64,000 nucleotides of DNA, from positions 1 through 64,000 of the IMG/VR virus record IMGVR_UViG_3300004807_000018; one strand, written 5' to 3'. Source of the stretch: a virus. Both the position numbers and the translations under genes were made by a program. The number at the start of each line of letters is the position of its first letter. The stretch's first letter is position 1. The notes under the pieces were generated by a model, which did not search any database, was not told the origin of the DNA, and saw only the letters and a program-made list of their open reading frames with translations. Shown piece by piece: positions 1 to 64,000 of the stretch.

Positions 1-1
1 C

Positions 2-217
2 GTTCCTTATCTCCACTTCCCACTGGTGTGCTGTCGCTGCGGCACCTTGTGGCCCGAATGGGCTCCGATGGTGCCAGATGAAGAGTGGCAAAGAGTTGTG
101 CCTAGGTTGTATTGGCGCGGACTTTTGTGCGCCGATTGCTGGGCACACATATCGCAGCTCGTCGATACCGCCGAGAGGCGTTCTGAACATGAACGGGCAA
201 AACTTGAGATAAAGTAG
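2..217 (+). CDS. Small CxxC zinc-finger-like phage protein (5' truncated)
   Basis: The frame is open to the left window edge, so the true start is probably outside; the first possible start inside is GTG at 26. The visible part has a CRCG knuckle near its start and a CADC knuckle about 30 residues later, the arrangement of a small zinc-binding domain. The segment MVPDEEW next to the first knuckle resembles short zinc-finger hypothetical proteins common in phages. Function unknown. A strong terminator follows directly. Confidence 0.6.
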   Translation, partial: VPYLHFPLVCCRCGTLWPEWAPMVPDEEWQRVVPRLYWRGLLCADCWAHISQLVDTAERRSEHERAKLEIK

Positions 218-261
218 ATCTGTCACCGGTCCATCTTGGACCCTTGTTCCCTGCTAAACAC

Positions 262-293
262 CGGGCGCTGGCACCATGCCACGCGCCCGTTTT
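262..293 (+). terminator. Rho-independent terminator after the zinc-finger gene
   Basis: A GC-rich stem (CGGGCGC / GCGCCCG plus TGGC/GCCA, one bulged C) with a 5-nt loop is followed by TTTT. It separates the leftmost gene from the promoter at about 354, so transcription restarts for the next gene. Confidence 0.75.
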
Positions 294-333
294 ACTTTGC
301 GGCATAGGTCCAAAATGTTGCCTACAAATTGTC

Positions 334-368
334 CATATGCTTATTAATGATGCTATAATAAGCATATG
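334..368 (+). promoter_or_regulatory. Leaderless promoter embedded in an 11-bp inverted repeat
   Basis: TATAAT lies at 354-359 and the ATG of the next gene begins at 366, exactly 6 nt later, so transcription should start at or very near the A of the start codon; no Shine-Dalgarno sequence is present. Perfect inverted arms CATATGCTTAT (334-344) and ATAAGCATATG (358-368) flank a 13-bp spacer and cover the -10 box and start codon, as an operator would. The only -35-like hexamer, TTGTCC at 329-334, is poorly spaced. Confidence 0.7.
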
Positions 369-788
369 AGCATCGACGATCTAGGGGATCTTGCAATCAT
401 CGTCAAAGGGCGCGTATGGGGAATCGACCTCGGCACCCCTCGAATCTATTTCCAGTCAGCCAAGCACCGGAAAGTCTTCATCGCGTTTGGCGAGTACGAC
501 GGAGAAACGCTTGGCTCACCCTCACTGAACGCGTTCATTGAGCCATGCGGGCAGGCTCCCAAATGGTACGAATCGCAGAAGGCGATCGAGATTCGCAATC
601 ACCAACAAGAACTCTGCGCAGTGCTCGCCGCATGCAAATCGACGACTCCAATTGAAAGCGCTGAGGCGCTGATGGACCTCGATTTCTTTGAAGTGAAGCC
701 AAAGACCATCCAGTCCGCCATCGCGCAGATCGAGTCAGGAAACATCGAAGAAGCCATATCGACGCTTGGAGCGCAGGCGGCAGCCTAG
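366..788 (+). CDS. Hypothetical protein, leaderless, first gene of the left operon
   Basis: A 140-aa protein with no recognised domain. The N-terminal half is beta-rich (IIVKGRVWGIDLG, RKVFIAFGEYDG) and the C-terminal half helical and Ala/Glu rich. The start at 366 is fixed by the TATAAT box 6 nt upstream rather than by a ribosome binding site. It sits alone between a terminator and a hairpin, so it may be expressed and regulated apart from the downstream operon. Its position under an operator-like palindrome would suit an early regulatory or host-takeover protein, but that is inference. Confidence 0.75.
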   Translation: MSIDDLGDLAIIVKGRVWGIDLGTPRIYFQSAKHRKVFIAFGEYDGETLGSPSLNAFIEPCGQAPKWYESQKAIEIRNHQQELCAVLAACKSTTPIESAEALMDLDFFEVKPKTIQSAIAQIESGNIEEAISTLGAQAAA

Positions 789-797
789 AACAAGATT

Positions 798-826
798 GCC
801 CAGGCGAGGCGGCAACCTCCCTGGGC
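798..826 (+). other. Intercistronic hairpin
   Basis: GCCCAGG-c-GAGG pairs with CCTC-CCTGGGC around a 6-nt loop, giving an 11-bp stem with one bulge. No U-tract follows, so it may slow or process transcripts between the leaderless gene and the operon rather than terminate fully. Confidence 0.5.
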
Positions 827-885
827 TGAGCCAACGGAACAGACCCAATGACTACTACAATTATCCTCACAAACGGCGGTGCACG

Positions 886-2181
886 ATGAAATACACATGC
901 ACCCACGCCTGCGGGCACACGGGCACCATTCGGCTTTCCGGGCCGACGAAAAGCAGGAAATCGCTTCAGTCCTGGTACGAGTCCAAGGACTGCGAGGAAT
1001 GCCGCAAACAGAAAAGAGAACAGGTGCGCGAGCAGCTTCTAGCCGAAGCTCAGCAGTACGCGTCACTCTGCGGGTTCCCGGCGCTTTCGGGCTCAGAGAG
1101 GCAAATTGCTTGGGCCGAAACCATACGCTATGAGTTTTGCTGCGTGGATTACAGGCTCCAGCAGACCCAGGGCCAGCGCATAGACATCCCCGATCTTGCT
1201 TACGACCGCCTATTCAGATCGCCAATGGGGGCTTTGCGCCAAGGGCTGCTTCATCAACTGAAAAAGGTTCGTTGTTTGCCCGAAGAGGAGGTCGAGGCGA
1301 TCTACGTTCAGACCGTGGACGTCGACAACGAGGTTCTTTCGCAATCGCTACTGAACCGAACCGAGGCTAAGTGGTGGATCGACAACCGCGACAATCTCAC
1401 CTATCTCGCAGGTGAGGCGGCAATGGATACTCTGCAGATCGCCTACACCGCCATCCAGGAAGGGCGAGATTGGCGCGAAGCAATCCTGGAAAAGTCTGAC
1501 GAAGTCGCGCAGGCCCGAGAACTCGCTGAGGAAGCCGCTGAAACCCTGATCGCCGAAGGGGAAAGCGTGACTAAGGGCGCAACTCCGGTTGAGATCGTGT
1601 TGAGCGAAACTCACCGGATGGTGTACGTCCAATACCCACGCAAAGACGATGACCTATACCCCATTGTCAAGGGTCAAGGAACGTACGGGCCGAACGGATG
1701 GGCGATTCCGGCGAACCCGTTCCAAACGCTCGATGACATCGTTGCAGAATTTGCAACCAGGCTAATCGGCGCTGGATTCAGAGTTCTTCTGCCCTCACAA
1801 AAGACCCTCGCGATGGTAAAGGACGCGTCCTTTACGTGGCATCCAAATCGCTGGTGCATCCTGAAAGATGGATTGTTCATTGTTCAGTGGCGCGGAACGC
1901 ACGACGCGCTATACAACGGGCTGAAGCGCTGCGGGGGACGGTGGGAGTCCGGGTGCATGCGCGTACCGGTCAAAGCCTGGGAAATCGTTGAGGGACTCTG
2001 CGACGCTCACAAAGTCACCCTTTCGAAAAATGCGAGCGAGTACATCGAGGCTCAGAAGGCAAAGTATTCCGGCGCATACCTTGTGGATCCCGCACAAGCC
2101 CCGCAAGAGCCAGCACCCAACTCTTTTGACCCTGCATCAGCAGCGCCGGATCCTGCTCTGAGGGACGACGATGAAGATTAG
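886..2181 (+). CDS. Zinc-finger protein with HARP-like C-terminal repeats
   Basis: The 431-aa reading starts at MKYTC; an upstream in-frame extension lacks a plausible start signal. The N-terminus has an apparent zinc finger (CTHACGH, then CEECRKQ about 35 residues later). The middle is helical and acidic. Roughly residues 255-390 contain two tandem units resembling the HARP module found with SMARCAL1-type annealing helicases: a hydrophobic strand, then GWAIP and later RWESGCMRVP followed by an amphipathic helix. The SNF2 helicase encoded two genes downstream makes a split partner plausible. The HARP call is visual pattern matching and uncertain; the gene itself is secure. Confidence 0.75.
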   Translation: MKYTCTHACGHTGTIRLSGPTKSRKSLQSWYESKDCEECRKQKREQVREQLLAEAQQYASLCGFPALSGSERQIAWAETIRYEFCCVDYRLQQTQGQRIDIPDLAYDRLFRSPMGALRQGLLHQLKKVRCLPEEEVEAIYVQTVDVDNEVLSQSLLNRTEAKWWIDNRDNLTYLAGEAAMDTLQIAYTAIQEGRDWREAILEKSDEVAQARELAEEAAETLIAEGESVTKGATPVEIVLSETHRMVYVQYPRKDDDLYPIVKGQGTYGPNGWAIPANPFQTLDDIVAEFATRLIGAGFRVLLPSQKTLAMVKDASFTWHPNRWCILKDGLFIVQWRGTHDALYNGLKRCGGRWESGCMRVPVKAWEIVEGLCDAHKVTLSKNASEYIEAQKAKYSGAYLVDPAQAPQEPAPNSFDPASAAPDPALRDDDED

Positions 2182-2638
2182 CGAGGTGCCAAGCGCTGGG
2201 GTTGCCTGCGCTTACCGAAACCTCCGTTTAGCTCTGAGCGAGCTAAACGGAGGTTCAATCGACTCGTTTCGCCTGACGCGAGACGGCAGACTGTCCTGCA
2301 TGTGCGAGGTTGCACTCACGAGAGCGCAGCTCATCATCGTGCTGGGGCGCAGCTCCATTGGCATCTCCAGGACCGCCGAAATTCTTAGGCATCTGCCGTC
2401 AGGAGTGATTTGCGTAAGGCTGTGGAGTCTGTCGCAGACGTTTCGGTTCTTCTCAACGTGCCAGCGTGGCTTGTCGAGCTACCTAGGGCAGCGCCGTACC
2501 TTGCAGGTGCCGGACACCATTCACTGCGGAATCGGCTGCAGATTGCCACTCAGACCCCTGACGACAGCGAAGCCCAGGCGCTTGAACCCTGACCGTGTGC
2601 ACCATTCGGAGGCCCTCCTAGATGATCCTGAGGACTGA
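2171..2638 (+). CDS. Hypothetical protein, probably frame-disrupted
   Basis: ATG at 2171 overlaps the end of the previous gene. The first 75 or so residues look protein-like, ending near RTAEILRHLPSG. After about 2400 the open frame becomes poor in sense (Cys/Arg/Ser rich), while the -1 frame carries a convincing stretch from about 2389 to its stop at 2592, including the segment VADVSVLLNVPAWLVELPRA. One continuous product of about 140 aa would need a single -1 shift or a one-base correction near 2390-2410. No canonical slippery heptamer is present. Function unknown. Confidence 0.45.
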   Translation: MKISEVPSAGVACAYRNLRLALSELNGGSIDSFRLTRDGRLSCMCEVALTRAQLIIVLGRSSIGISRTAEILRHLPSGVICVRLWSLSQTFRFFSTCQRGLSSYLGQRRTLQVPDTIHCGIGCRLPLRPLTTAKPRRLNPDRVHHSEALLDDPED

Positions 2639-4091
2639 GCCAATGAAACAGCAGCTCGCGGCAGTGCAGAAGCTGAAGCCGTTCAAGGTGGGCGCTTTGT
2701 TCATGGACATGGGCACAGGGAAATCGCTTGCGGCGATCATGCTCGCGCTCTCAAGGCGAAAGGTGAGGCGCGTTGTGTGGTTTTGCCCCATCACACTCAA
2801 ACCCACCATCGAAGTGGAGATCGAAAAGCACGTCGAAGACGCATCCGTGTACGTCTTCGATGACTCAACGTCGTCGACCCACATTCCGAATGCCTATTGG
2901 TACGTGGTTGGCATCGAGTCGATGAGCAGTAGCGACCGTGTCCGGCTCGCAGTGAAGAAACTGATCGATCCGCACACCATGGTGATCCTAGACGAGTCGG
3001 GCTACTGCGCCAACCACAAAGCTGAGCGCACGCGGTGGATTACGGGACTCTCAAGGCCAGCACTGTACCGCCTGATGCTCACAGGCACACCCATTCAAAA
3101 GGGCATACAGGATCTGTTCAGCCAAATGTTCTTTCTCGACGAAAGGATCCTCGGCTACAAAAGCTTCTACTCGTTTGCGGCGAACCATCTGGAATACCAC
3201 GAGCGCAAACGTGGGCTTGTGGTTAGGGCTCACAACGTGCCGTGGATCTCTGCGAAGATCGCCCCGTACGTGTACCAGGTCACCAAAGCCGAATGCCTTG
3301 ATCTGCCAGAGAAGCTCTTTGAACACCACTGGGTCCGCATGACTTGGGAACAAGAAGAGCTTTACAGCCGGGCAAAAGAAACTCTCTTCGCCGAACTCAT
3401 GGAATGCGACGACTCGGACAAAGAAAGCGTGCTCGTCTACCGGCTCTTCAACGCGTGTCGACAGGCAGCTTGTGGGTTCTGGAACGAATATCCGCGCCTG
3501 AGCGGGCGAAAGGGCGACGTAACCCCTACCGTGCACGAGGCGGAGCATCGGCGGCTCGAAACTCTCGAGTCAGTCCTGAGGCAGATTCCCGAGGACGAGA
3601 AGGTCATCATCTGGGCTGAATGGCTGCGCGACGTCGATGACATCAAAGCCATGATCGCCAGAGTGTACGGAGAAGACCAGGCTAGCGAACTGACCGGCAG
3701 GTACAAAGGCAAAGCTCGCGAGCGTGAGGTTAGCCTCTTCCGTGGCCACAGGCGGTTTCTCGTCGGACTTGCCAGCACAGGCGGCCACGGCTACACATTC
3801 ACTGAGGCTTCTTACGCTGGGTTCTACTCCCTGGGTCTTCAGTACCCACTGTACGTCCAGGCTCAGGACCGAATCCACCGCATCAGCCAGACAAAGCCGT
3901 GCACCTATTTCACGATCAACATGCAAGGCACGATCGACGGCACGCTTATGGACCTCATGTCTCGTAAGCAGAGCATCGCTGAGTACCTGCGAGAAAACAT
4001 AGAATCAATCAAGGACAAGACAACCAGGGTTTCCGCACTTCGGAGACTGATGGGGCAAATCAAGGCAGACGAACAAAAAATAGCATCATGA
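2622..4091 (+). CDS. SNF2-family DEAD/DEAH helicase
   Basis: A 489-aa superfamily 2 ATPase/translocase. Visible motifs are a Q-like PMKQQLAAVQ at the N-terminus, Walker A MGTGKS at residues 30-35, motif II LDESG near 125 (DES in place of DEAH), motif III LTGTP near 155, and motif VI QAQDRIHRISQTK near 405-417, the SNF2 hallmark. GGAGG lies 9 nt before the ATG at 2622. The end overlaps the next gene by ATGA. SNF2 proteins remodel protein-DNA complexes or anneal DNA. With a HARP-like protein upstream and ParB/PAPS-reductase genes downstream, a DNA-processing or DNA-modification role is plausible but unproven. Confidence 0.9.
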   Translation: MILRTEPMKQQLAAVQKLKPFKVGALFMDMGTGKSLAAIMLALSRRKVRRVVWFCPITLKPTIEVEIEKHVEDASVYVFDDSTSSTHIPNAYWYVVGIESMSSSDRVRLAVKKLIDPHTMVILDESGYCANHKAERTRWITGLSRPALYRLMLTGTPIQKGIQDLFSQMFFLDERILGYKSFYSFAANHLEYHERKRGLVVRAHNVPWISAKIAPYVYQVTKAECLDLPEKLFEHHWVRMTWEQEELYSRAKETLFAELMECDDSDKESVLVYRLFNACRQAACGFWNEYPRLSGRKGDVTPTVHEAEHRRLETLESVLRQIPEDEKVIIWAEWLRDVDDIKAMIARVYGEDQASELTGRYKGKAREREVSLFRGHRRFLVGLASTGGHGYTFTEASYAGFYSLGLQYPLYVQAQDRIHRISQTKPCTYFTINMQGTIDGTLMDLMSRKQSIAEYLRENIESIKDKTTRVSALRRLMGQIKADEQKIAS

Positions 4092-4477
4092 GCACATTTG
4101 AACTAAGGATCATCGAGCACGGAGAGCCGGAGCTGTGGCCAATCTTGGGGCCTCTCATGGCGAGTGAGGAAGTAGCCAAAAAGCGTGGCGGCTACCCCAT
4201 GTTCAGCAAGCCCGGCCAGACGTGGATTTTCGCGATCCGTGACGGCACGGTAGTCGGGTTCAACTCGGTTCTGAACGGCAGGCCAGCCAGGATGCTCTAC
4301 GCCTTTGCCTGGGGAGACTCTGAGGTCTACGAAGCTGTAGTCCGCGCTGCTGACTCGATGGCTTCCCCGCTCCAATCAACGGTGCTCAAAACAAACCTGC
4401 CGGTTCTTCTGGGCCTCGGATTCAAGAAGGTCGGCGACAAGGGAGCTCGGTACGCGATCGTCGTAAAGGGTGGCTGA
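4088..4477 (+). CDS. GNAT-like N-acetyltransferase, short form
   Basis: A 129-aa protein starting inside the helicase stop (ATGA). It has the mixed alpha/beta pattern of the GNAT fold: WIFAIRDGTVVGFNSVL (beta2-beta3-like), a helix with VVRAADSMASP, then NLPVLLGLGFKKVGDKGARYAIVV, which matches the usual late LGF-K segment of GNATs. The classic R/QxxGxG/A motif is not clear, so catalysis is uncertain. The stop overlaps the start of the PAPS-reductase gene, implying co-translation. Confidence 0.55.
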   Translation: MSTFELRIIEHGEPELWPILGPLMASEEVAKKRGGYPMFSKPGQTWIFAIRDGTVVGFNSVLNGRPARMLYAFAWGDSEVYEAVVRAADSMASPLQSTVLKTNLPVLLGLGFKKVGDKGARYAIVVKGG

Positions 4478-5793
4478 TGGGCAAAAAGATTTACCTCGAG
4501 GTCGATACGTACACGGCGGTGCAGCGGAGGCTACAGTTCATCTTTGAGCACTTCGACAACGTGTATGTGTCGTTCTCTGGTGGAAAAGACTCCGGGCTGC
4601 TCTTAAACCTCGTGCTCTCGTACATGAGGGCGAACGGCATCACGAAGAAGATCGGCGTGTTCCATCAAGATTTTGAGGCGCAGTACACCGAGACAACACG
4701 CTACGTCGAGCGCGTGATGACTTCGAATCTCGATCTCATTGAACCGTTTTGGGAGTGCCTCCCCAAGAGTTCGAAGACGGCCACGTCGATGTACGAGCAG
4801 TACTGGATTCCGTGGGATCCAGCCAAACAAGACATCTGGGTGCGTCCCATGCCCGAGTTCTACGGGGTGATCAACGTCGACAACAACCCGTTCGACTTCT
4901 TCACCTTTGGCATGATGCAGGAGGACGTCTATCGGGAGTTCGGCCCCTGGTATCACAGGGTAGTTTGCGGATCCAAAGGGCGCACGATCGGGCTCATCGG
5001 AATCCGTTCAGATGAGTCACTGAACCGGTGGAGAGCTGCTTCGACGGAGCGCGAATCTTCATACCTTGGCGCGAACTGGACATCAGGGATCTCCGAGAAC
5101 GTGTGGTGCGGCTACCCACTGTACGACTGGCCAGTTGAGGACATCTGGACAGCCAACGCCAAATTCGGCTACGACTACAACAAACTCTACGACCTCATGC
5201 ATGCCGCAGGGCTGAGCGTTCACGAGATGCGCGTTGCCTCTCCTTTCCACGACTGGGCAATCAGCACCTTGAAGCTGTACCGCGTCCTGGAGCCCAACAT
5301 CTGGGCGCGAATGGTGGGCAGAGTCAACGGAGCGAACTTCACGGCCATCTATGGCGGTACAGATGCTGTCGCGTGGAAGAACATCAAGCTTCCACCGGGC
5401 CACACGTGGAAGACCTACGCCGAGTTTCTTTTGTCGACACTGCCGGAGGACACGCGAAACACTTACCTATCGAAGATCGAGGCCAGCAAGAAGTCTTGGA
5501 AGGTAGGTGGAGCTCGAAGTCCTGAACTAATCGAGCAACTGATTGCCGAGGGAGCGCCTGTCATCCGCACGGGAGAAACCAACAACCGCGGTAAAGGCGC
5601 ACACGAGGTGATCCGGTTTGATGACTACCTGGATGACACGGGCGTCGACGATTTTCGACTTGTTCCGACATGGAAGCGCCTTGTGATTTGCATCCTCAAA
5701 AACGACCATCTTTGCAAATACATGGGCTTCGCTCAGACCAAGAGGGAGGTTGAGCGGAAGAAAGCGATCATGGAGAAGTACGCGAATCTATGA
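4477..5793 (+). CDS. ibrA: IbrA/YbdN-like PAPS-reductase-family protein
   Basis: A 438-aa member of the adenine-nucleotide alpha-hydrolase/PAPS reductase superfamily with a PP-loop SGGKDS at residues 34-39. Further features are GVFHQDFEAQYTET, VVCGSKGRTIGLIGIRSDES, and a C-terminal region ending in KRLVICILKNDHLCKYMGF, the layout of the IbrA/YbdN group. A ParB-like IbrB partner follows three genes later, reproducing the ibrA-ibrB pairing known from enterobacterial chromosomes and phages. The biochemical role of the pair is not established; ATP-dependent activation of a substrate is expected from the PP-loop. Both ends overlap neighbours by 1-4 nt. Confidence 0.85.
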   Translation: MGKKIYLEVDTYTAVQRRLQFIFEHFDNVYVSFSGGKDSGLLLNLVLSYMRANGITKKIGVFHQDFEAQYTETTRYVERVMTSNLDLIEPFWECLPKSSKTATSMYEQYWIPWDPAKQDIWVRPMPEFYGVINVDNNPFDFFTFGMMQEDVYREFGPWYHRVVCGSKGRTIGLIGIRSDESLNRWRAASTERESSYLGANWTSGISENVWCGYPLYDWPVEDIWTANAKFGYDYNKLYDLMHAAGLSVHEMRVASPFHDWAISTLKLYRVLEPNIWARMVGRVNGANFTAIYGGTDAVAWKNIKLPPGHTWKTYAEFLLSTLPEDTRNTYLSKIEASKKSWKVGGARSPELIEQLIAEGAPVIRTGETNNRGKGAHEVIRFDDYLDDTGVDDFRLVPTWKRLVICILKNDHLCKYMGFAQTKREVERKKAIMEKYANL

Positions 5794-6047
5794 ACACGAA
5801 CTATGCCAGCGCGTCGGAAGTTATCCGCAACCTCGCGCAGATACGAGCGCCGTACGAGGTCATTCACACCGAAGGCAGATTTAGAGTGGTTCGGTTCTCG
5901 GAGCCGTTCTTCGATGGCTCGGAGTTCTGGGTGGTAAACGACAAGGGTTTCCTCTGGGAGCCCTGCTCCACCGCCCAGGGCGCGATGGATTACCTCTTGA
6001 GTGACGAGGCGCGGGAATACAACCAGGGTGGCCATGCCTCAGATTGA
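5790..6047 (+). CDS. Hypothetical protein between ibrA-like and GNAT genes
   Basis: An 85-aa protein starting within the previous stop (ATGA). Its alternating hydrophobic/charged strands (YEVIHTEGRFRVVRF, FWVVNDKGFLW) suggest a small beta sheet. No domain recognised. Translational coupling places it in the ibrA-ibrB gene set. Confidence 0.7.
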   Translation: MNTNYASASEVIRNLAQIRAPYEVIHTEGRFRVVRFSEPFFDGSEFWVVNDKGFLWEPCSTAQGAMDYLLSDEAREYNQGGHASD

Positions 6048-6396
6048 GACCGTAAAGCTTGAGGAAGCGCAGGCGTTCATTCGGGCTAATCGGCGGGCGT
6101 TTCCTCATGTCGCAGTGCCGACTGCGGGTCAGTTCTACGGAGTGCGCGAAGAGGACATGCTTGTCTCGATCCTTGGAGTCGCTGCCCTCAAATCGTCGAC
6201 GCGCATCAAGGCCATGGCCACACTTCCGGCTCACCGGCGCCGGGGGCTTTCGAGCGCACTTTTGGCTCACGCGATGGCAGGCGGAACGAGATTCTCAGCG
6301 TTCTCCACACAAGACTCGAGGGGGCTCTTCGAGCGTGCAGGATTTACGGCCGTCATCGAGAACAAGCACGGCATCGCCTTTATGACGAAGAACTAA
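6034..6396 (+). CDS. GNAT-family N-acetyltransferase
   Basis: A 120-aa protein starting at MPQIET, within the end of the preceding ORF and preceded by AGGGTGG. The acetyl-CoA pyrophosphate-binding motif HRRRGLSSALL is clear at residues 67-77, followed by GLFERAGFTAVIENKHGIAFM, the usual GNAT C-terminus. It is the second GNAT in this operon. GNAT enzymes next to PAPS-reductase and ParB-like genes raise the possibility of nucleobase or protein modification; the substrate is unknown. Confidence 0.8.
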   Translation: MPQIETVKLEEAQAFIRANRRAFPHVAVPTAGQFYGVREEDMLVSILGVAALKSSTRIKAMATLPAHRRRGLSSALLAHAMAGGTRFSAFSTQDSRGLFERAGFTAVIENKHGIAFMTKN

Positions 6397-6397
6397 C

Positions 6398-6964
6398 ATG
6401 CAACAGAACTTATTCAACTCGAACTTTGTGAGCCCTGTATACGCGGTTCAAGCCGTGCCAGTGGAGAAGCTTCGGGCGAACGCGTACAACCCTAACTCTG
6501 TCGCGCCTCCGGAGATGAAGCTCCTCGAACTCTCGATCTGGGAGGACGGGTTCACGATGCCCATCGTTTGCTACAAGCTCCCCGAAGAGGATGCCTACGA
6601 GATCGTGGACGGGTACCACAGGTACACGGTGCTCAAGACAAGTAAGCGCATCTACGAGCGTGAGAATGGCATGGCCCCGATCGTGGTGATAGACAAGCCT
6701 ATCAGTGAGAGAATGGGCTCCACGATCCGGCACAACAGGGCAAGAGGATCGCACTCGATTGAGCTCATGCAGAAGATCGTGGCAGAACTCGTGGAGTCCG
6801 GCATGGGCGACGCGTGGATCATGAGGCACATCGGGATGGATGCAGACGAACTGCTTCGCTTGAAGCAAATCACAGGCCTTGCCGCACTGTTTGCTGATCG
6901 GGACTTTGCAAGCGCCTGGGTTCCAAACATGGAAGAGGCGGACTTTTACGAAGGAAACAAATGA
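6398..6964 (+). CDS. ibrB: IbrB/YbdM-like ParB-domain protein
   Basis: A 188-aa ParB/sulfiredoxin-fold protein. The ParB-type core is visible: PVEKLRANAYNPNSV, then EDGFTMPIVCYKL, then YEIVDGYHRYTVLK, where DGYHR takes the place of the GERRx box of ParB CTPases. A helical C-terminal half contains RGSHSIELMQKIVAELVESG and a likely helix-turn-helix (DAWIMRHIGMDADELLRLKQ). This matches IbrB/YbdM proteins, which pair with IbrA. Biochemical activity is unknown. It lies 2 nt after the GNAT gene and overlaps the next gene by ATGA. Confidence 0.82.
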   Translation: MQQNLFNSNFVSPVYAVQAVPVEKLRANAYNPNSVAPPEMKLLELSIWEDGFTMPIVCYKLPEEDAYEIVDGYHRYTVLKTSKRIYERENGMAPIVVIDKPISERMGSTIRHNRARGSHSIELMQKIVAELVESGMGDAWIMRHIGMDADELLRLKQITGLAALFADRDFASAWVPNMEEADFYEGNK

Positions 6965-7383
6965 GCGCAATAAGCACCAGCAATAACGGACCGAGGATCG
7001 TCAGCAGCACCTACTGGGGTAGCGACTATGACAAGAAAGGCGCGGTCTATCTCAGCGTGAATGCAGGTACATGGAGGCTCATGCTTCCGACAGCGTTTGA
7101 TTCGCTGACCGAACTGCTCGCGGCTGAAGGCGTGGCCATCACTCGCGGCATATGGCGCGAACGTGGAGTGCTGGACGCCGTCGAGATCCTGTTCGATGAT
7201 GGATCCGAAAGCCCGTTCGCGTTTCACATCGGCACATCGCAGGTGGACAGACTCCCACCAGGCGATGACCGGACAGAGCGCAAGATCGTGCTTTATGGAC
7301 CTGGGCCAACCGAGCTTGGCGAACTGCCGTGCTTCTACCGGCGCGGCAAGATACCCTGTCTCAAAGAGTGGAAACTGCCATGA
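6961..7383 (+). CDS. Hypothetical protein downstream of ibrB-like gene
   Basis: A 140-aa protein starting in the ibrB-like stop. It is beta-rich, with YWGSDYDKKGAVYLSVNAGTW near the N-terminus and a tail containing CFYRRGKIPCLKEW. No family recognised. Its stop overlaps the next start (ATGA), so it belongs to the same operon. Confidence 0.7.
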   Translation: MSAISTSNNGPRIVSSTYWGSDYDKKGAVYLSVNAGTWRLMLPTAFDSLTELLAAEGVAITRGIWRERGVLDAVEILFDDGSESPFAFHIGTSQVDRLPPGDDRTERKIVLYGPGPTELGELPCFYRRGKIPCLKEWKLP

Positions 7384-7559
7384 AAGAGCGCAAGCGAGCG
7401 CCAGGCGGGGGCCGTAAATTCCTCAGCGAGAATGAACCGACCGTGAGGCGAGTGTGCTCGATGCCAGCCTCCTACGCCGAGTTTCTTCGGACCATTCACC
7501 CATCGCAGAGCGAAGCCATCCGCATTCTCATCAAACGCGCGATGGCAGCGAAAGAATGA
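7380..7559 (+). CDS. Small ribbon-helix-helix-like protein
   Basis: A 59-aa protein starting at MKERKR within the preceding stop (ATGA). The basic N-terminus is followed by TVRRVCSMPASYAEFLRTI and SEAIRILIKRAM, a beta strand plus two helices as in ribbon-helix-helix DNA-binding proteins. It is the last gene of the left plus-strand operon and could be a regulator. Confidence 0.6.
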   Translation: MKERKRAPGGGRKFLSENEPTVRRVCSMPASYAEFLRTIHPSQSEAIRILIKRAMAAKE

Positions 7560-7611
7560 ACCTAAGGTTGTAACTCTCCACCGAAAATTAAAGACCCATA
7601 AACGCAAAAAG

Positions 7612-7648
7612 GCCCTCAGCTATCCGGAAATTCCGGATAGTTGAGGGC
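7612..7648. terminator. Bidirectional terminator between convergent genes
   Basis: A 16-bp stem (GCCCTCAGCTATCCGG with CCGGATAGTTGAGGGC, one G·T) and a 5-nt loop lies between the plus-strand gene ending at 7559 and the minus-strand gene ending at 7662. Minus-strand transcripts would get a TTTTT tract directly after the stem; plus-strand transcripts get GCTTTGCTTTG. Confidence 0.85.
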
Positions 7649-7661
7649 GCTTTGCTTTGAG

Positions 7662-7919
7662 TCATTCGCCGCGCTGGATCTTGTCAGCCACCCCGACGTA
7701 ACCCGCGATGTCAATCCAAGAATCCTTGTGGCCGGGCGTGTTGCAAAGCCTTGCCAGCTTGACCCCGACCATGCACATGGCCACCTTCTCGGGCGACACG
7801 TCAATCCCTAAGATCACCGACCAAATGGTCGCGATGCGCTGATGGTTCTCGGACGCCGAGCCGTAGTCTTTGGCCCTTGGCCCGTCAATGAGTTCGTTTG
7901 CTTGTTCCAGAAATGTCAT
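7662..7919 (-). CDS. DUF6378-type phage protein
   Basis: An 85-aa protein with the conserved pattern RAKDYGSASENHQRIATIWSV, then VALCM-like VAMCMVGVKLARL, then HKDSWIDIAGYVGVADK. This matches the small phage family DUF6378, found in many tailed phages and distantly like helical nucleotide pyrophosphohydrolases, though catalysis is not shown. Its start overlaps the stop of the metallophosphoesterase gene by ATGA. Confidence 0.8.
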   Translation of the reverse strand: MTFLEQANELIDGPRAKDYGSASENHQRIATIWSVILGIDVSPEKVAMCMVGVKLARLCNTPGHKDSWIDIAGYVGVADKIQRGE

Positions 7920-9331
7920 GCCGCTCCTTTCTTCAAAACTTTGACCCTCGCCTGGTTGAGGTTGAACATAAGCTGTGCAACCGGCCCCTCAGTCGGATGG
8001 AACACACGGGCGATTCCGCTGCGCCGGGATCCCACGTAAAGGTTGTTGTGGTGGTAGGCGTCGACTCCTGCGAGCGATGGCAGTTTGAGAACCTGCGTTC
8101 CCATCACGTCTTTGGCCGTGTAGTGATGCTTGTCGCCGGTCTGCGCTTCCCTGTAGATCGTCCTGCCCAACATTTCGGGCTGCTCGGTCGCCATCACTAA
8201 GGGCAGTTTCTCGACGTTGATCTTATTCCCGTGGACGTGGCAAAACATGTTCTTGTGCCACTCGAAGTACTGCCGGAGGTTAGGTGAATTGATGATTTCG
8301 ACCTCGTTTGCCTTGTGGTAGTGACACTCGATCGCCACGCCAGCGGTGAAGCAACTCAAGGTGTCGTGGTTGCCAGGCAGAAACATGACTGAGACAGGAG
8401 CCACGCTGAGCGCTCGGTCGATGGTCGCGATGAGAAGCTGGATCCCGCGCCGGTAGATCTTGTGGAACCGCCCGTCGTTGTCTTGCGGAGTGCCGGCCGT
8501 CGTCGTGCCAATAATGTTGTCTGAGTTGAAAAAATCGTGACCGATGATGAGATGCATGAGCGAGATCGGATAGACGTTGATCTTGCGCAGAAGGTCCTCG
8601 ACGGCCAGCATCCATATCTGCTCGGCTATCGCTAGATCGTAGTCGTTACCCACCTCTTCGGCCCAGCAGAGCTTGCCTAGGTGAATGTCAGTCAGGTTGA
8701 GGATCGCCAGGTGCCCTTCATCCTCAAAGGGTTCGCGCTGCAGATCGAAATAGACAGGCGCGTGGGCTTTGCACTCGTCAATCAGCCATTGGAAGTCTTC
8801 ACGGTCGCTGGCTGCCTGTTTGCGATAGACAAAGGTCGCCTCGATCTTCCATTGAGGCGTGATTTGAACGTCGTGTTGCGCGTTCTTGGACGCCTGTTCC
8901 CACTGGCCGCACTTCCAAGTCTTGACCTCCCAGACGGTAAGGTCTGCCTCGCAGTACTCAAGAAGCTCCTCAAGAGTTCGGATACGCTTGTTGACAACCG
9001 CCGAGAACTTCCACTCGTCTTCCGAGAATGTTTCGTTGCGCCACTCTTTGGGCTGATCGTCCTGCTCGCTGAGCGCCAACGATTCCGCTTCTTTGGCCAG
9101 TCGCTCGAACTCGGCCTCCTCTTCTAGGCTGAACGACCTTTTTAGGCTGTACAAGCATTGAAAGCCTTCGCGCCGGTCAATACGGTTTAGGTTCTGGGCA
9201 ATCGAATCGAGCGACCGACCAGGGAAAAGCGCGTGCAGCCGATCCGCAGCAGCCTTCTTTCCTTTAATGTTGGCGCACGGGCGCAAAAGGCGCAGTCGCC
9301 TTATCTCTGCTTCTGAATAGTTCGGACCCAT
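7916..9331 (-). CDS. Metallophosphoesterase with N-terminal HTH-like region
   Basis: A 471-aa protein. Residues about 1-50 (YSEAEIRRLRLL ... GRSLDSIAQNLNRI) look like a Myb/homeodomain-like helical unit. From about 208 the calcineurin-like metal-binding motifs appear in order: LNLTDIHLG (DxH), IIGHDFFNSD, FLPGNHD, and HVHGNK. It therefore should be a two-metal phosphoesterase or nuclease. Homologues occur in many phages and the substrate is unknown. AGGAGG precedes the ATG, just after a terminator that insulates it from the tail operon. Confidence 0.85.
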   Translation of the reverse strand: MGPNYSEAEIRRLRLLRPCANIKGKKAAADRLHALFPGRSLDSIAQNLNRIDRREGFQCLYSLKRSFSLEEEAEFERLAKEAESLALSEQDDQPKEWRNETFSEDEWKFSAVVNKRIRTLEELLEYCEADLTVWEVKTWKCGQWEQASKNAQHDVQITPQWKIEATFVYRKQAASDREDFQWLIDECKAHAPVYFDLQREPFEDEGHLAILNLTDIHLGKLCWAEEVGNDYDLAIAEQIWMLAVEDLLRKINVYPISLMHLIIGHDFFNSDNIIGTTTAGTPQDNDGRFHKIYRRGIQLLIATIDRALSVAPVSVMFLPGNHDTLSCFTAGVAIECHYHKANEVEIINSPNLRQYFEWHKNMFCHVHGNKINVEKLPLVMATEQPEMLGRTIYREAQTGDKHHYTAKDVMGTQVLKLPSLAGVDAYHHNNLYVGSRRSGIARVFHPTEGPVAQLMFNLNQARVKVLKKGAA

Positions 9332-9345
9332 TCGGCCTCCTAGTC

Positions 9346-9387
9346 AAAAAGGCCTCGAACTTGTAAGAGTCTCTTACAGGTTCGAGG
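9346..9387 (-). terminator. Rho-independent terminator upstream of the phosphoesterase gene
   Basis: CCTCGAAC-TGTAAGAG pairs with CTCTTACA-GTTCGAGG (one unpaired base per side, 2-nt loop). On the minus strand it is followed by GGCCTTTTTG. It ends transcripts arriving from the tail operon. Confidence 0.85.
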
Positions 9388-9446
9388 AGCAGTAGTCAAG
9401 GATTCCTTGATTGCTAGTGAAGGAGGGGCAGTCGGCCCTTGGACGA

Positions 9447-9482
9447 GCCCCAAGTATTCGGAAAATTCGAACAGTTGGGGGC
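9447..9482 (-). terminator. Second hairpin at the end of the tail operon
   Basis: GCCCCAA pairs with TTGGGGGC (one bulge), with an inner TTCG/CGAA stem. It lies 19 nt after the last tail gene on the minus strand. No U-tract, so it could be a weak terminator or an RNA-stabilising 3' hairpin. Confidence 0.45.
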
Positions 9483-9500
9483 AAGTGTTTTAGGGTGTCG

Positions 9501-11387
9501 TTACTGAGCGTGAGCGTTGACCAGGGTGTTCAAAACCTTTTGAGCCGTGGGGTTGTACACAGCGCAATAGGCAAAACTTCTGGCCGTCGAATCACCGATG
9601 TTGACCGACACGGGATAGCTTTGGTTCGCAGGTTCTGGATACCATTTGAAGGAACCATCCGCGCGAAACGACCACCGAGGACCGTTCACGTTGTATTGCA
9701 AGTTATAAAGATTGTCCTGAACACTAGGAATGGCTATTCCAATGAACACGCCAGCTAGCCACGATTTAGAGCTATAAGCCGCGCCCCAGGTTGAGGCACC
9801 ACCGTAGTACAGCGTGTCCGCAGAATTGTAGGGTGGCGACTGTGCCAGCGTTGCCGTCAGCCAGCCGGTGTTTCCCGTAGCCACCTGATCGAAATAGGTC
9901 GCCATAAGGATGTGCTGGTTGGTAGGCGGCAGGGTGCTTGAAACACCAAGCGCCAGCATCCCCGCGTAGTCCTCGCCCGTCTGCATCGCTTGTTGCCACA
10001 AAGGGGACACCGTGGCTTGCATCACGCTCGTTCGATCCGAGCGAAACGACAATTTGGTCGTCAATTTGCACACGGAAGCCCGAATGGTTGCGCCATTTGC
10101 AATGGTCGCCGAAGAGCTGATCGTCAGCGTTCCCGCCCCGCTTGTGGCCGACGTAGCAGTCACAGCGTAGGCCGTTCTGGTCGCGGTGTTGCCCGTTCCA
10201 GACTCCACAACGAGATAAGGGTACGTACCGTCAGGCTGCAACGGAAACAGAGCACAGTTGCCAATCGGAACCGACGTTGAAGCCGTGACCGTTGACGTTG
10301 TGGTCGTGCTCGTAAGCGACGGGTGAACTAGAGCCTCGACGTTGGCCCAGTCAAACTCTTGGCAAGGTTGCCACTGCCCAGCGACTGGCGTGTAGGCTGA
10401 CCCGTCAATTAAGACCGTGTTGGAAATCGGAGCCTGGTAGCCATGGACGTTAGAAAGGAAAGTCCAAGTTCCACCTGACGGGGTGCAGTTGATTGCCGAG
10501 ACGATAGCCGATCCGTCGCTCCACCAGTCGTTCTCGACCCCGATGTACATGGGATAAGCGTTAGGCCCAGGCTGAAGACCAGGATACGAGCAATAGATCC
10601 CGTTAATCGTGACTTGACTGCTTGACGATCCCGACTCGTTGGTTCCTGTGGGCGCGATGACAATCGTGTGATTTGCGCCCGTGGTTCCAAAGTTGCCAAG
10701 GTAATACTGATTGGACCCGTTTGCAAACCCAGGGTCGTACAACTCAATGAACGATGAGCCGATCTGCCCGGAGGAAAACCAACCAGACGAAACCATCGCG
10801 CTGGTGACCACCGGAAGACCCGGAGCTGGGTTGCCGTCCACTGTGACGATTGCAAACCCACCGCCCGACCGGCACACACCGTCAATGGCGAAGTCAGTCC
10901 CGTAACTTGTGAATGTTAGGGTTGCACTTGACGATGTGGAATAGGTCGCAGTGCCGCCAGCAATCGAGCCACCCGCGGAGACAGCGCCTCCGCGGACGAA
11001 TAGACCGCTGGTCGTATAGCTTGTCCACGTACCGCTCTTAGTCGCAGTGGACTGGTTTTGAAGCTTTGCGATCTTCGCGACACCCTGGCCGGTACACCAC
11101 TGCACACCGTTACCAAGCCCATCCCGAAACCAGAAATCCTGATACAACCCTGGCCCAAACTGGCAAAGAACATGATTCGTTTTGTAGTGCGGATCAGCCG
11201 ATATCGTCGTGTTTGGGTCATACCACAGCCAAGTCGTGCCCTTTGGCGCAGGGCTTGATCTGAGCACGTCGGCGGGCGAAGATAAGCTCGTATACCGGGA
11301 ATCCCCCGCGCCGTAGGTTAAGCCGCTTTGCGCCATATCGAGACATGAAAGCAGCAAAGCAAAAAGAACAACGAAACGCCTAACCAC
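9501..11387 (-). CDS. Putative distal tail/fibre protein with signal peptide
   Basis: A 628-aa protein rich in Ser, Thr, Gly and beta strands, typical of receptor-binding or surface-exposed phage proteins. The start is GTG at 11387, overlapping the previous stop. The N-terminus has Arg-Arg then a hydrophobic core (FVVLFALLLSCLDMAQS), a classic Sec signal; LLSC is a poor lipobox. Residues about 115-230 form a Gly/Ser beta region followed by a GDSL/SGNH-like or jelly-roll-like stretch (FAIDGVCRSGGGF, NHTIVIAPTG) that I cannot assign. It is the last gene of the minus-strand tail operon. A signal peptide on a virion protein is unusual; secretion to the host envelope is the alternative. Confidence 0.75.
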   Translation of the reverse strand: MVRRFVVLFALLLSCLDMAQSGLTYGAGDSRYTSLSSPADVLRSSPAPKGTTWLWYDPNTTISADPHYKTNHVLCQFGPGLYQDFWFRDGLGNGVQWCTGQGVAKIAKLQNQSTATKSGTWTSYTTSGLFVRGGAVSAGGSIAGGTATYSTSSSATLTFTSYGTDFAIDGVCRSGGGFAIVTVDGNPAPGLPVVTSAMVSSGWFSSGQIGSSFIELYDPGFANGSNQYYLGNFGTTGANHTIVIAPTGTNESGSSSSQVTINGIYCSYPGLQPGPNAYPMYIGVENDWWSDGSAIVSAINCTPSGGTWTFLSNVHGYQAPISNTVLIDGSAYTPVAGQWQPCQEFDWANVEALVHPSLTSTTTTSTVTASTSVPIGNCALFPLQPDGTYPYLVVESGTGNTATRTAYAVTATSATSGAGTLTISSSATIANGATIRASVCKLTTKLSFRSDRTSVMQATVSPLWQQAMQTGEDYAGMLALGVSSTLPPTNQHILMATYFDQVATGNTGWLTATLAQSPPYNSADTLYYGGASTWGAAYSSKSWLAGVFIGIAIPSVQDNLYNLQYNVNGPRWSFRADGSFKWYPEPANQSYPVSVNIGDSTARSFAYCAVYNPTAQKVLNTLVNAHAQ

Positions 11388-12705
11388 CGTACGCCTCCAC
11401 TCCTAGACCCGTGCCCGAAGACGCAAGTGTCAACACACCGCTCGTGGTTGACCACGCATACCAAAGCCCGGTGCTGTTCGTAATCCAGTCCTCGCCGAAC
11501 TGCCTCACGTTCTCTGTGGGCGACGTCGAGATTCCGAACGGAACCATCACCTGAGCGATTGGCACAGAGTTGTTTGCGGGGAGGCTTGACGCATCGAACA
11601 CCATGAGATACAGAGTCGTACTGCTGGCGTTGTCACCTATAAGCCTCGAGAGGAAGTGAGCCCCGCTTGCAATCTGTCCGTTTGTAGCACCCAAAGCCGC
11701 ACCTAAGAGGGTAATGGCCTTGCCAACCTTGAGCTTTCCGCTACCTACCGTGCCTGCCAGAGTCGCGAGGTTGCCGCCTTCTTGAGCAGCGCCCGATGGC
11801 AACGGAAGTGATGCGGCAGAAATAGGTTGAGCACTTGCGAACTGGGTGTAAAGGGGGTTGCCCGATCCGACCGCGCTGCCACCCTGCAATTGGGTTACCA
11901 GGTCGTTCAGCGTTTGAGCTGTCGTAGAACGCAGAGTTCCACTTACGCTTCCGCTGCCAGTCCAAGAAAGCTGGACGTTTGAAACGCCGCCCATGGCCAC
12001 AATCGAGTAGCCGCCCGTGGAAGTAGCCACCGCCTGAATCGCACCTGAGGGGGTTACGAAGTTAGTCGCAATCCAGTGAGATCCGCCGTCGTATGAAACG
12101 TAAGGAGTGATCGTCTCGGAACCGGTCACCGTGAGGTAGCATCCCGCGCCGTAGTAACCGACCAGTGAATTTGAGGCGGTGCCGGTCGCGCCTGCCGTCA
12201 GAGTCGTGATCAGGTCTGAGGAAATGACTGAGACGTTCGAAGCGCCACTTGTCGATTTGGCATAGGTCTGCAGCCTCGTGCCAGCCGACGCCGGAGCAGT
12301 CTTTTCGACAATGGTGGCCGCCTGCGTCCCAGAGTTCGATGCGAGGTAGATGACGCTCGTCTGCCCTGTCTCTGCTCCGCCGATGATCTTGTCGCCGGGG
12401 TTCAGGTAATAGGCCAGCGGATTGGAAGTGACCGCGGCAAGGTTTGCCGGTGGCGTGGCTGCAGCCGGAAGGATGAGCACCCACACGCCATCGGTGTTGG
12501 TTGTGGCCGTGCCGATGTCGGCGGCTACTCTTGAACTGGATCCAGCGACCGAGCCCGAGAAAGCTTGGTAAGGAGTCGTCGAAAGCGCCGACTGGTAGTC
12601 GATCGATCCGATTTTGGGAATCTGCCTCGCAAAGTTTGCGCTTGCCAAAATAGGCAGCAAAGCCAGCGCCAAGATGGCCGCGAGGATTTGTGTCTTGAGT
12701 TTCAT
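11380..12705 (-). CDS. Putative tail-associated protein with signal peptide
   Basis: A 441-aa protein. MKLKTQILAAILALALL then PILASA|N is a textbook Sec signal with an AxA cleavage site at about residue 23. The mature part is Ala/Ser/Gly/Thr rich with repeated short strands, ending in a domain with FLSRLIGDNASSTTLYLMVFDA. Paralogy with the next gene lies in architecture only (signal peptide plus beta-rich body). GAGG sits 7-8 nt before the ATG. A terminator hairpin lies immediately upstream, so it may be expressed by read-through or from an unseen promoter. Confidence 0.75.
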   Translation of the reverse strand: MKLKTQILAAILALALLPILASANFARQIPKIGSIDYQSALSTTPYQAFSGSVAGSSSRVAADIGTATTNTDGVWVLILPAAATPPANLAAVTSNPLAYYLNPGDKIIGGAETGQTSVIYLASNSGTQAATIVEKTAPASAGTRLQTYAKSTSGASNVSVISSDLITTLTAGATGTASNSLVGYYGAGCYLTVTGSETITPYVSYDGGSHWIATNFVTPSGAIQAVATSTGGYSIVAMGGVSNVQLSWTGSGSVSGTLRSTTAQTLNDLVTQLQGGSAVGSGNPLYTQFASAQPISAASLPLPSGAAQEGGNLATLAGTVGSGKLKVGKAITLLGAALGATNGQIASGAHFLSRLIGDNASSTTLYLMVFDASSLPANNSVPIAQVMVPFGISTSPTENVRQFGEDWITNSTGLWYAWSTTSGVLTLASSGTGLGVEAYGG

Positions 12706-12725
12706 GGGTTGAGCCTCGGATAAAC

Positions 12726-12752
12726 AAAAAGGCCCAGCTTAGAAAGCTGGGC
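12726..12752 (-). terminator. Rho-independent terminator in the tail operon
   Basis: GCCCAGCTT/AAGCTGGGC, a perfect 9-bp stem with a 3-nt loop, is followed on the minus strand by CTTTTTG. It separates the structural fibre genes upstream from the two signal-peptide genes downstream. Confidence 0.85.
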
Positions 12753-12793
12753 GAGGCGGGCAGGCAGAATCCTGCGGGCTGGACAGGTGGACC

Positions 12794-13153
12794 CTAGTAG
12801 TAGTTGGTTCCGTCCGAATCGACGACGCCTTTTGCGCCGTTTGCGACCGTGACCGTTGCGCCGGTAGCACCACCGACAACGAGGTTGTGCCCACCAGTGG
12901 TCGCGTTGATGACCGTAAAGTGTGCGCCTGCCACGAGAGGCAGGGTGATGTTTCGGTCAGCCGTCAAAGCTCCTGTGAGCTTGATCGTCGGATAGACAAA
13001 CTGAGCCGCAGAAAGGACGAGGTTGGCGTCAGTCATCGCGATTGACAGGAAGCCGAACGCGAGAGGCACCGAAGCGCCAGGGTTGCCGTTAAGGGAGTCG
13101 GTTTGAATCATGATCTTAGGATTTGACACGTAGGAGCCCAGTTGCCACGACAA
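12794..13153 (-). CDS. Small tail-fibre-like protein
   Basis: A 119-aa protein. The C-terminal half ADRNITLPLVAGAHFTVIN, ATTGGHNLVVG, GVVDSDGTNYY is the strand-turn pattern seen at the ends of phage fibre and head-fibre proteins. It overlaps the end of the preceding gene by 38 nt, so the two are translationally linked. Confidence 0.7.
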   Translation of the reverse strand: MSWQLGSYVSNPKIMIQTDSLNGNPGASVPLAFGFLSIAMTDANLVLSAAQFVYPTIKLTGALTADRNITLPLVAGAHFTVINATTGGHNLVVGGATGATVTVANGAKGVVDSDGTNYY

Positions 13154-13889
13154 CCGAACCAGGGGGAGAACTTAGAGGCCCGATGACCTCTTTGGAGTAG
13201 CCTGCGGGGATGAACACTCGGTCTCCGGAGACCAGTGAGACTTTGTCCGGCATGATCGTCCCGCCGAGAAGCGAGTACCGGGAGCCATCCCAAAGCCACA
13301 CGCCCGAAGGGCAATCGGTGATAAACGCCGTCGATGCTGAAGGGGAATCTCCGGGCATGCCCTGGTCAGCCGTAAATCTGACCGCGATGCCACCAATGAG
13401 GTACGTGACCCCGCTCATGTCCACCGAGGTGATGTTGCCGCCCGAAGTAGCGCACTGCCCGAGGTAGATCGCGCCTGTTGCAGGCGAAGCGGTCGTAGCC
13501 GTCAGGGTAATCGTCTGATTCCTCAGCAGCCAAACGTAGGTGTTCGCCGTGTTGTTTGGCACTACGACAGTGCCTCCGGCATACTCGATAGGACCAAGAG
13601 ACGAGCCGTGACCGGCTGCAATGGGCAAGCTTAGACCGCTGCCAGGCACCGAGAGCAGACAGTCGCCATAGTTCAGCCCAACACCGTTGCCACCGATCGC
13701 CGACGCGATCGACGCCTGCGAGAGGACTTGATTGAGAAGGGTTGGAACCCCACTCGTCATGTTCGTCGCAAAGCTTGAGTACGGAGGGCTAGGTGCTGTG
13801 GAAAACGTGGCCGTGCATCCTGCGACGGACGGCAATGCTCCAACAGGAGATGGCACAGGAACCTGCGCAGCGGTGAAAAGGTAGCTCAT
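13116..13889 (-). CDS. Putative tail fibre protein
   Basis: A 257-aa, beta-rich, Ser/Thr/Gly protein beginning MSYLFTAAQVPVPSP. The central VVVPNNTANTYVWLLRNQTITLT then GAIYLGQCATSGG matches strand repeats common in phage fibres and baseplate proteins. The ATG follows the previous stop by one base (TGATATG). Exact role unknown. Confidence 0.65.
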   Translation of the reverse strand: MSYLFTAAQVPVPSPVGALPSVAGCTATFSTAPSPPYSSFATNMTSGVPTLLNQVLSQASIASAIGGNGVGLNYGDCLLSVPGSGLSLPIAAGHGSSLGPIEYAGGTVVVPNNTANTYVWLLRNQTITLTATTASPATGAIYLGQCATSGGNITSVDMSGVTYLIGGIAVRFTADQGMPGDSPSASTAFITDCPSGVWLWDGSRYSLLGGTIMPDKVSLVSGDRVFIPAGYSKEVIGPLSSPPGSVVVATGLLRVKS

Positions 13890-13890
13890 A

Positions 13891-16800
13891 TCAGTAGTCC
13901 CGGATCCAAGATCGAGCGTTGTCGATCGAATGCCAAATCGAAGGAGCAGTCTCGCCGTCTATCACTGGCGTCCACGTCAGATACCTCGGTGAGTTGGCTG
14001 CAGCTTCAACGTCAGACCACCCGCCGTCAGCGACGTGAATCGGGTTGCCCGAGTTGTTCACAAAAGTGAAAGGGCTGCTCCAACTCGTATTGCCGTCTCC
14101 ATCGCGGTAGATGGCTTTCTGCACTCCGCGCCCTGAGGTGCCGGAGTCGTATTCAAACCATGTGACGCCGGCAGAGCCTCCAATGGCTTCGTGCCAGCCG
14201 TCCGGAGCGATAGCGTTGCTCATAAGCAGAGTCCCCGAGTCAAAGTTGTTTCCGTCGTCGTCCGAATACAGTTCATAGATGCTGTAGGTGCCGGTGTGGC
14301 TCAGCCGAAGCACGAGGAGGTAGATCCGCATGGATCCGTCGAGGAACATTCGCGCATACTGGACGTCGCCGAAGCTCGTAACCACTCCGCTAACCGCCCA
14401 CCCTGTGCGGGCATTGACTGTGTCGGCACGCTGGTAGAGCACGTCACCGTCCGAGTTCACCGAAGCGACGTGAATGCGGCCGTACTGGTCCTGAATGTGC
14501 CACGGGCTATGGCTGACGACGTGCTTCGAGAGGATCCCAAAATAGCCATGCCACGGGGCAACGTGCGCCCAGGTTGTTGATCCCGTCTTGAGGTTGAAAG
14601 TCGAGTCCTCGGAGTCTGTAACCGAGTGGATGTACTTGGCAATTGCCCATCCCGCAGGAGCTGTGTCGGATGAACTCCAAGGAGAACTGGAAGGAGGAGA
14701 AATCGAGGGAACGTTGGCACCCTGGGCCACGAGGTACCGGGCTTCCTGTGACCAATCCCAGACCACACCCGTGTACGGATCGCTCGGCGACCAGTCAGCG
14801 GGAGAGCGCCCACGAAACGGGAAAGCCCCGATAGGCGGAATCTCCGCGAACGAGTTGCATAGCGCGAACCGAACGGTCTTGTCGCCCGAGACGCTACCGT
14901 TCGGCAGAACAAACGAGATTCCGTCTTCGTCGCACTGAGCGATTGACTGTCCTTCGTAAGCATCGTACAAACTTGCGATCTCCGTGGTCAGAGAAGGCGC
15001 TCCGGTCGGCCCTCCGCCCGTGAGAGGATCAGCCGCAAGGAACACTGCCCGCTTGGTACATAGCGCGTCGACAATCGTAGATTTGTATCCGAGCCCGATC
15101 ACTTCAGGCGGCTGCTGGAACCCTAGCATTGGATCGTAGAAGATCCAGTTGCCCCAGCGAACTCCAGGCCCTGACGGGTAAAGCCAGTCCACGCACTGCC
15201 CAGATTCCCACACCTGCGTGGGTGGCTCGCTTGGGCCAATCCACTGCGGGTAGTGCAGCGTCATCGTGTGCGTGTGATCGGTTGGCGTTAGGGTGAACGT
15301 CAGCTTCGCGCAAGTCTTTCCTGGAAGGAGCTCAAATGCAAAACAGCGCGTTGGATCGGCCATTGTTGCCGCCGAGAGTCCACCTGATGGAACGTCCGTG
15401 CCTTGATCGCCTCCCGTGTAGCCGTCACCGTTGTCGATACCCCACGATCCCGCGTAGGCCGACGCTGTGACCGTTGGCCGCGAGTAAGTGCCCGCAGCGG
15501 TCGCAATCTGCTGACTTGTCCCATCGACGCCCACCATGGCCACGGATGCCGAAGCCACGTTGCCAGGCTCCCAACCTACCGTGATCTGGTTGCACAGATG
15601 CGGGTAGAGGTAGGGCATCACCGTCCAACTTGCGCAGTTCAAGGTCACCGTGCACGGCCCCGAGCCTGTCGGAGTGATCACGATGCCGCCACTGATGTAC
15701 GAGAGCGTGCAGTTTGTCCCGGAGAAAAGGGATGCCGACGCCGAGGTGTACGTGTAGCTCGATAGAGGGCTAACGTTCTCCGTGATCCAGCGATGGACGC
15801 CGATCAGCCTGAACGAACCGAACTCGGCATCAAGAAGGGGCGTGAGGCCGCCCTCGTCCCAGATCGAGGCGATGTTCGAGACCCGCGTGTGCGTGTTCTC
15901 TCCGCTTGGGAGGCTTGCCTGCTGGCTCTTTTGGTCCCTGATGCCCTTCCAATAGGCGTTGTCGACTGAACCGTCATCGAGTGGCCACTGCGTCTGCTCG
16001 CCGCTTCCATCGTTGGGTGGAAACCAGTGCGCGTACTGCCAGAGCGGATTGCCCCAGTAGTTCCAGTACCGCGCGATCGGGTCCTGATGGTATTGCCAGC
16101 CGGACATCTGCGGGTTGGACGTGGAGTCCTCAACTGTTGCCGGGAAGCTGAACGAGACGCTCTCGCTTTGGTTCACAAGATCGGCAAGGCCCGGCCAAGT
16201 CAGGATACAGTTTGCGGTTGGCGGTAGGTCAGGGTCGGGACATGTGAATGAGCCAGGCCCAGGCTGCCCAGGAGGCGGGCAGGCACAGAACGCGTACTCG
16301 TACACATACTCGTAGCCCTGAGACTGGCTCTTGCTGTGCCCCTGAGTCATCGGAGCGTAGCAGTTCAGTCCGAGCGGCTGCTCAATTGTGTGCGTACTGT
16401 CCGTGACTGATGCGAGGAACGCCGAGCCGGTTGGGTGAACCGTCGACGTGAGGCTTGCCGAGGTTGTGACGCCGTTGATGGTGCATGTCCGGCTGCCCGA
16501 ACTCGTGGTTTTGGGAAACCCGATCCGGTACCAGATCGAACGGTAGCCGCTTTGCATGCGGGCCACACCACGAGGGAGATCGGGCATCGCATAAGCTGAC
16601 CCGCCGTAGCTTTCCGAGATCGTGGTGTCCTTGTACACCTTGCGCTTTGCGACACCTGAAGATCCGTCGAGGTTGGTGCAGTACGAGGTGACTGTCACCG
16701 GCCCGTAGATCGGAGTCGTTCCGCAGAGGACCTCGTACTGCGTTTGTCCGGTCTGCTCGGTCACATACTCTCGTTTGGACTCGGAATAGCTGTACTGGCT

Positions 16801-17517
16801 GATGCTCACGCCATCCGTGCCGCTCGAAGAAACGTAGCCAAGGCCCAGTCCGTAAGGGCAGCCCGAGCCGGAAGGCAGCGAGACGCCTAGGATGGTCATG
16901 GGCAGTGACTGATCGCCAAACGCGTCACTGAATCCCCAGCCTCCGACAATCGACTGCGAAATCGAGCTCGAATAGTCGTAGGTCGTGGGCATCGTGCCGG
17001 GCAGCCCGTCCGTGGACGCTCCGCAAGAGCCCGAGACGAGCCCTGGAATGCCGCAATAGTTGATGTAAGACGGCCCGCAGCCGTTCGAAACCACGTCAAA
17101 CCCGCTGAGGGTTACGAGCAGGGTTCCGTTCATGTAGATGCCGATCGACGACACCACAAACCGCAATAGCCCTCCCGTGAGCTTGCAGTACACCTTTGTG
17201 CCGTTGAACTGCACCCTGCCACTGACCGCGCTCGAATAGCCGCTGATCGTGTGGCTGTACCCTCCGAACGGTGCACTGGGACCGTTGTAGGTCAGCGTCT
17301 GTGATCCGCCGCTGACGGTCGTGGCTGACACCTGAAGCGACACGAACGTAAGCAGCTCTGACCAGGCCGTACCGATCGCATCAGGCGTCCAGTTGGTCTG
17401 GATCGATGCCGAGTGAGAGTACTCCCCGGTGCCGATGCCGCTGTGCGACCCGGACGCGCTCGACTGGATATCGAAGTGATACGACGCCGAGTCAAAGATT
17501 TTCCCGTTGATGGGCAT
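13891..17517 (-). CDS. Large tail protein with sialidase-like C-terminus
   Basis: A 1208-aa protein, the largest in the window, rich in Ser, Gly, Tyr and Thr, starting MPINGKIFDSASYHF after AGGTGAT. The last 230 residues carry strand repeats like a BNR/sialidase beta-propeller: HIQDQYGRIHVASVNSDGDV, SDDDGNNFDSGTLL (Asp-box-like SxDxGxxF), and SIDNARSW near the C-terminus. Such domains bind or cut glycans and fit host recognition at the tail tip. No catalytic residues can be assigned with confidence. Gene order (after hub-like proteins, before fibres) supports a central fibre or receptor-binding role. Confidence 0.75.
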   Translation of the reverse strand: MPINGKIFDSASYHFDIQSSASGSHSGIGTGEYSHSASIQTNWTPDAIGTAWSELLTFVSLQVSATTVSGGSQTLTYNGPSAPFGGYSHTISGYSSAVSGRVQFNGTKVYCKLTGGLLRFVVSSIGIYMNGTLLVTLSGFDVVSNGCGPSYINYCGIPGLVSGSCGASTDGLPGTMPTTYDYSSSISQSIVGGWGFSDAFGDQSLPMTILGVSLPSGSGCPYGLGLGYVSSSGTDGVSISQYSYSESKREYVTEQTGQTQYEVLCGTTPIYGPVTVTSYCTNLDGSSGVAKRKVYKDTTISESYGGSAYAMPDLPRGVARMQSGYRSIWYRIGFPKTTSSGSRTCTINGVTTSASLTSTVHPTGSAFLASVTDSTHTIEQPLGLNCYAPMTQGHSKSQSQGYEYVYEYAFCACPPPGQPGPGSFTCPDPDLPPTANCILTWPGLADLVNQSESVSFSFPATVEDSTSNPQMSGWQYHQDPIARYWNYWGNPLWQYAHWFPPNDGSGEQTQWPLDDGSVDNAYWKGIRDQKSQQASLPSGENTHTRVSNIASIWDEGGLTPLLDAEFGSFRLIGVHRWITENVSPLSSYTYTSASASLFSGTNCTLSYISGGIVITPTGSGPCTVTLNCASWTVMPYLYPHLCNQITVGWEPGNVASASVAMVGVDGTSQQIATAAGTYSRPTVTASAYAGSWGIDNGDGYTGGDQGTDVPSGGLSAATMADPTRCFAFELLPGKTCAKLTFTLTPTDHTHTMTLHYPQWIGPSEPPTQVWESGQCVDWLYPSGPGVRWGNWIFYDPMLGFQQPPEVIGLGYKSTIVDALCTKRAVFLAADPLTGGGPTGAPSLTTEIASLYDAYEGQSIAQCDEDGISFVLPNGSVSGDKTVRFALCNSFAEIPPIGAFPFRGRSPADWSPSDPYTGVVWDWSQEARYLVAQGANVPSISPPSSSPWSSSDTAPAGWAIAKYIHSVTDSEDSTFNLKTGSTTWAHVAPWHGYFGILSKHVVSHSPWHIQDQYGRIHVASVNSDGDVLYQRADTVNARTGWAVSGVVTSFGDVQYARMFLDGSMRIYLLVLRLSHTGTYSIYELYSDDDGNNFDSGTLLMSNAIAPDGWHEAIGGSAGVTWFEYDSGTSGRGVQKAIYRDGDGNTSWSSPFTFVNNSGNPIHVADGGWSDVEAAANSPRYLTWTPVIDGETAPSIWHSIDNARSWIRDY

Positions 17518-17524
17518 GGATCAC

Positions 17525-17761
17525 CTAGGCGTTCGGGGTTGCGGCCACAGTTCCACCACAGCCCGAGCAGGGCTGATTGGGGAGAATTGTCTGAGTGCTA
17601 GCTTTGGGCAGACCTTTGATGTACCGAGCAAGCTCCGCCGCGATAAGCGTTTGAGCGTCCTGCATGCGGCAAGTGCATCCAGTAATGGTGATGGTGAGCG
17701 TTCCGACCTCTTGGCCAGGATTCGCAACGCCAAGGTCGACGCTGATGGTTCGTGTTTCCAT
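17525..17761 (-). CDS. Small protein with CxC and CxxC motifs in tail operon
   Basis: A 78-aa protein, METRTISVDLG to the end. CTCRM in the middle and CSGCG near the C-terminus could bind a metal. It fits tightly between two tail genes (2-7 nt gaps), which supports it over the overlapping frames. Function unknown. Confidence 0.65.
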   Translation of the reverse strand: METRTISVDLGVANPGQEVGTLTITITGCTCRMQDAQTLIAAELARYIKGLPKASTQTILPNQPCSGCGGTVAATPNA

Positions 17762-17763
17762 AC

Positions 17764-18744
17764 CTACCGTCCGAGAGGGGCCATGCCGAGTCCGTCGTAG
17801 CCAGGCTGGTAGTAAAACTGCCCAAAACCTGAACTCGAAGGGTCTAAGTCCTGGATTGGATCCGCATAGGCCACAGGGAGGGGCATTGCCCTCGAAAGGC
17901 TTGGCCGTGCCTGGTTGTGCGCCGCCGATGTGCCCGGGTTGTAGGGCCCGATGGAACCGCCCATAAGTCTCTCAAGTGCTTTCTTCATGCGGGCAAGCAT
18001 CGAGTGAGGATCCCGTAGCGCAGCAATCGAGTTGATGTTCGACTGAGTGACGAGCGAGTAGTTGGCCATCTGCAACGAGTCCTTCGTGTAGGCAGGGCTG
18101 CACGAAAGCACGAGGAACTGGCTGAGATCCCCGTTGGGCATCCGAAGCTGCACCGGGTCGTAAAACCGAAGCCTTCGAGGTGCCACCTGTCTTCCGTCCG
18201 TCACGTCTGTGACCAGCATCATCGGCCCAGTGAAGTTGAAGTAGAACCGCGACCAGCAAGCCTTGTCGTAGATCCTGCGAGCGCGTACGTCTACAGCCTC
18301 TTGTGTCTGAAGCTTAAAGTCGACGACCTCGATCGGCACCGCATGGCCAAAGTATTCGGGGGAACTGCCGTCCGGGAAGTGAGGATTCGTGTCTGGAAGG
18401 TTGAAGAAGTTGCACGAATCGACTTTGTAGATGGTCCGTGTGATGAGTCCGGCATCCTGGAAGCCAGCCTTCGAAGCGTTCTCCGCGACAGCCCCACCTG
18501 TGACGATGACAACGTTGCCTTCTGCCGCGTCGCGAGCAGTTACGACCGTGCCAGCTTGTACAAATCCATGCTGGATGACCTGGTCGCCGACCTTCGTCGT
18601 TCCGTAGGCAGCGCACCACTGAGGCACCCTTTCCTGCCCATCCATCGCGAGCAAGGTGGGGTGATCAATCTCGAAGATGGCCAGGTTGTTGTAGGGTGGA
18701 CGCTTTTGCTCAAGCATCCGCAGTACGCCGGTGGGAGTAGGCAT
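17764..18744 (-). CDS. Tail/baseplate protein
   Basis: A 326-aa protein beginning MPTPTGVLRMLEQKRPPY, starting on the last base of the previous stop (TAATG). The mix of strands and a C-terminal Pro/Gly/Tyr-rich tail (FGQFYYQPGYDGLG) is usual in siphovirus distal tail proteins. It may work with the 674-aa protein as a split hub. No specific family recognised. Confidence 0.65.
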   Translation of the reverse strand: MPTPTGVLRMLEQKRPPYNNLAIFEIDHPTLLAMDGQERVPQWCAAYGTTKVGDQVIQHGFVQAGTVVTARDAAEGNVVIVTGGAVAENASKAGFQDAGLITRTIYKVDSCNFFNLPDTNPHFPDGSSPEYFGHAVPIEVVDFKLQTQEAVDVRARRIYDKACWSRFYFNFTGPMMLVTDVTDGRQVAPRRLRFYDPVQLRMPNGDLSQFLVLSCSPAYTKDSLQMANYSLVTQSNINSIAALRDPHSMLARMKKALERLMGGSIGPYNPGTSAAHNQARPSLSRAMPLPVAYADPIQDLDPSSSGFGQFYYQPGYDGLGMAPLGR

Positions 18745-20768
18745 TAGCTTGCCGCCTCGTCAAAAAGCATGTAGCCGCCCGTGAAGTCGGCGCACATCTC
18801 AGACATGATGTCGATCATCTGGGTGCCGAACTCAGCGACGTATGCGTCGCCGTCTGCCGAGAACAGTTGAACGTCGAGGTCTGGCACATCGACCATCCAT
18901 GAGGGGTAGATCGTCGAAGCGCAGATCCGAATGACGTCGGTCGCCTTGAATGGCTGGCCCGTGACCGGATTGGTCCACGTCCTGAAGTTCGGCACTCGCA
19001 CCTGTGCAGCCCTTGACCACTCGCCGTCGCATTGAAGGGTGTATTCGCTCCAGTCGGTCGCCGGGTACACCTGGAACGGGCTTGAGCGGTGGATCTTGCG
19101 CGAAGCTGTACGGATGTAGCCACGGAACAGGCACGCAACGTTGCCATGCGAGTCGTACGTCGTCCAGATTGCGATTGGCAGGCGGTTGACTTCCTGGATG
19201 TACTGGAGTTCGTTCAGGTAGTCAGCCACCACCACCGTGGCGCTCTCGGCACCAGGATCGGCTTGCTGAGGGGTGATCGTAATCGACTCGACAGCGTTTT
19301 TGAGAAGTGCTGGCAGGCTGCCCCGGGCAGAAGGAATCGTGACGGGGGTAACCGGACTCGCGCCGGCGTAAACAACCGTGCGATCGACTTCGTAGCCCGT
19401 GATCGTCGGAGTTTGAGAGAAGTCGGAGTTCGAATTAAGCGTGAACTCCAGTTGAATGTATCGCTGGCCGACTCCGGAGATCGTCGTGGGCACAAAGGAG
19501 ATCGTTGCGACCTGGCCTGTCTTTGTGTTGGTCGTCGTCAGTCCCGAATTGACGGCGAGCATTGTGCCGTTCTCGTCGTAGGCTTTGACGTTCCAAGACG
19601 TACCGGATGGAAGGACGCCCGAAAGGTACACATAGATCGGCTCGTCGGTCGTGATCGCGTGCTGGAAGCACAGGTAGTCGTCGCGAATGGTCGCGCTTGC
19701 GTAATAGATATGGCGCGAAACCTGGATAGATGCTCTGCAGTCGCGAGCAAGATCTACTCGAATCGGAACCTTGGTCGTCGGCTGGTCCGAGAGGCGCGGA
19801 ACGTTGTAGGTCGGCACGTCTCCAGTCGCAGTCTTGATCGCCGCGTGAGCTAGGCCCACCATGGCGTCGATGGTGCCGTAATGGCCGGGAGTGACCGTCC
19901 AACCCGCCTGGTTGAACGTGATACGGTCACCCTGGTAGTTCTCGTGGGCGTCCTGCCACATTCGCGACTTGACGCAGATTCGTTCAACTCCCCATGAGAC
20001 AGCGTTGGCGTTATAGCGCCAGGGGAAGCTAAACCGCTTCTTCCACGTTTGGTTGTTGAGCAGCTCGTAAACGTAGGCCTTTCCGTCGCCTCGAATCTTG
20101 GCGCAGTAGTCGCCCGTGCCAAGAAGGCCAGAATCGTTGACCGCTGCCTGATCGGATCCCGCAGGACCCATAAAGTAAAGGTTCGCTAGTGTGGACCTAG
20201 GCGAGATCGCCGATCCAGGAGCGATAAACAGGAACGTGATATCGTCCCACGGGTTCACCGCGGACGTTGAGGAAACCAACACTCGGTCAAGCGGGACAAG
20301 GTCCTCTGAAGGGTTAGGGCCAGGAAACGCCGCCTGGTCGCTCGACATCGCATTGTTGCCCCAGTTGGTCTCAGACGTCGGGTAGCGTGCCGTGAGGTAC
20401 GGTGCGCCCGTTGTCTGTACGCCCGAGCCGTACGACATCCCAGGGATCGTCTCCTGCGTGAATGCCGGAGCTTCGAACATGTAGCTCCCAGCCGACGCGT
20501 TGCCCGCAGCGGGAGTGAGCACGCCTGACTGAGCAGCAGTCAGCCACGTCGCGGATCCTGGGTCAAGCTGGTAGGAAGCAATTTGCCAGCCAATTCGAGG
20601 AGCCAGAATCGCGTCACTGATGACTGCGGCATTCGAGTGGCACATCTGGTCCGCATCGCGCTGAATGCTCACCCACGGCTGTAGAGTGCCCGGAAGGTAG
20701 TCACCAAACACGACGTAGGTCGTGCGATCGGCAAAGGTGCCAATGGGGGACACAAGAGGCGTTGGCAT
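18744..20768 (-). CDS. Distal tail / hub-like protein
   Basis: A 674-aa protein, the first tail gene downstream of the accessory island. Several beta-sandwich-like regions are visible: WVSIQRDADQMCHSN, RYIQLEFTLNSNSDFS-type strands, then LPIAIWTTYDSHGNVACLFRGYI, which resembles receptor-proximal hub domains. No Shine-Dalgarno or -10 box is evident before the ATG, which follows the terminator at 20782-20812 by 13 nt; the source of its transcription is unclear. Confidence 0.7.
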   Translation of the reverse strand: MPTPLVSPIGTFADRTTYVVFGDYLPGTLQPWVSIQRDADQMCHSNAAVISDAILAPRIGWQIASYQLDPGSATWLTAAQSGVLTPAAGNASAGSYMFEAPAFTQETIPGMSYGSGVQTTGAPYLTARYPTSETNWGNNAMSSDQAAFPGPNPSEDLVPLDRVLVSSTSAVNPWDDITFLFIAPGSAISPRSTLANLYFMGPAGSDQAAVNDSGLLGTGDYCAKIRGDGKAYVYELLNNQTWKKRFSFPWRYNANAVSWGVERICVKSRMWQDAHENYQGDRITFNQAGWTVTPGHYGTIDAMVGLAHAAIKTATGDVPTYNVPRLSDQPTTKVPIRVDLARDCRASIQVSRHIYYASATIRDDYLCFQHAITTDEPIYVYLSGVLPSGTSWNVKAYDENGTMLAVNSGLTTTNTKTGQVATISFVPTTISGVGQRYIQLEFTLNSNSDFSQTPTITGYEVDRTVVYAGASPVTPVTIPSARGSLPALLKNAVESITITPQQADPGAESATVVVADYLNELQYIQEVNRLPIAIWTTYDSHGNVACLFRGYIRTASRKIHRSSPFQVYPATDWSEYTLQCDGEWSRAAQVRVPNFRTWTNPVTGQPFKATDVIRICASTIYPSWMVDVPDLDVQLFSADGDAYVAEFGTQMIDIMSEMCADFTGGYMLFDEAAS

Positions 20769-20781
20769 GGCGGTCGAAATG

Positions 20782-20812
20782 AAAAAGGCCCACGCCGTTT
20801 AGGGCATGGGCC
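20782..20812 (-). terminator. Rho-independent terminator closing the accessory island
   Basis: GGCCCACGCC pairs with GGGCATGGGCC (10 bp, one G·U on the minus strand) and is followed by TTTTT on the minus strand. It lies between the small gene at 20842-21021 and the 674-aa tail gene. Confidence 0.85.
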
Positions 20813-20841
20813 TTGTCGATAGATGTGCGGGCTAGTGGACT

Positions 20842-21021
20842 CTAGTCAAGAATTTCGGATGCCAGAGCGGCTATCCCTTTCAGGATGAGCGGAGTGTCCG
20901 GGTTCGTGGCCCGTCGCTGCGCTTCTCTCATGAGCGCCACCATACGGGGATTGCTTTTGAGCTTTTGGCAAGCATCCTGATATGCGGCTTCGGACATCGG
21001 CTCCAAACTAATACTGTTCAT
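20842..21021 (-). CDS. 59-aa hypothetical protein
   Basis: A short ORF, ATG at 21021 and TAG at 20842-20844. The product begins MNSISLEPMSEAAYQDACQK and ends LILKGIAALASEILD; it is helical, with a KLKSNPRMVALMREAQRR middle. Amino-acid composition and its fit between a terminator and the next gene support coding. Function unknown. Confidence 0.6.
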   Translation of the reverse strand: MNSISLEPMSEAAYQDACQKLKSNPRMVALMREAQRRATNPDTPLILKGIAALASEILD

Positions 21022-21060
21022 CGGGGTCTCGTCAGGGTCTTTTGATCGTCCGATTAGGAT

Positions 21061-21582
21061 CTATGAATTCTTGATAACGTAGATCCTCGCCGCGTTAACA
21101 GACTTTCTAAGCTTCCGGTTTTCCTCGGTAAGTTCGCTAATTCGATCTGCCAAGCGGTTGTTTTCTTTTATGACGTCGAGATAAAGCGCGTGCGAACTAT
21201 CAAGATCAAACATGATGTCCCGAGCGATATTTGACCCATCAGCTTCGCCTGTGGCGACTCCTTCCACCTCTCTGGCTGGAATCGTCTCACACTTTTCATT
21301 AGTTTCGCTGTATCCCGCCAATCGGATCCATAATGCGATTTTCTCGGGGTTTGGTAAGGATTCTAAGCTGTGAAATCGACGCCACAAAGAATCTTGTAAC
21401 CTGTGAAGTCGACGATAAAGACTTGGGCTAGTCCAGTATTCAAGGACTGCAGATTTGATTGTTGTGTATTCAGATTTAGGGATTTTTCCGGAGTAGCTCG
21501 CAAACACAAAAGAAGCTTCTTCGTCCAAGCTCCTAAATTGGCGACGGTTGAACTGAGTGTCATGGTAGTTGATTCTTAGCAT
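21061..21582 (-). CDS. Hypothetical protein with C-terminal coiled coil
   Basis: A 173-aa protein. The last 45 residues form a likely coiled coil (VIKENNRLADRISELTEE with leucines at heptad spacing). It appears more AT-rich than the tail genes, suggesting separate origin. The start overlaps the previous stop as ATGCTAA, so it is translationally coupled. Domain unknown. Confidence 0.65.
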   Translation of the reverse strand: MLRINYHDTQFNRRQFRSLDEEASFVFASYSGKIPKSEYTTIKSAVLEYWTSPSLYRRLHRLQDSLWRRFHSLESLPNPEKIALWIRLAGYSETNEKCETIPAREVEGVATGEADGSNIARDIMFDLDSSHALYLDVIKENNRLADRISELTEENRKLRKSVNAARIYVIKNS

Positions 21583-21776
21583 ACTAATCGCATCCCGTTG
21601 CTTATCCCGTCCATCGTCTCTCCCTGCTCGCTGGCCGCGCTGTTATCATAAAAAAGGCTTATCGGAAAGGTTCCCGCGCCTTCTTGAGGACTTGTGACGA
21701 CCTTATCGACGGCGCACCCTTTCTTCGCTCCGCACGATAAGCAAACGTTATGAAACACCGCTTTTAACCAGTTCAT
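21576..21776 (-). CDS. Hypothetical small protein
   Basis: A 66-aa reading from MNWLKAV, with GGAG 6-7 nt upstream; an alternative ATG at 21788 has no ribosome site. It contains CLSCGAKKGC, a possible metal knuckle. Coupled to the coiled-coil gene. Confidence 0.5.
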   Translation of the reverse strand: MNWLKAVFHNVCLSCGAKKGCAVDKVVTSPQEGAGTFPISLFYDNSAASEQGETMDGISNGMRLVC

Positions 21777-21855
21777 AGGAGTCTCCATGCGCCAAGCGTT
21801 TTCGTGCGCTTCGCGCGGTCGCCCTAAAGGGCTGAAATCTGAGGATTGGCTTTGC

Positions 21856-21888
21856 CGCCCTTCACTTCTAGTCCAGAAGTGAAGGGCG
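21856..21888. other. Strong hairpin after the 149-aa paralogue
   Basis: A perfect 14-bp stem (CGCCCTTCACTTCT with AGAAGTGAAGGGCG) and a 5-nt loop lie 10 nt after the stop of the minus-strand gene at 21898. No U-tract follows on either strand, so terminator, RNA-processing site or stabiliser are all possible. Confidence 0.6.
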
Positions 21889-21897
21889 TCTAGCAGA

Positions 21898-22347
21898 CTA
21901 CGAGAAGGGCAAAACTTCGACTTCGAGCGCGTTCCGCGCGTCCGTGGCTACGTCCACCCTGCACGGGTAGCCAGGCGGATACCCGGCGACTGAAAGCCAG
22001 CCTTCGACAAGTTGTCCAGGGATGTCAGCCCCGATGCACTCTTCGAGCAAGTAGCCCTTGCGAGCCGTGAGGGTGAAATGTCCACCGTACGACAGATCGC
22101 GCAGCGTCCAGTTGTGGACCTTCCGGTCGTCAAACCAAACCTCAAGGGTCGCTTCTGTCTGGCTTACGTCGACATGCCCTTCGAGTCTGATCTTCGACTG
22201 GTCGAATCTGTAGGTTCGGTCAAGAACTCGACTCAGCGATGCCTGGACTTCAGGGAACCGCACGAGGTCGATCTCGTTGCCCCGTGCGGGGCGATGACAA
22301 TTCACATATGGGCTCGAGATTTTCTTTCTCGGCTTTTTCTCGCTCAC
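21898..22347 (-). CDS. 150-aa paralogue A of island
   Basis: A 149-aa protein starting GTG (MSEKKPRKKISSPYV) with AAGGAG 7-8 nt upstream. It aligns along its whole length with the protein at 23759-24211: shared segments include EIDLVRFPEVQASL (EIDLAHYPEAQASL), WFDDRKVHNWTLRDLSYGG (WFGERRVHYWNLKDLAYGG) and YPPGYPCRVDV (YPAGYPCRIDV). Family not recognised; the basic N-terminus followed by a beta-rich body could bind nucleic acid. A -10 box TATACT (minus strand, 22394-22389) gives it its own promoter. Confidence 0.75.
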   Translation of the reverse strand: MSEKKPRKKISSPYVNCHRPARGNEIDLVRFPEVQASLSRVLDRTYRFDQSKIRLEGHVDVSQTEATLEVWFDDRKVHNWTLRDLSYGGHFTLTARKGYLLEECIGADIPGQLVEGWLSVAGYPPGYPCRVDVATDARNALEVEVLPFS

Positions 22348-22360
22348 GTAATATCTCCTT

Positions 22361-22394
22361 CAACAGGTACCTTCCTGTTGGTGAGATTAGTATA
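22361..22394 (-). promoter_or_regulatory. Promoter and 5'-UTR hairpin of paralogue A
   Basis: On the minus strand TATACT occupies 22394-22389 with no clear -35. A 7-bp hairpin (CAACAGG/CCTGTTG, 22361-22380) then lies directly before the AAGGAG ribosome site, so it would form at the very 5' end of the mRNA and could be a protein-binding or stability element. Confidence 0.5.
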
Positions 22395-22401
22395 CAAACT
22401 T

Positions 22402-23232
22402 CTACTTGTTTTGGAGTCCGATTTCAACGGCGTCTTTCTCTGACCACTTCTTCTGCAGCCAGATGAGGCCCTTGCCCGTAACAAGGGTTCGGCAGTAAAC
22501 GTGCGTTTCACCTGTCTTAGCGTGCTTGTAGGACTTTTCCACAACCCGGAAGTAGCCACGCTCCACATACTCTTGCTTCGGCACCCAAGAGCGCCCTTCC
22601 ATCATCACGATGCCTTGCGCCTGAAGGAACTTCCACAACCGCTGCTCGCCGGTCTTCAGCACCTTGGCAACCTCGTTAACCACCTGAGCCTCGACTGCGC
22701 CCGCTACGTGGTCATGGAACTCCACGACAGGAGCAAGCGCCTTCATCTTCATCTCTAGCGCCTCTTTGGCCTCCAGTTCGGCGGCATAAGCTCGCAGCGC
22801 CTCAGGCAGAGACTTCGGCAGATCGGTCTTGAGCTCCGCCTCACGGGTCTTAATCGCGAAGTAGGTTTGAGCGGCTGCAATCTCGGGCTTGCGAGGATCG
22901 CCGTTCATCGCCACGAGGTAAGCAGCGTAGCGGGTCAGGTGGAAATCGGCTACGGGTATCTGTATCCCGCCGTGTCGATTGCGACTGTCCTTGATTTTCG
23001 TGGCGTCACGAAAAGCTAGAACTACATCTTGTCCAACGTTCGAGGCGGCTGCCCTTGCGCGGTCGATGCTCTCGGAGAAGTTTTCCCACCGGTCGTACCC
23101 AAGAATGGGCATCAAGTCTCGAGCGCTCCAATACTCGGAGCCGTCTTCTCGCACTTTCCGAATCAAGTCAAACGGAGACGTAATGGCGGAGGATTGACCT
23201 CCTGTGGCAAGATAGGTTTCTTTTGTGTTCAT
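22402..23232 (-). CDS. DinD/BRO-type antirepressor with KilAC domain
   Basis: A 276-aa protein from MNTKETY (GAGGGGG upstream); a 17-residue upstream extension is not convincing. Residues about 17-135 match the DNA-damage-inducible D/BRO-N-like fold: SPFDLIRKVREDGSEYW, ARDLMPILGYDRWENF, NRHGGIQIPVADFHLTRYAAY. Residues about 160-270 match the phage antirepressor KilAC domain (WKFLQAQGIVMMEGRSWVPK, ARTLVTGKGL-like CRTLVTGKGLIWLQKKW). Such proteins relieve repression or switch phage programmes. Its presence in an island rather than in a lysogeny module, with no repressor or integrase nearby, is notable. Confidence 0.88.
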   Translation of the reverse strand: MNTKETYLATGGQSSAITSPFDLIRKVREDGSEYWSARDLMPILGYDRWENFSESIDRARAAASNVGQDVVLAFRDATKIKDSRNRHGGIQIPVADFHLTRYAAYLVAMNGDPRKPEIAAAQTYFAIKTREAELKTDLPKSLPEALRAYAAELEAKEALEMKMKALAPVVEFHDHVAGAVEAQVVNEVAKVLKTGEQRLWKFLQAQGIVMMEGRSWVPKQEYVERGYFRVVEKSYKHAKTGETHVYCRTLVTGKGLIWLQKKWSEKDAVEIGLQNK

Positions 23233-23264
23233 GGCTGTTACCCCCTCGTACGGGTATTGGCTCA

Positions 23265-23289
23265 CGGGCGGTGGTAACGACACCGCCCG
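23265..23289. other. Hairpin upstream of the antirepressor
   Basis: CGGGCGGTG pairs with CACCGCCCG around a 7-nt loop, 32 nt before the antirepressor start on its template side. It may sit in the 5'-UTR of that gene or terminate plus-strand transcripts (CTTTGTT follows). Confidence 0.5.
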
Positions 23290-23325
23290 CTTTGTTCTAG
23301 AACCAGGGCCGAGCCTAGGCCCAAA

Positions 23326-23367
23326 TCATGAGTGCTCGTTAAAAGGCGCTACGTCGATCGACATGCA
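23326..23367 (-). pseudogene. Vestigial 3' end of a third 150-aa paralogue
   Basis: Read on the minus strand this fragment encodes MSIDVAPFN followed by EHS and a stop. The first nine residues are identical to the C-terminus of the gene at 23759-24211, and the DNA shares GCTACGTCGATCGACATGC apart from synonymous changes in the Ala, Pro and Phe codons. No homology remains upstream of the fragment, where hairpin repeats begin. It is therefore a truncated gene copy. Confidence 0.6.
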
Positions 23368-23376
23368 ATTTCGTGC

Positions 23377-23471
23377 TCCCCGATATTGGGGACCTCAAAT
23401 CTTCATAGTCGACGCTCAGGACGTACTCGGTTCTGACTCCTCGATTTCCCGCTCCCCGATTTTGGGGAGCG
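23377..23471. repeat. Two copies of a CTCCCCGAT hairpin
   Basis: GCTCCCCGATATTGGGGA at 23375-23392 and GCTCCCCGATTTTGGGGAGC at 23451-23470 are near-identical short hairpins (5-bp and 8-bp stems, 6-nt AT loop) in the same orientation, 60 nt apart. They are in the gene-free tract 23368-23758, which holds no other ORF I can support. Confidence 0.6.
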
Positions 23472-23611
23472 GTGTCCTCATATGTCGCATAGCCAGCGCC
23501 GTCCACAAAACCGTATTGATGGAACCGATCTCGTGGCGAACGATTGCCGAGTTTAAGATGTGATTGCTCAAAATTGTCCTCGCAAATAGAACGACAAAAA
23601 TGCCCAAAAGG

Positions 23612-23655
23612 GGCACCAGATCATTTTCCCGGCGCCGGGAAAATGATCTGGTGCC
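23612..23655. repeat. Perfect 44-bp palindrome (copy 1 of a 30-bp palindromic repeat)
   Basis: Both 22-base halves are exact reverse complements, centred between 23633 and 23634 at GGC|GCC. The inner 30 bp (23619-23648) starts GATCATTTTCCCGG and shares its ends and length with the repeat at 23679-23708. It is non-coding; ORFs crossing it are artefacts of palindromy. Confidence 0.8.
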
Positions 23656-23678
23656 AGTCGCCGAGCCTGTCCGTGGCG

Positions 23679-23708
23679 GATCATCTTGCTGGTGTCAGCA
23701 AGATGATC
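23679..23708. repeat. 30-bp palindromic repeat, copy 2, covarying with copy 1
   Basis: GATCATCTTGCT / AGCAAGATGATC arms around GGTGTC. Compared with copy 1 it differs at eight positions, and six of these form three compensated base pairs (7:24 T-A to C-G, 10:21 C-G to G-C, 12:19 C-G to T-A). The stem is extended by TGGC/GCCA with one bulged base. Confidence 0.75.
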
Positions 23709-23758
23709 GCCATCCTCGATGACCAAGTCTTTCGCGTGTGTGTTCATCGTCGTCAGCG

Positions 23759-24211
23759 CTAGTTGAAGGGAGCTACGTCGATCGACATGCCGTTCTTGGC
23801 GTCTACAGACACGTCGATTCGGCAGGGATAACCTGCGGGATATCCCGACACTTCTAGCCACTCATTGGCGAATCGGTCTGGCAGATTGCGCTTTGCGCTT
23901 GCATCTAGCGACCTTCCGGGGCGAGCGATCACGACAAAGTCGCCACCGTAAGCGAGGTCCTTTAGGTTCCAGTAGTGGACTCTTCTTTCTCCAAACCAGA
24001 CTTCAAGATCGGCTTCGGTTTCGCCAGGGTTGACGATCCCGCTGATCTTCAAATCGTCAAGATTGAATCCGTAGGTCTTTTCCAAGATTCGCTTTAGCGA
24101 TGCTTGTGCCTCTGGATAATGGGCAAGGTCAATTTCTCCGACCGTGACCGGGCGTCCGATTTTGACGAAAGGACTAATACTCTTTGCCTTGGCTGTTACA
24201 CTCTTCATGTG
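23759..24211 (-). CDS. 150-aa paralogue B of island
   Basis: A 150-aa protein taken from MKSVTAKAKS because that start aligns with the start of paralogue A; the frame extends 15 codons upstream to an ATG at 24256. About half of the residues match paralogue A across the length. No family recognised; the conserved YGGDFVVIARPGRSL and EVSGYPAGYPCRIDV blocks suggest one compact beta-rich domain. Transcription probably starts from the minus-strand TATAAT at 24293-24288, shared back-to-back with the ribbon-helix-helix gene. Confidence 0.75.
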   Translation of the reverse strand, partial: HMKSVTAKAKSISPFVKIGRPVTVGEIDLAHYPEAQASLKRILEKTYGFNLDDLKISGIVNPGETEADLEVWFGERRVHYWNLKDLAYGGDFVVIARPGRSLDASAKRNLPDRFANEWLEVSGYPAGYPCRIDVSVDAKNGMSIDVAPFN

Positions 24212-24287
24212 CTTGCGCTCAGTTCGCAGGCATCGCGCCTCGGGATGGTCGAGCATCGCCGGGGCTTTTCTTTGCCTGACTGATCGT

Positions 24288-24325
24288 ATTATACACGTAT
24301 ATAAACGTATTCATGCGTGTATAAT
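24288..24325. promoter_or_regulatory. Divergent promoter pair formed by one inverted repeat
   Basis: ATTATACACG (24288-24297) and CGTGTATAAT (24316-24325) are perfect inverted arms 18 bp apart. The right arm carries TATAAT at 24320-24325, 6 nt before the ATG at 24332; the left arm carries the same -10 box for the minus strand. Between them ACGTAT occurs twice. A repressor binding here would control both genes; the adjacent ribbon-helix-helix protein is the natural candidate. Confidence 0.7.
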
Positions 24326-24331
24326 GCTTTT

Positions 24332-24553
24332 ATGAGCGATATGACGCTAAAATCATCCATGCCTCGGAAGGCCACGGGAATCAAGCGAAAGCCAGTCACT
24401 GTCACCCTAGACACGGACACAAGAACCAAGCTTGAATTTGTCGCCTCCGAATACGGGTATAGCTTGAGTCTGTTCCTTGAACGAGCCGGCTTGTGGTACG
24501 CCAAAGAGATCGAAAAGGACCCTTCTAAACTGCGCCAGCCTGCGGAAGACTGA
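24332..24553 (+). CDS. Ribbon-helix-helix-like regulator, leaderless
   Basis: A 73-aa protein starting MSDMTLKSSMPRKATG. The start is set by TATAAT-N6-ATG, with no ribosome binding site. KRKPVTVTLDTDTRTKLEFVASEYGYSLSLFLERAG reads as a beta strand followed by two helices, the Arc/CopG-like fold. It lies divergent from paralogue B across the operator-like repeat and is likely to autoregulate. Confidence 0.7.
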   Translation: MSDMTLKSSMPRKATGIKRKPVTVTLDTDTRTKLEFVASEYGYSLSLFLERAGLWYAKEIEKDPSKLRQPAED

Positions 24554-24562
24554 CTCGTGGCG

Positions 24563-24568
24563 TAAAAT
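24563..24568 (+). promoter_or_regulatory. -10 box of a leaderless gene
   Basis: TAAAAT ends 6 nt before the GTG start at 24575, the same spacing as at 354-366 and 24320-24332. No ribosome binding site or -35 box is visible. Confidence 0.6.
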
Positions 24569-24574
24569 GCCGTC

Positions 24575-25366
24575 GTGCTTCAACAAGCAAAGTACTGCGC
24601 TCGTTGCCGTTCTGCATGCCATCCATCAATGGCTTTTTGTCCTCAGTGCGGGCAACCTTTCGCGGTTGCGCAACCGACCTATGCGCCGGTCCAGCCTGCA
24701 GCAGCGATTCCACGAACGACCAAAGATCCGGTCGAGTGGAGGTTGTCTGTCGTGTGGCACTGGATCTTTCTCACGATTGCCACTCTTGCGGCTATCGTGA
24801 CACTTCAGTACGTCTGCGGGACTTTTCAGGCGTTCTACGCTGAGCGATCGACCGGTGTCAGCAATTCGTTTGCTGACTGGTTCATCTCAAGAATGGCTTG
24901 GATCGCAGCGCTTGGTTTCGTGGTCTCATGCGCGGCTGTCACCTTCATAGGCACGCGCCTAAGGCGACTCTACGTCTATGAAGCGCCTTATTATTCGGAG
25001 TGGAAGAACGCTTTCTGCGGCTACGCTTTTGCGCTCTTTGTGTTTGTTGTTGGAGACGGCCTGCTGACCCACACCCTTGGAGGCCTTACCCCTTCCTCTG
25101 ATGGTCAAGGATTCAAACAGGGAATGTCCGAACAAGAAGTGATGAGGGCATTTCCAGATCAGTCGCTCACGCCTCGCTCGTATCCTCCAAACAGCCAGAT
25201 CGAAACCTACGGCGTGTTTGTTGGAACTGGAGACGAGTCGATCGCGGCTGACCTATCGTCGAAGAAGACTGCCATGTTTGTGTTTTCTCAAGGGCGTCTT
25301 GTTTCAGAGTCGGTTTGCACCTTTACTGACGGCTCAAATATGCCTACCGTCGAACGAGTCTTTTAG
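24575..25366 (+). CDS. Zinc-ribbon membrane protein
   Basis: A 263-aa protein starting GTG. Residues about 8-26 form a zinc ribbon (CARCRSAC, CPQCG). Three or four hydrophobic segments follow: IFLTIATLAAIVTLQYVC, MAWIAALGFVVSCAAVTFIG and AFCGYAFALFVFVVGDGLL. The C-terminal 80 residues are soluble, with a GMSEQEVMRAFPDQS helix of the SmpA/BamE-like small-domain type. It could be a superinfection-exclusion or envelope protein; that is inference. Its last 4 nt overlap the end of the tape-measure gene on the other strand, with no terminator between them. Confidence 0.7.
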   Translation: MLQQAKYCARCRSACHPSMAFCPQCGQPFAVAQPTYAPVQPAAAIPRTTKDPVEWRLSVVWHWIFLTIATLAAIVTLQYVCGTFQAFYAERSTGVSNSFADWFISRMAWIAALGFVVSCAAVTFIGTRLRRLYVYEAPYYSEWKNAFCGYAFALFVFVVGDGLLTHTLGGLTPSSDGQGFKQGMSEQEVMRAFPDQSLTPRSYPPNSQIETYGVFVGTGDESIAADLSSKKTAMFVFSQGRLVSESVCTFTDGSNMPTVERVF

Positions 25367-27024
25367 AGGATCCCCCAGCTTGCCGACTGCCATCCTGGCG
25401 TCAGCCCAGGAATTACCTTCCCTGGCATTGAACTACTTGCTCGCGGCCCTCCTCCGAATTGTCCTTCTCGCACGGCATTGTTCAGGCGGTTCACTGCATC
25501 AGTGTTCTTTTCGACTGCTTCCTTATGGCTGTCGAGCGGTAGGTGAAGCGCCGTCCTGATGTTGTCAACGATATTGTTGACCGCACTTAGGATGTTGCCA
25601 TAGATCCGAGAAACAAAGGACAGAATGAGCTGTCCGGCCTGAATGAACGGGTCAATGATCGGCTTGACAAGAAGGTCGTAGCCTCCAATCACAAACTTCT
25701 GAATGGCATCGCCAAGCGTCTGGAACATCCTGCCAACCGTTTTCAGCGTTGGCCCGAATGTATCGCTCAACCACTCCGACGTGGTCTTAATAGCGGTGTT
25801 TAGCGTGCTAATGAAGTACGCGAACTGCTTCATGTCGTTGCCAAACAGGATGACAATGAAGTCCTTGATGCCTTGAGCGGCCACGGCCATGCTCGCAGAG
25901 AAATCTGCTGCAGCCCTCATGTTTTCAAAGGAGCCTGATCCTTGTCTCTGATTGCGCATCACGTCGTAGACCGGTTGAGACAAGAAGTAGGCACCGGCCG
26001 CATCGGGCGAACCAGCCATCTCTGCGCGCTTTCTTGACTGGTTCAAGTCTTTTGAGTTGCGGATCCAGTCGAGAACCTTGAGTCCCTTGGTGTTGTAGTT
26101 GTTGTCACCGAACGGGCCGCCGAGCGGATTGACGCCTGCACCGGCAGCAGCGATCGGCCCAAATCCACTTAGCAAGTTGCTACCAAGCCCCGCGACATCA
26201 ATTCCTAGAGCTGCCCCAAATAGGTTTGCCGACCGAGCTTCGCCAACAGTGCCTCCGCCCCGTACAAGCGACGTGCGCACTTCATTCAACGTGCTGACCG
26301 TTGATTTCATGGCCATTGCAAGCGCCAGGGATTGTGCAGCAGCAGCAGCAAACGGCGCTGCAACCCCAGCAGCAGTTCCCGCCAGACCAGCAGTTCCCCC
26401 GGCAGCACTCGCGGATCCCGCCAGGTTCAGAATGCCGCCGATGGTTGGGTTCATGCCCATCGAAAGCATGTGCCCAAATATAGGCATGAGTTGCAATTTC
26501 CCGTTGGGACCGATTGCGGCCCTGCTGTTGTTGATCAGCTTCCTGATTGGGTCCACTACTGGCGGAGCTTTGGGAGAAGACTTTTTGATCAGATTGTTGT
26601 AGGCAGTGTTCACCTGCTGCTGCGCAATCTTCGTCGCATAAGGATCTCCCGCAACACGAGCGTCATGTAGTGCCCCGTAAGCCTTTCGAAGGTTGGAATA
26701 AATCGGCAGGTTAAGTGGGCCATTGTAGCCTGAACCACCACCCGAGCCTCTCCTACCTCCGCCACTCCCCCCTGAGGATCCTCCAGAGGAAATCTTCGGG
26801 ATTTTGATTCCCTGCATGCCGCCGATCGAGGCGACCATTTTTTGAAAGGCAGTCGCGACCTCATTGGCCAGGAACTTTGTGTTCGCAAGGGAGATGTTCA
26901 GCTTGTGAATTCCAGCGTTCACATCACTCGTCGACTTCTTGACCGCCTCCATACTGGATTGAAGGCTTCGAATCGCCGCAAAGGCGGTTTGATCCTTGAT
27001 TTTTGCATCGACAATAATCGCCAT
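25363..27024 (-). CDS. Tape measure protein
   Basis: A 553-aa tail length determinant. The N-terminal 70 residues are helical (AIRSLQSSMEAVKKSTSDV), followed by a Gly/Ser-rich linker with SGGGRRGSGGG, a long Ala/Gly-rich hydrophobic section (AGTAAGVAAPFAAAAAQSLALA) and more helices. It lies directly downstream of the tail-chaperone frameshift genes, the fixed siphovirus order. At about 1.5 Å per residue the tail tube would be about 80 nm long, which is short. On the far side the tail module is interrupted by the accessory island. Confidence 0.88.
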   Translation of the reverse strand: MAIIVDAKIKDQTAFAAIRSLQSSMEAVKKSTSDVNAGIHKLNISLANTKFLANEVATAFQKMVASIGGMQGIKIPKISSGGSSGGSGGGRRGSGGGSGYNGPLNLPIYSNLRKAYGALHDARVAGDPYATKIAQQQVNTAYNNLIKKSSPKAPPVVDPIRKLINNSRAAIGPNGKLQLMPIFGHMLSMGMNPTIGGILNLAGSASAAGGTAGLAGTAAGVAAPFAAAAAQSLALAMAMKSTVSTLNEVRTSLVRGGGTVGEARSANLFGAALGIDVAGLGSNLLSGFGPIAAAGAGVNPLGGPFGDNNYNTKGLKVLDWIRNSKDLNQSRKRAEMAGSPDAAGAYFLSQPVYDVMRNQRQGSGSFENMRAAADFSASMAVAAQGIKDFIVILFGNDMKQFAYFISTLNTAIKTTSEWLSDTFGPTLKTVGRMFQTLGDAIQKFVIGGYDLLVKPIIDPFIQAGQLILSFVSRIYGNILSAVNNIVDNIRTALHLPLDSHKEAVEKNTDAVNRLNNAVREGQFGGGPRASSSMPGKVIPGLTPGWQSASWGIL

Positions 27025-27026
27025 CG

Positions 27027-27742
27027 CTAGTTCATTCCTTCTGGAAGCTCAGGTTCGGGTTGCTGAATGGGCCGTGTCGTACGGCGACCGTTCTCGGGGA
27101 ATTCCTGCTCTGCCAGTTCGAGAGCATCTTCGAGCAATTCGCTCACAGAGCACTGATCAAGATCAATACCGCAGGGCTCAGAGCCAAGCTTTTCACAGAG
27201 GGATCCGAGCCGTGCGTTTATGGAGTAAAGAGCATCCAGTTGATACGCTAGGACAGAGGGGTGGCCCATTCCCTTATAAAGGAAATAGGCAATTACCCCT
27301 GTCCGGAAATCTCTTTTGGGTCCTTTTTAAGCGCCTTCTGGGGGAGCTCGTTGTAGAGCGCCATCATCTGGGCCAGGATGAGCGGGTCAGTCATGAACAG
27401 CACAATCTCTTCCCATGTGTACCGGTCTTCATCTGGGCAGCTTTGCGCTCTGTACAGAGCCGCAGCGATTTCAGCGGCATCTCGCGACACGAGTACGGGC
27501 TCAGCGTTCAGCATCAGCGTCTGAGGTGGCTGATAATCTGGGCTTCCTTTGATGCCAACGCCCGTGCTGTACTCGGCTAGCTTTTGCTCCCTCATGTCTT
27601 TGACGTTTAGGTACTCGGTCGGCGTGAGGTGCCGCACATGCATCGAAAAAGTGACCGACCCGTCTTCAGAAGTGAAGACAGGGTCGGGGGTGACGAACGT
27701 GCGCTCTCGCGCGGTCAGCGACTGTGGAGTAACTTTCGGCAT
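27027..27742 (-). CDS. Tail assembly chaperone GT fusion made by -1 frameshift
   Basis: Ribosomes reading the 149-aa chaperone (start 27742) should slip back one base at C CCA AAA (27320-27314) and continue in the -1 frame to the stop at 27027, giving a product of about 238 aa. The -1 frame is open from just after the slip site, through VIAYFLYKGMGHPSVL, into the ORF whose first ATG is at 27269. This T-part of about 95 residues is acidic and helical (LLEDALELAEQEFPE). Position between tail tube and tape measure is the classical place for G/GT chaperones. Confidence 0.8.
27293..27742 (-). CDS. Tail assembly chaperone (G-like)
   Basis: A 149-aa unshifted product from MPKVTPQS, starting on the last base of the tail tube stop (TAATG); a 54-residue N-terminal extension in the same frame overlaps the tail tube gene and is rejected. 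The body is mainly helical after YLNVKDMREQKLAEY, with EDRYTWEEIVLFMTDPLILAQMM near the C-terminus as in other tail chaperones. It ends 18 nt after the slippery site. Confidence 0.8.
   Translation of the reverse strand: MPKVTPQSLTARERTFVTPDPVFTSEDGSVTFSMHVRHLTPTEYLNVKDMREQKLAEYSTGVGIKGSPDYQPPQTLMLNAEPVLVSRDAAEIAAALYRAQSCPDEDRYTWEEIVLFMTDPLILAQMMALYNELPQKALKKDPKEISGQG
27314..27320 (-). promoter_or_regulatory. Programmed -1 frameshift site C CCA AAA
   Basis: The zero-frame codons GAC CCA AAA GAG contain the canonical X XXY YYZ heptamer CCCAAAA. The -1 frame has a stop (TAA) about 14 nt upstream and then stays open to the end of the T-part. Downstream sequence has no obvious strong hairpin, so slippage efficiency is unpredicted. 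Confidence 0.8.
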
Positions 27743-28254
27743 TAGGTGTACGCAACGGAGTATTGGAGCGTGCCGAAATCGGCAGGCCCGAGACTGAGAG
27801 TGGATTCCTGAGCGCCTCGGCCCTGGCCGCCATCGCGGAAGGCTCCTCGGTGTCCTAGGAACGTGTGTGTCTGGATCGATCCAGCGTTGGTGCCGGTCAC
27901 CCAAACGACCTTGATGTAGTCGTAGGTGGTTGCTCCGGCTACACCTTGGAACACGGTGTAAAGCGGGTTGGGATCAGAACCGTTGTTGACTTTGTAGATG
28001 GTGATCTCGGCAGACCAACCATCGGCGATTGGCACCTCGTTGTGACGCGTGGTGTGCATCGCGTTGACTTCTGGCGCTTCGACGTCGATCGAGAACTGAA
28101 TACCCATCAGCTCTCCCACGGGTACGCCCCCGGTAACTGCAGCAAGGCTTACGCCTGTGCCCCAAGTTACGGTGCCATCGCCAGCGACGGTGCCCGGATA
28201 GATCAGGCACGACGTTGTATGCCGACCAAACATCGGCATTGGGATTTTTGACAT
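27742..28254 (-). CDS. Major tail tube protein
   Basis: A 170-aa, mostly beta protein (TTSCLIYPGTVAGDGTVTWG ... TYDYIKVVWVTGTNAGSIQTHTFLG). Size, strand content and position (between connectors and tail chaperones) fit the tail tube subunit of siphoviruses, which polymerises around the tape measure protein. No sequence-specific motif is available, so the call rests mainly on synteny. Confidence 0.75.
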   Translation of the reverse strand: MSKIPMPMFGRHTTSCLIYPGTVAGDGTVTWGTGVSLAAVTGGVPVGELMGIQFSIDVEAPEVNAMHTTRHNEVPIADGWSAEITIYKVNNGSDPNPLYTVFQGVAGATTYDYIKVVWVTGTNAGSIQTHTFLGHRGAFRDGGQGRGAQESTLSLGPADFGTLQYSVAYT

Positions 28255-28264
28255 TTAGAGACCC

Positions 28265-28756
28265 TCAGAGGACGATGTCGCGTCTCTCGAATGCGGCTAG
28301 GGCGCTTTCGATATGCGACTCAATCAGTGGTTCGCCGAGAGCTTCAAGCTCGTCGTCTATGGGACGGCGCACCATTTTGCTACGAGGCCGGTTTTTGCCT
28401 GCCAGGTAATCAGCCACGGGCGAAGCGTTGATAAGGCTTGCCGTGATTCCTTCAGAGGTCGTGATCATGGGATCGACCTTCCAAAACGAAATGAACCCGC
28501 TAGGGCTATGGGTGTTGATAATCGCGGGATCGAGCATCGGAACGCTTGGGTTCACGTACTCGTTTGGCATCCGAAGTTTCCAAACGCTCGCCCCGCTCAC
28601 ATGACGCGTCGCGTACGGGTGACCCATCGCCGCAAGCTGAGCAAGGCTGTATCCTCCGCTCGATAGCCCTACGGCTACCTGCTTCATCTCGTCCATCCCG
28701 GAGGACAGACCGAGTTTGAAGGCGGTCTCTAGCTCGTCGCCAAGATCAATGTCCAT
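28265..28756 (-). CDS. Tail completion / HK97 gp10-like protein
   Basis: A 163-aa protein. The N-terminal half ELETAFKLGLSSGMDEMKQVAVGL then YSLAQLAAMGHPYA is typical of minor tail/neck proteins near the tail terminator. It shares its start with the stop of the preceding gene (1-nt overlap). Specific family uncertain. Confidence 0.6.
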   Translation of the reverse strand: MDIDLGDELETAFKLGLSSGMDEMKQVAVGLSSGGYSLAQLAAMGHPYATRHVSGASVWKLRMPNEYVNPSVPMLDPAIINTHSPSGFISFWKVDPMITTSEGITASLINASPVADYLAGKNRPRSKMVRRPIDDELEALGEPLIESHIESALAAFERRDIVL

Positions 28757-29283
28757 CAGTACATCTGGGTGAGGAGGCCTGGGCTGTATTTGAGTGAGCA
28801 GCCGTACACGTTGGTCTGTGAGACGCTAAAGATCGCGTGAATCAGTGGGTCAGAAAGCGTGCTGTTGACCACTCCCTGCTCCCACACGGTGAAGGTATTG
28901 AAAACTGCGCTGGGGCTGTCCATGGCCGCCCTCATCAGGTTGCCAAAGTTGTCGTTGGACTCCTGAGTGCCAACGGTTGAAGATTGGCCCCACTCTTCGA
29001 GGTAGTAGGCTTTGAAAGGCCTGCGGCATAGTCCGACAGCGGACATGAGCAACTCGCCATCTGCCGATGGAACAGCCTCCCCGATCTCGAGGAGAATGCA
29101 GGGGAACGAAAGGTTTGGATCCGACGAGCGAAGTTGCTCAATAAGCGACTCTTTGGCACCCTCGGTGTTCGTGAAGACGTTGACTCTTCCCGAAGGTGGT
29201 TCAGGCAAGCTGACAGCCGCCGAAAGCACCGCGGTAAGTTCCGCCCGCATGTCGGCAAAGTTTGTGGTGGGAACAAAAGGCAT
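28756..29283 (-). CDS. Tail terminator-like protein
   Basis: A 175-aa protein with an N-terminal helix (NFADMRAELTAVLSAAV), then alternating strands (FPCILLEIGEAV, LLMSAVGLCRRPFKAYYL), consistent with the alpha/beta fold of tail terminator subunits that cap the tube. The call depends on position between head-closure-like and tail genes. Confidence 0.55.
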   Translation of the reverse strand: MPFVPTTNFADMRAELTAVLSAAVSLPEPPSGRVNVFTNTEGAKESLIEQLRSSDPNLSFPCILLEIGEAVPSADGELLMSAVGLCRRPFKAYYLEEWGQSSTVGTQESNDNFGNLMRAAMDSPSAVFNTFTVWEQGVVNSTLSDPLIHAIFSVSQTNVYGCSLKYSPGLLTQMY

Positions 29284-29284
29284 A

Positions 29285-29698
29285 TCAGATCAGGGTCTTG
29301 GGTGGCTCGACGGGCACGGTGTAGAAGAACGCATGAGGCAACTTCACTGGGCGCTTGGGCTCGCCTTGCGGTGCACCCCACTCCGTGTCGCCGTTACGGG
29401 TTGTGTAGTGCACCAAATCTCCGCTCTTTACAGGGATCACATACTGGCAGTCCGTCTTGTTGGCGGTGAGGAGGGTGTTTTCCTTCGCGATGAACGAGTC
29501 GGCCATTCCCGTGTTGTAGTTGGGCGTCCGGTGCAGGTTGCAAGGGACGTTCTCTAGAGGCGTAGGGTCATCGGGCGACAATGGGCGAATCGTGTAGCCA
29601 ATGACCGTGAGCGTCCCGGACTTGTAGACGGGCATATAGACCGTCATCGAGTCCAAATACCTTCGGATCTCGCGCGGGGTCAGTGGTGGAAGTGCCAT
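29285..29698 (-). CDS. Head closure-like connector protein
   Basis: A 137-aa protein from MALPPLTPREIRRYLDSM, its ATG overlapping the previous stop (TGATG); an upstream Arg/Pro-rich extension of the frame is rejected. Beta-rich (MTVYMPVYKSGTLTVIGYTI, QYVIPVKSGDLVHY), suggesting an SPP1 gp16-like head-closure ring. Position-based. Confidence 0.6.
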   Translation of the reverse strand: MALPPLTPREIRRYLDSMTVYMPVYKSGTLTVIGYTIRPLSPDDPTPLENVPCNLHRTPNYNTGMADSFIAKENTLLTANKTDCQYVIPVKSGDLVHYTTRNGDTEWGAPQGEPKRPVKLPHAFFYTVPVEPPKTLI

Positions 29699-30384
29699 CA
29701 GTAGGAGTGCTCGAGCCTGTACCTGTATAGGTAACGCTCTGCTTGGCCCCGAACGCCTCGGCCCATGCGAAGCAGCAGGGCAGGGTCGTACTCGTCGGAT
29801 TGGTCGATGTCGGTGATCTTGATCAGCCCGGCCATCAGCCCCTCTCGAACTGCCGCAAGCGTGTTGGCCACAGCGAGAAGGAGGATTCCCTCCCACGCGC
29901 CATCGGGGATCGTGCCAGTGCAGTAGCCCCAGACGCCTGTCACAATGATCGACTGAGGTTGCCCGCGCTGGACGTAGGCAAACATGATTGAGGTGTAGGG
30001 TGGGGCTGGCACCACATTGGGGTCGAGGGCCGGTTCAAGCCAGTAATCGGCTCCCTGAATGAGAGTGCTTCCACCTAGGCCCGTCGAGGGGTCGACGCCA
30101 GTCACGACCGACGTGCACGAAAGCAGTCCGTTGGTGAGCAGAAGTTGGCAGTCTCCACCCACAAAGCCGCCAAGCCTATCTGGCCCCGGTGGGTTGAATG
30201 GAATTGACTGAGCAGTACTGCTTGTCTGAAAGAAGGGCCGGTAGCCTGTCCGCTGGTTCCAGTCATCAATCGCTGCTGAAAGCCTCGACGCGACGTCAAA
30301 GCCTCCAGGAACGCTGATGGGAGTGGGCAGATTGGCCAGATAACTGGTCACATCTGATACCGTGGGCAGGCTACCGTGGCTCAT
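29698..30384 (-). CDS. Head-tail adaptor (connector) protein
   Basis: A 228-aa protein. Helical elements VASRLSAAIDDWNQRTGYRPF at the N-terminus and a long C-terminal helix (LLLAVANTLAAVREGL, then a positively charged tail MGRGVRGQAERYLYRYR) fit HK97 gp6/SPP1 gp15-type adaptors that dock on the portal. The TAT/beta middle is longer than usual. Confidence 0.65.
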   Translation of the reverse strand: MSHGSLPTVSDVTSYLANLPTPISVPGGFDVASRLSAAIDDWNQRTGYRPFFQTSSTAQSIPFNPPGPDRLGGFVGGDCQLLLTNGLLSCTSVVTGVDPSTGLGGSTLIQGADYWLEPALDPNVVPAPPYTSIMFAYVQRGQPQSIIVTGVWGYCTGTIPDGAWEGILLLAVANTLAAVREGLMAGLIKITDIDQSDEYDPALLLRMGRGVRGQAERYLYRYRLEHSY

Positions 30385-30813
30385 TTACTTGCTCTTTGCG
30401 GCGGCCAGCGTAGGCTGTGCAGCCGGTGCAACTCCAAGCTCACTCTTGAGGGCCGCGATTTCGTCGCGAAGCTCTTTGAGTTCGGATGCTTGGCTTGCGC
30501 TCGTCTGGGTCAGCGCACTTACCACTTGCTGGTTGCTAATCACCAGTTGGCGGATCATGTCCGCTAGAGGAGCAAAGTCGGCGCTTCCGGCAGTTGGTTT
30601 GCCTGCAACAACGGGCTCGGACTGCTTCTTGAGCTCGAACCACTCGTTGGTGGTCACGAACATCACGTTGGTGTCTTTCTGAAGGATTGCGAGTTCCCGG
30701 TCAGTAAGCACCTGCCTGGTGCCGTCGCTGAAACAGACGCCTGTTCGGTCCTGGAACCGGTCCAGCTTTACGGCGACCTTCTTGCCTTCTGCAATTGCGA
30801 GCTGTGCGTTCAT
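30385..30813 (-). CDS. Hypothetical protein with C-terminal coiled coil
   Basis: A 142-aa protein. The N-terminal half AVKLDRFQDRTGVCFSDGTRQ looks like a small beta barrel; the C-terminal half QASELKELRDEIAALKSELG is a predicted coiled coil with an Ala/Lys-rich end. Overlaps the previous gene by ATGA. Confidence 0.65.
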   Translation of the reverse strand: MNAQLAIAEGKKVAVKLDRFQDRTGVCFSDGTRQVLTDRELAILQKDTNVMFVTTNEWFELKKQSEPVVAGKPTAGSADFAPLADMIRQLVISNQQVVSALTQTSASQASELKELRDEIAALKSELGVAPAAQPTLAAAKSK

Positions 30814-31160
30814 GATCTAGCCTCTGTGCTCTCAGGAGTCTCTTCAGCTGCAGGCTCTGCTGCGGCCTCAGATACGGGTGTGTTGCGAGCCTCAGATTCA
30901 GCGTGCTCGCGTCCGTCTGGGTCTTCGGCGACCTCGGCGACCTCTTCGGTCGCAGGGATGTCAGCCTTAAATTGAAGGGAGTGGGATGCTTTGCTCGAGG
31001 ACTTCTCGCGCAGACTCAGCTCGGCAAGCACGAACTCTTCGTCGCTTCGGAGCCTATCCAGTCCAGCATCATCCAAACGTACAGTCTCGCCCGTGGCAAG
31101 GAGCACGTTGTGCTTTCCCTGGTCGCGGCCAAGAACCTGGAATTTATGTTCTGTAATCAT
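30810..31160 (-). CDS. Hypothetical protein, acidic C-terminal tail
   Basis: A 116-aa protein. The first 30 residues (HKFQVLGRDQGKHNVLLATGE) resemble the start of the next upstream gene (PFRTLGRENGQNLVGIDSQD). The last 45 residues are a low-complexity Glu/Ala tail. Function unknown; possibly a head-surface or neck accessory protein. Confidence 0.65.
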   Translation of the reverse strand: MITEHKFQVLGRDQGKHNVLLATGETVRLDDAGLDRLRSDEEFVLAELSLREKSSSKASHSLQFKADIPATEEVAEVAEDPDGREHAESEARNTPVSEAAAEPAAEETPESTEARS

Positions 31161-31175
31161 GGGTTTGAAGGGCGT

Positions 31176-31400
31176 TCAGGCAGTGGGCGTGAACGTGTGA
31201 GAGGCCTTCGTCGTGACCTTTTCTAAGGCTTTGCTCACTTTGGCGATGGTGTATTGCCCAGTCTTGAGGTTTGGCAGCTTAGCGTCGGGCACAAAGAAGG
31301 TTTGGGTGGAGAGGGTGTTGCCGTTGGCGTCTTGTGAATCGATGCCGACGAGGTTCTGCCCGTTCTCGCGCCCGAGAGTTCGAAATGGTTGAGCAGGCAT
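31176..31400 (-). CDS. Small hypothetical protein sharing the FxxLGRxxG motif
   Basis: A 74-aa protein. Its N-terminus FRTLGRENGQNLVG matches that of the following gene, pointing to a duplicated fold. Ends with a Lys/Thr-rich tail. Located between a palindrome and the acidic-tail gene. Confidence 0.6.
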   Translation of the reverse strand: MPAQPFRTLGRENGQNLVGIDSQDANGNTLSTQTFFVPDAKLPNLKTGQYTIAKVSKALEKVTTKASHTFTPTA

Positions 31401-31412
31401 GATGTTGAAAGT

Positions 31413-31434
31413 GGCCCGGGGGATCCCCCGGGCC
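31413..31434. other. Perfect 22-bp GC palindrome
   Basis: GGCCCGGGGGA and its reverse complement meet without a loop. Sits between the stop of the 167-aa gene and the next start. There is no U-tract, so it may be a processing or polarity element in the capsid-operon mRNA. Confidence 0.55.
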
Positions 31435-31445
31435 GTAAGCGATCC

Positions 31446-31949
31446 TTACGAAGTCGACAGACTTGGGTTGCTCGCTCTGTCGTAGCCTGGAGTCGACGTG
31501 AGAGTCGAGTGGGTAGCGACGCCGCTTGGAACGACCGCGCCAACGATCGAGGCGTAGCGGAATGCCACAGCGCCCGTGATGACCACGTTGGCCGTAGCGC
31601 GAACGATCTGTCCTCTGACATAGCTCACCAGGGGCTTGAAGATGTCAATGAACAGAAGCGTTGCGGAGTCTCCGGTCGTGGCCTGAGCCTGAACCGTGTT
31701 GCCGGAATCGACGTGCTGGAAGAGTCCAATGGTGCCAGCGCCATATGTGCCGGACGTGTTGGAGCCCTTCGCCTGCAGAGTCGCCGTGCCGGTTGCGGTG
31801 ATCGTGCCAATCAGCGCAAGGAAGAAAACTCCGTTGTACTGCTGACTCATCGAAACCTCGGTGAAGGTTTGAGTGTCGGTTGTACCCGCAGCCACCGCGC
31901 CAAGCGCGAGGATTGGGTCAAGGTCGGTTGTCGGTTGGTGGAAGAACAT
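31446..31949 (-). CDS. Capsid-associated (decoration-like) protein
   Basis: A 167-aa protein, GAGG before the ATG. Beta-rich with Thr/Gly (TITATGTATLQAKGSNTSG), similar in texture to head decoration or fibre proteins, and directly downstream of the capsid gene. The precise role is not evident from motifs. Confidence 0.6.
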   Translation of the reverse strand: MFFHQPTTDLDPILALGAVAAGTTDTQTFTEVSMSQQYNGVFFLALIGTITATGTATLQAKGSNTSGTYGAGTIGLFQHVDSGNTVQAQATTGDSATLLFIDIFKPLVSYVRGQIVRATANVVITGAVAFRYASIVGAVVPSGVATHSTLTSTPGYDRASNPSLSTS

Positions 31950-31969
31950 TGTTTAACCTCGTGTGAAGT

Positions 31970-32014
31970 GGGCTCCGGAAGACCCGAAGCCCGTGACCCG
32001 CGCTACGAAAGCGC
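31970..32014 (-). other. Tandem hairpins after the capsid gene
   Basis: A 9-bp hairpin (31970-31992, one G·U) and a 5-bp hairpin GCGCT/AGCGC (32000-32014) fill the 66-nt gap after the capsid stop. No U-tract; they could stabilise or attenuate the abundant capsid mRNA. Confidence 0.5.
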
Positions 32015-32015
32015 C

Positions 32016-33473
32016 TTAGCTCTGCTGTCCGATGTGGACGGCGCGGCTCTGAACGGTCTGTCCACCGCAGCGGAATCGGAAGTTCCAACCGAGGGCGTTC
32101 TTCTGGATCATCGAGCGGTCTTGAGTACCGTAGGTCTCGATGGTCATGCCAACGCGCTGGCAGAAGATGTACGCATCCTTCGGATCACCGAAAGCGACGA
32201 CATTGTTTCCTGCGCCGGTGTTGGGCATGAACGGCGAGAAGATCACGTCAAAGCCAAGAAGCTTGTGAACGCGCTTGCTTGCCAGACCCTCAGGACCCTG
32301 CGATCGAGCCAGACCAAAGATGAGCTGGCCAGAACCGTCAGTGATCTGCGAGAACGTCGCCCAGGCGTTGATCTTGTTCATCAGCGCCACAGTCGTGTCA
32401 GAATCGGTGTACTGCGGAGGCATGCCCTCAACAAGGTTGATAAGGCCTGCAGCCGTGACCGGGTTACCGCAGTTGACCACTGGGCAGTAGTCGCCCGCGC
32501 CGCCCGCGTTGGTCAGAAGTCCGACGGGCTGGTTGATGCCGGTACCCGACACCAGAGCGTTGTCGAGACCGAGATCGTAGGCCTGGCCACCGAGCTTGCC
32601 GATCACCATCGAAAGAGGAATCTGAGAGTCCTCCAGGAGGTTGCGCGAGCACTCGATGAAGAACTGGCCGGTGTGGATCTCAACCGTCACGTTGCCGAAG
32701 TTCGGGTCAGCCTGACTTGGCGTGGGGCCCTTTTCGCCAATCCACTGGATTCGCGGGCTGTTTGCCACGTAGATGTCGGCCGTATCCGAGTCGTTGTTGA
32801 TTCGGGGCCAGATCACCTGGTCAGCCGAGCACGGAACCGTCTCGACATAGCTCATGAGCCGTGTCGGGTGAGGCTTGCGCTGAATGAGCTGAGCAATGTA
32901 CTGCGGAGGAACGAAGAAGCCTCCGCCGCTGTCCGCGCCCTCAGAAAGGGTTTTCGCGTCCATCAGGACTTGGAAGTCGGCCTTGTCGAGCGCGTCTTGT
33001 CCCTTTCGAGCGTAGATCTCGAACGCCCGCATGTAGGTGGGCTCCTGGATTGCCTTCAGGGTTCGGTCGGAGAGAACCGCACCGTCGCCCTCGATCGGCA
33101 CCATCTTGCCCGTGATGGGATCGACGCCATAGGTCTCGTGACCGCTCTTGCCTTCCCATGTCGTGCGCTGGCCCATGGCCTTTTGAGCTGCATTCTGGAT
33201 GGCTGCAAGTTCTGCCTTAGCAACCGCACCGATCGGCATGAGATTCGCGTTGCCCATAAGTCCCTTTGCGGACTGCATGCTCTTCTCAAGCTCGATTGCG
33301 GACTGAAGGTTGGCCTCAGCCTCCTTGAGTCTTTGGGGATACTCCCTCAGAAGTTTCAACTCGTCGGGGGACCAATTGCCCTTGGCCTGAAGCGTCTCGC
33401 ACTCCGACACGATGCCCTCGAAGGCATCACGCTGCGCCTTGATCAGCGCATTCTCTTGATATGCTGTTGCCAC
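32016..33473 (-). CDS. Major capsid protein (HK97 fold)
   Basis: A 485-aa protein. The first 110 or so residues form a helical delta-like region (QRDAFEGIVSECETLQAKG, LKEAEANLQSAIELEKSM), expected to act as internal scaffold and be removed by the protease. The capsid core follows: GGFFVPPQYIAQLIQ, RLMSYVETVPCSADQVIWPR, FGNVTVEIHTGQFFIECSRNLLED, and C-terminal DVIFSPFMPNTGAGNNVVAFGDPKDAYIF. This is the HK97 family pattern. It lies downstream of the protease, as usual. A long antisense frame opposite it is not a gene. Confidence 0.93.
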   Translation of the reverse strand: MATAYQENALIKAQRDAFEGIVSECETLQAKGNWSPDELKLLREYPQRLKEAEANLQSAIELEKSMQSAKGLMGNANLMPIGAVAKAELAAIQNAAQKAMGQRTTWEGKSGHETYGVDPITGKMVPIEGDGAVLSDRTLKAIQEPTYMRAFEIYARKGQDALDKADFQVLMDAKTLSEGADSGGGFFVPPQYIAQLIQRKPHPTRLMSYVETVPCSADQVIWPRINNDSDTADIYVANSPRIQWIGEKGPTPSQADPNFGNVTVEIHTGQFFIECSRNLLEDSQIPLSMVIGKLGGQAYDLGLDNALVSGTGINQPVGLLTNAGGAGDYCPVVNCGNPVTAAGLINLVEGMPPQYTDSDTTVALMNKINAWATFSQITDGSGQLIFGLARSQGPEGLASKRVHKLLGFDVIFSPFMPNTGAGNNVVAFGDPKDAYIFCQRVGMTIETYGTQDRSMIQKNALGWNFRFRCGGQTVQSRAVHIGQQS

Positions 33474-33485
33474 TGAAATACCTCG

Positions 33486-34955
33486 CTAAGTGGTGGTCGT
33501 AGCAGCCTGTCCCTCTTTCAGGGAGGCAAGCATCTGCTTGGCGCTTGCGAGACTCTCCTCAACCGCCTTTGCCGCGGACTGATCCACGGTTGGGGGAATG
33601 AGAGCCTGCAGAGCGTCCATAGACGTCTTGCATGCGTTAGCTGCCTGGTTCAGGAGGTCAATGGCAACAGCACCAAGGTCCGCGCCCCCCTCTTGTCTAA
33701 GTGCTTTGATCGCCTTGAATCTGGCGTGAGTCAAATCGCACTCGGTCTGCAGGTCGTCAGCAAGGGTCAAGACCCTCGCAACCTGCTCAGACGTCCGAAG
33801 CCCACGGGCATCAGGCGTCTGCAATCCTTTCAGGTGCAAATACTTGGATCCGCACGAATGAAGGTCTCTGGACATCAGCCCCTCGTCGAGGGAGTCCAAA
33901 TAGCTCTTGAGGTGATTCTCAAAATGAGACTTGAGTTCACCGTGCTCTGCTCGGTTTACGATTCCGTGCGTGAGCATGTGATCTGCGCCGGCATTGTGGC
34001 AGCGGGTCAGGACGGCATGAAGCGCGTCGCCAACAGTCTTGAGGTGCTCTCCGAGGCCCTTGTAGTCGAGGTCGTACGCGTCCCACTCATCGAGGTTGCG
34101 CTGCGAGACATCGTCATTTAGGCCTGTGTGGTACTGATAGACCGTATCGCCCCACTTTGTGGAGATGTCCTTGTACTCGGCTGGGCTGATCGTCCGATTG
34201 CGGAAAAGCGACTTGACGAGCCCATCGTGCTCGGCTGCCATCTTGGCGCACATCGAATGCCCAACCATGGGCTTCACCGGATACACGTAGTCGCCAACCT
34301 TAGGGTCGGTGAGAACCGAAGACCCTTCAGCCTCAACCTGCATGCCTTCCGTGAGTGACTTCAAAGAAGGAGCGGATCCGAAGTCGTATGACTTGAGCGG
34401 CATAATGTCTTGCCTTGTGCGGGGTTCGCACGGAGTCGGAGTCAAAGACGCGTCGATGCCGAGAGGCCACTTGGTGATCTTCGTGGCGATCACCGTTCCG
34501 TCAGCCGCCTTTACGGGCTCTCTTTCCACGAGGTGCGATGCGGTGCCAGAGCTGGCCCCGATCTTCTTACGGTCCTTCTTGGAGAGGTCGGCAATCTGCT
34601 TGGCGTAGCTGTTCGCTTTGTCAAGCTGGTAGTCCATCCACACGCCCTTGGCGTCAGCCTTGAGCGTGCATGTCCCGATCTCTTCTTTGCGAACGTCGGG
34701 ATCTAGTCCGTGGTGCCAGTACACCGGGGATGTCTTGTGAGATCCGAAATCGGTCTCGGAAGTGAAGAACTCCTTGGCAAGGTCGGGATCGTCCTGAGTC
34801 GAGAAGAGGACCAGGTAACAACCGCCCTTGAAGGGATCTTTTGCGTCGACCTTGATTTCAGCGGTCGAGAAGGCAATTTCGGTCACAGAAACTTCCTGTG
34901 ACTTCACAGCGCTTGACGCGCCCTGTCTTAGTGCGTTGATCGCCTGGCTTGGCAT
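33486..34955 (-). CDS. Prohead protease fused to a scaffold-like domain
   Basis: A 489-aa protein. Residues about 20-190 are an S78-type phage protease: YWHHG (His at 81 or 82) and ASSGTASHLVE (Ser135/136, His141). This is followed at about 175-185 by TPTPCEPRT, a typical end of the protease domain. The remaining 300 residues are helical (EYKDISTKWGDTVYQYHTG, DALHAVLTRCHNAGADHML, then a C-terminal Ala/Leu coiled region). These probably act as a scaffold or protein-protein domain. The usual protease length is about 200 aa, so this is a fusion. Confidence 0.85.
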   Translation of the reverse strand: MPSQAINALRQGASSAVKSQEVSVTEIAFSTAEIKVDAKDPFKGGCYLVLFSTQDDPDLAKEFFTSETDFGSHKTSPVYWHHGLDPDVRKEEIGTCTLKADAKGVWMDYQLDKANSYAKQIADLSKKDRKKIGASSGTASHLVEREPVKAADGTVIATKITKWPLGIDASLTPTPCEPRTRQDIMPLKSYDFGSAPSLKSLTEGMQVEAEGSSVLTDPKVGDYVYPVKPMVGHSMCAKMAAEHDGLVKSLFRNRTISPAEYKDISTKWGDTVYQYHTGLNDDVSQRNLDEWDAYDLDYKGLGEHLKTVGDALHAVLTRCHNAGADHMLTHGIVNRAEHGELKSHFENHLKSYLDSLDEGLMSRDLHSCGSKYLHLKGLQTPDARGLRTSEQVARVLTLADDLQTECDLTHARFKAIKALRQEGGADLGAVAIDLLNQAANACKTSMDALQALIPPTVDQSAAKAVEESLASAKQMLASLKEGQAATTTT

Positions 34956-34958
34956 GGC

Positions 34959-35435
34959 TTACTCCCTGTCCCTGTCCCAAATCAGAAGGGCCGCCTGATC
35001 GCCACCGATTTGGCTTAGCCGCTTCAGGTGCCTGTTCAGCGTCTTGATGAGGACGATGTTTTCATCGAGGTACCGGTCGCAAAACTCCTCAAGTGCTTTA
35101 GTCGGACCGGCAGAGGCGGAAACGCTTTGCCAGCCTTCTTGGGCCTCTTGAACGGCAGACATGATCTGCTGGTAGCAGTCCTCAAGGCTGGTCGCGGTGC
35201 AGGGGCAGTCGGCTACGCCAGGCACCGATACGGGCATAGCAGCGTAGTCGGCAATGAACTTGCAGACTCCCTTGACGTGCTTGCGGCATTCCTTGGAAAA
35301 CCGACCAAGCCACTTGTGGGAGCCTTGCCACTCTTCGGTTTTTGCCCACAGGGACAGTGCGAGGCCAAGCGAATGGGCCCGCATCTCGATTTCGGCTTGT
35401 CGCCTTAGCAATGCGCTTTGTTCGGGGGTGATCAT
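34959..35435 (-). CDS. Ferritin-like four-helix protein
   Basis: A 158-aa all-helical protein. Spacing of helices and key positions resemble ferritins: QAEIEMRAHSLGLALSLWAK (helix A, Glu kept), WQGSHKWLGRFSKECRKHV (helix B, matching SxEExxHA with Cys replacing the second Glu), an acidic C helix, and EFCDRYLDENIVLIKTLNRH (helix D) followed by IGGDQAALLIWDRD. At least one iron ligand seems altered, so ferroxidase activity is doubtful. Its place between protease and portal genes suggests a virion or DNA-protection role. Alternative: an unrelated helical bundle. Confidence 0.5.
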   Translation of the reverse strand: MITPEQSALLRRQAEIEMRAHSLGLALSLWAKTEEWQGSHKWLGRFSKECRKHVKGVCKFIADYAAMPVSVPGVADCPCTATSLEDCYQQIMSAVQEAQEGWQSVSASAGPTKALEEFCDRYLDENIVLIKTLNRHLKRLSQIGGDQAALLIWDRDRE

Positions 35436-35458
35436 GATCGTGAGGGAGCAAAATGAGC

Positions 35459-35490
35459 AGGGGTCCGAAGCGGTATTGCTTCGGACCCCT
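35459..35490 (-). terminator. Terminator-like hairpin in the head operon
   Basis: AGGGGTCCGAAGC pairs with GCTTCGGACCCCT (13 bp, 6-nt loop). On the minus strand it is followed by GCTCATTTTG. It is likely to reduce read-through between upstream head genes and the ferritin-like, protease and capsid genes. Confidence 0.65.
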
Positions 35491-35518
35491 GGGGGTGTGA
35501 TCAGAGCTAAGCTTTGGG

Positions 35519-35770
35519 TCAGCCGGTCGTAACCGGACCTGGGGCAAGAGGAATGCTTCCGCTTCCAGACTTGTCGCCCTTCACCATCATCGACGCGGCA
35601 ATCAGAGTGGTCGCCAGCGCCTCAGCAGAGGACGGAGAGATCGGGATGTCGAGCTTCTGGTCGTCCCACTCGACAACTACGTGGACGTTGTGGTCGCTGG
35701 CCGTAAGGACCAGGATCTTGACGTCGCTAACCCGGTTCTTTGGCGATAGGTGTTCGTGCGGTACAAGCAT
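35519..35770 (-). CDS. Hypothetical protein
   Basis: An 83-aa protein; strands VKILVLTASDHNVHVVVEW then a helix SSAEALATTLIAASMMVKG. Starts on the last base of the next upstream gene's stop. Function unknown. Confidence 0.6.
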   Translation of the reverse strand: MLVPHEHLSPKNRVSDVKILVLTASDHNVHVVVEWDDQKLDIPISPSSAEALATTLIAASMMVKGDKSGSGSIPLAPGPVTTG

Positions 35771-36009
35771 CAGTAAACTTTTCCTCTGGCCGTCTGGCCC
35801 ATCACCACGTCACGGACGTAGACGTCTTGGCTGTCGCCGTGGTCTTCGATCTTCATGACCCAGGACCAAACGTCGTTGACAAAACAGCGCTCGCCTTCCC
35901 TGGTGTGCTTTGTCGGCCAGTCCTCTAGGACCATCAAGGGAGTGAGAGGCGGATCGCCTTCTTCAAGCTGCGGTGGGTCGTTGTCCCAGTAGCGAATGGT
36001 GCAGGGCAT
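35770..36009 (-). CDS. Hypothetical protein
   Basis: A 79-aa protein from MPCTIRYW, start overlapping the previous stop (TGATG). Beta-rich, with CFVNDVWSWVMKIEDHG in the middle. Function unknown. Confidence 0.6.
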   Translation of the reverse strand: MPCTIRYWDNDPPQLEEGDPPLTPLMVLEDWPTKHTREGERCFVNDVWSWVMKIEDHGDSQDVYVRDVVMGQTARGKVY

Positions 36010-36455
36010 CAGGCCCGCGCCTTCCGTTTTTTCAGGGTGTAGGCAACCTGCCACAACCCATGTACGCAACGGTAGTCGTGGTCAAGGACGCCGACTTTGG
36101 TAAACCAAGCGAATAGCCCAACCCATAAGAAACTGGCGCACCAAACAAGGGTGAGCCAGACCGAAAGCCGCAACGCATTGAGATTGCCCTCGCAATAGAT
36201 CGAGTTGCACAAGAGCAGCCGCGAACAGGCACTTACGTTTGCTGGAAGTGGAACTTTTACGAAAGCGTGTGGAACAATGCCTTGGCCCTCTAGCTCTCTG
36301 CTCACCGCAATCGGAAGCCAGCGCCATCCGCCGTCTTCATAGGTCAGATGCTTTTGGTGCGGGTCAAACCGACAAATACGAGACCTGACCGAAAACGCGC
36401 CAATTGGGATGCGCGAACAGGTGTACGCGCGATTGACGTGGATTGTACTGGCCAT
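36009..36455 (-). CDS. Putative membrane protein
   Basis: A 148-aa protein. A soluble N-terminal half is followed by a hydrophobic stretch LRLSVWLTLVWCASFLWVGL long enough for one membrane span. Located among head genes; unusual for that module. Function unknown. Confidence 0.6.
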   Translation of the reverse strand: MASTIHVNRAYTCSRIPIGAFSVRSRICRFDPHQKHLTYEDGGWRWLPIAVSRELEGQGIVPHAFVKVPLPANVSACSRLLLCNSIYCEGNLNALRLSVWLTLVWCASFLWVGLFAWFTKVGVLDHDYRCVHGLWQVAYTLKKRKARA

Positions 36456-37423
36456 CAGTTGCTCTGAACGAAGCCTGAACGTGAAGGCTCAGGGACTGCG
36501 GAATGAAGCAAGTCAATGATTGGCGTCCAGTTTAGAGTGAGCGAAATTCCGTGCTCTTTCAGATGCTTGCACAGCAGACTATGTCGCTCGGCTCCCGAGA
36601 GTGAGGCTAGCAGCGTCTTAGCAAACTCCACGAACCACACGCCTGAGTCCGAAACTCCATGGCAATACACCCTGACCCTGTCGCCCAGGTCGTCCAACTC
36701 AAACTTCGGTTTTTGGTCAGAGCTCTCGCCAGTTGAAACAACAGGCTTGCCCAGTTTTGCTAGTTTTGTCTGCGCTGCAAGTACCGCTAGTTCAACCAAA
36801 TCTGCGACAACTTTCATCTCCTCGCGTCCAGCAGCGCCCGGGCCTTTATTTTCCTGGCAGAACTTGCGGATCTGATCTGCGCCGGTGATCCGTAGGTCCG
36901 CATTGAGTTCGAAACCGGTGATCTTTGAGTGTTTAAGCCCAGATACAAAGACCCTGGCCAATTCATCTGCGATGATGCTGTATTCACACCGGATGTAGCT
37001 GTACGGCGAGTTGGGGTCTGGTTTAAGCTTATGAACACCTACTTGCGCAGCGATGTCCGAAATATATCCAGCGGGTTGCGTGGGGCTGACACTCTCATAG
37101 CATTTGAGGAACTGGTCCTCAGTCAGCACTGACAACGGGCGATAGTGCCCTCGCATCAGCAAAAGATAGTCGCCTGGCTTGCCCTGGTAGTTGGTCCCGC
37201 AAATCCTGAGAAAACGCCCTTGACCATCAAAAGCCGCTTCAACAACATATTCCAACTGGCGCTTCGACCAGTCAAACAAACTTTGAAGGAATTCAGGCGT
37301 GATTAAGTCGTGCGCCGGAATTTGAACCGCTTCAAACTTCTCAGTTTCGCGCACTACTTGGATCTCAAGTCCACTCGTTGAAGGCGTTACGCCGTTGCCG
37401 ACAGATGCTTGGTTTTCGCTCAT
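36455..37423 (-). CDS. Hypothetical protein in head operon
   Basis: A 322-aa protein. Two regions: a mixed alpha/beta N-terminal part (QLEYVVEAAFDGQGRFLRIC, YLLLMRGHYRPLSVL) and a helical C-terminal part ending in PEPSRSGFVQSN. No family recognised. Being co-transcribed with portal and protease, it may be a morphogenesis or internal protein. Confidence 0.6.
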   Translation of the reverse strand: MSENQASVGNGVTPSTSGLEIQVVRETEKFEAVQIPAHDLITPEFLQSLFDWSKRQLEYVVEAAFDGQGRFLRICGTNYQGKPGDYLLLMRGHYRPLSVLTEDQFLKCYESVSPTQPAGYISDIAAQVGVHKLKPDPNSPYSYIRCEYSIIADELARVFVSGLKHSKITGFELNADLRITGADQIRKFCQENKGPGAAGREEMKVVADLVELAVLAAQTKLAKLGKPVVSTGESSDQKPKFELDDLGDRVRVYCHGVSDSGVWFVEFAKTLLASLSGAERHSLLCKHLKEHGISLTLNWTPIIDLLHSAVPEPSRSGFVQSN

Positions 37424-37434
37424 GGTTTATCGGG

Positions 37435-37486
37435 AAAGAGCGAGGAAGTACTCGCCGCTCTTTGGGTCAGGTCCCTTGTGAGGGAC
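37435..37486 (-). other. Two hairpins downstream of the portal gene
   Basis: GTCCCT/AGGGAC (37471-37486) and AAAGAG-CGAG/CTCG-CTCTTT (37435-37463) occupy the 66-nt gap after the portal stop. No U-tract; probable mRNA processing or weak termination. Confidence 0.5.
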
Positions 37487-37489
37487 AAG

Positions 37490-38914
37490 TTAGTCGTCTT
37501 GGTCCGCGAGCACTCCCTCGCCTGGACCGGCCAGTTGATTGCCATCGCCGTTGTCGACCATCGCCGTGGTCGGATCCTTTGGCGCTTCTGCTGCTTGCCG
37601 CTGAGTGCCTTCCGCTTGGCCCATGGGGCGCGTTCCCTTTGGCACCTGAATCTGGTCTCCGCCGTCGACCTTGCCCATGCCGATCCTTGCGCGTCCCTCG
37701 TCGGGGGTAAGGGGAGGCACACCGCAGAGCACTGCGATTTCCTTGAGCAAGATGTCCTTGAGGGCCTCGATCTTGGACTCGTCGTACATGATCACTTGGC
37801 CGTTTTTGCCAAGCTCAGGAATCAGGTTGCTTGTAAGCTGCCGAGCCCGCCTTCTGGCGTAGGGGATCACGAACGAACGGAACGTTAGATCGATCGCGGC
37901 TTCGATCGACGCGCGATTGTTGGACTCTCTGAGCCCGGTGCCCATGCCAACCACGACTGGCTGAATGCCAAACACGGCGCAAAGCCTCTGCTCTGCTTTC
38001 CCGGTCGTGTATTCGAGCCCGAGGGACTTGGGATCAAACTGAAGCTGCCCGACCTCAAGCGGAATGTTCGAGACGAGAACCGACCCTTTGCCGTCGCGCG
38101 TGAGCTGCTGTCTAAACCGGTTTTCGAGTTGCTTTGCTTGACCAGGCCCAAACTCGAAGATCGGCTGGAAGCTGTCTTCCGCGGTGTAGTTGCTCGGATA
38201 CTGTTTAGGTGTGATCAGCGCCGACGCGACTGCCCCGTTCGCAAGGATCGCCGCCTCGTGGCGGGCTGCCAGCATGTCCGATGCTAGTTCAGGGATCGCC
38301 GCGTAAAGCGGAGACATCCCGTAGACCGGCCAAACCGGATCCATCATGTACCGCATGTGCAGGATGTCGCACGGAGGAATGCGGTAGTAGCCGTTGACCG
38401 TGCTGACCCGGTACTCGGAAACGAACTCACCCGTTCCAGGCCAGGTGTAGGGATAGCACGAGTTTTCAGGAAGAAACTCAAGTGCGATCACCTTATTGGT
38501 GCGCGGATGCCTGTGCTTGTAGGCGTAGCTGTTGCCCCAAGCCATCTCCGTGAACACGGAAAGCTGGCTTAGGTCCGTGCCGTCGTACCACGGGTTTGGC
38601 CGCTCCAGGAGCACCGTGGCCGGATGGTGCTCGATGAGCTCGTACTTGTTGCCGCCAAGATCCCAATACGTTTCGAGCGGGATTGCCTCGATCTGCCGAA
38701 CCGCGAACGAGATGATGGAAAAGACGATCGACGAGTTGTAACGAAGGCTTGTTGCCTCGTTCCAGTCGATTCCTCCGGCCAGGGTCTGCTGGTACTGCCC
38801 GAAGTAGGTGCCTGCTCCGTAAGAACCGCCCGTAATGCTTGCGACCGTGTTGCCACGCCTTGCCGCACTGACCAGCGCACTGGCGAACTGGCTGACCCTT
38901 TGTCCAATGCTCAT
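37490..38914 (-). CDS. Portal protein (HK97 type)
   Basis: A 474-aa portal. Characteristic segments are YNSSIVFSIISFAVRQIEAIPLE-like N-terminal helix, HHPATVLLERPNPWYDGTD, NSYAYKHRHPRTNKVIALEFLP, then PCDILHMRYMMDP and a C-terminal helix-rich part with PLTPDEGRARIGMGKVDGGDQI, standard in HK97-family portals. It forms the dodecameric vertex through which DNA is packaged. Its start overlaps the stop of a small membrane-protein gene (ATGA). Confidence 0.93.
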   Translation of the reverse strand: MSIGQRVSQFASALVSAARRGNTVASITGGSYGAGTYFGQYQQTLAGGIDWNEATSLRYNSSIVFSIISFAVRQIEAIPLETYWDLGGNKYELIEHHPATVLLERPNPWYDGTDLSQLSVFTEMAWGNSYAYKHRHPRTNKVIALEFLPENSCYPYTWPGTGEFVSEYRVSTVNGYYRIPPCDILHMRYMMDPVWPVYGMSPLYAAIPELASDMLAARHEAAILANGAVASALITPKQYPSNYTAEDSFQPIFEFGPGQAKQLENRFRQQLTRDGKGSVLVSNIPLEVGQLQFDPKSLGLEYTTGKAEQRLCAVFGIQPVVVGMGTGLRESNNRASIEAAIDLTFRSFVIPYARRRARQLTSNLIPELGKNGQVIMYDESKIEALKDILLKEIAVLCGVPPLTPDEGRARIGMGKVDGGDQIQVPKGTRPMGQAEGTQRQAAEAPKDPTTAMVDNGDGNQLAGPGEGVLADQDD

Positions 38915-39066
38915 TTTTGCGGTTCATCCTGCCCAGCGATAATGCCGTCCACGACCTTGGTGAAAAACCGGTGTGCGAGAACGGATCCAATGACCACCGG
39001 GGCCAGCGCAAGCAGTCCGGCCGCTACGCCAAGCAGCACGCCGAACACGGGGAGAAAAGTTGTCAT
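38911..39066 (-). CDS. 51-aa small membrane protein between terminase and portal
   Basis: ATG at 39066 shares a base with the terminase stop (TGATG), and its own stop overlaps the portal start (ATGA). The product begins MTTFLPVFGVLLGVAAGLL and continues ALAPVVIGSVLAHRFF, so it has one or two membrane spans and a short charged tail. Tight coupling on both sides is the main evidence for coding. Function unknown. Confidence 0.7.
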   Translation of the reverse strand: MTTFLPVFGVLLGVAAGLLALAPVVIGSVLAHRFFTKVVDGIIAGQDEPQK

Positions 39067-40511
39067 CAGTAGACGCCGATCTTCTTGCGGGTTGGTGCGG
39101 TGCGCTCAGCCATCGCGTCGGCCAAAGCGTCTACCCAGTCGTCGTTGCGTCCTCTCGGGAACGCGCGAAGTTCTTCAATGAAGTCTTTCGCGTACTTGGA
39201 GTTTAGTAGCTTCAAATTGCCAGCGTTGACCTGCGCTGCTGAGGGCTCGGCTCTTAGTTCCTTGTCTCCGGAGACAGGAAGCACGACCACGCTGTAACCA
39301 GCGTGCAGAGCAAGGAACTTCTGGGCCGACTCCTTGCCCGCTGCGCCTGGATCCTGAGGACCACGGATGCGCGAAGGCTTTCGAAGGTCGGCTTCCTGCC
39401 GGATGCGCCTGTTGCGCTTATTCGGCTCGTGCTGGAAGCGCACGACGTCCGCATAGAAGATCCCGTCTGAATCCGGCCCGAAAAGCTCGACACCAGCAGT
39501 CCAGTCTCCGTCGTCCTCTGTCGCGCCAAGGTCCCACGCAAGGCAGCTTTTAAGCCCTGCGGGTATCGCCTCGACGATCTCAATCTTGTCCGGATGGAAT
39601 AGCGATCCTTCTGGAGGAGTCGGGTTGCCCTGGAACAAGGCTTCAAACTTATGGGCGCCCGCGTCCTTGAGCTGCTGAAGAATGAACTTCTTCGGTTTTT
39701 GCTCTGGCCACAGCGGCTCGCCGACTTCTCTGCCGAGAACGTCGCCTTCCACGGCAAGAGCCGGGAAGTTGATGACGGTCCAGCCGTGATCAGGCTGGGC
39801 GGTCAGCCGCCCAATGAGGTCGTCTTCGTGCCAGCGCGTGGCAATAATAACGACGATCGTGTCCGGCCAGAACCGCTGGACGATTGCGCCGGTGTACCAC
39901 TCCCAAATGTTCTCCCGAATGGTTTCGGAAGAAGCTTCCTCCCAGCTCTTGATCGGGTCATCAATGATGATCAGCCGGAGCCTAGGGATACCGGTAGGAG
40001 GCGTTCCAACACCCCGAACCGAGACCGTCCCGCCAGTGGTGAAGGACCACTCATCGAGCGCTGTCGCGTCCGAAGAGAGAATGCCACGCTCGTGCGCCAG
40101 GTCCCTTGCAGGTTTGCTAAGCTGCTTTTCGGCAAACCGCTGGTTGTATCCCGTGAGAAGCGCGTTCTCGCCCGGGAAGTGCTCGCCCCAGTAGACCGGC
40201 AAGCGTCGGGTGATCGTGTCAGACTTGGCGTGCTGCGGAGGCATCGAGAGGATGACCCGCTGCAGACGACCCTCGATGATCTCTTGGACTACCTCCTCGC
40301 ACAGCCAATCAATGTGGTGCGGAACGAGGTAGTAGCTGGGAATCGTGGTGTCGTACCACTTCCTGTAGGTTGGCCTTGTGCTAGCTTTCGCCAGAACCTT
40401 AGCCTGAATCTGCTCCTTGATCGGGATCCCGCGCCGGGCCGCTTCCGCGAGCCTCTCGGACAAAGGAATCGCATTGAGGGGAATTCGCGAGCTCCTGCCA
40501 AATCGACTCAA
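39066..40511 (-). CDS. Terminase large subunit
   Basis: A 481-aa packaging ATPase/nuclease. Walker A-like PPQHAKSDT at residues 91-99, Walker B RLIIIDDPIK near 180, and coupling motif IATRWHEDDL. The RNase H-like nuclease has acidic clusters at AWDLGATEDDGDWTAG, a PQDPGAAGKESA block, and NDDWVDALADAM near the C-terminus. It would package concatemeric DNA into proheads through the portal. The start at 40511 lies 113 nt inside the small-subunit ORF, an unusually long overlap. Confidence 0.95.
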   Translation of the reverse strand: MSRFGRSSRIPLNAIPLSERLAEAARRGIPIKEQIQAKVLAKASTRPTYRKWYDTTIPSYYLVPHHIDWLCEEVVQEIIEGRLQRVILSMPPQHAKSDTITRRLPVYWGEHFPGENALLTGYNQRFAEKQLSKPARDLAHERGILSSDATALDEWSFTTGGTVSVRGVGTPPTGIPRLRLIIIDDPIKSWEEASSETIRENIWEWYTGAIVQRFWPDTIVVIIATRWHEDDLIGRLTAQPDHGWTVINFPALAVEGDVLGREVGEPLWPEQKPKKFILQQLKDAGAHKFEALFQGNPTPPEGSLFHPDKIEIVEAIPAGLKSCLAWDLGATEDDGDWTAGVELFGPDSDGIFYADVVRFQHEPNKRNRRIRQEADLRKPSRIRGPQDPGAAGKESAQKFLALHAGYSVVVLPVSGDKELRAEPSAAQVNAGNLKLLNSKYAKDFIEELRAFPRGRNDDWVDALADAMAERTAPTRKKIGVY

Positions 40512-40968
40512 TGAGAGCCTCGTCCGTTGTATCGTTTAGGGTCAAATCGACCTTGGAAGTGTTGGAGAATTTGCCTCCCACGAGTTGGGCCGCTGTCTCG
40601 ACTGCATTGAGCAGCAAAGCGTGGTCGCCAGCTTCCCTTGCCTTGTTGGCTATCCCTTGGATTTCGAGAAGTTGGCCCTCCAGCGTGGCAATCGGGATGA
40701 TCTTGATGTCCTGCTCAAGGTGCTGCTTTCGCACACGCTCAAACCGCTCAAGGAGCACTTTTCGAGCCCTGGAACCGTTGACTTGAATGTCGAACTTGAT
40801 CGCAGGGTTGTCGAAATTGAGGGCGCTGATTGAGGATCGGACTGGAGTCGTCGTTCCAGGGAATACCGATTGCCAGGATTCACGAATGTCCTTTGCAGAC
40901 TGAAACACCGCAAAGGCATCGACGATGTAGTGAAGCTGGCGCGTTGAAAAGCCGGGGCCTTTGCTCAT
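40399..40968 (-). CDS. Terminase small subunit (putative)
   Basis: A 189-aa protein whose start overlaps the metallopeptidase stop (TAATG). The N-terminal region FSTRQLHYIVDAFAVFQSAKDIRESWQ is helix-turn-helix-like and the middle is a helical oligomerisation region, followed by VDLTLND. Position directly upstream of the large subunit supports the call. The last 37 residues overlap the large subunit frame and are Gly/Asp/Arg rich. Confidence 0.7.
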   Translation of the reverse strand: MSKGPGFSTRQLHYIVDAFAVFQSAKDIRESWQSVFPGTTTPVRSSISALNFDNPAIKFDIQVNGSRARKVLLERFERVRKQHLEQDIKIIPIATLEGQLLEIQGIANKAREAGDHALLLNAVETAAQLVGGKFSNTSKVDLTLNDTTDEALIESIWQELANSPQCDSFVREARGSGPARDPDQGADSG

Positions 40969-41618
40969 TAGATCCGCGCACCGCAGCCGCAGTACGCCTC
41001 CAGTTCGCCTCGCTTAAATCTGGGAGGCCTATTTAGCGCGTCGCCAAACTCTGCAAGCTGTCCGTTCCAAGCGCCGTAGCGACGAACGACGCCGGCGAAC
41101 TCTTCAATATCGTGAGCGCGAGTGCACCAGACAGGGCTACCGTTCCGAAGAACCGGCATGCCGTACTCGGTCATCTCTTGCCCGCAGTGGTAAAGCTCGT
41201 GCTCGATGACTGCGCAGCGGCTCACGATGTCCGCATCGTAGAACCACGGGGCATTAAGCGTAATCAGGAAGTCCGGCCAGTTGTCCTGCGGATCCCAGGA
41301 TTCCCTGCGTGCCCAACTCTGGATCAGTTCTGTCGATCGCCCTTGCGACCACTTTGCAACCTGTCCTTGCGGGACTTCGGCCTGTCCGGCGAGGATCTTT
41401 CCCTTTTCTTTCGCGCCATAGCTTGCCCACACGAACAGAATCTTCGCTTCGAGCAAATGCTGGTGGTCTTCGTTGTAGTACTGCGGGACGTCGCCCGTGA
41501 TGAACATCTCTTCGGCCCATCTCCGAACTTCGGGGGCAGGCTCGAAGTGAATGCCGGAGCTTAAAACCGAGGCAGGAATAACCGGGAACTCAAGCTCAGA
41601 CCCGCTACGCTTAGCCAC
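40968..41618 (-). CDS. Phage putative metallopeptidase
   Basis: A 216-aa protein starting GTG. VIEHELYHCG contains the zinc-binding HExxH motif, and a downstream HDIEEFAGVVRRYG supplies a likely third ligand. This matches the phage putative metallopeptidase family often encoded beside terminases. The target is unknown. Its start lies 10 nt after a small membrane-protein gene. Confidence 0.85.
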   Translation of the reverse strand: MAKRSGSELEFPVIPASVLSSGIHFEPAPEVRRWAEEMFITGDVPQYYNEDHQHLLEAKILFVWASYGAKEKGKILAGQAEVPQGQVAKWSQGRSTELIQSWARRESWDPQDNWPDFLITLNAPWFYDADIVSRCAVIEHELYHCGQEMTEYGMPVLRNGSPVWCTRAHDIEEFAGVVRRYGAWNGQLAEFGDALNRPPRFKRGELEAYCGCGARI

Positions 41619-41627
41619 CTCGCACCT

Positions 41628-41849
41628 TTAGTCGTTGCGGCTTACGCTTTCTCGCGCAAAAAACATGAGCGCAATGCAAATCGACACGGTCGAGACAAGC
41701 AGTTCTTGCTTAATCGATGCTTGATCCAAAGATTGCCCCGAAATCATCCACAGAGCGCAGCAGATCAGCACCGATATCCCAAAGCTGAGCAGCAGAAAAC
41801 AGGCGACCATTCCGACAAACGCGAAACAGTCGCCCAGGAACTTCCACAT
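41628..41849 (-). CDS. Small two-span membrane protein
   Basis: A 73-aa protein with two hydrophobic segments (FAFVGMVACFLLLSFGISVL and ELLVSTVSICIALMFFA). The start overlaps the lipoprotein stop (TAATG). It could be a holin-like or envelope protein. Confidence 0.65.
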   Translation of the reverse strand: MWKFLGDCFAFVGMVACFLLLSFGISVLICCALWMISGQSLDQASIKQELLVSTVSICIALMFFARESVSRND

Positions 41850-42325
41850 TAGAATCCCCAGCTTCCGCCGACGATCAGCCCCGCGTTCGTAAGCGAGAGC
41901 TGATTGATCTGGAATGCTTTCGAGAGGTCCGCTTTCTCGCCGATCCCGCCGAAGAGGGAGAAATTGGAATTGAAGTGGTATCGAACAACACCAGCAAAAC
42001 CAGCGACGGCGCTTTCGTCCTTGACGTCATAACCCCCGAATAGATCGAAACCGACCGTGAGATTCGGTACTTGACCAAAATTGAATCCCAGAAAGGACCA
42101 CCCTTTTGCCAGAGGAGCGTAACTCTTGACCTCGTTGAGTGCGATTACGGCATCGTGGCCGCGCTGGATGAACTCAGCGCCAGACCACGGGCCAGCGAAC
42201 GGGTTAGATGTCGGTGCGGTTGCTTGCAGGCTCACCGCAAGAACTGGCTTTAGGGTTGGGGCACTGTCCGCAAACGAGCAGGCAGAAAGCACGGCGAGAA
42301 GGGCAAGACTAAGGAAGTGTTTCAT
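41849..42325 (-). CDS. Lipoprotein with barrel-like C-terminus
   Basis: A 158-aa protein from MKHFLSLALLAVLSACSFAD; the lipobox LSAC predicts signal peptidase II processing at Cys16 or so. The mature part alternates strands (WSFLGFNFGQVPNLTVGFDLFGG ... YHFNSNFSLFGGIG) and ends GGSWGF, the terminal aromatic of outer-membrane beta proteins. GGAG precedes the ATG. Superinfection exclusion or outer-membrane disruption are possible roles; a spanin is less likely because of the beta content. Confidence 0.65.
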   Translation of the reverse strand: MKHFLSLALLAVLSACSFADSAPTLKPVLAVSLQATAPTSNPFAGPWSGAEFIQRGHDAVIALNEVKSYAPLAKGWSFLGFNFGQVPNLTVGFDLFGGYDVKDESAVAGFAGVVRYHFNSNFSLFGGIGEKADLSKAFQINQLSLTNAGLIVGGSWGF

Positions 42326-42594
42326 AGATGCTCCGCAGCTTTTCGAAGCTGCTTGGTAAACCGCGAAGGCTTTCGCCTGCGGCAATTCCTGGTCATGTCG
42401 ATCGGCACGGACGGTTCTTTAGCGAGTGCAGAGCCTGGCAAGCGCCAAGTCGGGGCCTCTACGCTTGGGATGCATTCACCGGAGACGACTTCTTGCCCCT
42501 GCAAGGCTGGGCATGTGCAGACCGACAACCGCCTGGTGATCGTGTCGGACATGCCATGCCGTGCGGGCATCAAAACGAAGCTGCTTGGCCCCAT
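42322..42594 (-). CDS. Small basic protein
   Basis: A 90-aa protein whose ATG overlaps the previous stop (TAATG) and whose stop overlaps the lipoprotein start (ATGA). The C-terminus RNCRRRKPSRFTKQLRKAAE is strongly basic. Coupling on both sides supports coding. Function unknown. Confidence 0.55.
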   Translation of the reverse strand: MGPSSFVLMPARHGMSDTITRRLSVCTCPALQGQEVVSGECIPSVEAPTWRLPGSALAKEPSVPIDMTRNCRRRKPSRFTKQLRKAAEHL

Positions 42595-42944
42595 TAGGCG
42601 CTGCGAACGATCGACAGATCGGCAACGAACTCAAGGCCTGCGTACTCGGCAAGGTCCGCGCCACGGCGAACAAGGTAGGAGGCCTTCGAAAGGTCGATCG
42701 CCTCGACGAGATCGGCGGGAAGACCCTTGACGTTGTCGGTGATCGTCAGAGCGAGTTGCTCAGCGTCCTTTGCGCCCTGAACCTTGGCGGTCGCCTCGAC
42801 GTTGATGCCGCTTCCGACTTCGAGGGAAACGACCTGATCGGGAAAGCTGGTGAGGGTTACCGGGTGACTGGCAAGGTGAAACACCTTGAGCTTGGTGTTT
42901 CCTTCGACGACGTACAGATCAGCGGTTGCGGTGTAGCTTGACAT
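42594..42944 (-). CDS. Hypothetical beta-rich protein
   Basis: A 116-aa protein with AAGGA before the ATG. N-terminal strands (YTATADLYVVEGNTKLKVF) followed by helices. Function unknown. Confidence 0.65.
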   Translation of the reverse strand: MSSYTATADLYVVEGNTKLKVFHLASHPVTLTSFPDQVVSLEVGSGINVEATAKVQGAKDAEQLALTITDNVKGLPADLVEAIDLSKASYLVRRGADLAEYAGLEFVADLSIVRSA

Positions 42945-42991
42945 GTTTGTTCCTTGGGGCTAGGCCCCGAATCCTAAAATCGTTTGGATGG

Positions 42992-43285
42992 CTAACGTCT
43001 GCGCCTGCCCGGTGACGCTGAGTCTCGAGCCTGCGCAATCTGTTCGATCTGCTTGTTGAGCGCCGAGATCTCGGCCCTTGGTGAAATCAGATCGCCTTCT
43101 GCTTTGAGATCCGCATAGGGCTTGAGTGCACGCACAAGGACCACCGCTTCATACAGCGGGTCTTTGTGCCGAGTGCCGACGCAAAGCGAGCGAGACCACG
43201 CGGGATCACACTGGCGCGGATACTTGTCAAATTCACCCTCCGGCATGGGGGCGCATCTGACACGCTTGTCGATGACTTCGTTCAT
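42992..43285 (-). CDS. Hypothetical protein
   Basis: A 97-aa protein taken from MNEVIDKRV with AGGA upstream; an upstream TTG would add 22 residues. Contains CAPMPEGEF, CDPAWSRSLC and a helical C-terminus (EISALNKQIEQIAQA). The 137-nt gap before it holds an inverted GTCCCCT/AGGGGAC pair but no ORF. Confidence 0.6.
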   Translation of the reverse strand: MNEVIDKRVRCAPMPEGEFDKYPRQCDPAWSRSLCVGTRHKDPLYEAVVLVRALKPYADLKAEGDLISPRAEISALNKQIEQIAQARDSASPGRRRR

Positions 43286-43422
43286 TGAGCGCGAGTCCTG
43301 ATTGAATTGACTGTGGGCAGCTTTTGCGCTAGTCGCCGTAGCGCCGAACAACGTCCCCTAAACGTAGCTGCGAGTCGGTGGTCTCAGGGGACAATCTCCC
43401 ACATGGGCCACAGTCAAACTGG

Positions 43423-43635
43423 TTAGAGAATGTCTCCCGTGAGCATTTCAGCAGGCAAATAGGCAGTCATAAAGCGCATGCCTTCCTCGATCTTGACGGC
43501 CTGCTCGTCCTTGACAAACGTGCATTCAAGGGGCACACCGCGAACGTTCGTTGACCGAATGATAAACAGTCCCAACTCGTAGATCGGGCCATCTTTGCCC
43601 ATTTGGATCTTTTCTGGAAGGCGCTTGCTTGCCAT
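43423..43635 (-). CDS. Small hypothetical protein
   Basis: A 70-aa protein from MASKRLPEK. Strands with VPLECTFVKDEQAVKI. The 15-nt block GGCCAGTTGACCATG at its start also occurs at the start of the next upstream gene. Function unknown. Confidence 0.6.
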   Translation of the reverse strand: MASKRLPEKIQMGKDGPIYELGLFIIRSTNVRGVPLECTFVKDEQAVKIEEGMRFMTAYLPAEMLTGDIL

Positions 43636-43637
43636 GG

Positions 43638-43895
43638 TCAACTGGCCTCGGCTGGAAGACAGATTTCGACCTGACCGAAAACTTTGGCCGTGACGGGTTT
43701 GTTTTGGTCTTTAAGGAACAAGCAAGGAACCTGCGTCTTTGCCCCTGCAAGCAGGATCAACACTTCGACCCACCCTTCTTCGTCGTTTGCAGACTTCGTT
43801 ATGTGGGTAACGTCTTGGCCGTTGACTTTGACAACGATATCCCTGTGCTTGCCATTCGGAAACTCTGCCCGTACGGTTTTAGCGTCAATAAACAT
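43638..43895 (-). CDS. Small hypothetical protein
   Basis: An 85-aa protein from MFIDAKTVR, with AAGG upstream; a longer reading into the DNase II gene is rejected. Beta-rich (HRDIVVKVNGQDVTHI). Shares its start-site block with the downstream gene. Confidence 0.6.
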   Translation of the reverse strand: MFIDAKTVRAEFPNGKHRDIVVKVNGQDVTHITKSANDEEGWVEVLILLAGAKTQVPCLFLKDQNKPVTAKVFGQVEICLPAEAS

Positions 43896-43897
43896 GG

Positions 43898-44953
43898 TCA
43901 ACTGGCCTTTTTGTGGCTGGTCTTGATGTGCGCGTGAGTCTCGTGTGTAGACATGCCCGGAGCCGCGATCACAAGGCCCATTCTTGAAAGAGCATTGTGC
44001 AGACGTGGGTTCTGGAACCCTACGCAACCGCCGCCACGCTTGCGCTGCGAGACCATTCGGTTGATGTCACCCACCAAAACCCAGGGGCTTGCAGCGTCGG
44101 CCGAGATTGCCCACTTCGCGTGATCGTGCGCTTCAGAGAAGGTGTAGGGCATGCCAACAGGCTGCATGCTCACGAACTTAATGTCAGCAACGCGGTGAAT
44201 GCCGTCCTTGTCCGCGGTGGGAGCGATCTCACCACGGATCCACGTCTCGACGTCAAGGTCGACGCCAAGAGCACTGCCCACGCCGTCGTTCCAGAAATCG
44301 CCTCCCCACTCGCGGTTCTTGGCGAACAACTTGAACGGCATGCCGCCCAGCGTGGTGAGATCCAGCACGTCAAACGCGGGGTGCGGATGAGGCGTGAGAT
44401 CCTTATGCCAAAGATCAAAAAGCGATTGTGGAACGTCCACGGTCACGGGCTCGACGCCGCCAGCAGAGTAAACCTGCGGCTCTTGGTGGCACAGCATCTG
44501 AGCAGCGATCAGCCCAAGAGTGTCCAGCGAGAGCGAAAGGCACAGGAACGTCTGCCCGTAAATCGGAGTTGGTGCAGCCTTCCCGCCAGGCACCGGAAAC
44601 TTAGGCCACGAGTGAACCAGCAGGAACCCGGTCTTGCTCGCCGTATCCCAGCAGATCACGCCCTTGGTGTGGCCTAGCGATTCGTCGTCCGGGCCACCAG
44701 GCGTGCCGTCTGGCTTCTCGTCGTTGTACAGGATAAAGCTGGACCCAGTCACCCCAACTTGCGCGAGTGTCTCGTGAACTGCGCCCGAACCCTGGTCAAG
44801 CCTGTGAGGCGAAGCCGAAGGCACATCGCTTAGCGAGTCTGCATAGGCATACTCGTAGCCGCTGGCTCCGTTTTCACCCGCTAGCCGAGCGACCTTGTAG
44901 GCGAAAAACCAGTCGACAGGCTGGCCAGATTCATTGAGTGCTTGAATAGGCAT
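43898..44953 (-). CDS. DNase II-family endonuclease
   Basis: A 351-aa protein. Hallmarks of deoxyribonuclease II, a PLD-superfamily nuclease with two HxK motifs, are all present: GYEYAYAD near residue 33, HTKGVICWD (HxK at 95-97) followed by GFLLVHSWPKFP, then HDHAKWAIS (HxK at 278-280) and the C-terminal GDINRMVSQRKRGGG. It should cut double-stranded DNA without metal ions. No clear signal peptide. The gene is in the late region near holin genes, where it might degrade host DNA at lysis. DNase II is best known from animals and some bacteria, so it is unusual here. Confidence 0.88.
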   Translation of the reverse strand: MPIQALNESGQPVDWFFAYKVARLAGENGASGYEYAYADSLSDVPSASPHRLDQGSGAVHETLAQVGVTGSSFILYNDEKPDGTPGGPDDESLGHTKGVICWDTASKTGFLLVHSWPKFPVPGGKAAPTPIYGQTFLCLSLSLDTLGLIAAQMLCHQEPQVYSAGGVEPVTVDVPQSLFDLWHKDLTPHPHPAFDVLDLTTLGGMPFKLFAKNREWGGDFWNDGVGSALGVDLDVETWIRGEIAPTADKDGIHRVADIKFVSMQPVGMPYTFSEAHDHAKWAISADAASPWVLVGDINRMVSQRKRGGGCVGFQNPRLHNALSRMGLVIAAPGMSTHETHAHIKTSHKKAS

Positions 44954-44959
44954 GGCGGT

Positions 44960-45076
44960 TCACAAGGCAAATCTCGGGAGCAAAACCCAGAACAGAACGA
45001 AGCTCGTTACACTGCAGCCGACGAGGAACCCAATTACGAACGTGACCCAAGGGCATTTGAGGTCGAGTCGGAACAT
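44960..45076 (-). CDS. 38-aa membrane peptide
   Basis: From ATG at 45076 (MFRLDLKCPWVTFVIGFLVG) the frame encodes one membrane span ending in FWVLLPRFAL. It overlaps the zinc-knuckle gene upstream by 43 nt and ends just before the DNase II start. Coding status is likely but not certain. Confidence 0.45.
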   Translation of the reverse strand: MFRLDLKCPWVTFVIGFLVGCSVTSFVLFWVLLPRFAL

Positions 45077-45363
45077 GGCATCACGGGTTCCAATCCTCTC
45101 GCGCACGAGTCGCAGCGCCGACGCCTGTTGTAATACTTGCGGCCACCCCAAACACGGATCTTCTGCTCGTGTCCGCATTCAAGTTCCTCAAGATCCGGCT
45201 CAGGCACGTTCTGGAACCTGGGGCTCACGTTGATGTGCCGCCCGTGCTCGTCTCCGATGATCGATGGGTTTTCAAGCCAGAACGAAGTGGCCGGGCAGTC
45301 AAACGGTCTCGATCCTTCCACTAGCCAGATGTAGGCTGTGACTCGTCGGAGAACTTGAGCCAT
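45034..45363 (-). CDS. Hypothetical protein with Cys/His knuckle
   Basis: A 109-aa protein from MAQVLRRVTAY; the upstream extension of this frame is antisense-like Arg-rich sequence and is rejected. LECGHEQKIRV followed by RRRCDSCARG could bind zinc. Overlaps neighbours by 43 nt on each side. Confidence 0.55.
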   Translation of the reverse strand: MAQVLRRVTAYIWLVEGSRPFDCPATSFWLENPSIIGDEHGRHINVSPRFQNVPEPDLEELECGHEQKIRVWGGRKYYNRRRRCDSCARGLEPVMPCSDSTSNALGSRS

Positions 45364-45755
45364 GAGAAACCGAGGATCCAGCGCAAAGCCGCAACGCAAA
45401 ACATGAGCACTGCCGCAAACAAGAAGCCGTCCTTCTCCATCGCGCGTCCTCGTAGGACGCTGAACACGCAGTAGGTTGCTAGGCCAGCGTAGACGTCGCC
45501 GCACAACTCGTTTGCGTCCATTCTGGATTTGCAAAATGTGCAGCCGCCTATCTCGTGCGTGCATCGCTCTCGCGGAGTGCGGACGCCCCAGATAAGCAGG
45601 ATGCCGAGGATAAACGCAAAGTTGCACCAGAACGCATCCCAAAACTCGCTGGTTCTACCAACCAGGCTGAGCACAAATGCATCGAGCTTGGCCGCGACCA
45701 CGGAGCACACCACAATCACGAGTGCGGTGAGCGCTTGCGCAAGGAGCGTCTTCAT
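45321..45755 (-). CDS. Multi-span membrane protein (holin-region)
   Basis: A 144-aa protein with four hydrophobic segments: LTALVIVVCSVVAAKLDAFV, NFAFILGILLIWGV, YAGLATYCVFSVL and FLFAAVLMFCVAALRWIL. Cys pairs CTHEIGGCTFC lie in a loop. Next to holin candidates and two genes from the endolysin; a lysis role is possible. Confidence 0.65.
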   Translation of the reverse strand: MKTLLAQALTALVIVVCSVVAAKLDAFVLSLVGRTSEFWDAFWCNFAFILGILLIWGVRTPRERCTHEIGGCTFCKSRMDANELCGDVYAGLATYCVFSVLRGRAMEKDGFLFAAVLMFCVAALRWILGFSWLKFSDESQPTSG

Positions 45756-45761
45756 GGTCTG

Positions 45762-45953
45762 TTAGGCGCTTGGCCCCTTCCGAAACTGAACGAACGTCGG
45801 GATGAGCGTTGAGGCGAACGAGATCATTGCCGTCCAGAACTCAAGGTGCGCCGAGTCAGCTCGCGCCACCTGGTGCAGGATCCGGCTCAGGAGCCACACC
45901 ACAAGCGCGAAAGCAATGCACTTGAGCACGTAGCCAAAGAAGTGCGCGTTCAC
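45762..45953 (-). CDS. Holin candidate
   Basis: A 63-aa protein with two membrane spans (YVLKCIAFALVVWLLSRIL and LEFWTAMISFASTLIPTFV) and a short basic C-terminus. Size, topology and place directly downstream of the lysis cluster fit a class II holin. Unproven. Confidence 0.55.
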   Translation of the reverse strand: MNAHFFGYVLKCIAFALVVWLLSRILHQVARADSAHLEFWTAMISFASTLIPTFVQFRKGPSA

Positions 45954-45956
45954 TGC

Positions 45957-46169
45957 TTACTTCTGCCTTCCCTCGAGGATTCCGAGGATGCGCTCAACCT
46001 TGCCGATAAGGTCCTGAAACAGCGTCGTCGACTCCCGTTGCCCAGATTCCAACCGCTCAATGCGCTCGCCATGCGATTGCTGTTTTGCCCACATACGGAC
46101 GAGCACTGCTCCACCCGAAACGGCGCAGCCTGCAAGGAAAACGCTGATGGTTTGTTCTGACTGTGTCAT
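45957..46169 (-). CDS. Membrane-anchored coiled-coil protein (holin/antiholin-like)
   Basis: A 70-aa protein from MTQSEQ. One N-terminal span (ISVFLAGCAVSGGAVLV) followed by a coiled coil (SHGERIERLESGQRES, LIGKVERILGILEG). XhlA-like or antiholin-like architecture. Starts in the stop of the preceding gene (ATGA). Confidence 0.55.
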   Translation of the reverse strand: MTQSEQTISVFLAGCAVSGGAVLVRMWAKQQSHGERIERLESGQRESTTLFQDLIGKVERILGILEGRQK

Positions 46170-46378
46170 GGTTCTGGATCGCAGCAAATTTTGTCAATCG
46201 CGACTGGCGGGCGAAGAATCTGGACGGTCTCATGACCGATAAACTTTTGATTGGAGTCGAGCTCACTTTCGGCAACAATTGCGTACCGGCTAGTTCCGGG
46301 CTCGCGAAGCACCGCAAAGCCGAACCCATTGCGCTCGACTGCCGCGCGGGCCTCTCGAATCGCAACGTCCTTGTCCAT
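46166..46378 (-). CDS. Hypothetical protein
   Basis: A 70-aa protein from MDKDVAIREARAAVERNG; an upstream start in the endolysin gene is less likely. A helix then strands (FAVLREPGTSRYAIVA). Coupled to the coiled-coil membrane protein. Confidence 0.55.
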   Translation of the reverse strand: MDKDVAIREARAAVERNGFGFAVLREPGTSRYAIVAESELDSNQKFIGHETVQILRPPVAIDKICCDPEP

Positions 46379-46382
46379 GGAC

Positions 46383-47002
46383 TCACGCAGTTGGCAGCCA
46401 AAGGCCAGCCTGATTAGGATCGGAAGCAGCCGCACCGACGAGCGTGTCGACGTCGACATCGAGCCCCGCCACAGTTGTGGTCTGGCCCTGGAGAATGACT
46501 TCCTTTGCTTCGGCCTTGGATCCAGACCAGCCCATCGACTGGCTCAGCCAACCATAGTGAGCAATCCCGGCTCCGATCACCTTGTCCATCACCAGGCCAG
46601 AGCCGTAGACGGTCACGAGGTAACCCGCTGAAGACAGCTCGTTGTGAACTGCTTTGAAGTAGGCCAGGACAGCAGGCAGATCGGACTGAGGCGCGTCGTA
46701 GTCCACCGCAAAGCCAATAGCCTTAGCTTTTGGCAGCTTGAGTGCTTGAGCGACCTTGACGGCTTCCCAGCGTGGACTTTCCCGATCGCAGCAGACATCT
46801 CAGAGGCGGTGCCAGCCACCTCCCACACCAGTCCAACCCAAACGCCAAAGCGAGCGCACTCACGGATCTCAGAGGCGGTGACCCGTTTGTTCGGAAAGCT
46901 CGCAGTGTTGGGGCTGACGTAGCGAATAATGCCGGAGACGCCGAGGCCCTTGAGCTTCGCGACCTTGCCGATGACTGAATTCGGGGTGTCAATGAGCTTC
47001 AT
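46383..47002 (-). pseudogene. DUF1906-type endolysin, split by a frameshift
   Basis: Two overlapping frames together encode one glycoside-hydrolase-like domain. The first (from 47002) reads MKLIDTPNSVIGKV, LGVSGIIRYVSPN, FGVWVGLVWEVAGTASEM; after about 46785 it degenerates into Arg/Ser-rich sequence. The -1 frame then continues DRESPRWEAVKVAQAL, IGFAVDYDAPQSDLPAVLAYF, GYLVTVYGSG, IAHYGWLSQSMGW to the stop at 46383. These are the strands and catalytic-type Asp residues of the DUF1906 (Rv2525c-like) fold found in phage lysins. Missing one base near 46781-46792 would explain the break; no slippery heptamer is visible. It may be a sequencing error or a real lesion. Confidence 0.7.
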
Positions 47003-47265
47003 GTGAACCTCGATGCTCGATGCAAATTGGTGCTCTCGGAAACAGGCGGCTGATAGGGCGACCATGTAGGCCCGTCCGCCTGCTCCAAAGCCACGAGTAA
47101 TACGCCCGTGGCACACGTCCGACTTTCTTGTTGGCGCTCAGATAGCGTGAGCGTGCCGAAACCATCCTGTTTTCCCCATGTCAGGCCACGGTTACTCACC
47201 GCACGGGGTATTCGAAACGCCCCAGGGATCGTAATGTAGGAATTGATTCTCGCGCCAGGGCTCAC
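46999..47265 (-). CDS. Hypothetical protein, first gene of the lysis operon
   Basis: An 88-aa protein starting GTG with GAAGGG 9 nt upstream; its stop overlaps the endolysin start (ATGA). Ser/Thr/Arg rich with no clear fold. Coupling is the main evidence for coding. Confidence 0.5.
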   Translation of the reverse strand: MSPGARINSYITIPGAFRIPRAVSNRGLTWGKQDGFGTLTLSERQQESRTCATGVLLVALEQADGPTWSPYQPPVSESTNLHRASRFT

Positions 47266-47285
47266 GTGAGATTTCCCTTCACGTT

Positions 47286-47310
47286 AAAAAGACCTCTTGT
47301 TTAAGAGATC
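47286..47310 (-). terminator. Terminator after the tRNA gene
   Basis: GACCTCTT pairs with AAGAGATC (8 bp with one G·U on the minus strand, 4-nt loop) and is followed by TTTTT. It lies 47 nt downstream of the tRNA and 21 nt before the next gene's GTG, so it ends the tRNA transcript. Confidence 0.75.
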
Positions 47311-47356
47311 CCAGACCGGAGGGTTTGCAACGTGTCTAGTGAGACGCGAGATAGCT

Positions 47357-47433
47357 TGGGAGCAGGGGCTGGATTCGAACCAGCGAATAGATGGTTATGA
47401 GCCATCCGTGATGGACCGCTACACGACCCTGCT
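47357..47433 (-). tRNA. tRNA with CAU anticodon (Met or Ile-lysidine)
   Basis: A 77-nt cloverleaf on the minus strand: acceptor AGCAGGG/CCCTGCT, D arm GTG...CAC with GG in the loop, anticodon stem GATGG/CCATC with loop CTCATAA, T arm GCTGG-TTCGAAT-CCAGC, discriminator C, and an encoded CCA tail. The anticodon is CAU. Lack of three G:C pairs at 29-31 and a normal A1:U72 argue against an initiator; elongator Met or Ile2 (lysidine) cannot be told apart by eye. Confidence 0.92.
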
Positions 47434-47690
47434 GCAAATCGGACGCAATATTCCCTGCAAATATGATCACACACGCAAAGTGAAAAATCAAGGGCGTTTA
47501 TAGCTTAGATATAGCTTTGCTTGCCTTTGCGCTCATTATTGCGCCCAAGTGAGCAATTTATACACCTGTCGCATTCATATAGATTGCTGCAATTGAGTGC
47601 TTCGCCACGAATATGGTGTCATTTTGATATCAATTTGATATATAGTTGTTTCGTGCAAAACTTCAACTACTCCATCAAGAGGCGATCACT
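47434..47690. promoter_or_regulatory. AT-rich divergent promoter region
   Basis: A 257-nt gene-free stretch between the minus-strand tRNA and the plus-strand operon. It is rich in TTGATAT/TATA-type words (two TTGATAT copies near 47627-47643, TATAGCTT and ATATAGCTT near 47500-47515). No single -10/-35 pair can be chosen with confidence, but promoters for the tRNA (leftward) and the 47691 operon (rightward) must lie here. Confidence 0.5.
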
Positions 47691-47921
47691 GTGAGCGCCT
47701 TCAACAAGTGCAAGGACTGCGGAGAAGTCGCCCCGGCTAGTGGTTGGCAGACAAACTCCAAATCGCTGTGCAAAGCTTGCGCAGCGCAGCGTGCGCCAAA
47801 AGCTGAGGCGCAATCGTTCGTGGATCCGAAGCAGGCTGCTTTCAGCGATGCCTCCATGGCGCTAGCGATGCTGGCAGGAATGGCAATCGGACGAGGCCGA
47901 CCACGAGGCTACAGGCAGTGA
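47691..47921 (+). CDS. Small zinc-ribbon protein
   Basis: A 76-aa protein starting GTG (VSAFNKCKDCGEV) with AAGAGG 8 nt upstream; a 15-residue extension is rejected. CKDC and CKAC, 22 residues apart, make a zinc ribbon; the tail is basic (RGRPRGYRQ). The last base pairs overlap the next start (GTGA). First gene of the right plus-strand operon. Confidence 0.7.
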   Translation: MSAFNKCKDCGEVAPASGWQTNSKSLCKACAAQRAPKAEAQSFVDPKQAAFSDASMALAMLAGMAIGRGRPRGYRQ

Positions 47922-48157
47922 GCCTGGAGTCTTACGACATCGAGAACTACCCGCTCGGCTTCGTGAGCACTCCAGGGGGCGGAGGCTACCAGAAAGTCAG
48001 CTTCCGCACGGCGATGCCCAACCCGTGGAAGTTTCACGCGGCATTCAAGCGCAGTGGTGGCGATCTCATGCCGGTTTGGCGCAACGAGATCAGCGGGAGC
48101 TTGGCTTTCGGAGATCGTCCACCTGCGCTGAACCCTGACCAGAGGAGGACGAAATGA
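47918..48157 (+). CDS. Hypothetical protein
   Basis: A 79-aa protein, GTG start overlapping the previous stop. Contains YPLGFVSTPGGGGYQKVSFR, no known family. Its stop overlaps the next start (ATGA). Confidence 0.6.
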   Translation: MSLESYDIENYPLGFVSTPGGGGYQKVSFRTAMPNPWKFHAAFKRSGGDLMPVWRNEISGSLAFGDRPPALNPDQRRTK

Positions 48158-49173
48158 CATACAGCGATATCGCTAAAGAGAAGATTGCGGAGGCCAAAAC
48201 ACATCTGTCTCCCACCGGCATTAGCCTTCTAGCGGGGCAGCTAGAGTCCGTGTCCGCGAAGCTTGACGATCAGTCCGTCGCCTACGCGGGGATGCGCCCT
48301 CGTGCAGAAGGGAAAGCCAAGCTTGACGAAGTGACAAAAAGGGCAATCGAGCATGTGTGCAAGGGCATGGATGACAACTATGCCGTGGCCCTAGGGATCG
48401 CTCGCGGCATCGACTTCATGCTGGGAGGGACGGGAGAGGATTTCCTCCAGCAGATAAGGAATGAGGTCAACGAGGACCCGGCAGATTCCGAGCCCTTGAA
48501 TAAGATTCGTACGCAGTCACGCAAGAGTTTTGGATACACCATCTGCGACAACCCGAACTGGGCCGTGATTCATACGCGAACAAAGTGGTCTGAACAATCC
48601 ATGGGGGCTCGTGACAAGCCGTATGCCCGAGACTTCCACGAGCTTGCGAGTGCCCTTCAAGACATTCACGGAGTTGTTGACGCCTACGTCAATTGGTACG
48701 ACGTGCATATCGAGAAGGCTACGGCGTTTTCGTGGGACGAGATCTTTGCGGAAGCTGGCGAAATCATCGAGTGCGGCGAGAAGCAAATGTCCGGCGATCC
48801 AGTGCTGTGCTACGTACGCCATCAATGCGCGTGGTTTACAACCCAAAAGGTTTCTCGGCAATGGGGTGACGACTGGGGCGATGCGCCATATGAGACCAAC
48901 GCTGGAGAGCCCTATGCAGACGAGGCCAAAGATCGCGCGCCGATGTGGAGGCTGTTCAAGGTTCGTTTTGAAGGAAGCTTCATCGAGCCATTCGACGGGC
49001 ATTCAAATAGCCCTTACAGCGTCGAAGCCATCAACGCCGGAGTCATACCTTGGCTTAGGTCAGAGTCGGTAACTCCGCAGATCTGCATCCCTGCCGGGAC
49101 GCCCTTGAGCAAATTCAAGGAGCTCATCTTGGCAGGTGGCGGGCAAGTTTTTGAGGAATCCGAGGAGAACTAG
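48154..49173 (+). CDS. Hypothetical protein with N-terminal AGM/GW-type repeat unit
   Basis: A 339-aa protein. Residues about 25-85 contain YAGMRPRAEGKAK and KGMDDNYAVALG, the same unit that occurs twice in the next gene. A second domain of about 200 residues follows (FGYTICDNPNWAVIHTRTKW; APMWRLFKVRFEGSF; GVIPWLRSE), unknown. The duplicated unit suggests related function in both genes. Confidence 0.7.
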   Translation: MTYSDIAKEKIAEAKTHLSPTGISLLAGQLESVSAKLDDQSVAYAGMRPRAEGKAKLDEVTKRAIEHVCKGMDDNYAVALGIARGIDFMLGGTGEDFLQQIRNEVNEDPADSEPLNKIRTQSRKSFGYTICDNPNWAVIHTRTKWSEQSMGARDKPYARDFHELASALQDIHGVVDAYVNWYDVHIEKATAFSWDEIFAEAGEIIECGEKQMSGDPVLCYVRHQCAWFTTQKVSRQWGDDWGDAPYETNAGEPYADEAKDRAPMWRLFKVRFEGSFIEPFDGHSNSPYSVEAINAGVIPWLRSESVTPQICIPAGTPLSKFKELILAGGGQVFEESEEN

Positions 49174-50076
49174 ATGACAAACGCCGAACAACTTTTGCAG
49201 AGCATTGAAGAGTGGAGCCAATCCAACAACGTCGCAGCATTCTACGTGAAAGCAGAGCTAGAAAAGTTACTCCCTCATATGCGAAAGCTCGACAAATTCG
49301 CGGGCATGAAGACACGGCTGCAGATTGAGATCCAAGTGGTACGAGGTGACTCAATCAGGGAGTTTTGCCGTGGCTGGAACGCAGCTCTGGAGTGGGTTCT
49401 TAGTGAAGAGCAGGATGTACCGCAACTCTCGGCGACTTGCGAAGATCGCGAGTCGCCTGACAAGCTCAACCAGCAATCACAGGTCCATTGGGCCGGATAT
49501 CTGAAGCAAGCCGACTTGATTGTCAAAGGGATCGGTCATCTTCCTGAACTCAACCAAATCTGCGCTTTGAAGGAAGAACTTAGGCATTTTGCCCAGACTT
49601 TGGATGACTACGCGGGGATGCAGACGCGGGCACAGGTTGAGGTATTGATGCGGGATCTTGACGACGACGACAAAGATTACACAGAAGGGTGGAACAATGC
49701 GATTTTGGCAGTCCTGAATTATTTCAAAACACCAGAACCCGCCCCCGAACCAACCCCCGAGTTTGAGCCGTGCGATGCAGGTACGGAGCCGGTTGAGGGG
49801 TTGTACGTGAAAATCAGGAATGAGTATTGCGAACTTAGATGGATCGCTGATCTCTTGACCGCTGGAAATTCTGAGGGTTATTGCGCATCAGCAACCACGA
49901 TCAGTAATCTCCACATCCCCCTCTACCGCCGCGTTTTGCCACCTAAGCCCGTGGTGTGGGAGGAAGAACGAACCATCGAAAGGGATGATAACGATGATTC
50001 GCTTATATACGTGCCCAGCGGCTCATTTAAGCGCGGAGAACTTGTCAAGATTCGCATTGAGAAGGTGATCAAGTGA
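49174..50076 (+). CDS. Hypothetical protein with two AGM/GW-type repeats
   Basis: A 300-aa protein starting one base after the previous stop. Repeat 1 is FAGMKTRLQIEIQ ... CRGWNAALEWVL (residues 42-76). Repeat 2 is YAGMQTRAQVEVLM ... TEGWNNAILAVL (146-182). The AGM and G(W/M) marks are 22-24 residues apart in all three copies known here. A Pro/Glu linker (EPAPEPTPEFEP) precedes a C-terminal beta-rich domain. Role unknown. Confidence 0.7.
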   Translation: MTNAEQLLQSIEEWSQSNNVAAFYVKAELEKLLPHMRKLDKFAGMKTRLQIEIQVVRGDSIREFCRGWNAALEWVLSEEQDVPQLSATCEDRESPDKLNQQSQVHWAGYLKQADLIVKGIGHLPELNQICALKEELRHFAQTLDDYAGMQTRAQVEVLMRDLDDDDKDYTEGWNNAILAVLNYFKTPEPAPEPTPEFEPCDAGTEPVEGLYVKIRNEYCELRWIADLLTAGNSEGYCASATTISNLHIPLYRRVLPPKPVVWEEERTIERDDNDDSLIYVPSGSFKRGELVKIRIEKVIK

Positions 50077-50225
50077 ACAGGACTCACGCATTAGCCGCAC
50101 TCGGCATGTATTCGTCAACAAGGGCAAAGCCGCACGGACCAGACAAGAAAGGGTCAGGACGGCTCAAGAGATCCAGGCGCGCGATGGCTAAGGCTTCGCG
50201 TAAAGCGAATAGGGGGAAGCGATGA
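50073..50225 (+). CDS. 50-aa highly basic protein
   Basis: GTG at 50073 overlaps the previous stop (GTGA) and its own stop overlaps the next start (ATGA). It begins VNRTHALAALGMYSSTRAKP and ends with a run of Lys and Arg (SRRAMAKASRKANRGKR). With 18 basic residues of 50 it should bind nucleic acid or be a small virion-DNA or host-takeover protein. Coupling on both sides supports coding. Confidence 0.6.
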   Translation: MNRTHALAALGMYSSTRAKPHGPDKKGSGRLKRSRRAMAKASRKANRGKR

Positions 50226-50641
50226 ACAACGACCTAACCAAACGCGCTCAGGACCTACTTGCGGTTATGGCCAATTCATACCCTGGGCCGTGGCTTGCGG
50301 TCGCAGGAGACTACGGCGAAGAGCCGGGAGACTTCGCGGACATCCTTGCTAATCCATACAAAGCGTCGTCCACCGAAGACATGCAGCCGATTGCTGAAGA
50401 TGTGTCGATGCACAACGCGGTCGCCATTGTCCATGCGATGGATCACGCCCCCTTGATCATCGCGGAGCTACTGGCCGAAGTCATAAGGCTTCAGAAGGTT
50501 GCGGATCAAATGAGAGAACTTGGGGACTTTAACTATTGCGTAGACGACGTGACTTGCGGAAACGAATGGTTTGACGGAAGTCACTACCCCGAACTGTACG
50601 CCGAGCTAACCAAGGAGGCAGACAATGCGGATCGGAGATAG
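50222..50641 (+). CDS. Hypothetical protein
   Basis: A 139-aa acidic protein; GGGGG upstream of the ATG. Helical with PLIIAELLAEVIRLQKVADQ in the middle. Function unknown. Confidence 0.65.
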   Translation: MNNDLTKRAQDLLAVMANSYPGPWLAVAGDYGEEPGDFADILANPYKASSTEDMQPIAEDVSMHNAVAIVHAMDHAPLIIAELLAEVIRLQKVADQMRELGDFNYCVDDVTCGNEWFDGSHYPELYAELTKEADNADRR

Positions 50642-50801
50642 GGTCATTGTAATCGGTGGACACTGGGCGCACTTGCGCGGTTCCGTAGAAGGATTCATCG
50701 GGCACTACTTCATTAGCGTCACCCTTGATGCATTAAAAGAGCCGGTGCCGATCCATGTGAGCGATTTGAATTTGATTGGGGTGGAAGACAATGCCGGTTG
50801 A
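50625..50801 (+). CDS. 58-aa KOW-like protein
   Basis: ATG at 50625 with AAGGAGG upstream, overlapping the end of the previous gene. GDRVIVIGGHWAHLRGSVEG then YFISVTLD and IHVSDLNLIG form a KOW/SH3-like small barrel, as in nucleic-acid-binding NusG-type domains. Stop at 50799-50801, overlapping the next start by 11 nt. Confidence 0.6.
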   Translation: MRIGDRVIVIGGHWAHLRGSVEGFIGHYFISVTLDALKEPVPIHVSDLNLIGVEDNAG

Positions 50802-51150
50802 TACGAAACAACTCAGAAAGATGGCACGAGAATCCGAGAGCATTGACTTGTTTGAAGATGCCGAAGCCTTGACCGCAGCCGCCGACGAGATCGACGCCCT
50901 GCGCGAACGAGTTGCGGAGATCCCTTCTTGGCAGGATAAGCCGACGTGCGCAGGCAAGTGGATAGGTGAGTGGACAGTAAAGGGCAGCAGTCAAAAGGGC
51001 ATCGAGTGGTTTGAGATTGTAATGGTCGAAGGAGTCTCGCATTTTGTTTGCGAGTTCACCGGAGATTTTAGGCCAGTCCCGTCTGAGACGTTGGCGTCTA
51101 AATGGAAATTCTTTGGCCCGATACCTCTCCTAACTGAAGGGGTCAAGTGA
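50791..51150 (+). CDS. Hypothetical protein
   Basis: A 119-aa protein from MPVDTKQLRK with GGGGTGG upstream. An N-terminal helix-rich half (DLFEDAEALTAAADEIDAL) and a strand-rich half (WFEIVMVEGVSHFVCEF). Ends with the next gene's ATG overlapping its stop. Confidence 0.6.
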   Translation: MPVDTKQLRKMARESESIDLFEDAEALTAAADEIDALRERVAEIPSWQDKPTCAGKWIGEWTVKGSSQKGIEWFEIVMVEGVSHFVCEFTGDFRPVPSETLASKWKFFGPIPLLTEGVK

Positions 51151-51269
51151 TGCGGATGTTTCCCGTTTTATGTTCGTACAAAGATCACAAGCCTGGTGAT
51201 CCTGGATCAATACCGTGGCCTATTGCCGAACGTGCCTACGACGAATTCAAGAAGGAGAGAGGGATTTGA
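51150..51269 (+). CDS. 39-aa small phage protein
   Basis: ATG at 51150 overlaps the preceding TGA. The C-terminal half SIPWPIAERAYDEFKKERG matches a motif seen in short phage proteins of unknown function. Its stop overlaps the TTG start of the next gene (TTGA). Confidence 0.6.
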   Translation: MRMFPVLCSYKDHKPGDPGSIPWPIAERAYDEFKKERGI

Positions 51270-51547
51270 GCACCGAGCATGAATCAGAAGTCCAGCCGGT
51301 CATCAGAGATCGGGTGAGAGCCGTAGGTATGCGCACCGAGCCGATCTCGGAATCGGTCTCGCACGCTGTCCGGCAGATTGACCGGATGAACGAGTTTCGA
51401 GTCTGGATGTCCGGGCTCAAGTGGTCGCTGTACGAAGAAGGCTCAGGACGCATTGTCGCACTGACGGACGAGCAAGTGATTAACTTCCCCTTGCTCCGCA
51501 ACGCCGAAGCTCGGGCAAGGTTTCTGGACGCGGTGAGCAAGTCATGA
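51266..51547 (+). CDS. Hypothetical protein, TTG start
   Basis: A 93-aa protein. TTG at 51266, inside the preceding stop, has AAGGAG 8 nt upstream. Helical with SHAVRQIDRMNEFRVWM. Function unknown. Confidence 0.55.
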   Translation: MSTEHESEVQPVIRDRVRAVGMRTEPISESVSHAVRQIDRMNEFRVWMSGLKWSLYEEGSGRIVALTDEQVINFPLLRNAEARARFLDAVSKS

Positions 51548-51933
51548 AAACCGGGCCGATCGTATGCGCCAAGGATCCCGAAGGATATGAGTGGTTCTTC
51601 ATTTGGAGCCCAAGTGTCGACGCTCCTTTGACTCCAGCGATGACCGAGAAAGAGATCGAGCGCTACGTCGTTAGCAATTCTGTTGGGCCAGTGCTCAACG
51701 GTGGTCCCGCAGTCACGAGGGAGCTGGTCATTGAGGTCAAGCACCAGACAGGCAAAGCGCGAAGGTCCATTCAGCGAGCCAGGCGCAACGGTGTGAGCAT
51801 CTGCGACTACGAGAAGACCACATGGCGCGATTACGTTCGGAACAACCGAGCCGGATCAAATGAATCTTGCCTGGATCCCGACGAGCTGCTTCGAGAACTC
51901 GTTGAAGCCCGACAAGAAGGGACCACAGCATGA
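51544..51933 (+). CDS. Hypothetical protein
   Basis: A 129-aa protein, ATG in the previous stop. N-terminal YEWFFIWSPSVDAP strands and a basic helical C-terminal half (KARRSIQRARRNGVSI). Function unknown. Confidence 0.6.
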   Translation: MKTGPIVCAKDPEGYEWFFIWSPSVDAPLTPAMTEKEIERYVVSNSVGPVLNGGPAVTRELVIEVKHQTGKARRSIQRARRNGVSICDYEKTTWRDYVRNNRAGSNESCLDPDELLRELVEARQEGTTA

Positions 51934-52247
51934 GACTTAGTGAGCACCACCTAGTTGTCCTCGAGGAAGAGTCCATCGAAATTGCACGCGAAGCAATGGA
52001 TCTTGGCCAGCGGTGCAGCAAGGCGCTGCGCTTCGGGCTCGATGAGGTCCAGGCTGGCCATGTGCATTCCAACATCGAACGGATCGAGGTTGAGATCCGC
52101 GACCTGGTCACGATCGCTCACCGTCTAGTCCGTGCCGGCGTCCTTAGCCCAGAGTGCCTGACACCATGCGAGGCGAAGGAACAAAGGATAACCGCAGCCA
52201 TGGCGTACTCGGCCGAGTGCGGCACGCTTGAGGATGTCGACGCTTGA
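51930..52247 (+). CDS. MazG-like helical phage protein
   Basis: A 105-aa protein. LSEHHLVVLEEESIEIAREA then CSKALRFGLDEVQAG and NIERIEVEIRDLVTIAHRL resemble small phage proteins with the helical NTP-pyrophosphohydrolase layout, although the catalytic ExxE motifs are only partly visible. Ends with a TTGA overlap. Confidence 0.6.
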   Translation: MRLSEHHLVVLEEESIEIAREAMDLGQRCSKALRFGLDEVQAGHVHSNIERIEVEIRDLVTIAHRLVRAGVLSPECLTPCEAKEQRITAAMAYSAECGTLEDVDA

Positions 52248-52609
52248 ACACTCCCGAGTCTCGAAGCAGGATCCTCGCGTTCGAATCCTCGTGCGCAGTT
52301 CCACGCGGCGAAAAGTTCCTCAGCGATCAAGAGTTCAAAACGCATGTAGCGTCTAGGCTTTCGGAGCGGCCAACAGATACCGCGGCTAAATCCGACCGAC
52401 CCGATATCTCACCTAAAATGAAGCGAATTCCAATCACACTCACGGACTTTGAGCATGCACGGCTCAAGGCCATCAGCCAGGCTCAAGGCATGTCTATGAA
52501 CACAATCATGCGCCTGGCTTTCGAGCAGGCCCACCCACTCCAGAAAGAAACGAAAGCGACGGGCGGAATTGAAAGCACGATCCGGCGCGAAGAAGAGCTG
52601 GCCCATTAG
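52244..52609 (+). CDS. CopG/RHH-like C-terminal protein
   Basis: A 121-aa protein starting TTG. Residues 59-95 (KRIPITLTDFEHARLKAISQ, then MNTIMRLAF) look like a ribbon-helix-helix DNA-binding unit, preceded by a loosely structured N-terminus. Last gene of the plus-strand operon, facing the DnaB operon. Confidence 0.6.
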   Translation: MNTPESRSRILAFESSCAVPRGEKFLSDQEFKTHVASRLSERPTDTAAKSDRPDISPKMKRIPITLTDFEHARLKAISQAQGMSMNTIMRLAFEQAHPLQKETKATGGIESTIRREEELAH

Positions 52610-52628
52610 TTTGGGCCGGGTCTTGGGC

Positions 52629-53015
52629 TCACCCTCTGCCGTTGATCTGGGCCATCAGCAGACGCATTGCGCCAGAATTCAGCCGCCAAATAGTGCGATC
52701 AAGCACAAAGATAAACCGGCTGCCCGCGCCTTCTATGTCGATCGGTCCGAAAAGTTTGAAGAAGTCAAACTGGTTGAGAAAAGATCCTCGGAACTCGAAT
52801 GCCCGAGTCCATTTTTCGCCGTCAATAACTTGCACACGGTAAAGCGTAAAGCTCCCCACGGTCGAAGTGCACTTCAAGTCCTTCCGCCATTCAATCTGAT
52901 CGGGAATCGCAGGGAATACAAAAATGTTACGATCGGACTCTTCTGGAATCTGATTCAGGGCGTTCAGGATATCCATCGGTGTCACCTCTCCATTTGGTTC
53001 ATATTGTGGTGTCAT
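52629..53015 (-). CDS. Hypothetical protein
   Basis: A 128-aa protein from MTPQYEP; start overlaps the previous stop (ATGA). Strand-rich (GSFTLYRVQVIDGEKW, RFIFVLDRTIWRL). Last gene of the replication operon. Only 19 nt separate it from the converging operon. Confidence 0.6.
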   Translation of the reverse strand: MTPQYEPNGEVTPMDILNALNQIPEESDRNIFVFPAIPDQIEWRKDLKCTSTVGSFTLYRVQVIDGEKWTRAFEFRGSFLNQFDFFKLFGPIDIEGAGSRFIFVLDRTIWRLNSGAMRLLMAQINGRG

Positions 53016-53689
53016 TTGAGCTCCTCGGCGTTCTGCACAGATCCCGCGTCCAATCCGATCTCTTTCATTCTCTTGCGCCACCGGTACGCCTTGCTGTCAT
53101 GTGGTGACCGGTGCCGAGCTCTCAGCCTTCTCCATTCACGGATGCTCGACTGCACGACTGTAAGGTCTCTTCGTGAGATCGTGCCGATCTGCTCGGCAAG
53201 GTAGTCGATCAGTGTTTGGGCGTCCGCTTCGACTATCCCTTCCCTCCCCTGGCAGGTGAAGACCTTGAAGCCTGGCTGGTCATTGACCCACTGGGCAACG
53301 AACAGTCCCTCGTAAGGCCCGGTCCAGTTGTCGGGGCGAACATCGTACTCCGGAGCGTGCTCAAAGTCGAGATCTGCGATCGCACGCTCAACCTGGATCA
53401 CCACAAACGCCATCGGGTGTGGATCGTCTGCTGGCCGAAACTGGCCGCCCTTCGATCCCGAGTACCCGGGTCCAGACGATGGCATCACGGGATGCACGTT
53501 CTTCAGGCGTTCCTCTTCAATCATCATGGAAGGGGTCCTGAAGTCGGTCTCCTTCCAGCGCTTGCGCCGTTCCTGAGTCGAAAGCTTTTCGATCCTCCGA
53601 GGAGCGTCGGGCATACGGGCGTGGCGCTGCTCGGCTGCAATCACAAGCATCGACCGGGCTGCTGAAAGCAATTCCTTGCTGGGTTTCAT
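53012..53689 (-). CDS. Hypothetical protein downstream of DnaB
   Basis: A 225-aa basic protein with AAGGAG before the ATG, starting in the DnaB stop (ATGA). N-terminal helical part, middle GPYEGLFVAQWVNDQPGFKVF, C-terminal basic helices (IREWRRLRARHRSP). No family recognised; DnaB partner or nucleic-acid-binding role possible. Confidence 0.6.
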   Translation of the reverse strand: MKPSKELLSAARSMLVIAAEQRHARMPDAPRRIEKLSTQERRKRWKETDFRTPSMMIEEERLKNVHPVMPSSGPGYSGSKGGQFRPADDPHPMAFVVIQVERAIADLDFEHAPEYDVRPDNWTGPYEGLFVAQWVNDQPGFKVFTCQGREGIVEADAQTLIDYLAEQIGTISRRDLTVVQSSIREWRRLRARHRSPHDSKAYRWRKRMKEIGLDAGSVQNAEELK

Positions 53690-55050
53690 GATGTGCTCCT
53701 TGCTAACGATCGGTAACGGGCAAACGACGGTTGAAATCCAAGCTTCACGGTGCCAACGGGCCCCATGCGCTGTTTGGCCAGAATCACTTCGGCTTCCTCG
53801 ACCTCGTGCGGGTTCTCGGACCCACTCCTTTGCTCTTCCTTGGCTTTGTAGTAAGCATCGCGGTACAGGAACATGATCGAGTCGGCATCGTTCTCGATCG
53901 CGCCGGATTCGCGAAGGTCGGCAAGTGTTGGGCGCTTGTCGTCTCGTTGCTCCACCTGACGGTTGAGCTGCGAGAGCGCAATGACTGGCACTCCCAGTTC
54001 CCTAGCCATGCCTTTACAGGCGCTCGATATCGCCGAGACTTCGACCTGGCGGTTCTCCTGCCTGCTGCCCTTTGGTGCCTTGAGAAGTTGGAGGTAGTCC
54101 ACCACGATGAGCCCCAGGCCCTTGTCGGACTGCATAGCCCGTGCTGCAGCGAGCATCTCAGGCACCGTAGTCGTCGGAGACTCCGTGATGCAGATCTGAA
54201 GCTCAGAGAGCGTCTCGCAGGCGTTCTGACAGGCGGTATAGACGTCGTCCGTGAGCCTTCCAGTCTTGAAGAACGAGAGGTTGATTCCCCCAATCATCGA
54301 CACAAGTCGCCGTGTCATCTGCACCTTGGACATTTCGAGGCTGAACACGAGTACGGGCTTTTCTCTTGCGACCGTGAGCGCGATGCCTAGCGCGAAACTC
54401 GTCTTGCCCATGGCAGGCCTTGCACCGACGATCACGAGGTCACCTGCATGCATGCCGCCCATGAACTGGTCAAGATCGACAAACCCGGTATCTACGCCTC
54501 TGATCGGGATGCCAGTTTCACAAATACTGTCAAGCTGGTCGAAGAACTCAATCGCCATCTCCTTACCGGTTAAGATCTTCGGACCCAGGCTTCCAGAGCC
54601 CACAGACTTCAGGATCTTGTCTGCCTGGGCAAGGGCCTCAGATCCCAGATCGACGTCTGGGTCGTAAACAAGCTCGACTATCTTCCTGCCAGCTTTTGCA
54701 AGACGCCGCAGTACCGCTTTTTCCTGAACGATCCGCATGTACTCAAGCGCGTTGCTTGCCGATGGGGTGTAGTTCGCTAGTTGAAGCAGATACTCAGGAC
54801 CACCTACATCGGAAAGCAATTGGCGTGAAATGAGAGCATCCTCAAGCGTAATCTGGTCAAGTTCTCCGCCACGGCCAATGATCGTCCGGGCTGATTTGTA
54901 GATCTCTCGATGCGCTGGCGAGAAGAAGTCCCCCTCGTCGAGCAGCGCCGCGATGTCTTTGGCTGCACGGTCCGAGAGCAGCATCGCGCCAAGCACCGAC
55001 ATTTCGGCCTCAGGGCTGTGCAGTGGTCGCTTTTCGTTTTCGGTGGTCAA
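53686..55050 (-). CDS. dnaB: Replicative DNA helicase DnaB
   Basis: A 454-aa hexameric 5'-3' helicase. The TTG start at 55050 overlaps the previous stop (TTGA) and has GGAGAGAG upstream; a longer 520-aa reading is rejected. N-terminal domain SPEAEMSVLGAMLLSD; RecA core with Walker A GARPAMGKTS at 209-218, Walker B LIVVDYLQLL near 325, and the conserved ALSQLNRQVEQRDDKRPTL ... LRESGAIENDADSIMFLYRD. No primase is visible in the window, so host DnaG probably serves. Two upstream genes may load it at the origin. Confidence 0.95.
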   Translation of the reverse strand: MTTENEKRPLHSPEAEMSVLGAMLLSDRAAKDIAALLDEGDFFSPAHREIYKSARTIIGRGGELDQITLEDALISRQLLSDVGGPEYLLQLANYTPSASNALEYMRIVQEKAVLRRLAKAGRKIVELVYDPDVDLGSEALAQADKILKSVGSGSLGPKILTGKEMAIEFFDQLDSICETGIPIRGVDTGFVDLDQFMGGMHAGDLVIVGARPAMGKTSFALGIALTVAREKPVLVFSLEMSKVQMTRRLVSMIGGINLSFFKTGRLTDDVYTACQNACETLSELQICITESPTTTVPEMLAAARAMQSDKGLGLIVVDYLQLLKAPKGSRQENRQVEVSAISSACKGMARELGVPVIALSQLNRQVEQRDDKRPTLADLRESGAIENDADSIMFLYRDAYYKAKEEQRSGSENPHEVEEAEVILAKQRMGPVGTVKLGFQPSFARYRSLARSTS

Positions 55051-55415
55051 GATCTCTCTCCAGATTTGGCCCGTATTTGCGCCAGGATCGCCGTAGAGAC
55101 GCCTGAAGGCGCTTCCTGCGGTTCTGAGACGGACCCCATGGGCAAACAATCGCTTTCGCTGTAGGTTTTTGGCGGTCTGCTGCGGATGATGCTCGCGGCC
55201 AGCTCGTGGGGGAACGGGGTGTCGGGACCGAACTCGCCGCACAGCCAACGGTCCACGATCGGCCTGATTTCGTGCTGCTGGACGCCCTTCAGGCTCAACA
55301 CCCGGACGTACACGCCGGTCTGTCCCTCGGGCTTACGTCCGTAGGTGTTCAGCCCCGCAAAAAGGTCTTTCACGGCTGCCGTAACCGCCTCGATGAACTC
55401 AATTCCAGGTTCCAT
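55047..55415 (-). CDS. Possible helicase loader / replication accessory protein
   Basis: A 122-aa protein from MEPGIEFIEAV, with GGAGGG upstream and a start inside the previous gene. The N-terminal helix AVTAAVKDLFAGLNTYGR then QHEIRPIVDRWLCGEFG is the kind of small domain found in phage replicative genes between the initiator and DnaB. Function inferred from position only. Confidence 0.55.
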   Translation of the reverse strand: MEPGIEFIEAVTAAVKDLFAGLNTYGRKPEGQTGVYVRVLSLKGVQQHEIRPIVDRWLCGEFGPDTPFPHELAASIIRSRPPKTYSESDCLPMGSVSEPQEAPSGVSTAILAQIRAKSGERS

Positions 55416-56247
55416 TGGCGACCCTCCGCTTGATTTCCTCGGCTTCTCGATCAATCACTTCCGCCACCGAAAGCGCGGTCTCCTTCTGCCGCCTGGAGCC
55501 CTTTGCCTGCTCGTCGTTGATCCATTTTTTGGCCCTGGCTTGCCAGTTCGTGATCACCTGGTTCGAGCCTGTGACCCACTGGCCAAGGTCGTCCCGCTGG
55601 CCGTCGAAGTACAAGAAAAACCCGTCAGCGCAGTCCTGGGTAGATCCGAGCATCGCGAACACGGTCCGGACATCGGCAAGGCTCGGGGCCGGATGCTTGG
55701 CTTTCTTTCCCTCTTCATTCCGTAACGGCGTTACGGGTGCGTTAGCTTTTTCGCTTTTCGACAGGTTGGTACCAACTATTAACTCACCTACTGTCTCTGT
55801 CTTTGTCAATGTCTCTGTCTCCGTCGCGTGACGGGGTAACGCCGTTACGGTGCCGTTACGCGCAGAATTTGGGGCATTTTCTGGACGATTTGAACCTGAA
55901 TTCTCCGCCTTACGCTTCTCGCGCCAACTCTTCTGACGGTCTCGATTACTGGCGTCAACCCCCTGGTAGAGGTCCCAATTTTCGATGATCCACATGTCGT
56001 CTTCGTTACGTAACGCTCCAGACGCGTTAGCAGCCGTTACTAACGCCGTTACGGTGTCGTTAGGTATGTCGTAGCCGCCCGCGAACCGCTCAAGCAGCGG
56101 GGCTTTGCAACGGCCACCCGTGCCGTTGACCTTCACATGTGTGATGATCACCGGCCACACGGCTCGGACGTGCCAAGGCAGTGCAGCGAGCCATTTCGAC
56201 TCGTGCCAATCAACGTTAAGCCTTATCCAGCGAGCGTTCTCTGCCAC
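55399..56247 (-). CDS. Replication initiator-like protein carrying the origin
   Basis: A 282-aa protein. The N-terminal part (RWIRLNVDWHESKWLAALPWHVRAVW ... WIIENWDLYQ) resembles phage replisome-organiser/initiator winged-helix domains. The basic, low-complexity middle is encoded by iteron-like DNA (see 55722-56063), like lambda O. A C-terminal helical part (QVITNWQARAKKWINDEQAKG) may contact DnaB. It sits upstream of the DnaB gene in the operon. The initiator call is by context and pattern, not strong motif. Confidence 0.65.
   Translation of the reverse strand: MAENARWIRLNVDWHESKWLAALPWHVRAVWPVIITHVKVNGTGGRCKAPLLERFAGGYDIPNDTVTALVTAANASGALRNEDDMWIIENWDLYQGVDASNRDRQKSWREKRKAENSGSNRPENAPNSARNGTVTALPRHATETETLTKTETVGELIVGTNLSKSEKANAPVTPLRNEEGKKAKHPAPSLADVRTVFAMLGSTQDCADGFFLYFDGQRDDLGQWVTGSNQVITNWQARAKKWINDEQAKGSRRQKETALSVAEVIDREAEEIKRRVANGTWN
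55722..56063. repeat. Iteron-like repeats, candidate replication origin
   Basis: About a dozen copies, in both orientations, of the core CGTTA[C/G] sit inside the initiator-like gene. They include GTAACGGCGTTAC at 55722-55734, GTAACGCCGTTAC at 55836-55848, CGTTACGTAACG at 56004-56015 and TAACGCCGTTAC at 56041-56052, with half sites near 55850, 56024, 56033 and 56058. A short GAGACA tandem repeat lies between clusters. Confidence 0.65.
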
Positions 56248-56249
56248 GG

Positions 56250-56891
56250 TTATTCCTCAGTCAACTCGTCCGGGAAGCGCCTGACCTTCTGCGATACTCG
56301 TGACTTTCTATCTCCTAAATCGGCGGGCTTTTTCTTGTATTCCTTCGCACAATTGGCCAAAACAATGTACTTGTCCATAAATGTCTCGCCACCTTTCCCA
56401 GCGTCTTCCCCGTATTCCAGGATGATGTGCAGCGCCGATTTCCCCTTGTGCTGCTCCTGCGTTGTTAGCGGGATGAACTCGCCCCACTTCACGTACTTGT
56501 ACGAGTCATTCTTTAGGAGTCCCGAGTCCACAATGCCGTCAATGTGAGGCTTGAGGCATGCAATCGCGTTCTGCTCGTCATGGGGCCTAGCATGAATAGG
56601 ATTGGGCTCCTTTAGCTTTGGCAAACCGTCCCTTTTGCGCCTAGCGTTACTGGATCTGATCTGGTCAATCGAGTCTAGTCGCGCCTGCTCAAAGGGACTG
56701 TAGCCCATGAACCAGACGTGATGAATGATGCATCTGCCCTGAATCTGACCACCAGCCATGTGCGGAAGAGCAGCGACTCTCGCGAGTTCTCGGATGTCCC
56801 TAACCACCTTTTCCTTGCCTCCATGGGCACGCTTATTGACGTTGCAAGACGTCCTCCATGGAGGCAGTGGCAATTCAATAACGATCTGCAT
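56250..56891 (-). CDS. RusA-like Holliday junction resolvase
   Basis: A 213-aa protein. The N-terminus MQIVIELPLPPWRTSCNVN and the block RPHDEQNAIACLKPHIDGIVDSGLLKNDS follow the RusA pattern, where aspartates bind metal in DxDN..K..xDgL/I...DD. It would resolve branched DNA before packaging. It is longer than RusA (about 120 aa), with extra central and C-terminal segments. Typical positions for acidic residues are partly replaced (Asp-Glu-Gln-Asn), so activity is likely but unproven. Confidence 0.65.
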   Translation of the reverse strand: MQIVIELPLPPWRTSCNVNKRAHGGKEKVVRDIRELARVAALPHMAGGQIQGRCIIHHVWFMGYSPFEQARLDSIDQIRSSNARRKRDGLPKLKEPNPIHARPHDEQNAIACLKPHIDGIVDSGLLKNDSYKYVKWGEFIPLTTQEQHKGKSALHIILEYGEDAGKGGETFMDKYIVLANCAKEYKKKPADLGDRKSRVSQKVRRFPDELTEE

Positions 56892-56892
56892 T

Positions 56893-58308
56893 TCAGGGCC
56901 TCTTGTTTGAACTCGCAGTCAGCTTTCGCAGCCAATCTTGAATGAAGTCGTTCTTCTTGAATTGAAGGTTCTTGCTCTGGAACTCGACGAACATCTCGCT
57001 GTACGTGTCCCTGATCCACCTGACGCCATCCTTGTCCAGCCGGAACCGGAGGCGCAGTTCGTGAGCCATGGCACCTTCTGCAATCGCCCTAAATGCCGCG
57101 ATGAACTCGGCAGGTTTGAGGTCCTTCGGGTCTACGGAAATGAAAGGTTCGGTTTCCTCTTCCTGGATGGCCGGTTTGGGCTCGTCCTTTGGCTTTGGTT
57201 CCTCGGCTTCGGGGGCCTTCTGCTCGAGTTGTGCAGGGGATCTCAGCAGCGAGACGAGAAGCATCTCATCCTGAGCGCTGCGCACGTTTCGCCCAGATCG
57301 CAGCACGATGGCCTTCAGTTGCTTGTCAAGCAGTTTGTACTTATCCCTGGTCGCAGCCAGACTGTTTCGCATGTAGAAGTCGGCAATGGCCAGATCTGAA
57401 CCTGAAGGAGGACTCCCACTGCTATCGGTCCGAAACATCTTGATTGCACGGCCGAGTTCGGCAACCTCGATTCCGAAGTGGTCGGTCGTGGACTCCGTCT
57501 GATGTGTCTGGTGGTAGTCGAAGATCTTGCGGTACAGCTCTCTCGTTTCCTCAAGGGCTTTTGCGCCTGGCTTCGGCTTCTCCTCTGCCGGAGTGTCTGT
57601 TTCCTCTTGCTTGGGCTCTGAAGTAGAGGGTGAAACAAGGCCTAGGCTGATTGCGGTTTCAGCCAGTTCGCCCGCTAGCATCGTGTCGATCGCCGCATTG
57701 TCCGATTCTTCGGGCAACTCCTCGACCGAAATTGAGATTGCTTCGGGTGAGTCACCTACCCTGAAGTCTTTCCATGGCTCTGGCAAGTGTTGCTCACCAA
57801 CAAAGGGCATCGGTGGTACGATCGGTCGTGCCGGTGCAGTTTGACTATCCTGTCCGGCGATGCCCGCTTCTGACTCTCGGTGATTCTTCACATAGAGCGG
57901 TAGCCGGGGCCTTGGCTCATCGTGCCTTGCGCTCTTGTGCCTTCGAGGACTCTCGGCTTTTGGGCGTGCGTCGATCAGGAATGACCGCTCCCCGCAGAAT
58001 GAGACGCTAAAGTTCTCTCCTGGAACAGCTCTGCTCGCGCACACTTGCCGGAGCGCCCCGAGCAGCCCGCAGCAGGTGGCCTTAGTCCACCTTCGCACGA
58101 TGTTGTGCCCTATCTCGCCGACCGTGCAGCGGATAAAGCCAGCGTCGGCATCTTCACCGATCTCGATGAACAGTTGGCCTTTGCCTCGCTCGGGCAGAAG
58201 GACCGCGCTGAGCGAGTCGGACAAACTGACCGCGGACTTGCCGTAGGTGACTTGCAGGACGCCGGAGAGTGAGTGGACGGGCGATCCGTCGTATGGCTTA
58301 AATGACAT
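56893..58308 (-). CDS. Hypothetical protein, low-complexity Pro/Glu-rich middle
   Basis: A 471-aa protein. The N-terminal 130 residues form strands (VLQVTYGKSAVSLSDSL, GQLFIEIGEDADAGFIRCTV), the middle is a long disordered Pro/Glu region, and the C-terminal 150 are helical (KPAEFIAAFRAIAEGAMAHE). Family unknown. Upstream gene stop overlaps it by 11 nt. Confidence 0.6.
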   Translation of the reverse strand: MSFKPYDGSPVHSLSGVLQVTYGKSAVSLSDSLSAVLLPERGKGQLFIEIGEDADAGFIRCTVGEIGHNIVRRWTKATCCGLLGALRQVCASRAVPGENFSVSFCGERSFLIDARPKAESPRRHKSARHDEPRPRLPLYVKNHRESEAGIAGQDSQTAPARPIVPPMPFVGEQHLPEPWKDFRVGDSPEAISISVEELPEESDNAAIDTMLAGELAETAISLGLVSPSTSEPKQEETDTPAEEKPKPGAKALEETRELYRKIFDYHQTHQTESTTDHFGIEVAELGRAIKMFRTDSSGSPPSGSDLAIADFYMRNSLAATRDKYKLLDKQLKAIVLRSGRNVRSAQDEMLLVSLLRSPAQLEQKAPEAEEPKPKDEPKPAIQEEETEPFISVDPKDLKPAEFIAAFRAIAEGAMAHELRLRFRLDKDGVRWIRDTYSEMFVEFQSKNLQFKKNDFIQDWLRKLTASSNKRP

Positions 58309-58513
58309 TGTAGAAAACCTCCATCTGGGCTTGCTCGATTGCGGTGAGCTGTCGTAAGTGATTGCGGACGAAAAATGGGCTCACCAGGTGCGACTTTTGG
58401 TCGCGGCCGTCGAGCCACGAAAGCGTTTCGTTTGCGAGTTGCACGGGCGTCCCCTTAGGCGGGAACCTCAAATCGTCGTGAGCCAGGTGCACGATGTGCG
58501 TCAGCCGGATCAC
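58298..58513 (-). CDS. Hypothetical protein
   Basis: A 71-aa protein starting GTG inside the methyltransferase stop (GTGA), overlapping the next gene's start. Contains LRFPPKGTPVQLANETLSWL and helical ends. Function unknown. Confidence 0.6.
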   Translation of the reverse strand: MIRLTHIVHLAHDDLRFPPKGTPVQLANETLSWLDGRDQKSHLVSPFFVRNHLRQLTAIEQAQMEVFYNVI

Positions 58514-59640
58514 GCTGGAACCCCGTTGCGCTGGTGACGGGCCCACCCTATGCGCTCCCGAGCGATTTCCATGGCGATGGGATTGCTGTCGCAGCCAGCG
58601 AAATTGACCCCCTCAAGCACGGCTGCCACCCCAGTGGTTCCGCTGCCAAGGAAGGGGTCGACGATCAGTGCACCAGGGGGGGCAACGAGACGGATAAGCC
58701 AGCGCATGAGCGCGATCGGTTTCACCGTTGGCCAGGGGTTCTTGGCGCTTTCCTTCGTCCCCTCAGACTGAAAGCCGCCCATCCCACCATGGCCCCATTT
58801 CAGAAGCCTTTCCGGGAGCTGCTCGCATCCGAGGTCTCGCTCGCGCCGGGACGCCTTAGCGCAGTAAAAGAACCGCGAAGCTCCGCCAGCGTCTTCTAGT
58901 CTCAGTGATGAGCATTCCTTCTGGCCCTCGAACGGCCTGGAGGTGTTCTTGTGCTTCGCGGACGCTCGTCTTCTTGGGTTCGCGCCGGACTTCAGAACGC
59001 CCGTCTGCTCATCAAGCATCGCCGCAGCGGTCTCGTCGAGCGCCACATTAGCAGGCCACCGCCCAATGTCACTTGCCGAACCTCCACCCGTGCGAATATC
59101 GGTGACGGATCCGGTCTCGCGGGTACCTGAATGGCCTCGATCTCTGGAGCAGTTCGCGGAGTACTGCGCGTCCGACACTGGGATCCGAGCAGCGTCGATG
59201 TGCAACGCTCCACAGCCGTGACCTAGAAGGTTTTCCCGAACCGTGCCGGCGAGTGGCCGACGCGCAACGGTGATTGGCTCCCATCCAGGTTTCAACGCAG
59301 TGCCCCATCCAAGCCACCGGCCATGCTGGTTGTGCGACTTGGGATAGCCCTGCCCGTACAGCCATGTGATGTGGTCAAGAACCTCGAAACCCGCATCCTC
59401 GATCCTGCACACCTGACGGTGGAAGGTCCGGGTACCACCGAACGCGAGCAGGTAGCCGCCTGGCTTTAGGGTCTGCAGCGCTTCGGCCCAAACCTCGACG
59501 CTTGGAATCTGCGCGTCCCACTCGCTGTCCATGAACGAGAGCCCGTAAGGCGGATCGGTCACGATTGCGTGAGCCGAGTTGGGCGTCAGGGAGCTCAAAA
59601 ACGACAAGGCATCCTGGTCACGCAGAATTACATCAGGCAT
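58510..59640 (-). CDS. DNA methyltransferase with DPPY motif
   Basis: A 376-aa protein from MPDVILRDQDAL; a 12-residue extension is less likely. IVTDPPYGLSFMD has motif IV DPPY at residues 29-32, and DPFLGSGTTGVAAV (motif I) is near the C-terminus, the order of beta-class N6-adenine/N4-cytosine methyltransferases. A long Ser/Arg/Gly middle (residues about 120-290) is the target-recognition region. Overlaps the next methyltransferase by 8 nt. Confidence 0.88.
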   Translation of the reverse strand: MPDVILRDQDALSFLSSLTPNSAHAIVTDPPYGLSFMDSEWDAQIPSVEVWAEALQTLKPGGYLLAFGGTRTFHRQVCRIEDAGFEVLDHITWLYGQGYPKSHNQHGRWLGWGTALKPGWEPITVARRPLAGTVRENLLGHGCGALHIDAARIPVSDAQYSANCSRDRGHSGTRETGSVTDIRTGGGSASDIGRWPANVALDETAAAMLDEQTGVLKSGANPRRRASAKHKNTSRPFEGQKECSSLRLEDAGGASRFFYCAKASRRERDLGCEQLPERLLKWGHGGMGGFQSEGTKESAKNPWPTVKPIALMRWLIRLVAPPGALIVDPFLGSGTTGVAAVLEGVNFAGCDSNPIAMEIARERIGWARHQRNGVPA

Positions 59641-60862
59641 GCTTGGCCTCCCAGATGTCGAGGGCTGGCGTGACACGCGAGCACCTGGCCCGAATCATCT
59701 CGCAATACTGTGGATTGGCTTCGATCCCCCAGGCCTCGTGACCTAACTCGATCGCTTGCTCGAGTGTCGTTCCCGATCCCGCGAAGAGATCCAAAACCCG
59801 TCCGTGGGGGGGGGTAGTCGCCAGAATGCATGTGCGCGGGATCTCTCTCGGGAACGTCGCGAAGTGAGCGCCTTTGTAGGGGCTCGTGCTGATTTCCCAC
59901 ACCGTGCGCTTGTTGCGCGTACCGGTTGAAAAGGTGTCCTTGCGGTCTGGCCTGTGGCTTGCGTTGGTATGGCCCGGGACTAGGACATGAAGCTGCTTGC
60001 CCGACTCTCTCTTGAAGGAATCGCGAGACCGCTTGGCATAGCCGGATAGCCCCGACTTGGTTCTGAACTGCCCTTCGATGTCCAGCCCGTACTTACCGTG
60101 ATCCACGTTTCCGGGAGGTCCTCCGACAGCCTTTTCTGCGATGGCCGCGCAGTCGTAGAAGTATCTGCTCGACTTCGTCAGATGAAAAATGTATTCGTGA
60201 GCCCGGGTGCAACGATCCTTGACACTCTCAGGAAGGGGCGCAGGCTTTGCCCAAATGATGTCGTTGCGGATGATCCACCCTCGCTCATGGAGTGCAAGTG
60301 CCACTCTCCACGGAATCCCGATCAGGCTCTTCTTGGGAATGCCTTTGAGTGGCATGCGGTTAGGCTGCTGGTCAGGACCGCAATGAGCCCAACGGTCTCC
60401 TTGATGTCCACCTCCTGCATGCTTGCCAATGCGGCCGGCGCCGGTGGCATACGAGTCACCGAGATTCAGCCAGACCGATCCGTCTTTGCGCAGGACCCGC
60501 CAGACTTCGTCGAAGATGCTGACCAGATGCTCAACGTAGAGGTTTGGATGTGGCTCAAGTCCAAGACATCCGAGCCAGCCGCCGCACTTACAGCAGACTG
60601 CCGACTTACTGACTTTGCGCGTCGCGGAGTGGACGTTCTTGGTGCATCCGACCATCGACGTGCTCCCGTTCTTCGCAGGCAGCACCGTCTCTTCGAACTC
60701 ATGGGCGCAATCAGGGTCACCGCCCCAGAACGATGGCTGTATTCCATAGTTTCTGAGTCCGTAGTAAGGAGGGCTGGTCACCACGGTGTGGAAGAAGTTG
60801 TCCGGCAGGCTCTTCACCTGCTCTTGCGCAAACCCCGGAAGGATGTGGAGGCGGTCATTCAT
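59633..60862 (-). CDS. DNA methyltransferase with SPPY motif
   Basis: A 409-aa protein from MNDRLHILPGFA. VVTSPPYYGLRNYG has motif IV SPPY at residues 30-33, typical of N4-cytosine methyltransferases, and LDLFAGSGTTLEQA (motif I) is at the C-terminus. Cys-rich segments such as CCKCGGWLGC lie in the recognition region. Start overlaps the previous stop (ATGA). Confidence 0.88.
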   Translation of the reverse strand: MNDRLHILPGFAQEQVKSLPDNFFHTVVTSPPYYGLRNYGIQPSFWGGDPDCAHEFEETVLPAKNGSTSMVGCTKNVHSATRKVSKSAVCCKCGGWLGCLGLEPHPNLYVEHLVSIFDEVWRVLRKDGSVWLNLGDSYATGAGRIGKHAGGGHQGDRWAHCGPDQQPNRMPLKGIPKKSLIGIPWRVALALHERGWIIRNDIIWAKPAPLPESVKDRCTRAHEYIFHLTKSSRYFYDCAAIAEKAVGGPPGNVDHGKYGLDIEGQFRTKSGLSGYAKRSRDSFKRESGKQLHVLVPGHTNASHRPDRKDTFSTGTRNKRTVWEISTSPYKGAHFATFPREIPRTCILATTPPHGRVLDLFAGSGTTLEQAIELGHEAWGIEANPQYCEMIRARCSRVTPALDIWEAKHA

Positions 60863-61599
60863 GCCGCACCGCCAAAGTCGAAGCACATCTGCCCGTTAGT
60901 CGCCTTCGTTGGGGTCAGCGAGTCCAGCAGAGCGCTGATGTTCGAGACAATTTCTGTGATGGCCGAACGCCTGGGCGCTTGCGCCAGGCCCCAGAAAGGG
61001 TTCACCCTGGTTGCCCACGTTTCAGTGGTCAGCGCGTTGCCATGAATCACCGTGGCAGGGATGCCCCAGAGCGTCAGGTTTACGTAACACATGTCGCATG
61101 CCAGGGAGCTGATGTCTGTGCAAACCGCTCTCATGTTCAGCGGGCTGTAGCCGCGATCCACAAGTGCCTCTGCGATCGAAAGCACCATGGCTCCGGATCC
61201 GCACGCAGCCTCCTCGACGTCCAGTGGCCGGTCATCGGGGATATCTTTCACAGTGAGTTGGGCCATCACCCGGCAGATGTCCATTGGGGTGTAGAACTCA
61301 CCGCGGTGCGCGGCATCGCTCCTGGAACTCCACTCCATGTGCACCGGCCCGAGGACGTCCGTGAACGGTCTCTCCTGCATCTCGGAAATCAGTGCGCCGA
61401 GCGCGACGGCAAATTCCTGCATGTGCTCGGGCTGCCACCGCTTGGCTTCCTCGAGGTAGTCGGCTTCCCTCCGCCCCGCCGAGGCAGCGCATGCCGCGAG
61501 GTAAACGAACGCGCGAAACACTTCGTGCGAATAGCGTCCGCTCGCCGTAGCGATGCGCTCCAAGACCTTCGTTGTTGAGGGTAAGTCCTGTGGCTTCAC
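60859..61599 (-). CDS. HsdM-like N6 methylase, catalytic motif degenerate
   Basis: A 246-aa protein resembling type I methylase cores: EFYTPMDICRVMAQL and EEAACGSGAMVLSIAEAL (motif I). After the Asp-containing motif II-like CTDISSLACDMCY and HGNALTTETW there is NPFW instead of NPPY/F. The chain is short and lacks the C-terminal part of HsdM. SAM binding is likely, methylation less so. Shares short overlaps with both neighbours. Confidence 0.75.
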   Translation of the reverse strand: MKPQDLPSTTKVLERIATASGRYSHEVFRAFVYLAACAASAGRREADYLEEAKRWQPEHMQEFAVALGALISEMQERPFTDVLGPVHMEWSSRSDAAHRGEFYTPMDICRVMAQLTVKDIPDDRPLDVEEAACGSGAMVLSIAEALVDRGYSPLNMRAVCTDISSLACDMCYVNLTLWGIPATVIHGNALTTETWATRVNPFWGLAQAPRRSAITEIVSNISALLDSLTPTKATNGQMCFDFGGAA

Positions 61600-64000
61600 G
61601 CTGCGACTGCCTCCGCATCGAGCCCGAACGCTTTGGCGAGCGCGTCGTAAATTGCCTCAGATGGTCTTGCCATCATGTGGGCACAGTTGGCGCGGATCAT
61701 CGCCCGAGCTGGCCACGGGCTGACCGAGTTGCCGCACATGTGGACCTGCTCTGTCGCAGTCAGCTTTCGGCCGTCAGCACCGCGGTCAATCACGTAAGTG
61801 TCTGGGAACCCCTGGCAGCGGAAAAGCTCGCGAGGCGTGAGCATTCGCATGCGGATGTCACTCACGACGTACCTAGTCCAGCCGATCCACTTCTCGACAA
61901 ACTGGCCTTTTGTGGATCCCGGGAACCACTTTTCCAGCAGAGCAGCGACGAGGGCAGCCTTACCGTTTCCGGTGCCCGTAATCGTGGGTGACGGTAACTG
62001 GAGCGAGGCCCCGACCGAATTGCCGAAGTCACGCTGCATGAACGCACATGTCACGTTGTGCCGGGCACCATCCGCCACGATGGTGTGAAGGGGATCTTTC
62101 CCTGATGAACATGGGTTCCAGCCCGTGTTGTTGTGATGGAAGTAGACGCCAGCAAGCATCTGCTGAGATCCAGTCGTCAGAGTGCTCGATGGATCGTGCG
62201 CCAGGGCCCCTTGATGCCCTCGGCTCTCTGTCAGGATCGTGCCGAGCGGATCACGCAAGGATCGACCTTTGGCACTGTAGAAGCCACCAAAAGCGTGGTC
62301 TAGCCAGACTCCAACCACGGAATGGTTGGCCCCCTTGCCCGTGATCGTCGAAACCGGCGCTCCAAGGTGCTTGCCGTTGCCTGAATTGTCGATCGCATAC
62401 CCGCCGACGTTCGTCGCGAGGAACGATGCGACCACAGATGCATGGTCCCTCGTCGTGACTGTGGGCAATGGTCGGTCAATCCGCGCCGCTTGGGGAGTGC
62501 CATAGTACAAATCAAGGCTCATCGCCGTCAGGGCAAACCTATTCTCTGTGCTTTGGGTCCTCAGAGGCTCGCCGATCTCGCATGATCGAGGAGCGCCACC
62601 GTAGTACTGCGAAAGAAACGCTGAGGCGAGCCCTCCGCCATTGCCATCGCAGACCACCGCAGGATACGGATCACCGATCGAGCGCGTCCGCATCGCTTGC
62701 CCAGGCCTTTCCCCGTATCGAGGAATGAACCAGGACATCGACAGGGCAAGATCGTTCGATCCCGTGACCGAAGCCAGTGGACGAGCGACTTCCTTGCTTC
62801 CGTGCCCCCACCTCTTCGATCGGGCTCCGCCCTCTGAGTGAGCGGTATGGACAAAACAAGGGGACGCGATAACCGTGTCAGCCTTAGCCGTGATCGTCGC
62901 AAATGGTTCCTCAAGAGAACGTTCGGGCGACTGCCCAGCCCGCCCGCCGCAGCCCGCTGTGTAAGAGGCAGAAGCCACCGCAAAGCCATTACTCGTGGTG
63001 ACAGTGCGCAGCGGATCCGAAACGCTCCAATGGTTTGGATCTCTGCCCGTGGTCTTCGAGTTGGCCACGTTCGCGATGATCGGAGAAGCGACCGCGATTT
63101 CACCGCGGTGAGCGGAGGTGATTGTGGGGAACGGCTCGTGAGTCGCTGGGCAACGGCGCGAACCCTGATGAGTGATCGGAACAAAGAATGGAGATGCAGA
63201 TTCGAGAACGTGAATCTTTAGCCCTCGAGCTAGGCGTCCGAACGTGTTGTCAGCCAAAGGCCTGATCGGGCACTGTTTGCCGTGCTCTTTCGCCCATGCT
63301 TTCGCCTCGTCCTTCGTGGCAAACACGGAGCACATCGGGAGCGACCAGTCGATGCACTCGGCTGCAGTCCGCCAAGGCTTGAGCGCTCCGCTACGTACGG
63401 CCGCAGACTTCGGATCTCCGTGTGTGGGTTCGGGCCAAACGATCTGCTCCCCATCGCAGCGAGCGATGCAGAACCAGCGCTTTCGGATGGTTGGAGCGCC
63501 ATAGTCACAGGCCCTGAGTTCGCGCCACTCAACCTTGTATCCTTCCTGGCGCAGAGAGCGAACGAACTTCTTAAAGGTTCTGCCCGCCCGCCCCTTATGA
63601 GGTCTAAGGTTGCCGTCCTTTCCACGAAGAGGGCCCCACTTCACGATTTCCTCGACGTTTTCCATCATGATTACGCGAGGCTTGACCGTTGCGGCCCACC
63701 ACTTGACAACCCAAGCGAGCGAACGCCGACGCCTCAAGTTGTCTCGAATAGGCTTTCCGCCACGGGCTTTTGAGAAAAACGTGCAATCGGGGCTCGCCCA
63801 CAATAAGCCCACAGGACGCCCGCCGCTGGCTTCTCTTGGGCTCACCTCAAACACGTCAGCCTTGTAGTGCTCCGTGAGTGGATGGTTGGCCTGGTGCATC
63901 GCGACGGCAGACGCGTCGTGATTGACAGCTACGTCTACGGGCTGGCCAGTGGCCATTTCATAGGCCAAGCTCGACCCTCCGCCACCCGCGAAGAGCACCA
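61596..64000 (-). CDS. C5-cytosine methyltransferase with a repeat array (5' truncated)
   Basis: Over 800 aa, running off the right edge; the visible GTG at 63998 is internal to motif I (LFAGGGGSS). Catalytic SPDC near residue 69-72, motif VI ENVEE and a C-terminal QVHMCGNSVSPWPA (motif X) define a Dcm-type enzyme. Between the core and the last motifs lie about 12 units with a (D/E)Px-T(I/V)T signature, roughly 25-45 residues each, probably target recognition. The full gene begins outside the window. Confidence 0.9.
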   Translation of the reverse strand, partial: VLFAGGGGSSLAYEMATGQPVDVAVNHDASAVAMHQANHPLTEHYKADVFEVSPREASGGRPVGLLWASPDCTFFSKARGGKPIRDNLRRRRSLAWVVKWWAATVKPRVIMMENVEEIVKWGPLRGKDGNLRPHKGRAGRTFKKFVRSLRQEGYKVEWRELRACDYGAPTIRKRWFCIARCDGEQIVWPEPTHGDPKSAAVRSGALKPWRTAAECIDWSLPMCSVFATKDEAKAWAKEHGKQCPIRPLADNTFGRLARGLKIHVLESASPFFVPITHQGSRRCPATHEPFPTITSAHRGEIAVASPIIANVANSKTTGRDPNHWSVSDPLRTVTTSNGFAVASASYTAGCGGRAGQSPERSLEEPFATITAKADTVIASPCFVHTAHSEGGARSKRWGHGSKEVARPLASVTGSNDLALSMSWFIPRYGERPGQAMRTRSIGDPYPAVVCDGNGGGLASAFLSQYYGGAPRSCEIGEPLRTQSTENRFALTAMSLDLYYGTPQAARIDRPLPTVTTRDHASVVASFLATNVGGYAIDNSGNGKHLGAPVSTITGKGANHSVVGVWLDHAFGGFYSAKGRSLRDPLGTILTESRGHQGALAHDPSSTLTTGSQQMLAGVYFHHNNTGWNPCSSGKDPLHTIVADGARHNVTCAFMQRDFGNSVGASLQLPSPTITGTGNGKAALVAALLEKWFPGSTKGQFVEKWIGWTRYVVSDIRMRMLTPRELFRCQGFPDTYVIDRGADGRKLTATEQVHMCGNSVSPWPARAMIRANCAHMMARPSEAIYDALAKAFGLDAEAVAA

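Follow-up and report, generated by a model that had tools for sequence, protein, structure and literature searches.

A perfect inverted repeat at positions 334–368 of this virus record (site 1) is probably a repressor operator, placed over the extended −10 element of a leaderless promoter that would serve a cluster comprising ORF1, ORF2 and the genes for a helicase, a PAPS reductase and a ParB protein. The case is built on the palindrome itself, on the geometry of the −10 box and ATG within it, and on the same layout at two more promoters. The window analyzed consists of bases 1–64,000 of an 82,169-bp virus record, and counts given as record-wide refer to all of the latter.

The two arms of site 1, CATATGCTTATTA at 334–346 and TAATAAGCATATG at 356–368 (+ strand), are 13 bp long and 100% complementary; they flank an asymmetric 9-nt spacer (ATGATGCTA, 347–355), and the right arm terminates on the ATG of ORF1. 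An earlier, sequence-only reading had claimed a 35-bp palindrome at 334–368, and the sequence is found there exactly as described; its inverted repeat stands, with the correction that arms of 11 bp set 13 bp apart leave two inner pairs uncounted and that the true geometry is 13-9-13. At the base composition of the genome, perfect inverted repeats of this kind (arm at least 13 bp, loop at most 20) are expected about 0.033 times per whole 82 kb. In 4,000 mononucleotide shuffles of 300–380 the best arm was 10 bp and none (0/4,000) reached 11 bp, and across eight Markov-1 simulations of the whole record the longest arm was 11 bp. Site 1 is not unique as a long palindrome, the record holding six inverted repeats with arms of at least 13 bp; it is the sole member of those six that covers a TATAAT-like −10 box, and its symmetry over the core promoter exceeds chance.

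This box, at 354–359 (+ strand) and one of just six TATAAT hexamers in the 82 kb, extends from the spacer into the right arm and has TGC in front (i.e., an extended −10). AAGCAT separates it from the ATG at 366–368, which begins at the seventh base past the box, a spacing that suits a leaderless mRNA. The palindrome thus does cover both the −10 box and the start codon, as had been proposed. The ATG at 366 is the earliest start codon in the ORF1 frame, and ORF1 (SD score 0) lacks the Shine-Dalgarno-like motif seen ahead of many other genes in the record, so that both marks of a leaderless gene, a −10 box at leaderless distance and no Shine-Dalgarno, are found here. By eye, a weak −35 candidate, TTGTCC at 329–334 (+ strand), lies at a 19-nt spacing; a strict sigma-70 consensus scan found no promoter at site 1, the −35 being poor. 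The simplest reading of these elements is a predicted transcript start at A366 from site 1’s own promoter. Upstream, the record's left edge truncates a + strand frame whose stop is at 217, and between that frame and ORF1 lies a terminator-like hairpin (262–289; RNA fold −22.5 kcal/mol, z −3.8) with a U-run (TTTT), together spanning 262–293 on the + strand and missed by a consensus scan. Calling ORF1 the first left-arm gene therefore needs the caveat that this cut frame ends ahead of it, followed by the terminator-like hairpin.

Five of the six TATAAT hexamers found on both strands of the whole record lie within three palindromes, namely site 1 (334–368), site 2 (24288–24325) and site 3 (79402–79429); the sixth (66134) is downstream of a cI-like gene. 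Record-wide, every TATAAT-N6-ATG start with an open frame of at least 40 codons falls inside these palindromes (3/3), and the TAWNAT hexamers with an inverted-repeat score of at least 10 (7/40) are all at sites 1, 2 and 3; among called genes, 2 of 85 reach this score within −40 to +3 (ORF1 and 7916–9331). Site 2, a putative second leaderless-type operator-promoter on the + strand (ATTATACACG...CGTGTATAAT, TATAAT at 24320–24325), has 13-bp arms with one mismatch (ATTATACACGTAT-N12-ATGCGTGTATAAT), and site 3 has 14-bp arms with one mismatch (TAATTATACGCGAT-ATCGTGTATAATTA). The motif CGTGTATAAT is common to sites 2 and 3, and 13 of 2,000 shuffles were as good as the likeness between their arms, as expected if these are operators of one protein. 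Site 1 resembles neither (1,351 and 1,161 of 2,000 shuffles as good); with the layout in common and the recognition sequence different, two binding proteins are likely. The gene caller retained ORF1 and dropped the genes at sites 2 and 3 (73 and 83 aa), and the starts of these two genes are accordingly less certain. The anatomy of site 1 and this recurrence back the proposal of an operator over a leaderless promoter. The coincidence of arm and ATG, which the sequence-only reading had taken to be functional, is a different matter: the arm of site 2 ends with the −10 box and that of site 3 ends 4 bp before the ATG, so it is probably incidental that the site 1 arm extends onto the ATG. Separately, site 2 with its flank (24288–24335) carries TATAAT on both strands before an RHH-like gene and is a possible divergent autoregulated promoter, and site 3 (record 79402–79437, L167:16402–16437) has the integrase att-like region on one side and two small genes on the other.

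In the proposed mechanism, a dimeric (or tetrameric) transcriptional repressor would bind the site 1 palindrome, whose two 13-bp half-sites, 22 bp apart centre to centre or about two helical turns, would face the same side of the DNA. By masking the start point as well as the extended −10 (TGC TATAAT), the bound repressor would shut out RNA polymerase. The mRNA probably begins at the A of the ATG, and repression would silence ORF1 and, via read-through, the ORF2-helicase-PAPS reductase-ParB cluster. ORF1 (P0001; 366–788, + strand) encodes an orphan protein of 140 aa with an unusable structure model (pLDDT 44.5). It is followed on the same strand, in tight packing, by ORF2 (886–2181, scanned as 766–2181; phrog_16123-like), the DNA helicase gene (2622–4091), the gene for the PAPS reductase-like protein (4477–5793) and, beside the latter, that for the ParB-like protein (6398–6964).

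As to which protein might bind, RHH-like genes lie at 24332–24553, 52424–52531 and 81817–82008, none of them tied to site 1 by any evidence. The first (+ strand, 73 aa, dropped by the gene caller) starts at the seventh base past the site 2 TATAAT; its protein model is modest (pLDDT 62.7) with RHH-type beta-alpha-alpha order, and the solved structures ranked highest by Foldseek were mostly RHH proteins, at E values of at least 0.32, none significant. Pfam gave no match for this protein or for that of 81817–82008, which is RHH-like by eye, and Pfam RHH_1 gave just one sub-cutoff match across the record, at 52424–52531. A second copy of the site 1 half-site, with at most one mismatch, is absent from the 82 kb, and since the half-site occurs once, neither a regulon nor an autoregulated partner gene can be named. 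Site 1 does not fit as the operator of the phage’s own autoregulated RHH protein (Arc/antitoxin-like), the palindrome before the 24332 gene having other arms and the half-site occurring nowhere else. We rejected it as a cI-like immunity operator set, which would call for multiple copies where there is the one at 334–368.

With no other copy of site 1 in the phage, the phage need not itself encode the binding protein, and ORF1 could be timed by a positive regulator or by a host regulator (e.g., a stress or SOS-type repressor) instead of a phage repressor. The cI-like gene at 65350–66054, which is flanked by different repeats (TTGCACC), is consistent with such a reading, which we nevertheless hold to be unlikely. 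Activators normally bind upstream of the −35, not over the −10, and the position of site 1 over the −10 argues against one acting here.

Control at the level of translation, in which a transcript from an upstream promoter would fold and hide the ORF1 start codon, draws on the RNA fold of 325–375 (−16.3 kcal/mol, z −4.0), where the AUG lies within a 13-bp stem. We rejected it as very improbable: TATAAT sits within the hairpin at leaderless distance, the terminator-like hairpin separates site 1 from the upstream frame, and the palindromes at sites 2 and 3 end before the ATG. It is about as hard to credit that the repeat arose by chance, or by selection on something else, with no protein bound. 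The region is AT-rich (GC 27% in 325–365) and conservation lends no support, which fits such an origin; the local shuffles, none of which reaches 11 bp, and the repetition of the layout at three promoters of one type speak against it. Least probable of all is a lox-like 13-9-13 recombination core of a phage tyrosine recombinase, for which the geometry (near the 13-8-13 of loxP) and the one PF00589 integrase gene (77747–79123) could be cited, and which we rejected because the spacer is 9 nt and not the 6–8 bp of such cores, the integrase gene is followed by an att-like region of its own, in which four TTGTCGTAAA repeats lie within 79115–79337, family searches gave neither a second tyrosine recombinase nor a serine recombinase match, and the −10 and ATG layout would be left unexplained. 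An att site was rejected too, and a parS site was considered, the ParB-like protein being encoded beside the PAPS reductase-like one.

Leaderless promoters overlapped by operators are already established, and what seems unusual here is their threefold use in one phage. A C protein controls its own gene through a C-box, and site 1 differs from C-protein operons in being without demonstrable autoregulation. The C-protein operons of restriction-modification systems have leaderless transcripts (PMC4824078) and would resemble site 1 in joining a regulated gene to a leaderless transcript. The acuR-acuI-dddL transcript of Rhodobacter sphaeroides begins at the AUG, the inverted repeat TAATAGAC-n6-GTCTATTA overlaps its promoter, and mutation of the operator makes expression constitutive (PMC3017554). 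The likeness to the proposed site 1 operator lies in an inverted repeat over a leaderless-type promoter of the first gene of an operon, the later acuR-operon genes having Shine-Dalgarno sites; the difference is that the first gene there encodes a TetR-family repressor and the operator mutations were tested, whereas ORF1 is an orphan and the 13-bp arms at its start reach the ATG. The statement that a leaderless gene has no space for an operator apart from its start was too strong, given that in acuR the 8-bp inverted repeat lies ahead of the ATG, where it overlaps the promoter (PMC3017554). The leaderless gene paaR2 of a cryptic prophage has palindromes over its promoter and, like lambda cI P_RM, is comparable to the proposed site 1 operator in that palindromic operators overlap the promoter of a phage-derived leaderless gene (PMC8630535). 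Unlike site 1, a single palindrome with no divergent gene seen, both have 18-bp operators in spaced sets that lie between divergent genes.

Relatives were sought in viral contigs and phage records, in searches that may omit records very close to this phage, and no close relative covering site 1 was found among them. For ORF1, seven stretches of viral contigs fit a pattern, none of them confirmed, and phage records gave no relative; the exact site 1 arms occur in 0 viral contigs, a distant blastn of 290–410 gave chance-level matches only, and a terminase scan and an integrase scan gave two distant loci and none, respectively. One record of 33,042 bp (L087) is near-identical over the compared overlap, shows no change in the −10/ATG part of site 2, and does not reach site 1. 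A looser arm pattern picked out four viral contigs, three without promoter context and the fourth (L027/L204, IMGVR_UViG_3300033417_000002) with a promoter like that of site 1: TATAAT-N6-ATG is enclosed there by the GCATATG arms of a 35-bp palindrome, CTGCATATGCA-N13-TGCATATGCAG, and the phage encodes a related helicase. This promoter differs from site 1 in arm spacing, in having TTGACA and a further ATG led by a Shine-Dalgarno, and in its position after the helicase, and the likeness is probably convergent.

Distant relatives keep the ORF2-helicase-PAPS-ParB order without the site 1 arms. In one of them (L010) a perfect palindrome of 38 bp, its arms 17 bp long, is centred on TATAAT, 12 nt before the ORF2 homologue (E 7e-18), and in another (L180) a perfect palindrome with 18-bp arms (381–422) stops one base short of the ORF2 homologue's ATG (E 2e-14); both lie over a −10-like box and are unrelated in sequence to site 1. 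This suggests, from sequence comparison, that the ORF2-helicase cluster may sometimes be under operator control, with fast operator turnover. The N-terminus of the L180 ORF2 homologue is, as an aside, RHH-like by eye. A palindrome over a −10 near a start was seen at 8 of 103 relative loci upstream of the helicase and 3 of 103 downstream, a weak difference in which duplicates are counted (in the upstream count L010/L090 represent one contig and L122/L134 a single site; in the downstream count L030/L195 represent a single site). Across 166 related loci, an inverted-repeat score of at least 10 was reached by just 1 of 149 TATAAT-like leaderless starts (L027), as against 6 of 400 control hexamers, so the association of leaderless starts with palindromes is a feature of this phage and not of the group. 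Other palindromes with 16- to 17-bp arms, beginning GTACCAAATA... and followed by a TATCTTTGCA stretch, lie upstream of the helicase at L162:264–304, L154:181–220 and L157:180–219, and are possibly operators of another phage group.

The integrase gene and the cI-like gene, the latter with a sub-cutoff HTH match, suggest a temperate phage. For the phage as a whole we would venture, as a tentative extension of the operator reading of site 1, that several transcription units may be run by one device, a leaderless promoter with its −10 inside a palindrome that serves as operator; the operators would be of two types (sites 2 and 3; site 1 alone), and two repressors, one of them probably the 24332 RHH-like protein, would divide early-gene control outside a probable cI-like switch at 65–66 kb. 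If this were true, one probably temperate phage would repeatedly use leaderless, operator-embedded promoters, for a replication-type cluster and for a regulator gene, and TATAAT-N6-ATG within a palindrome, rare in the distant relatives searched, could offer a simple signature for master promoters in uncultured phages.

Other features were seen in passing. TTGCACC repeats flank the cI-like gene within record 65220–66140 (L167:2220–3140), a stretch that also contains the sixth TATAAT and is probably an immunity region that has operators of its own. The four TTGTCGTAAA repeats form two pairs at record 79115–79340 (L167:16115–16340), a likely integrase attP, and surround sequence that, judged by eye, resembles a tRNA-Gly 3′ end, where ARAGORN calls no complete tRNA. 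The exact tRNA-like fragment, used to seek the host, gave 0 matches; helicase relatives, sought for the same purpose, came from 26 loci in many phyla, the best being 47% at near-full length and 54% over one fragment. At 23612–23708, finally, a perfect 44-bp palindrome (22-bp arms) is followed by a second repeat with 13-bp arms, and GATCAT is present in both.
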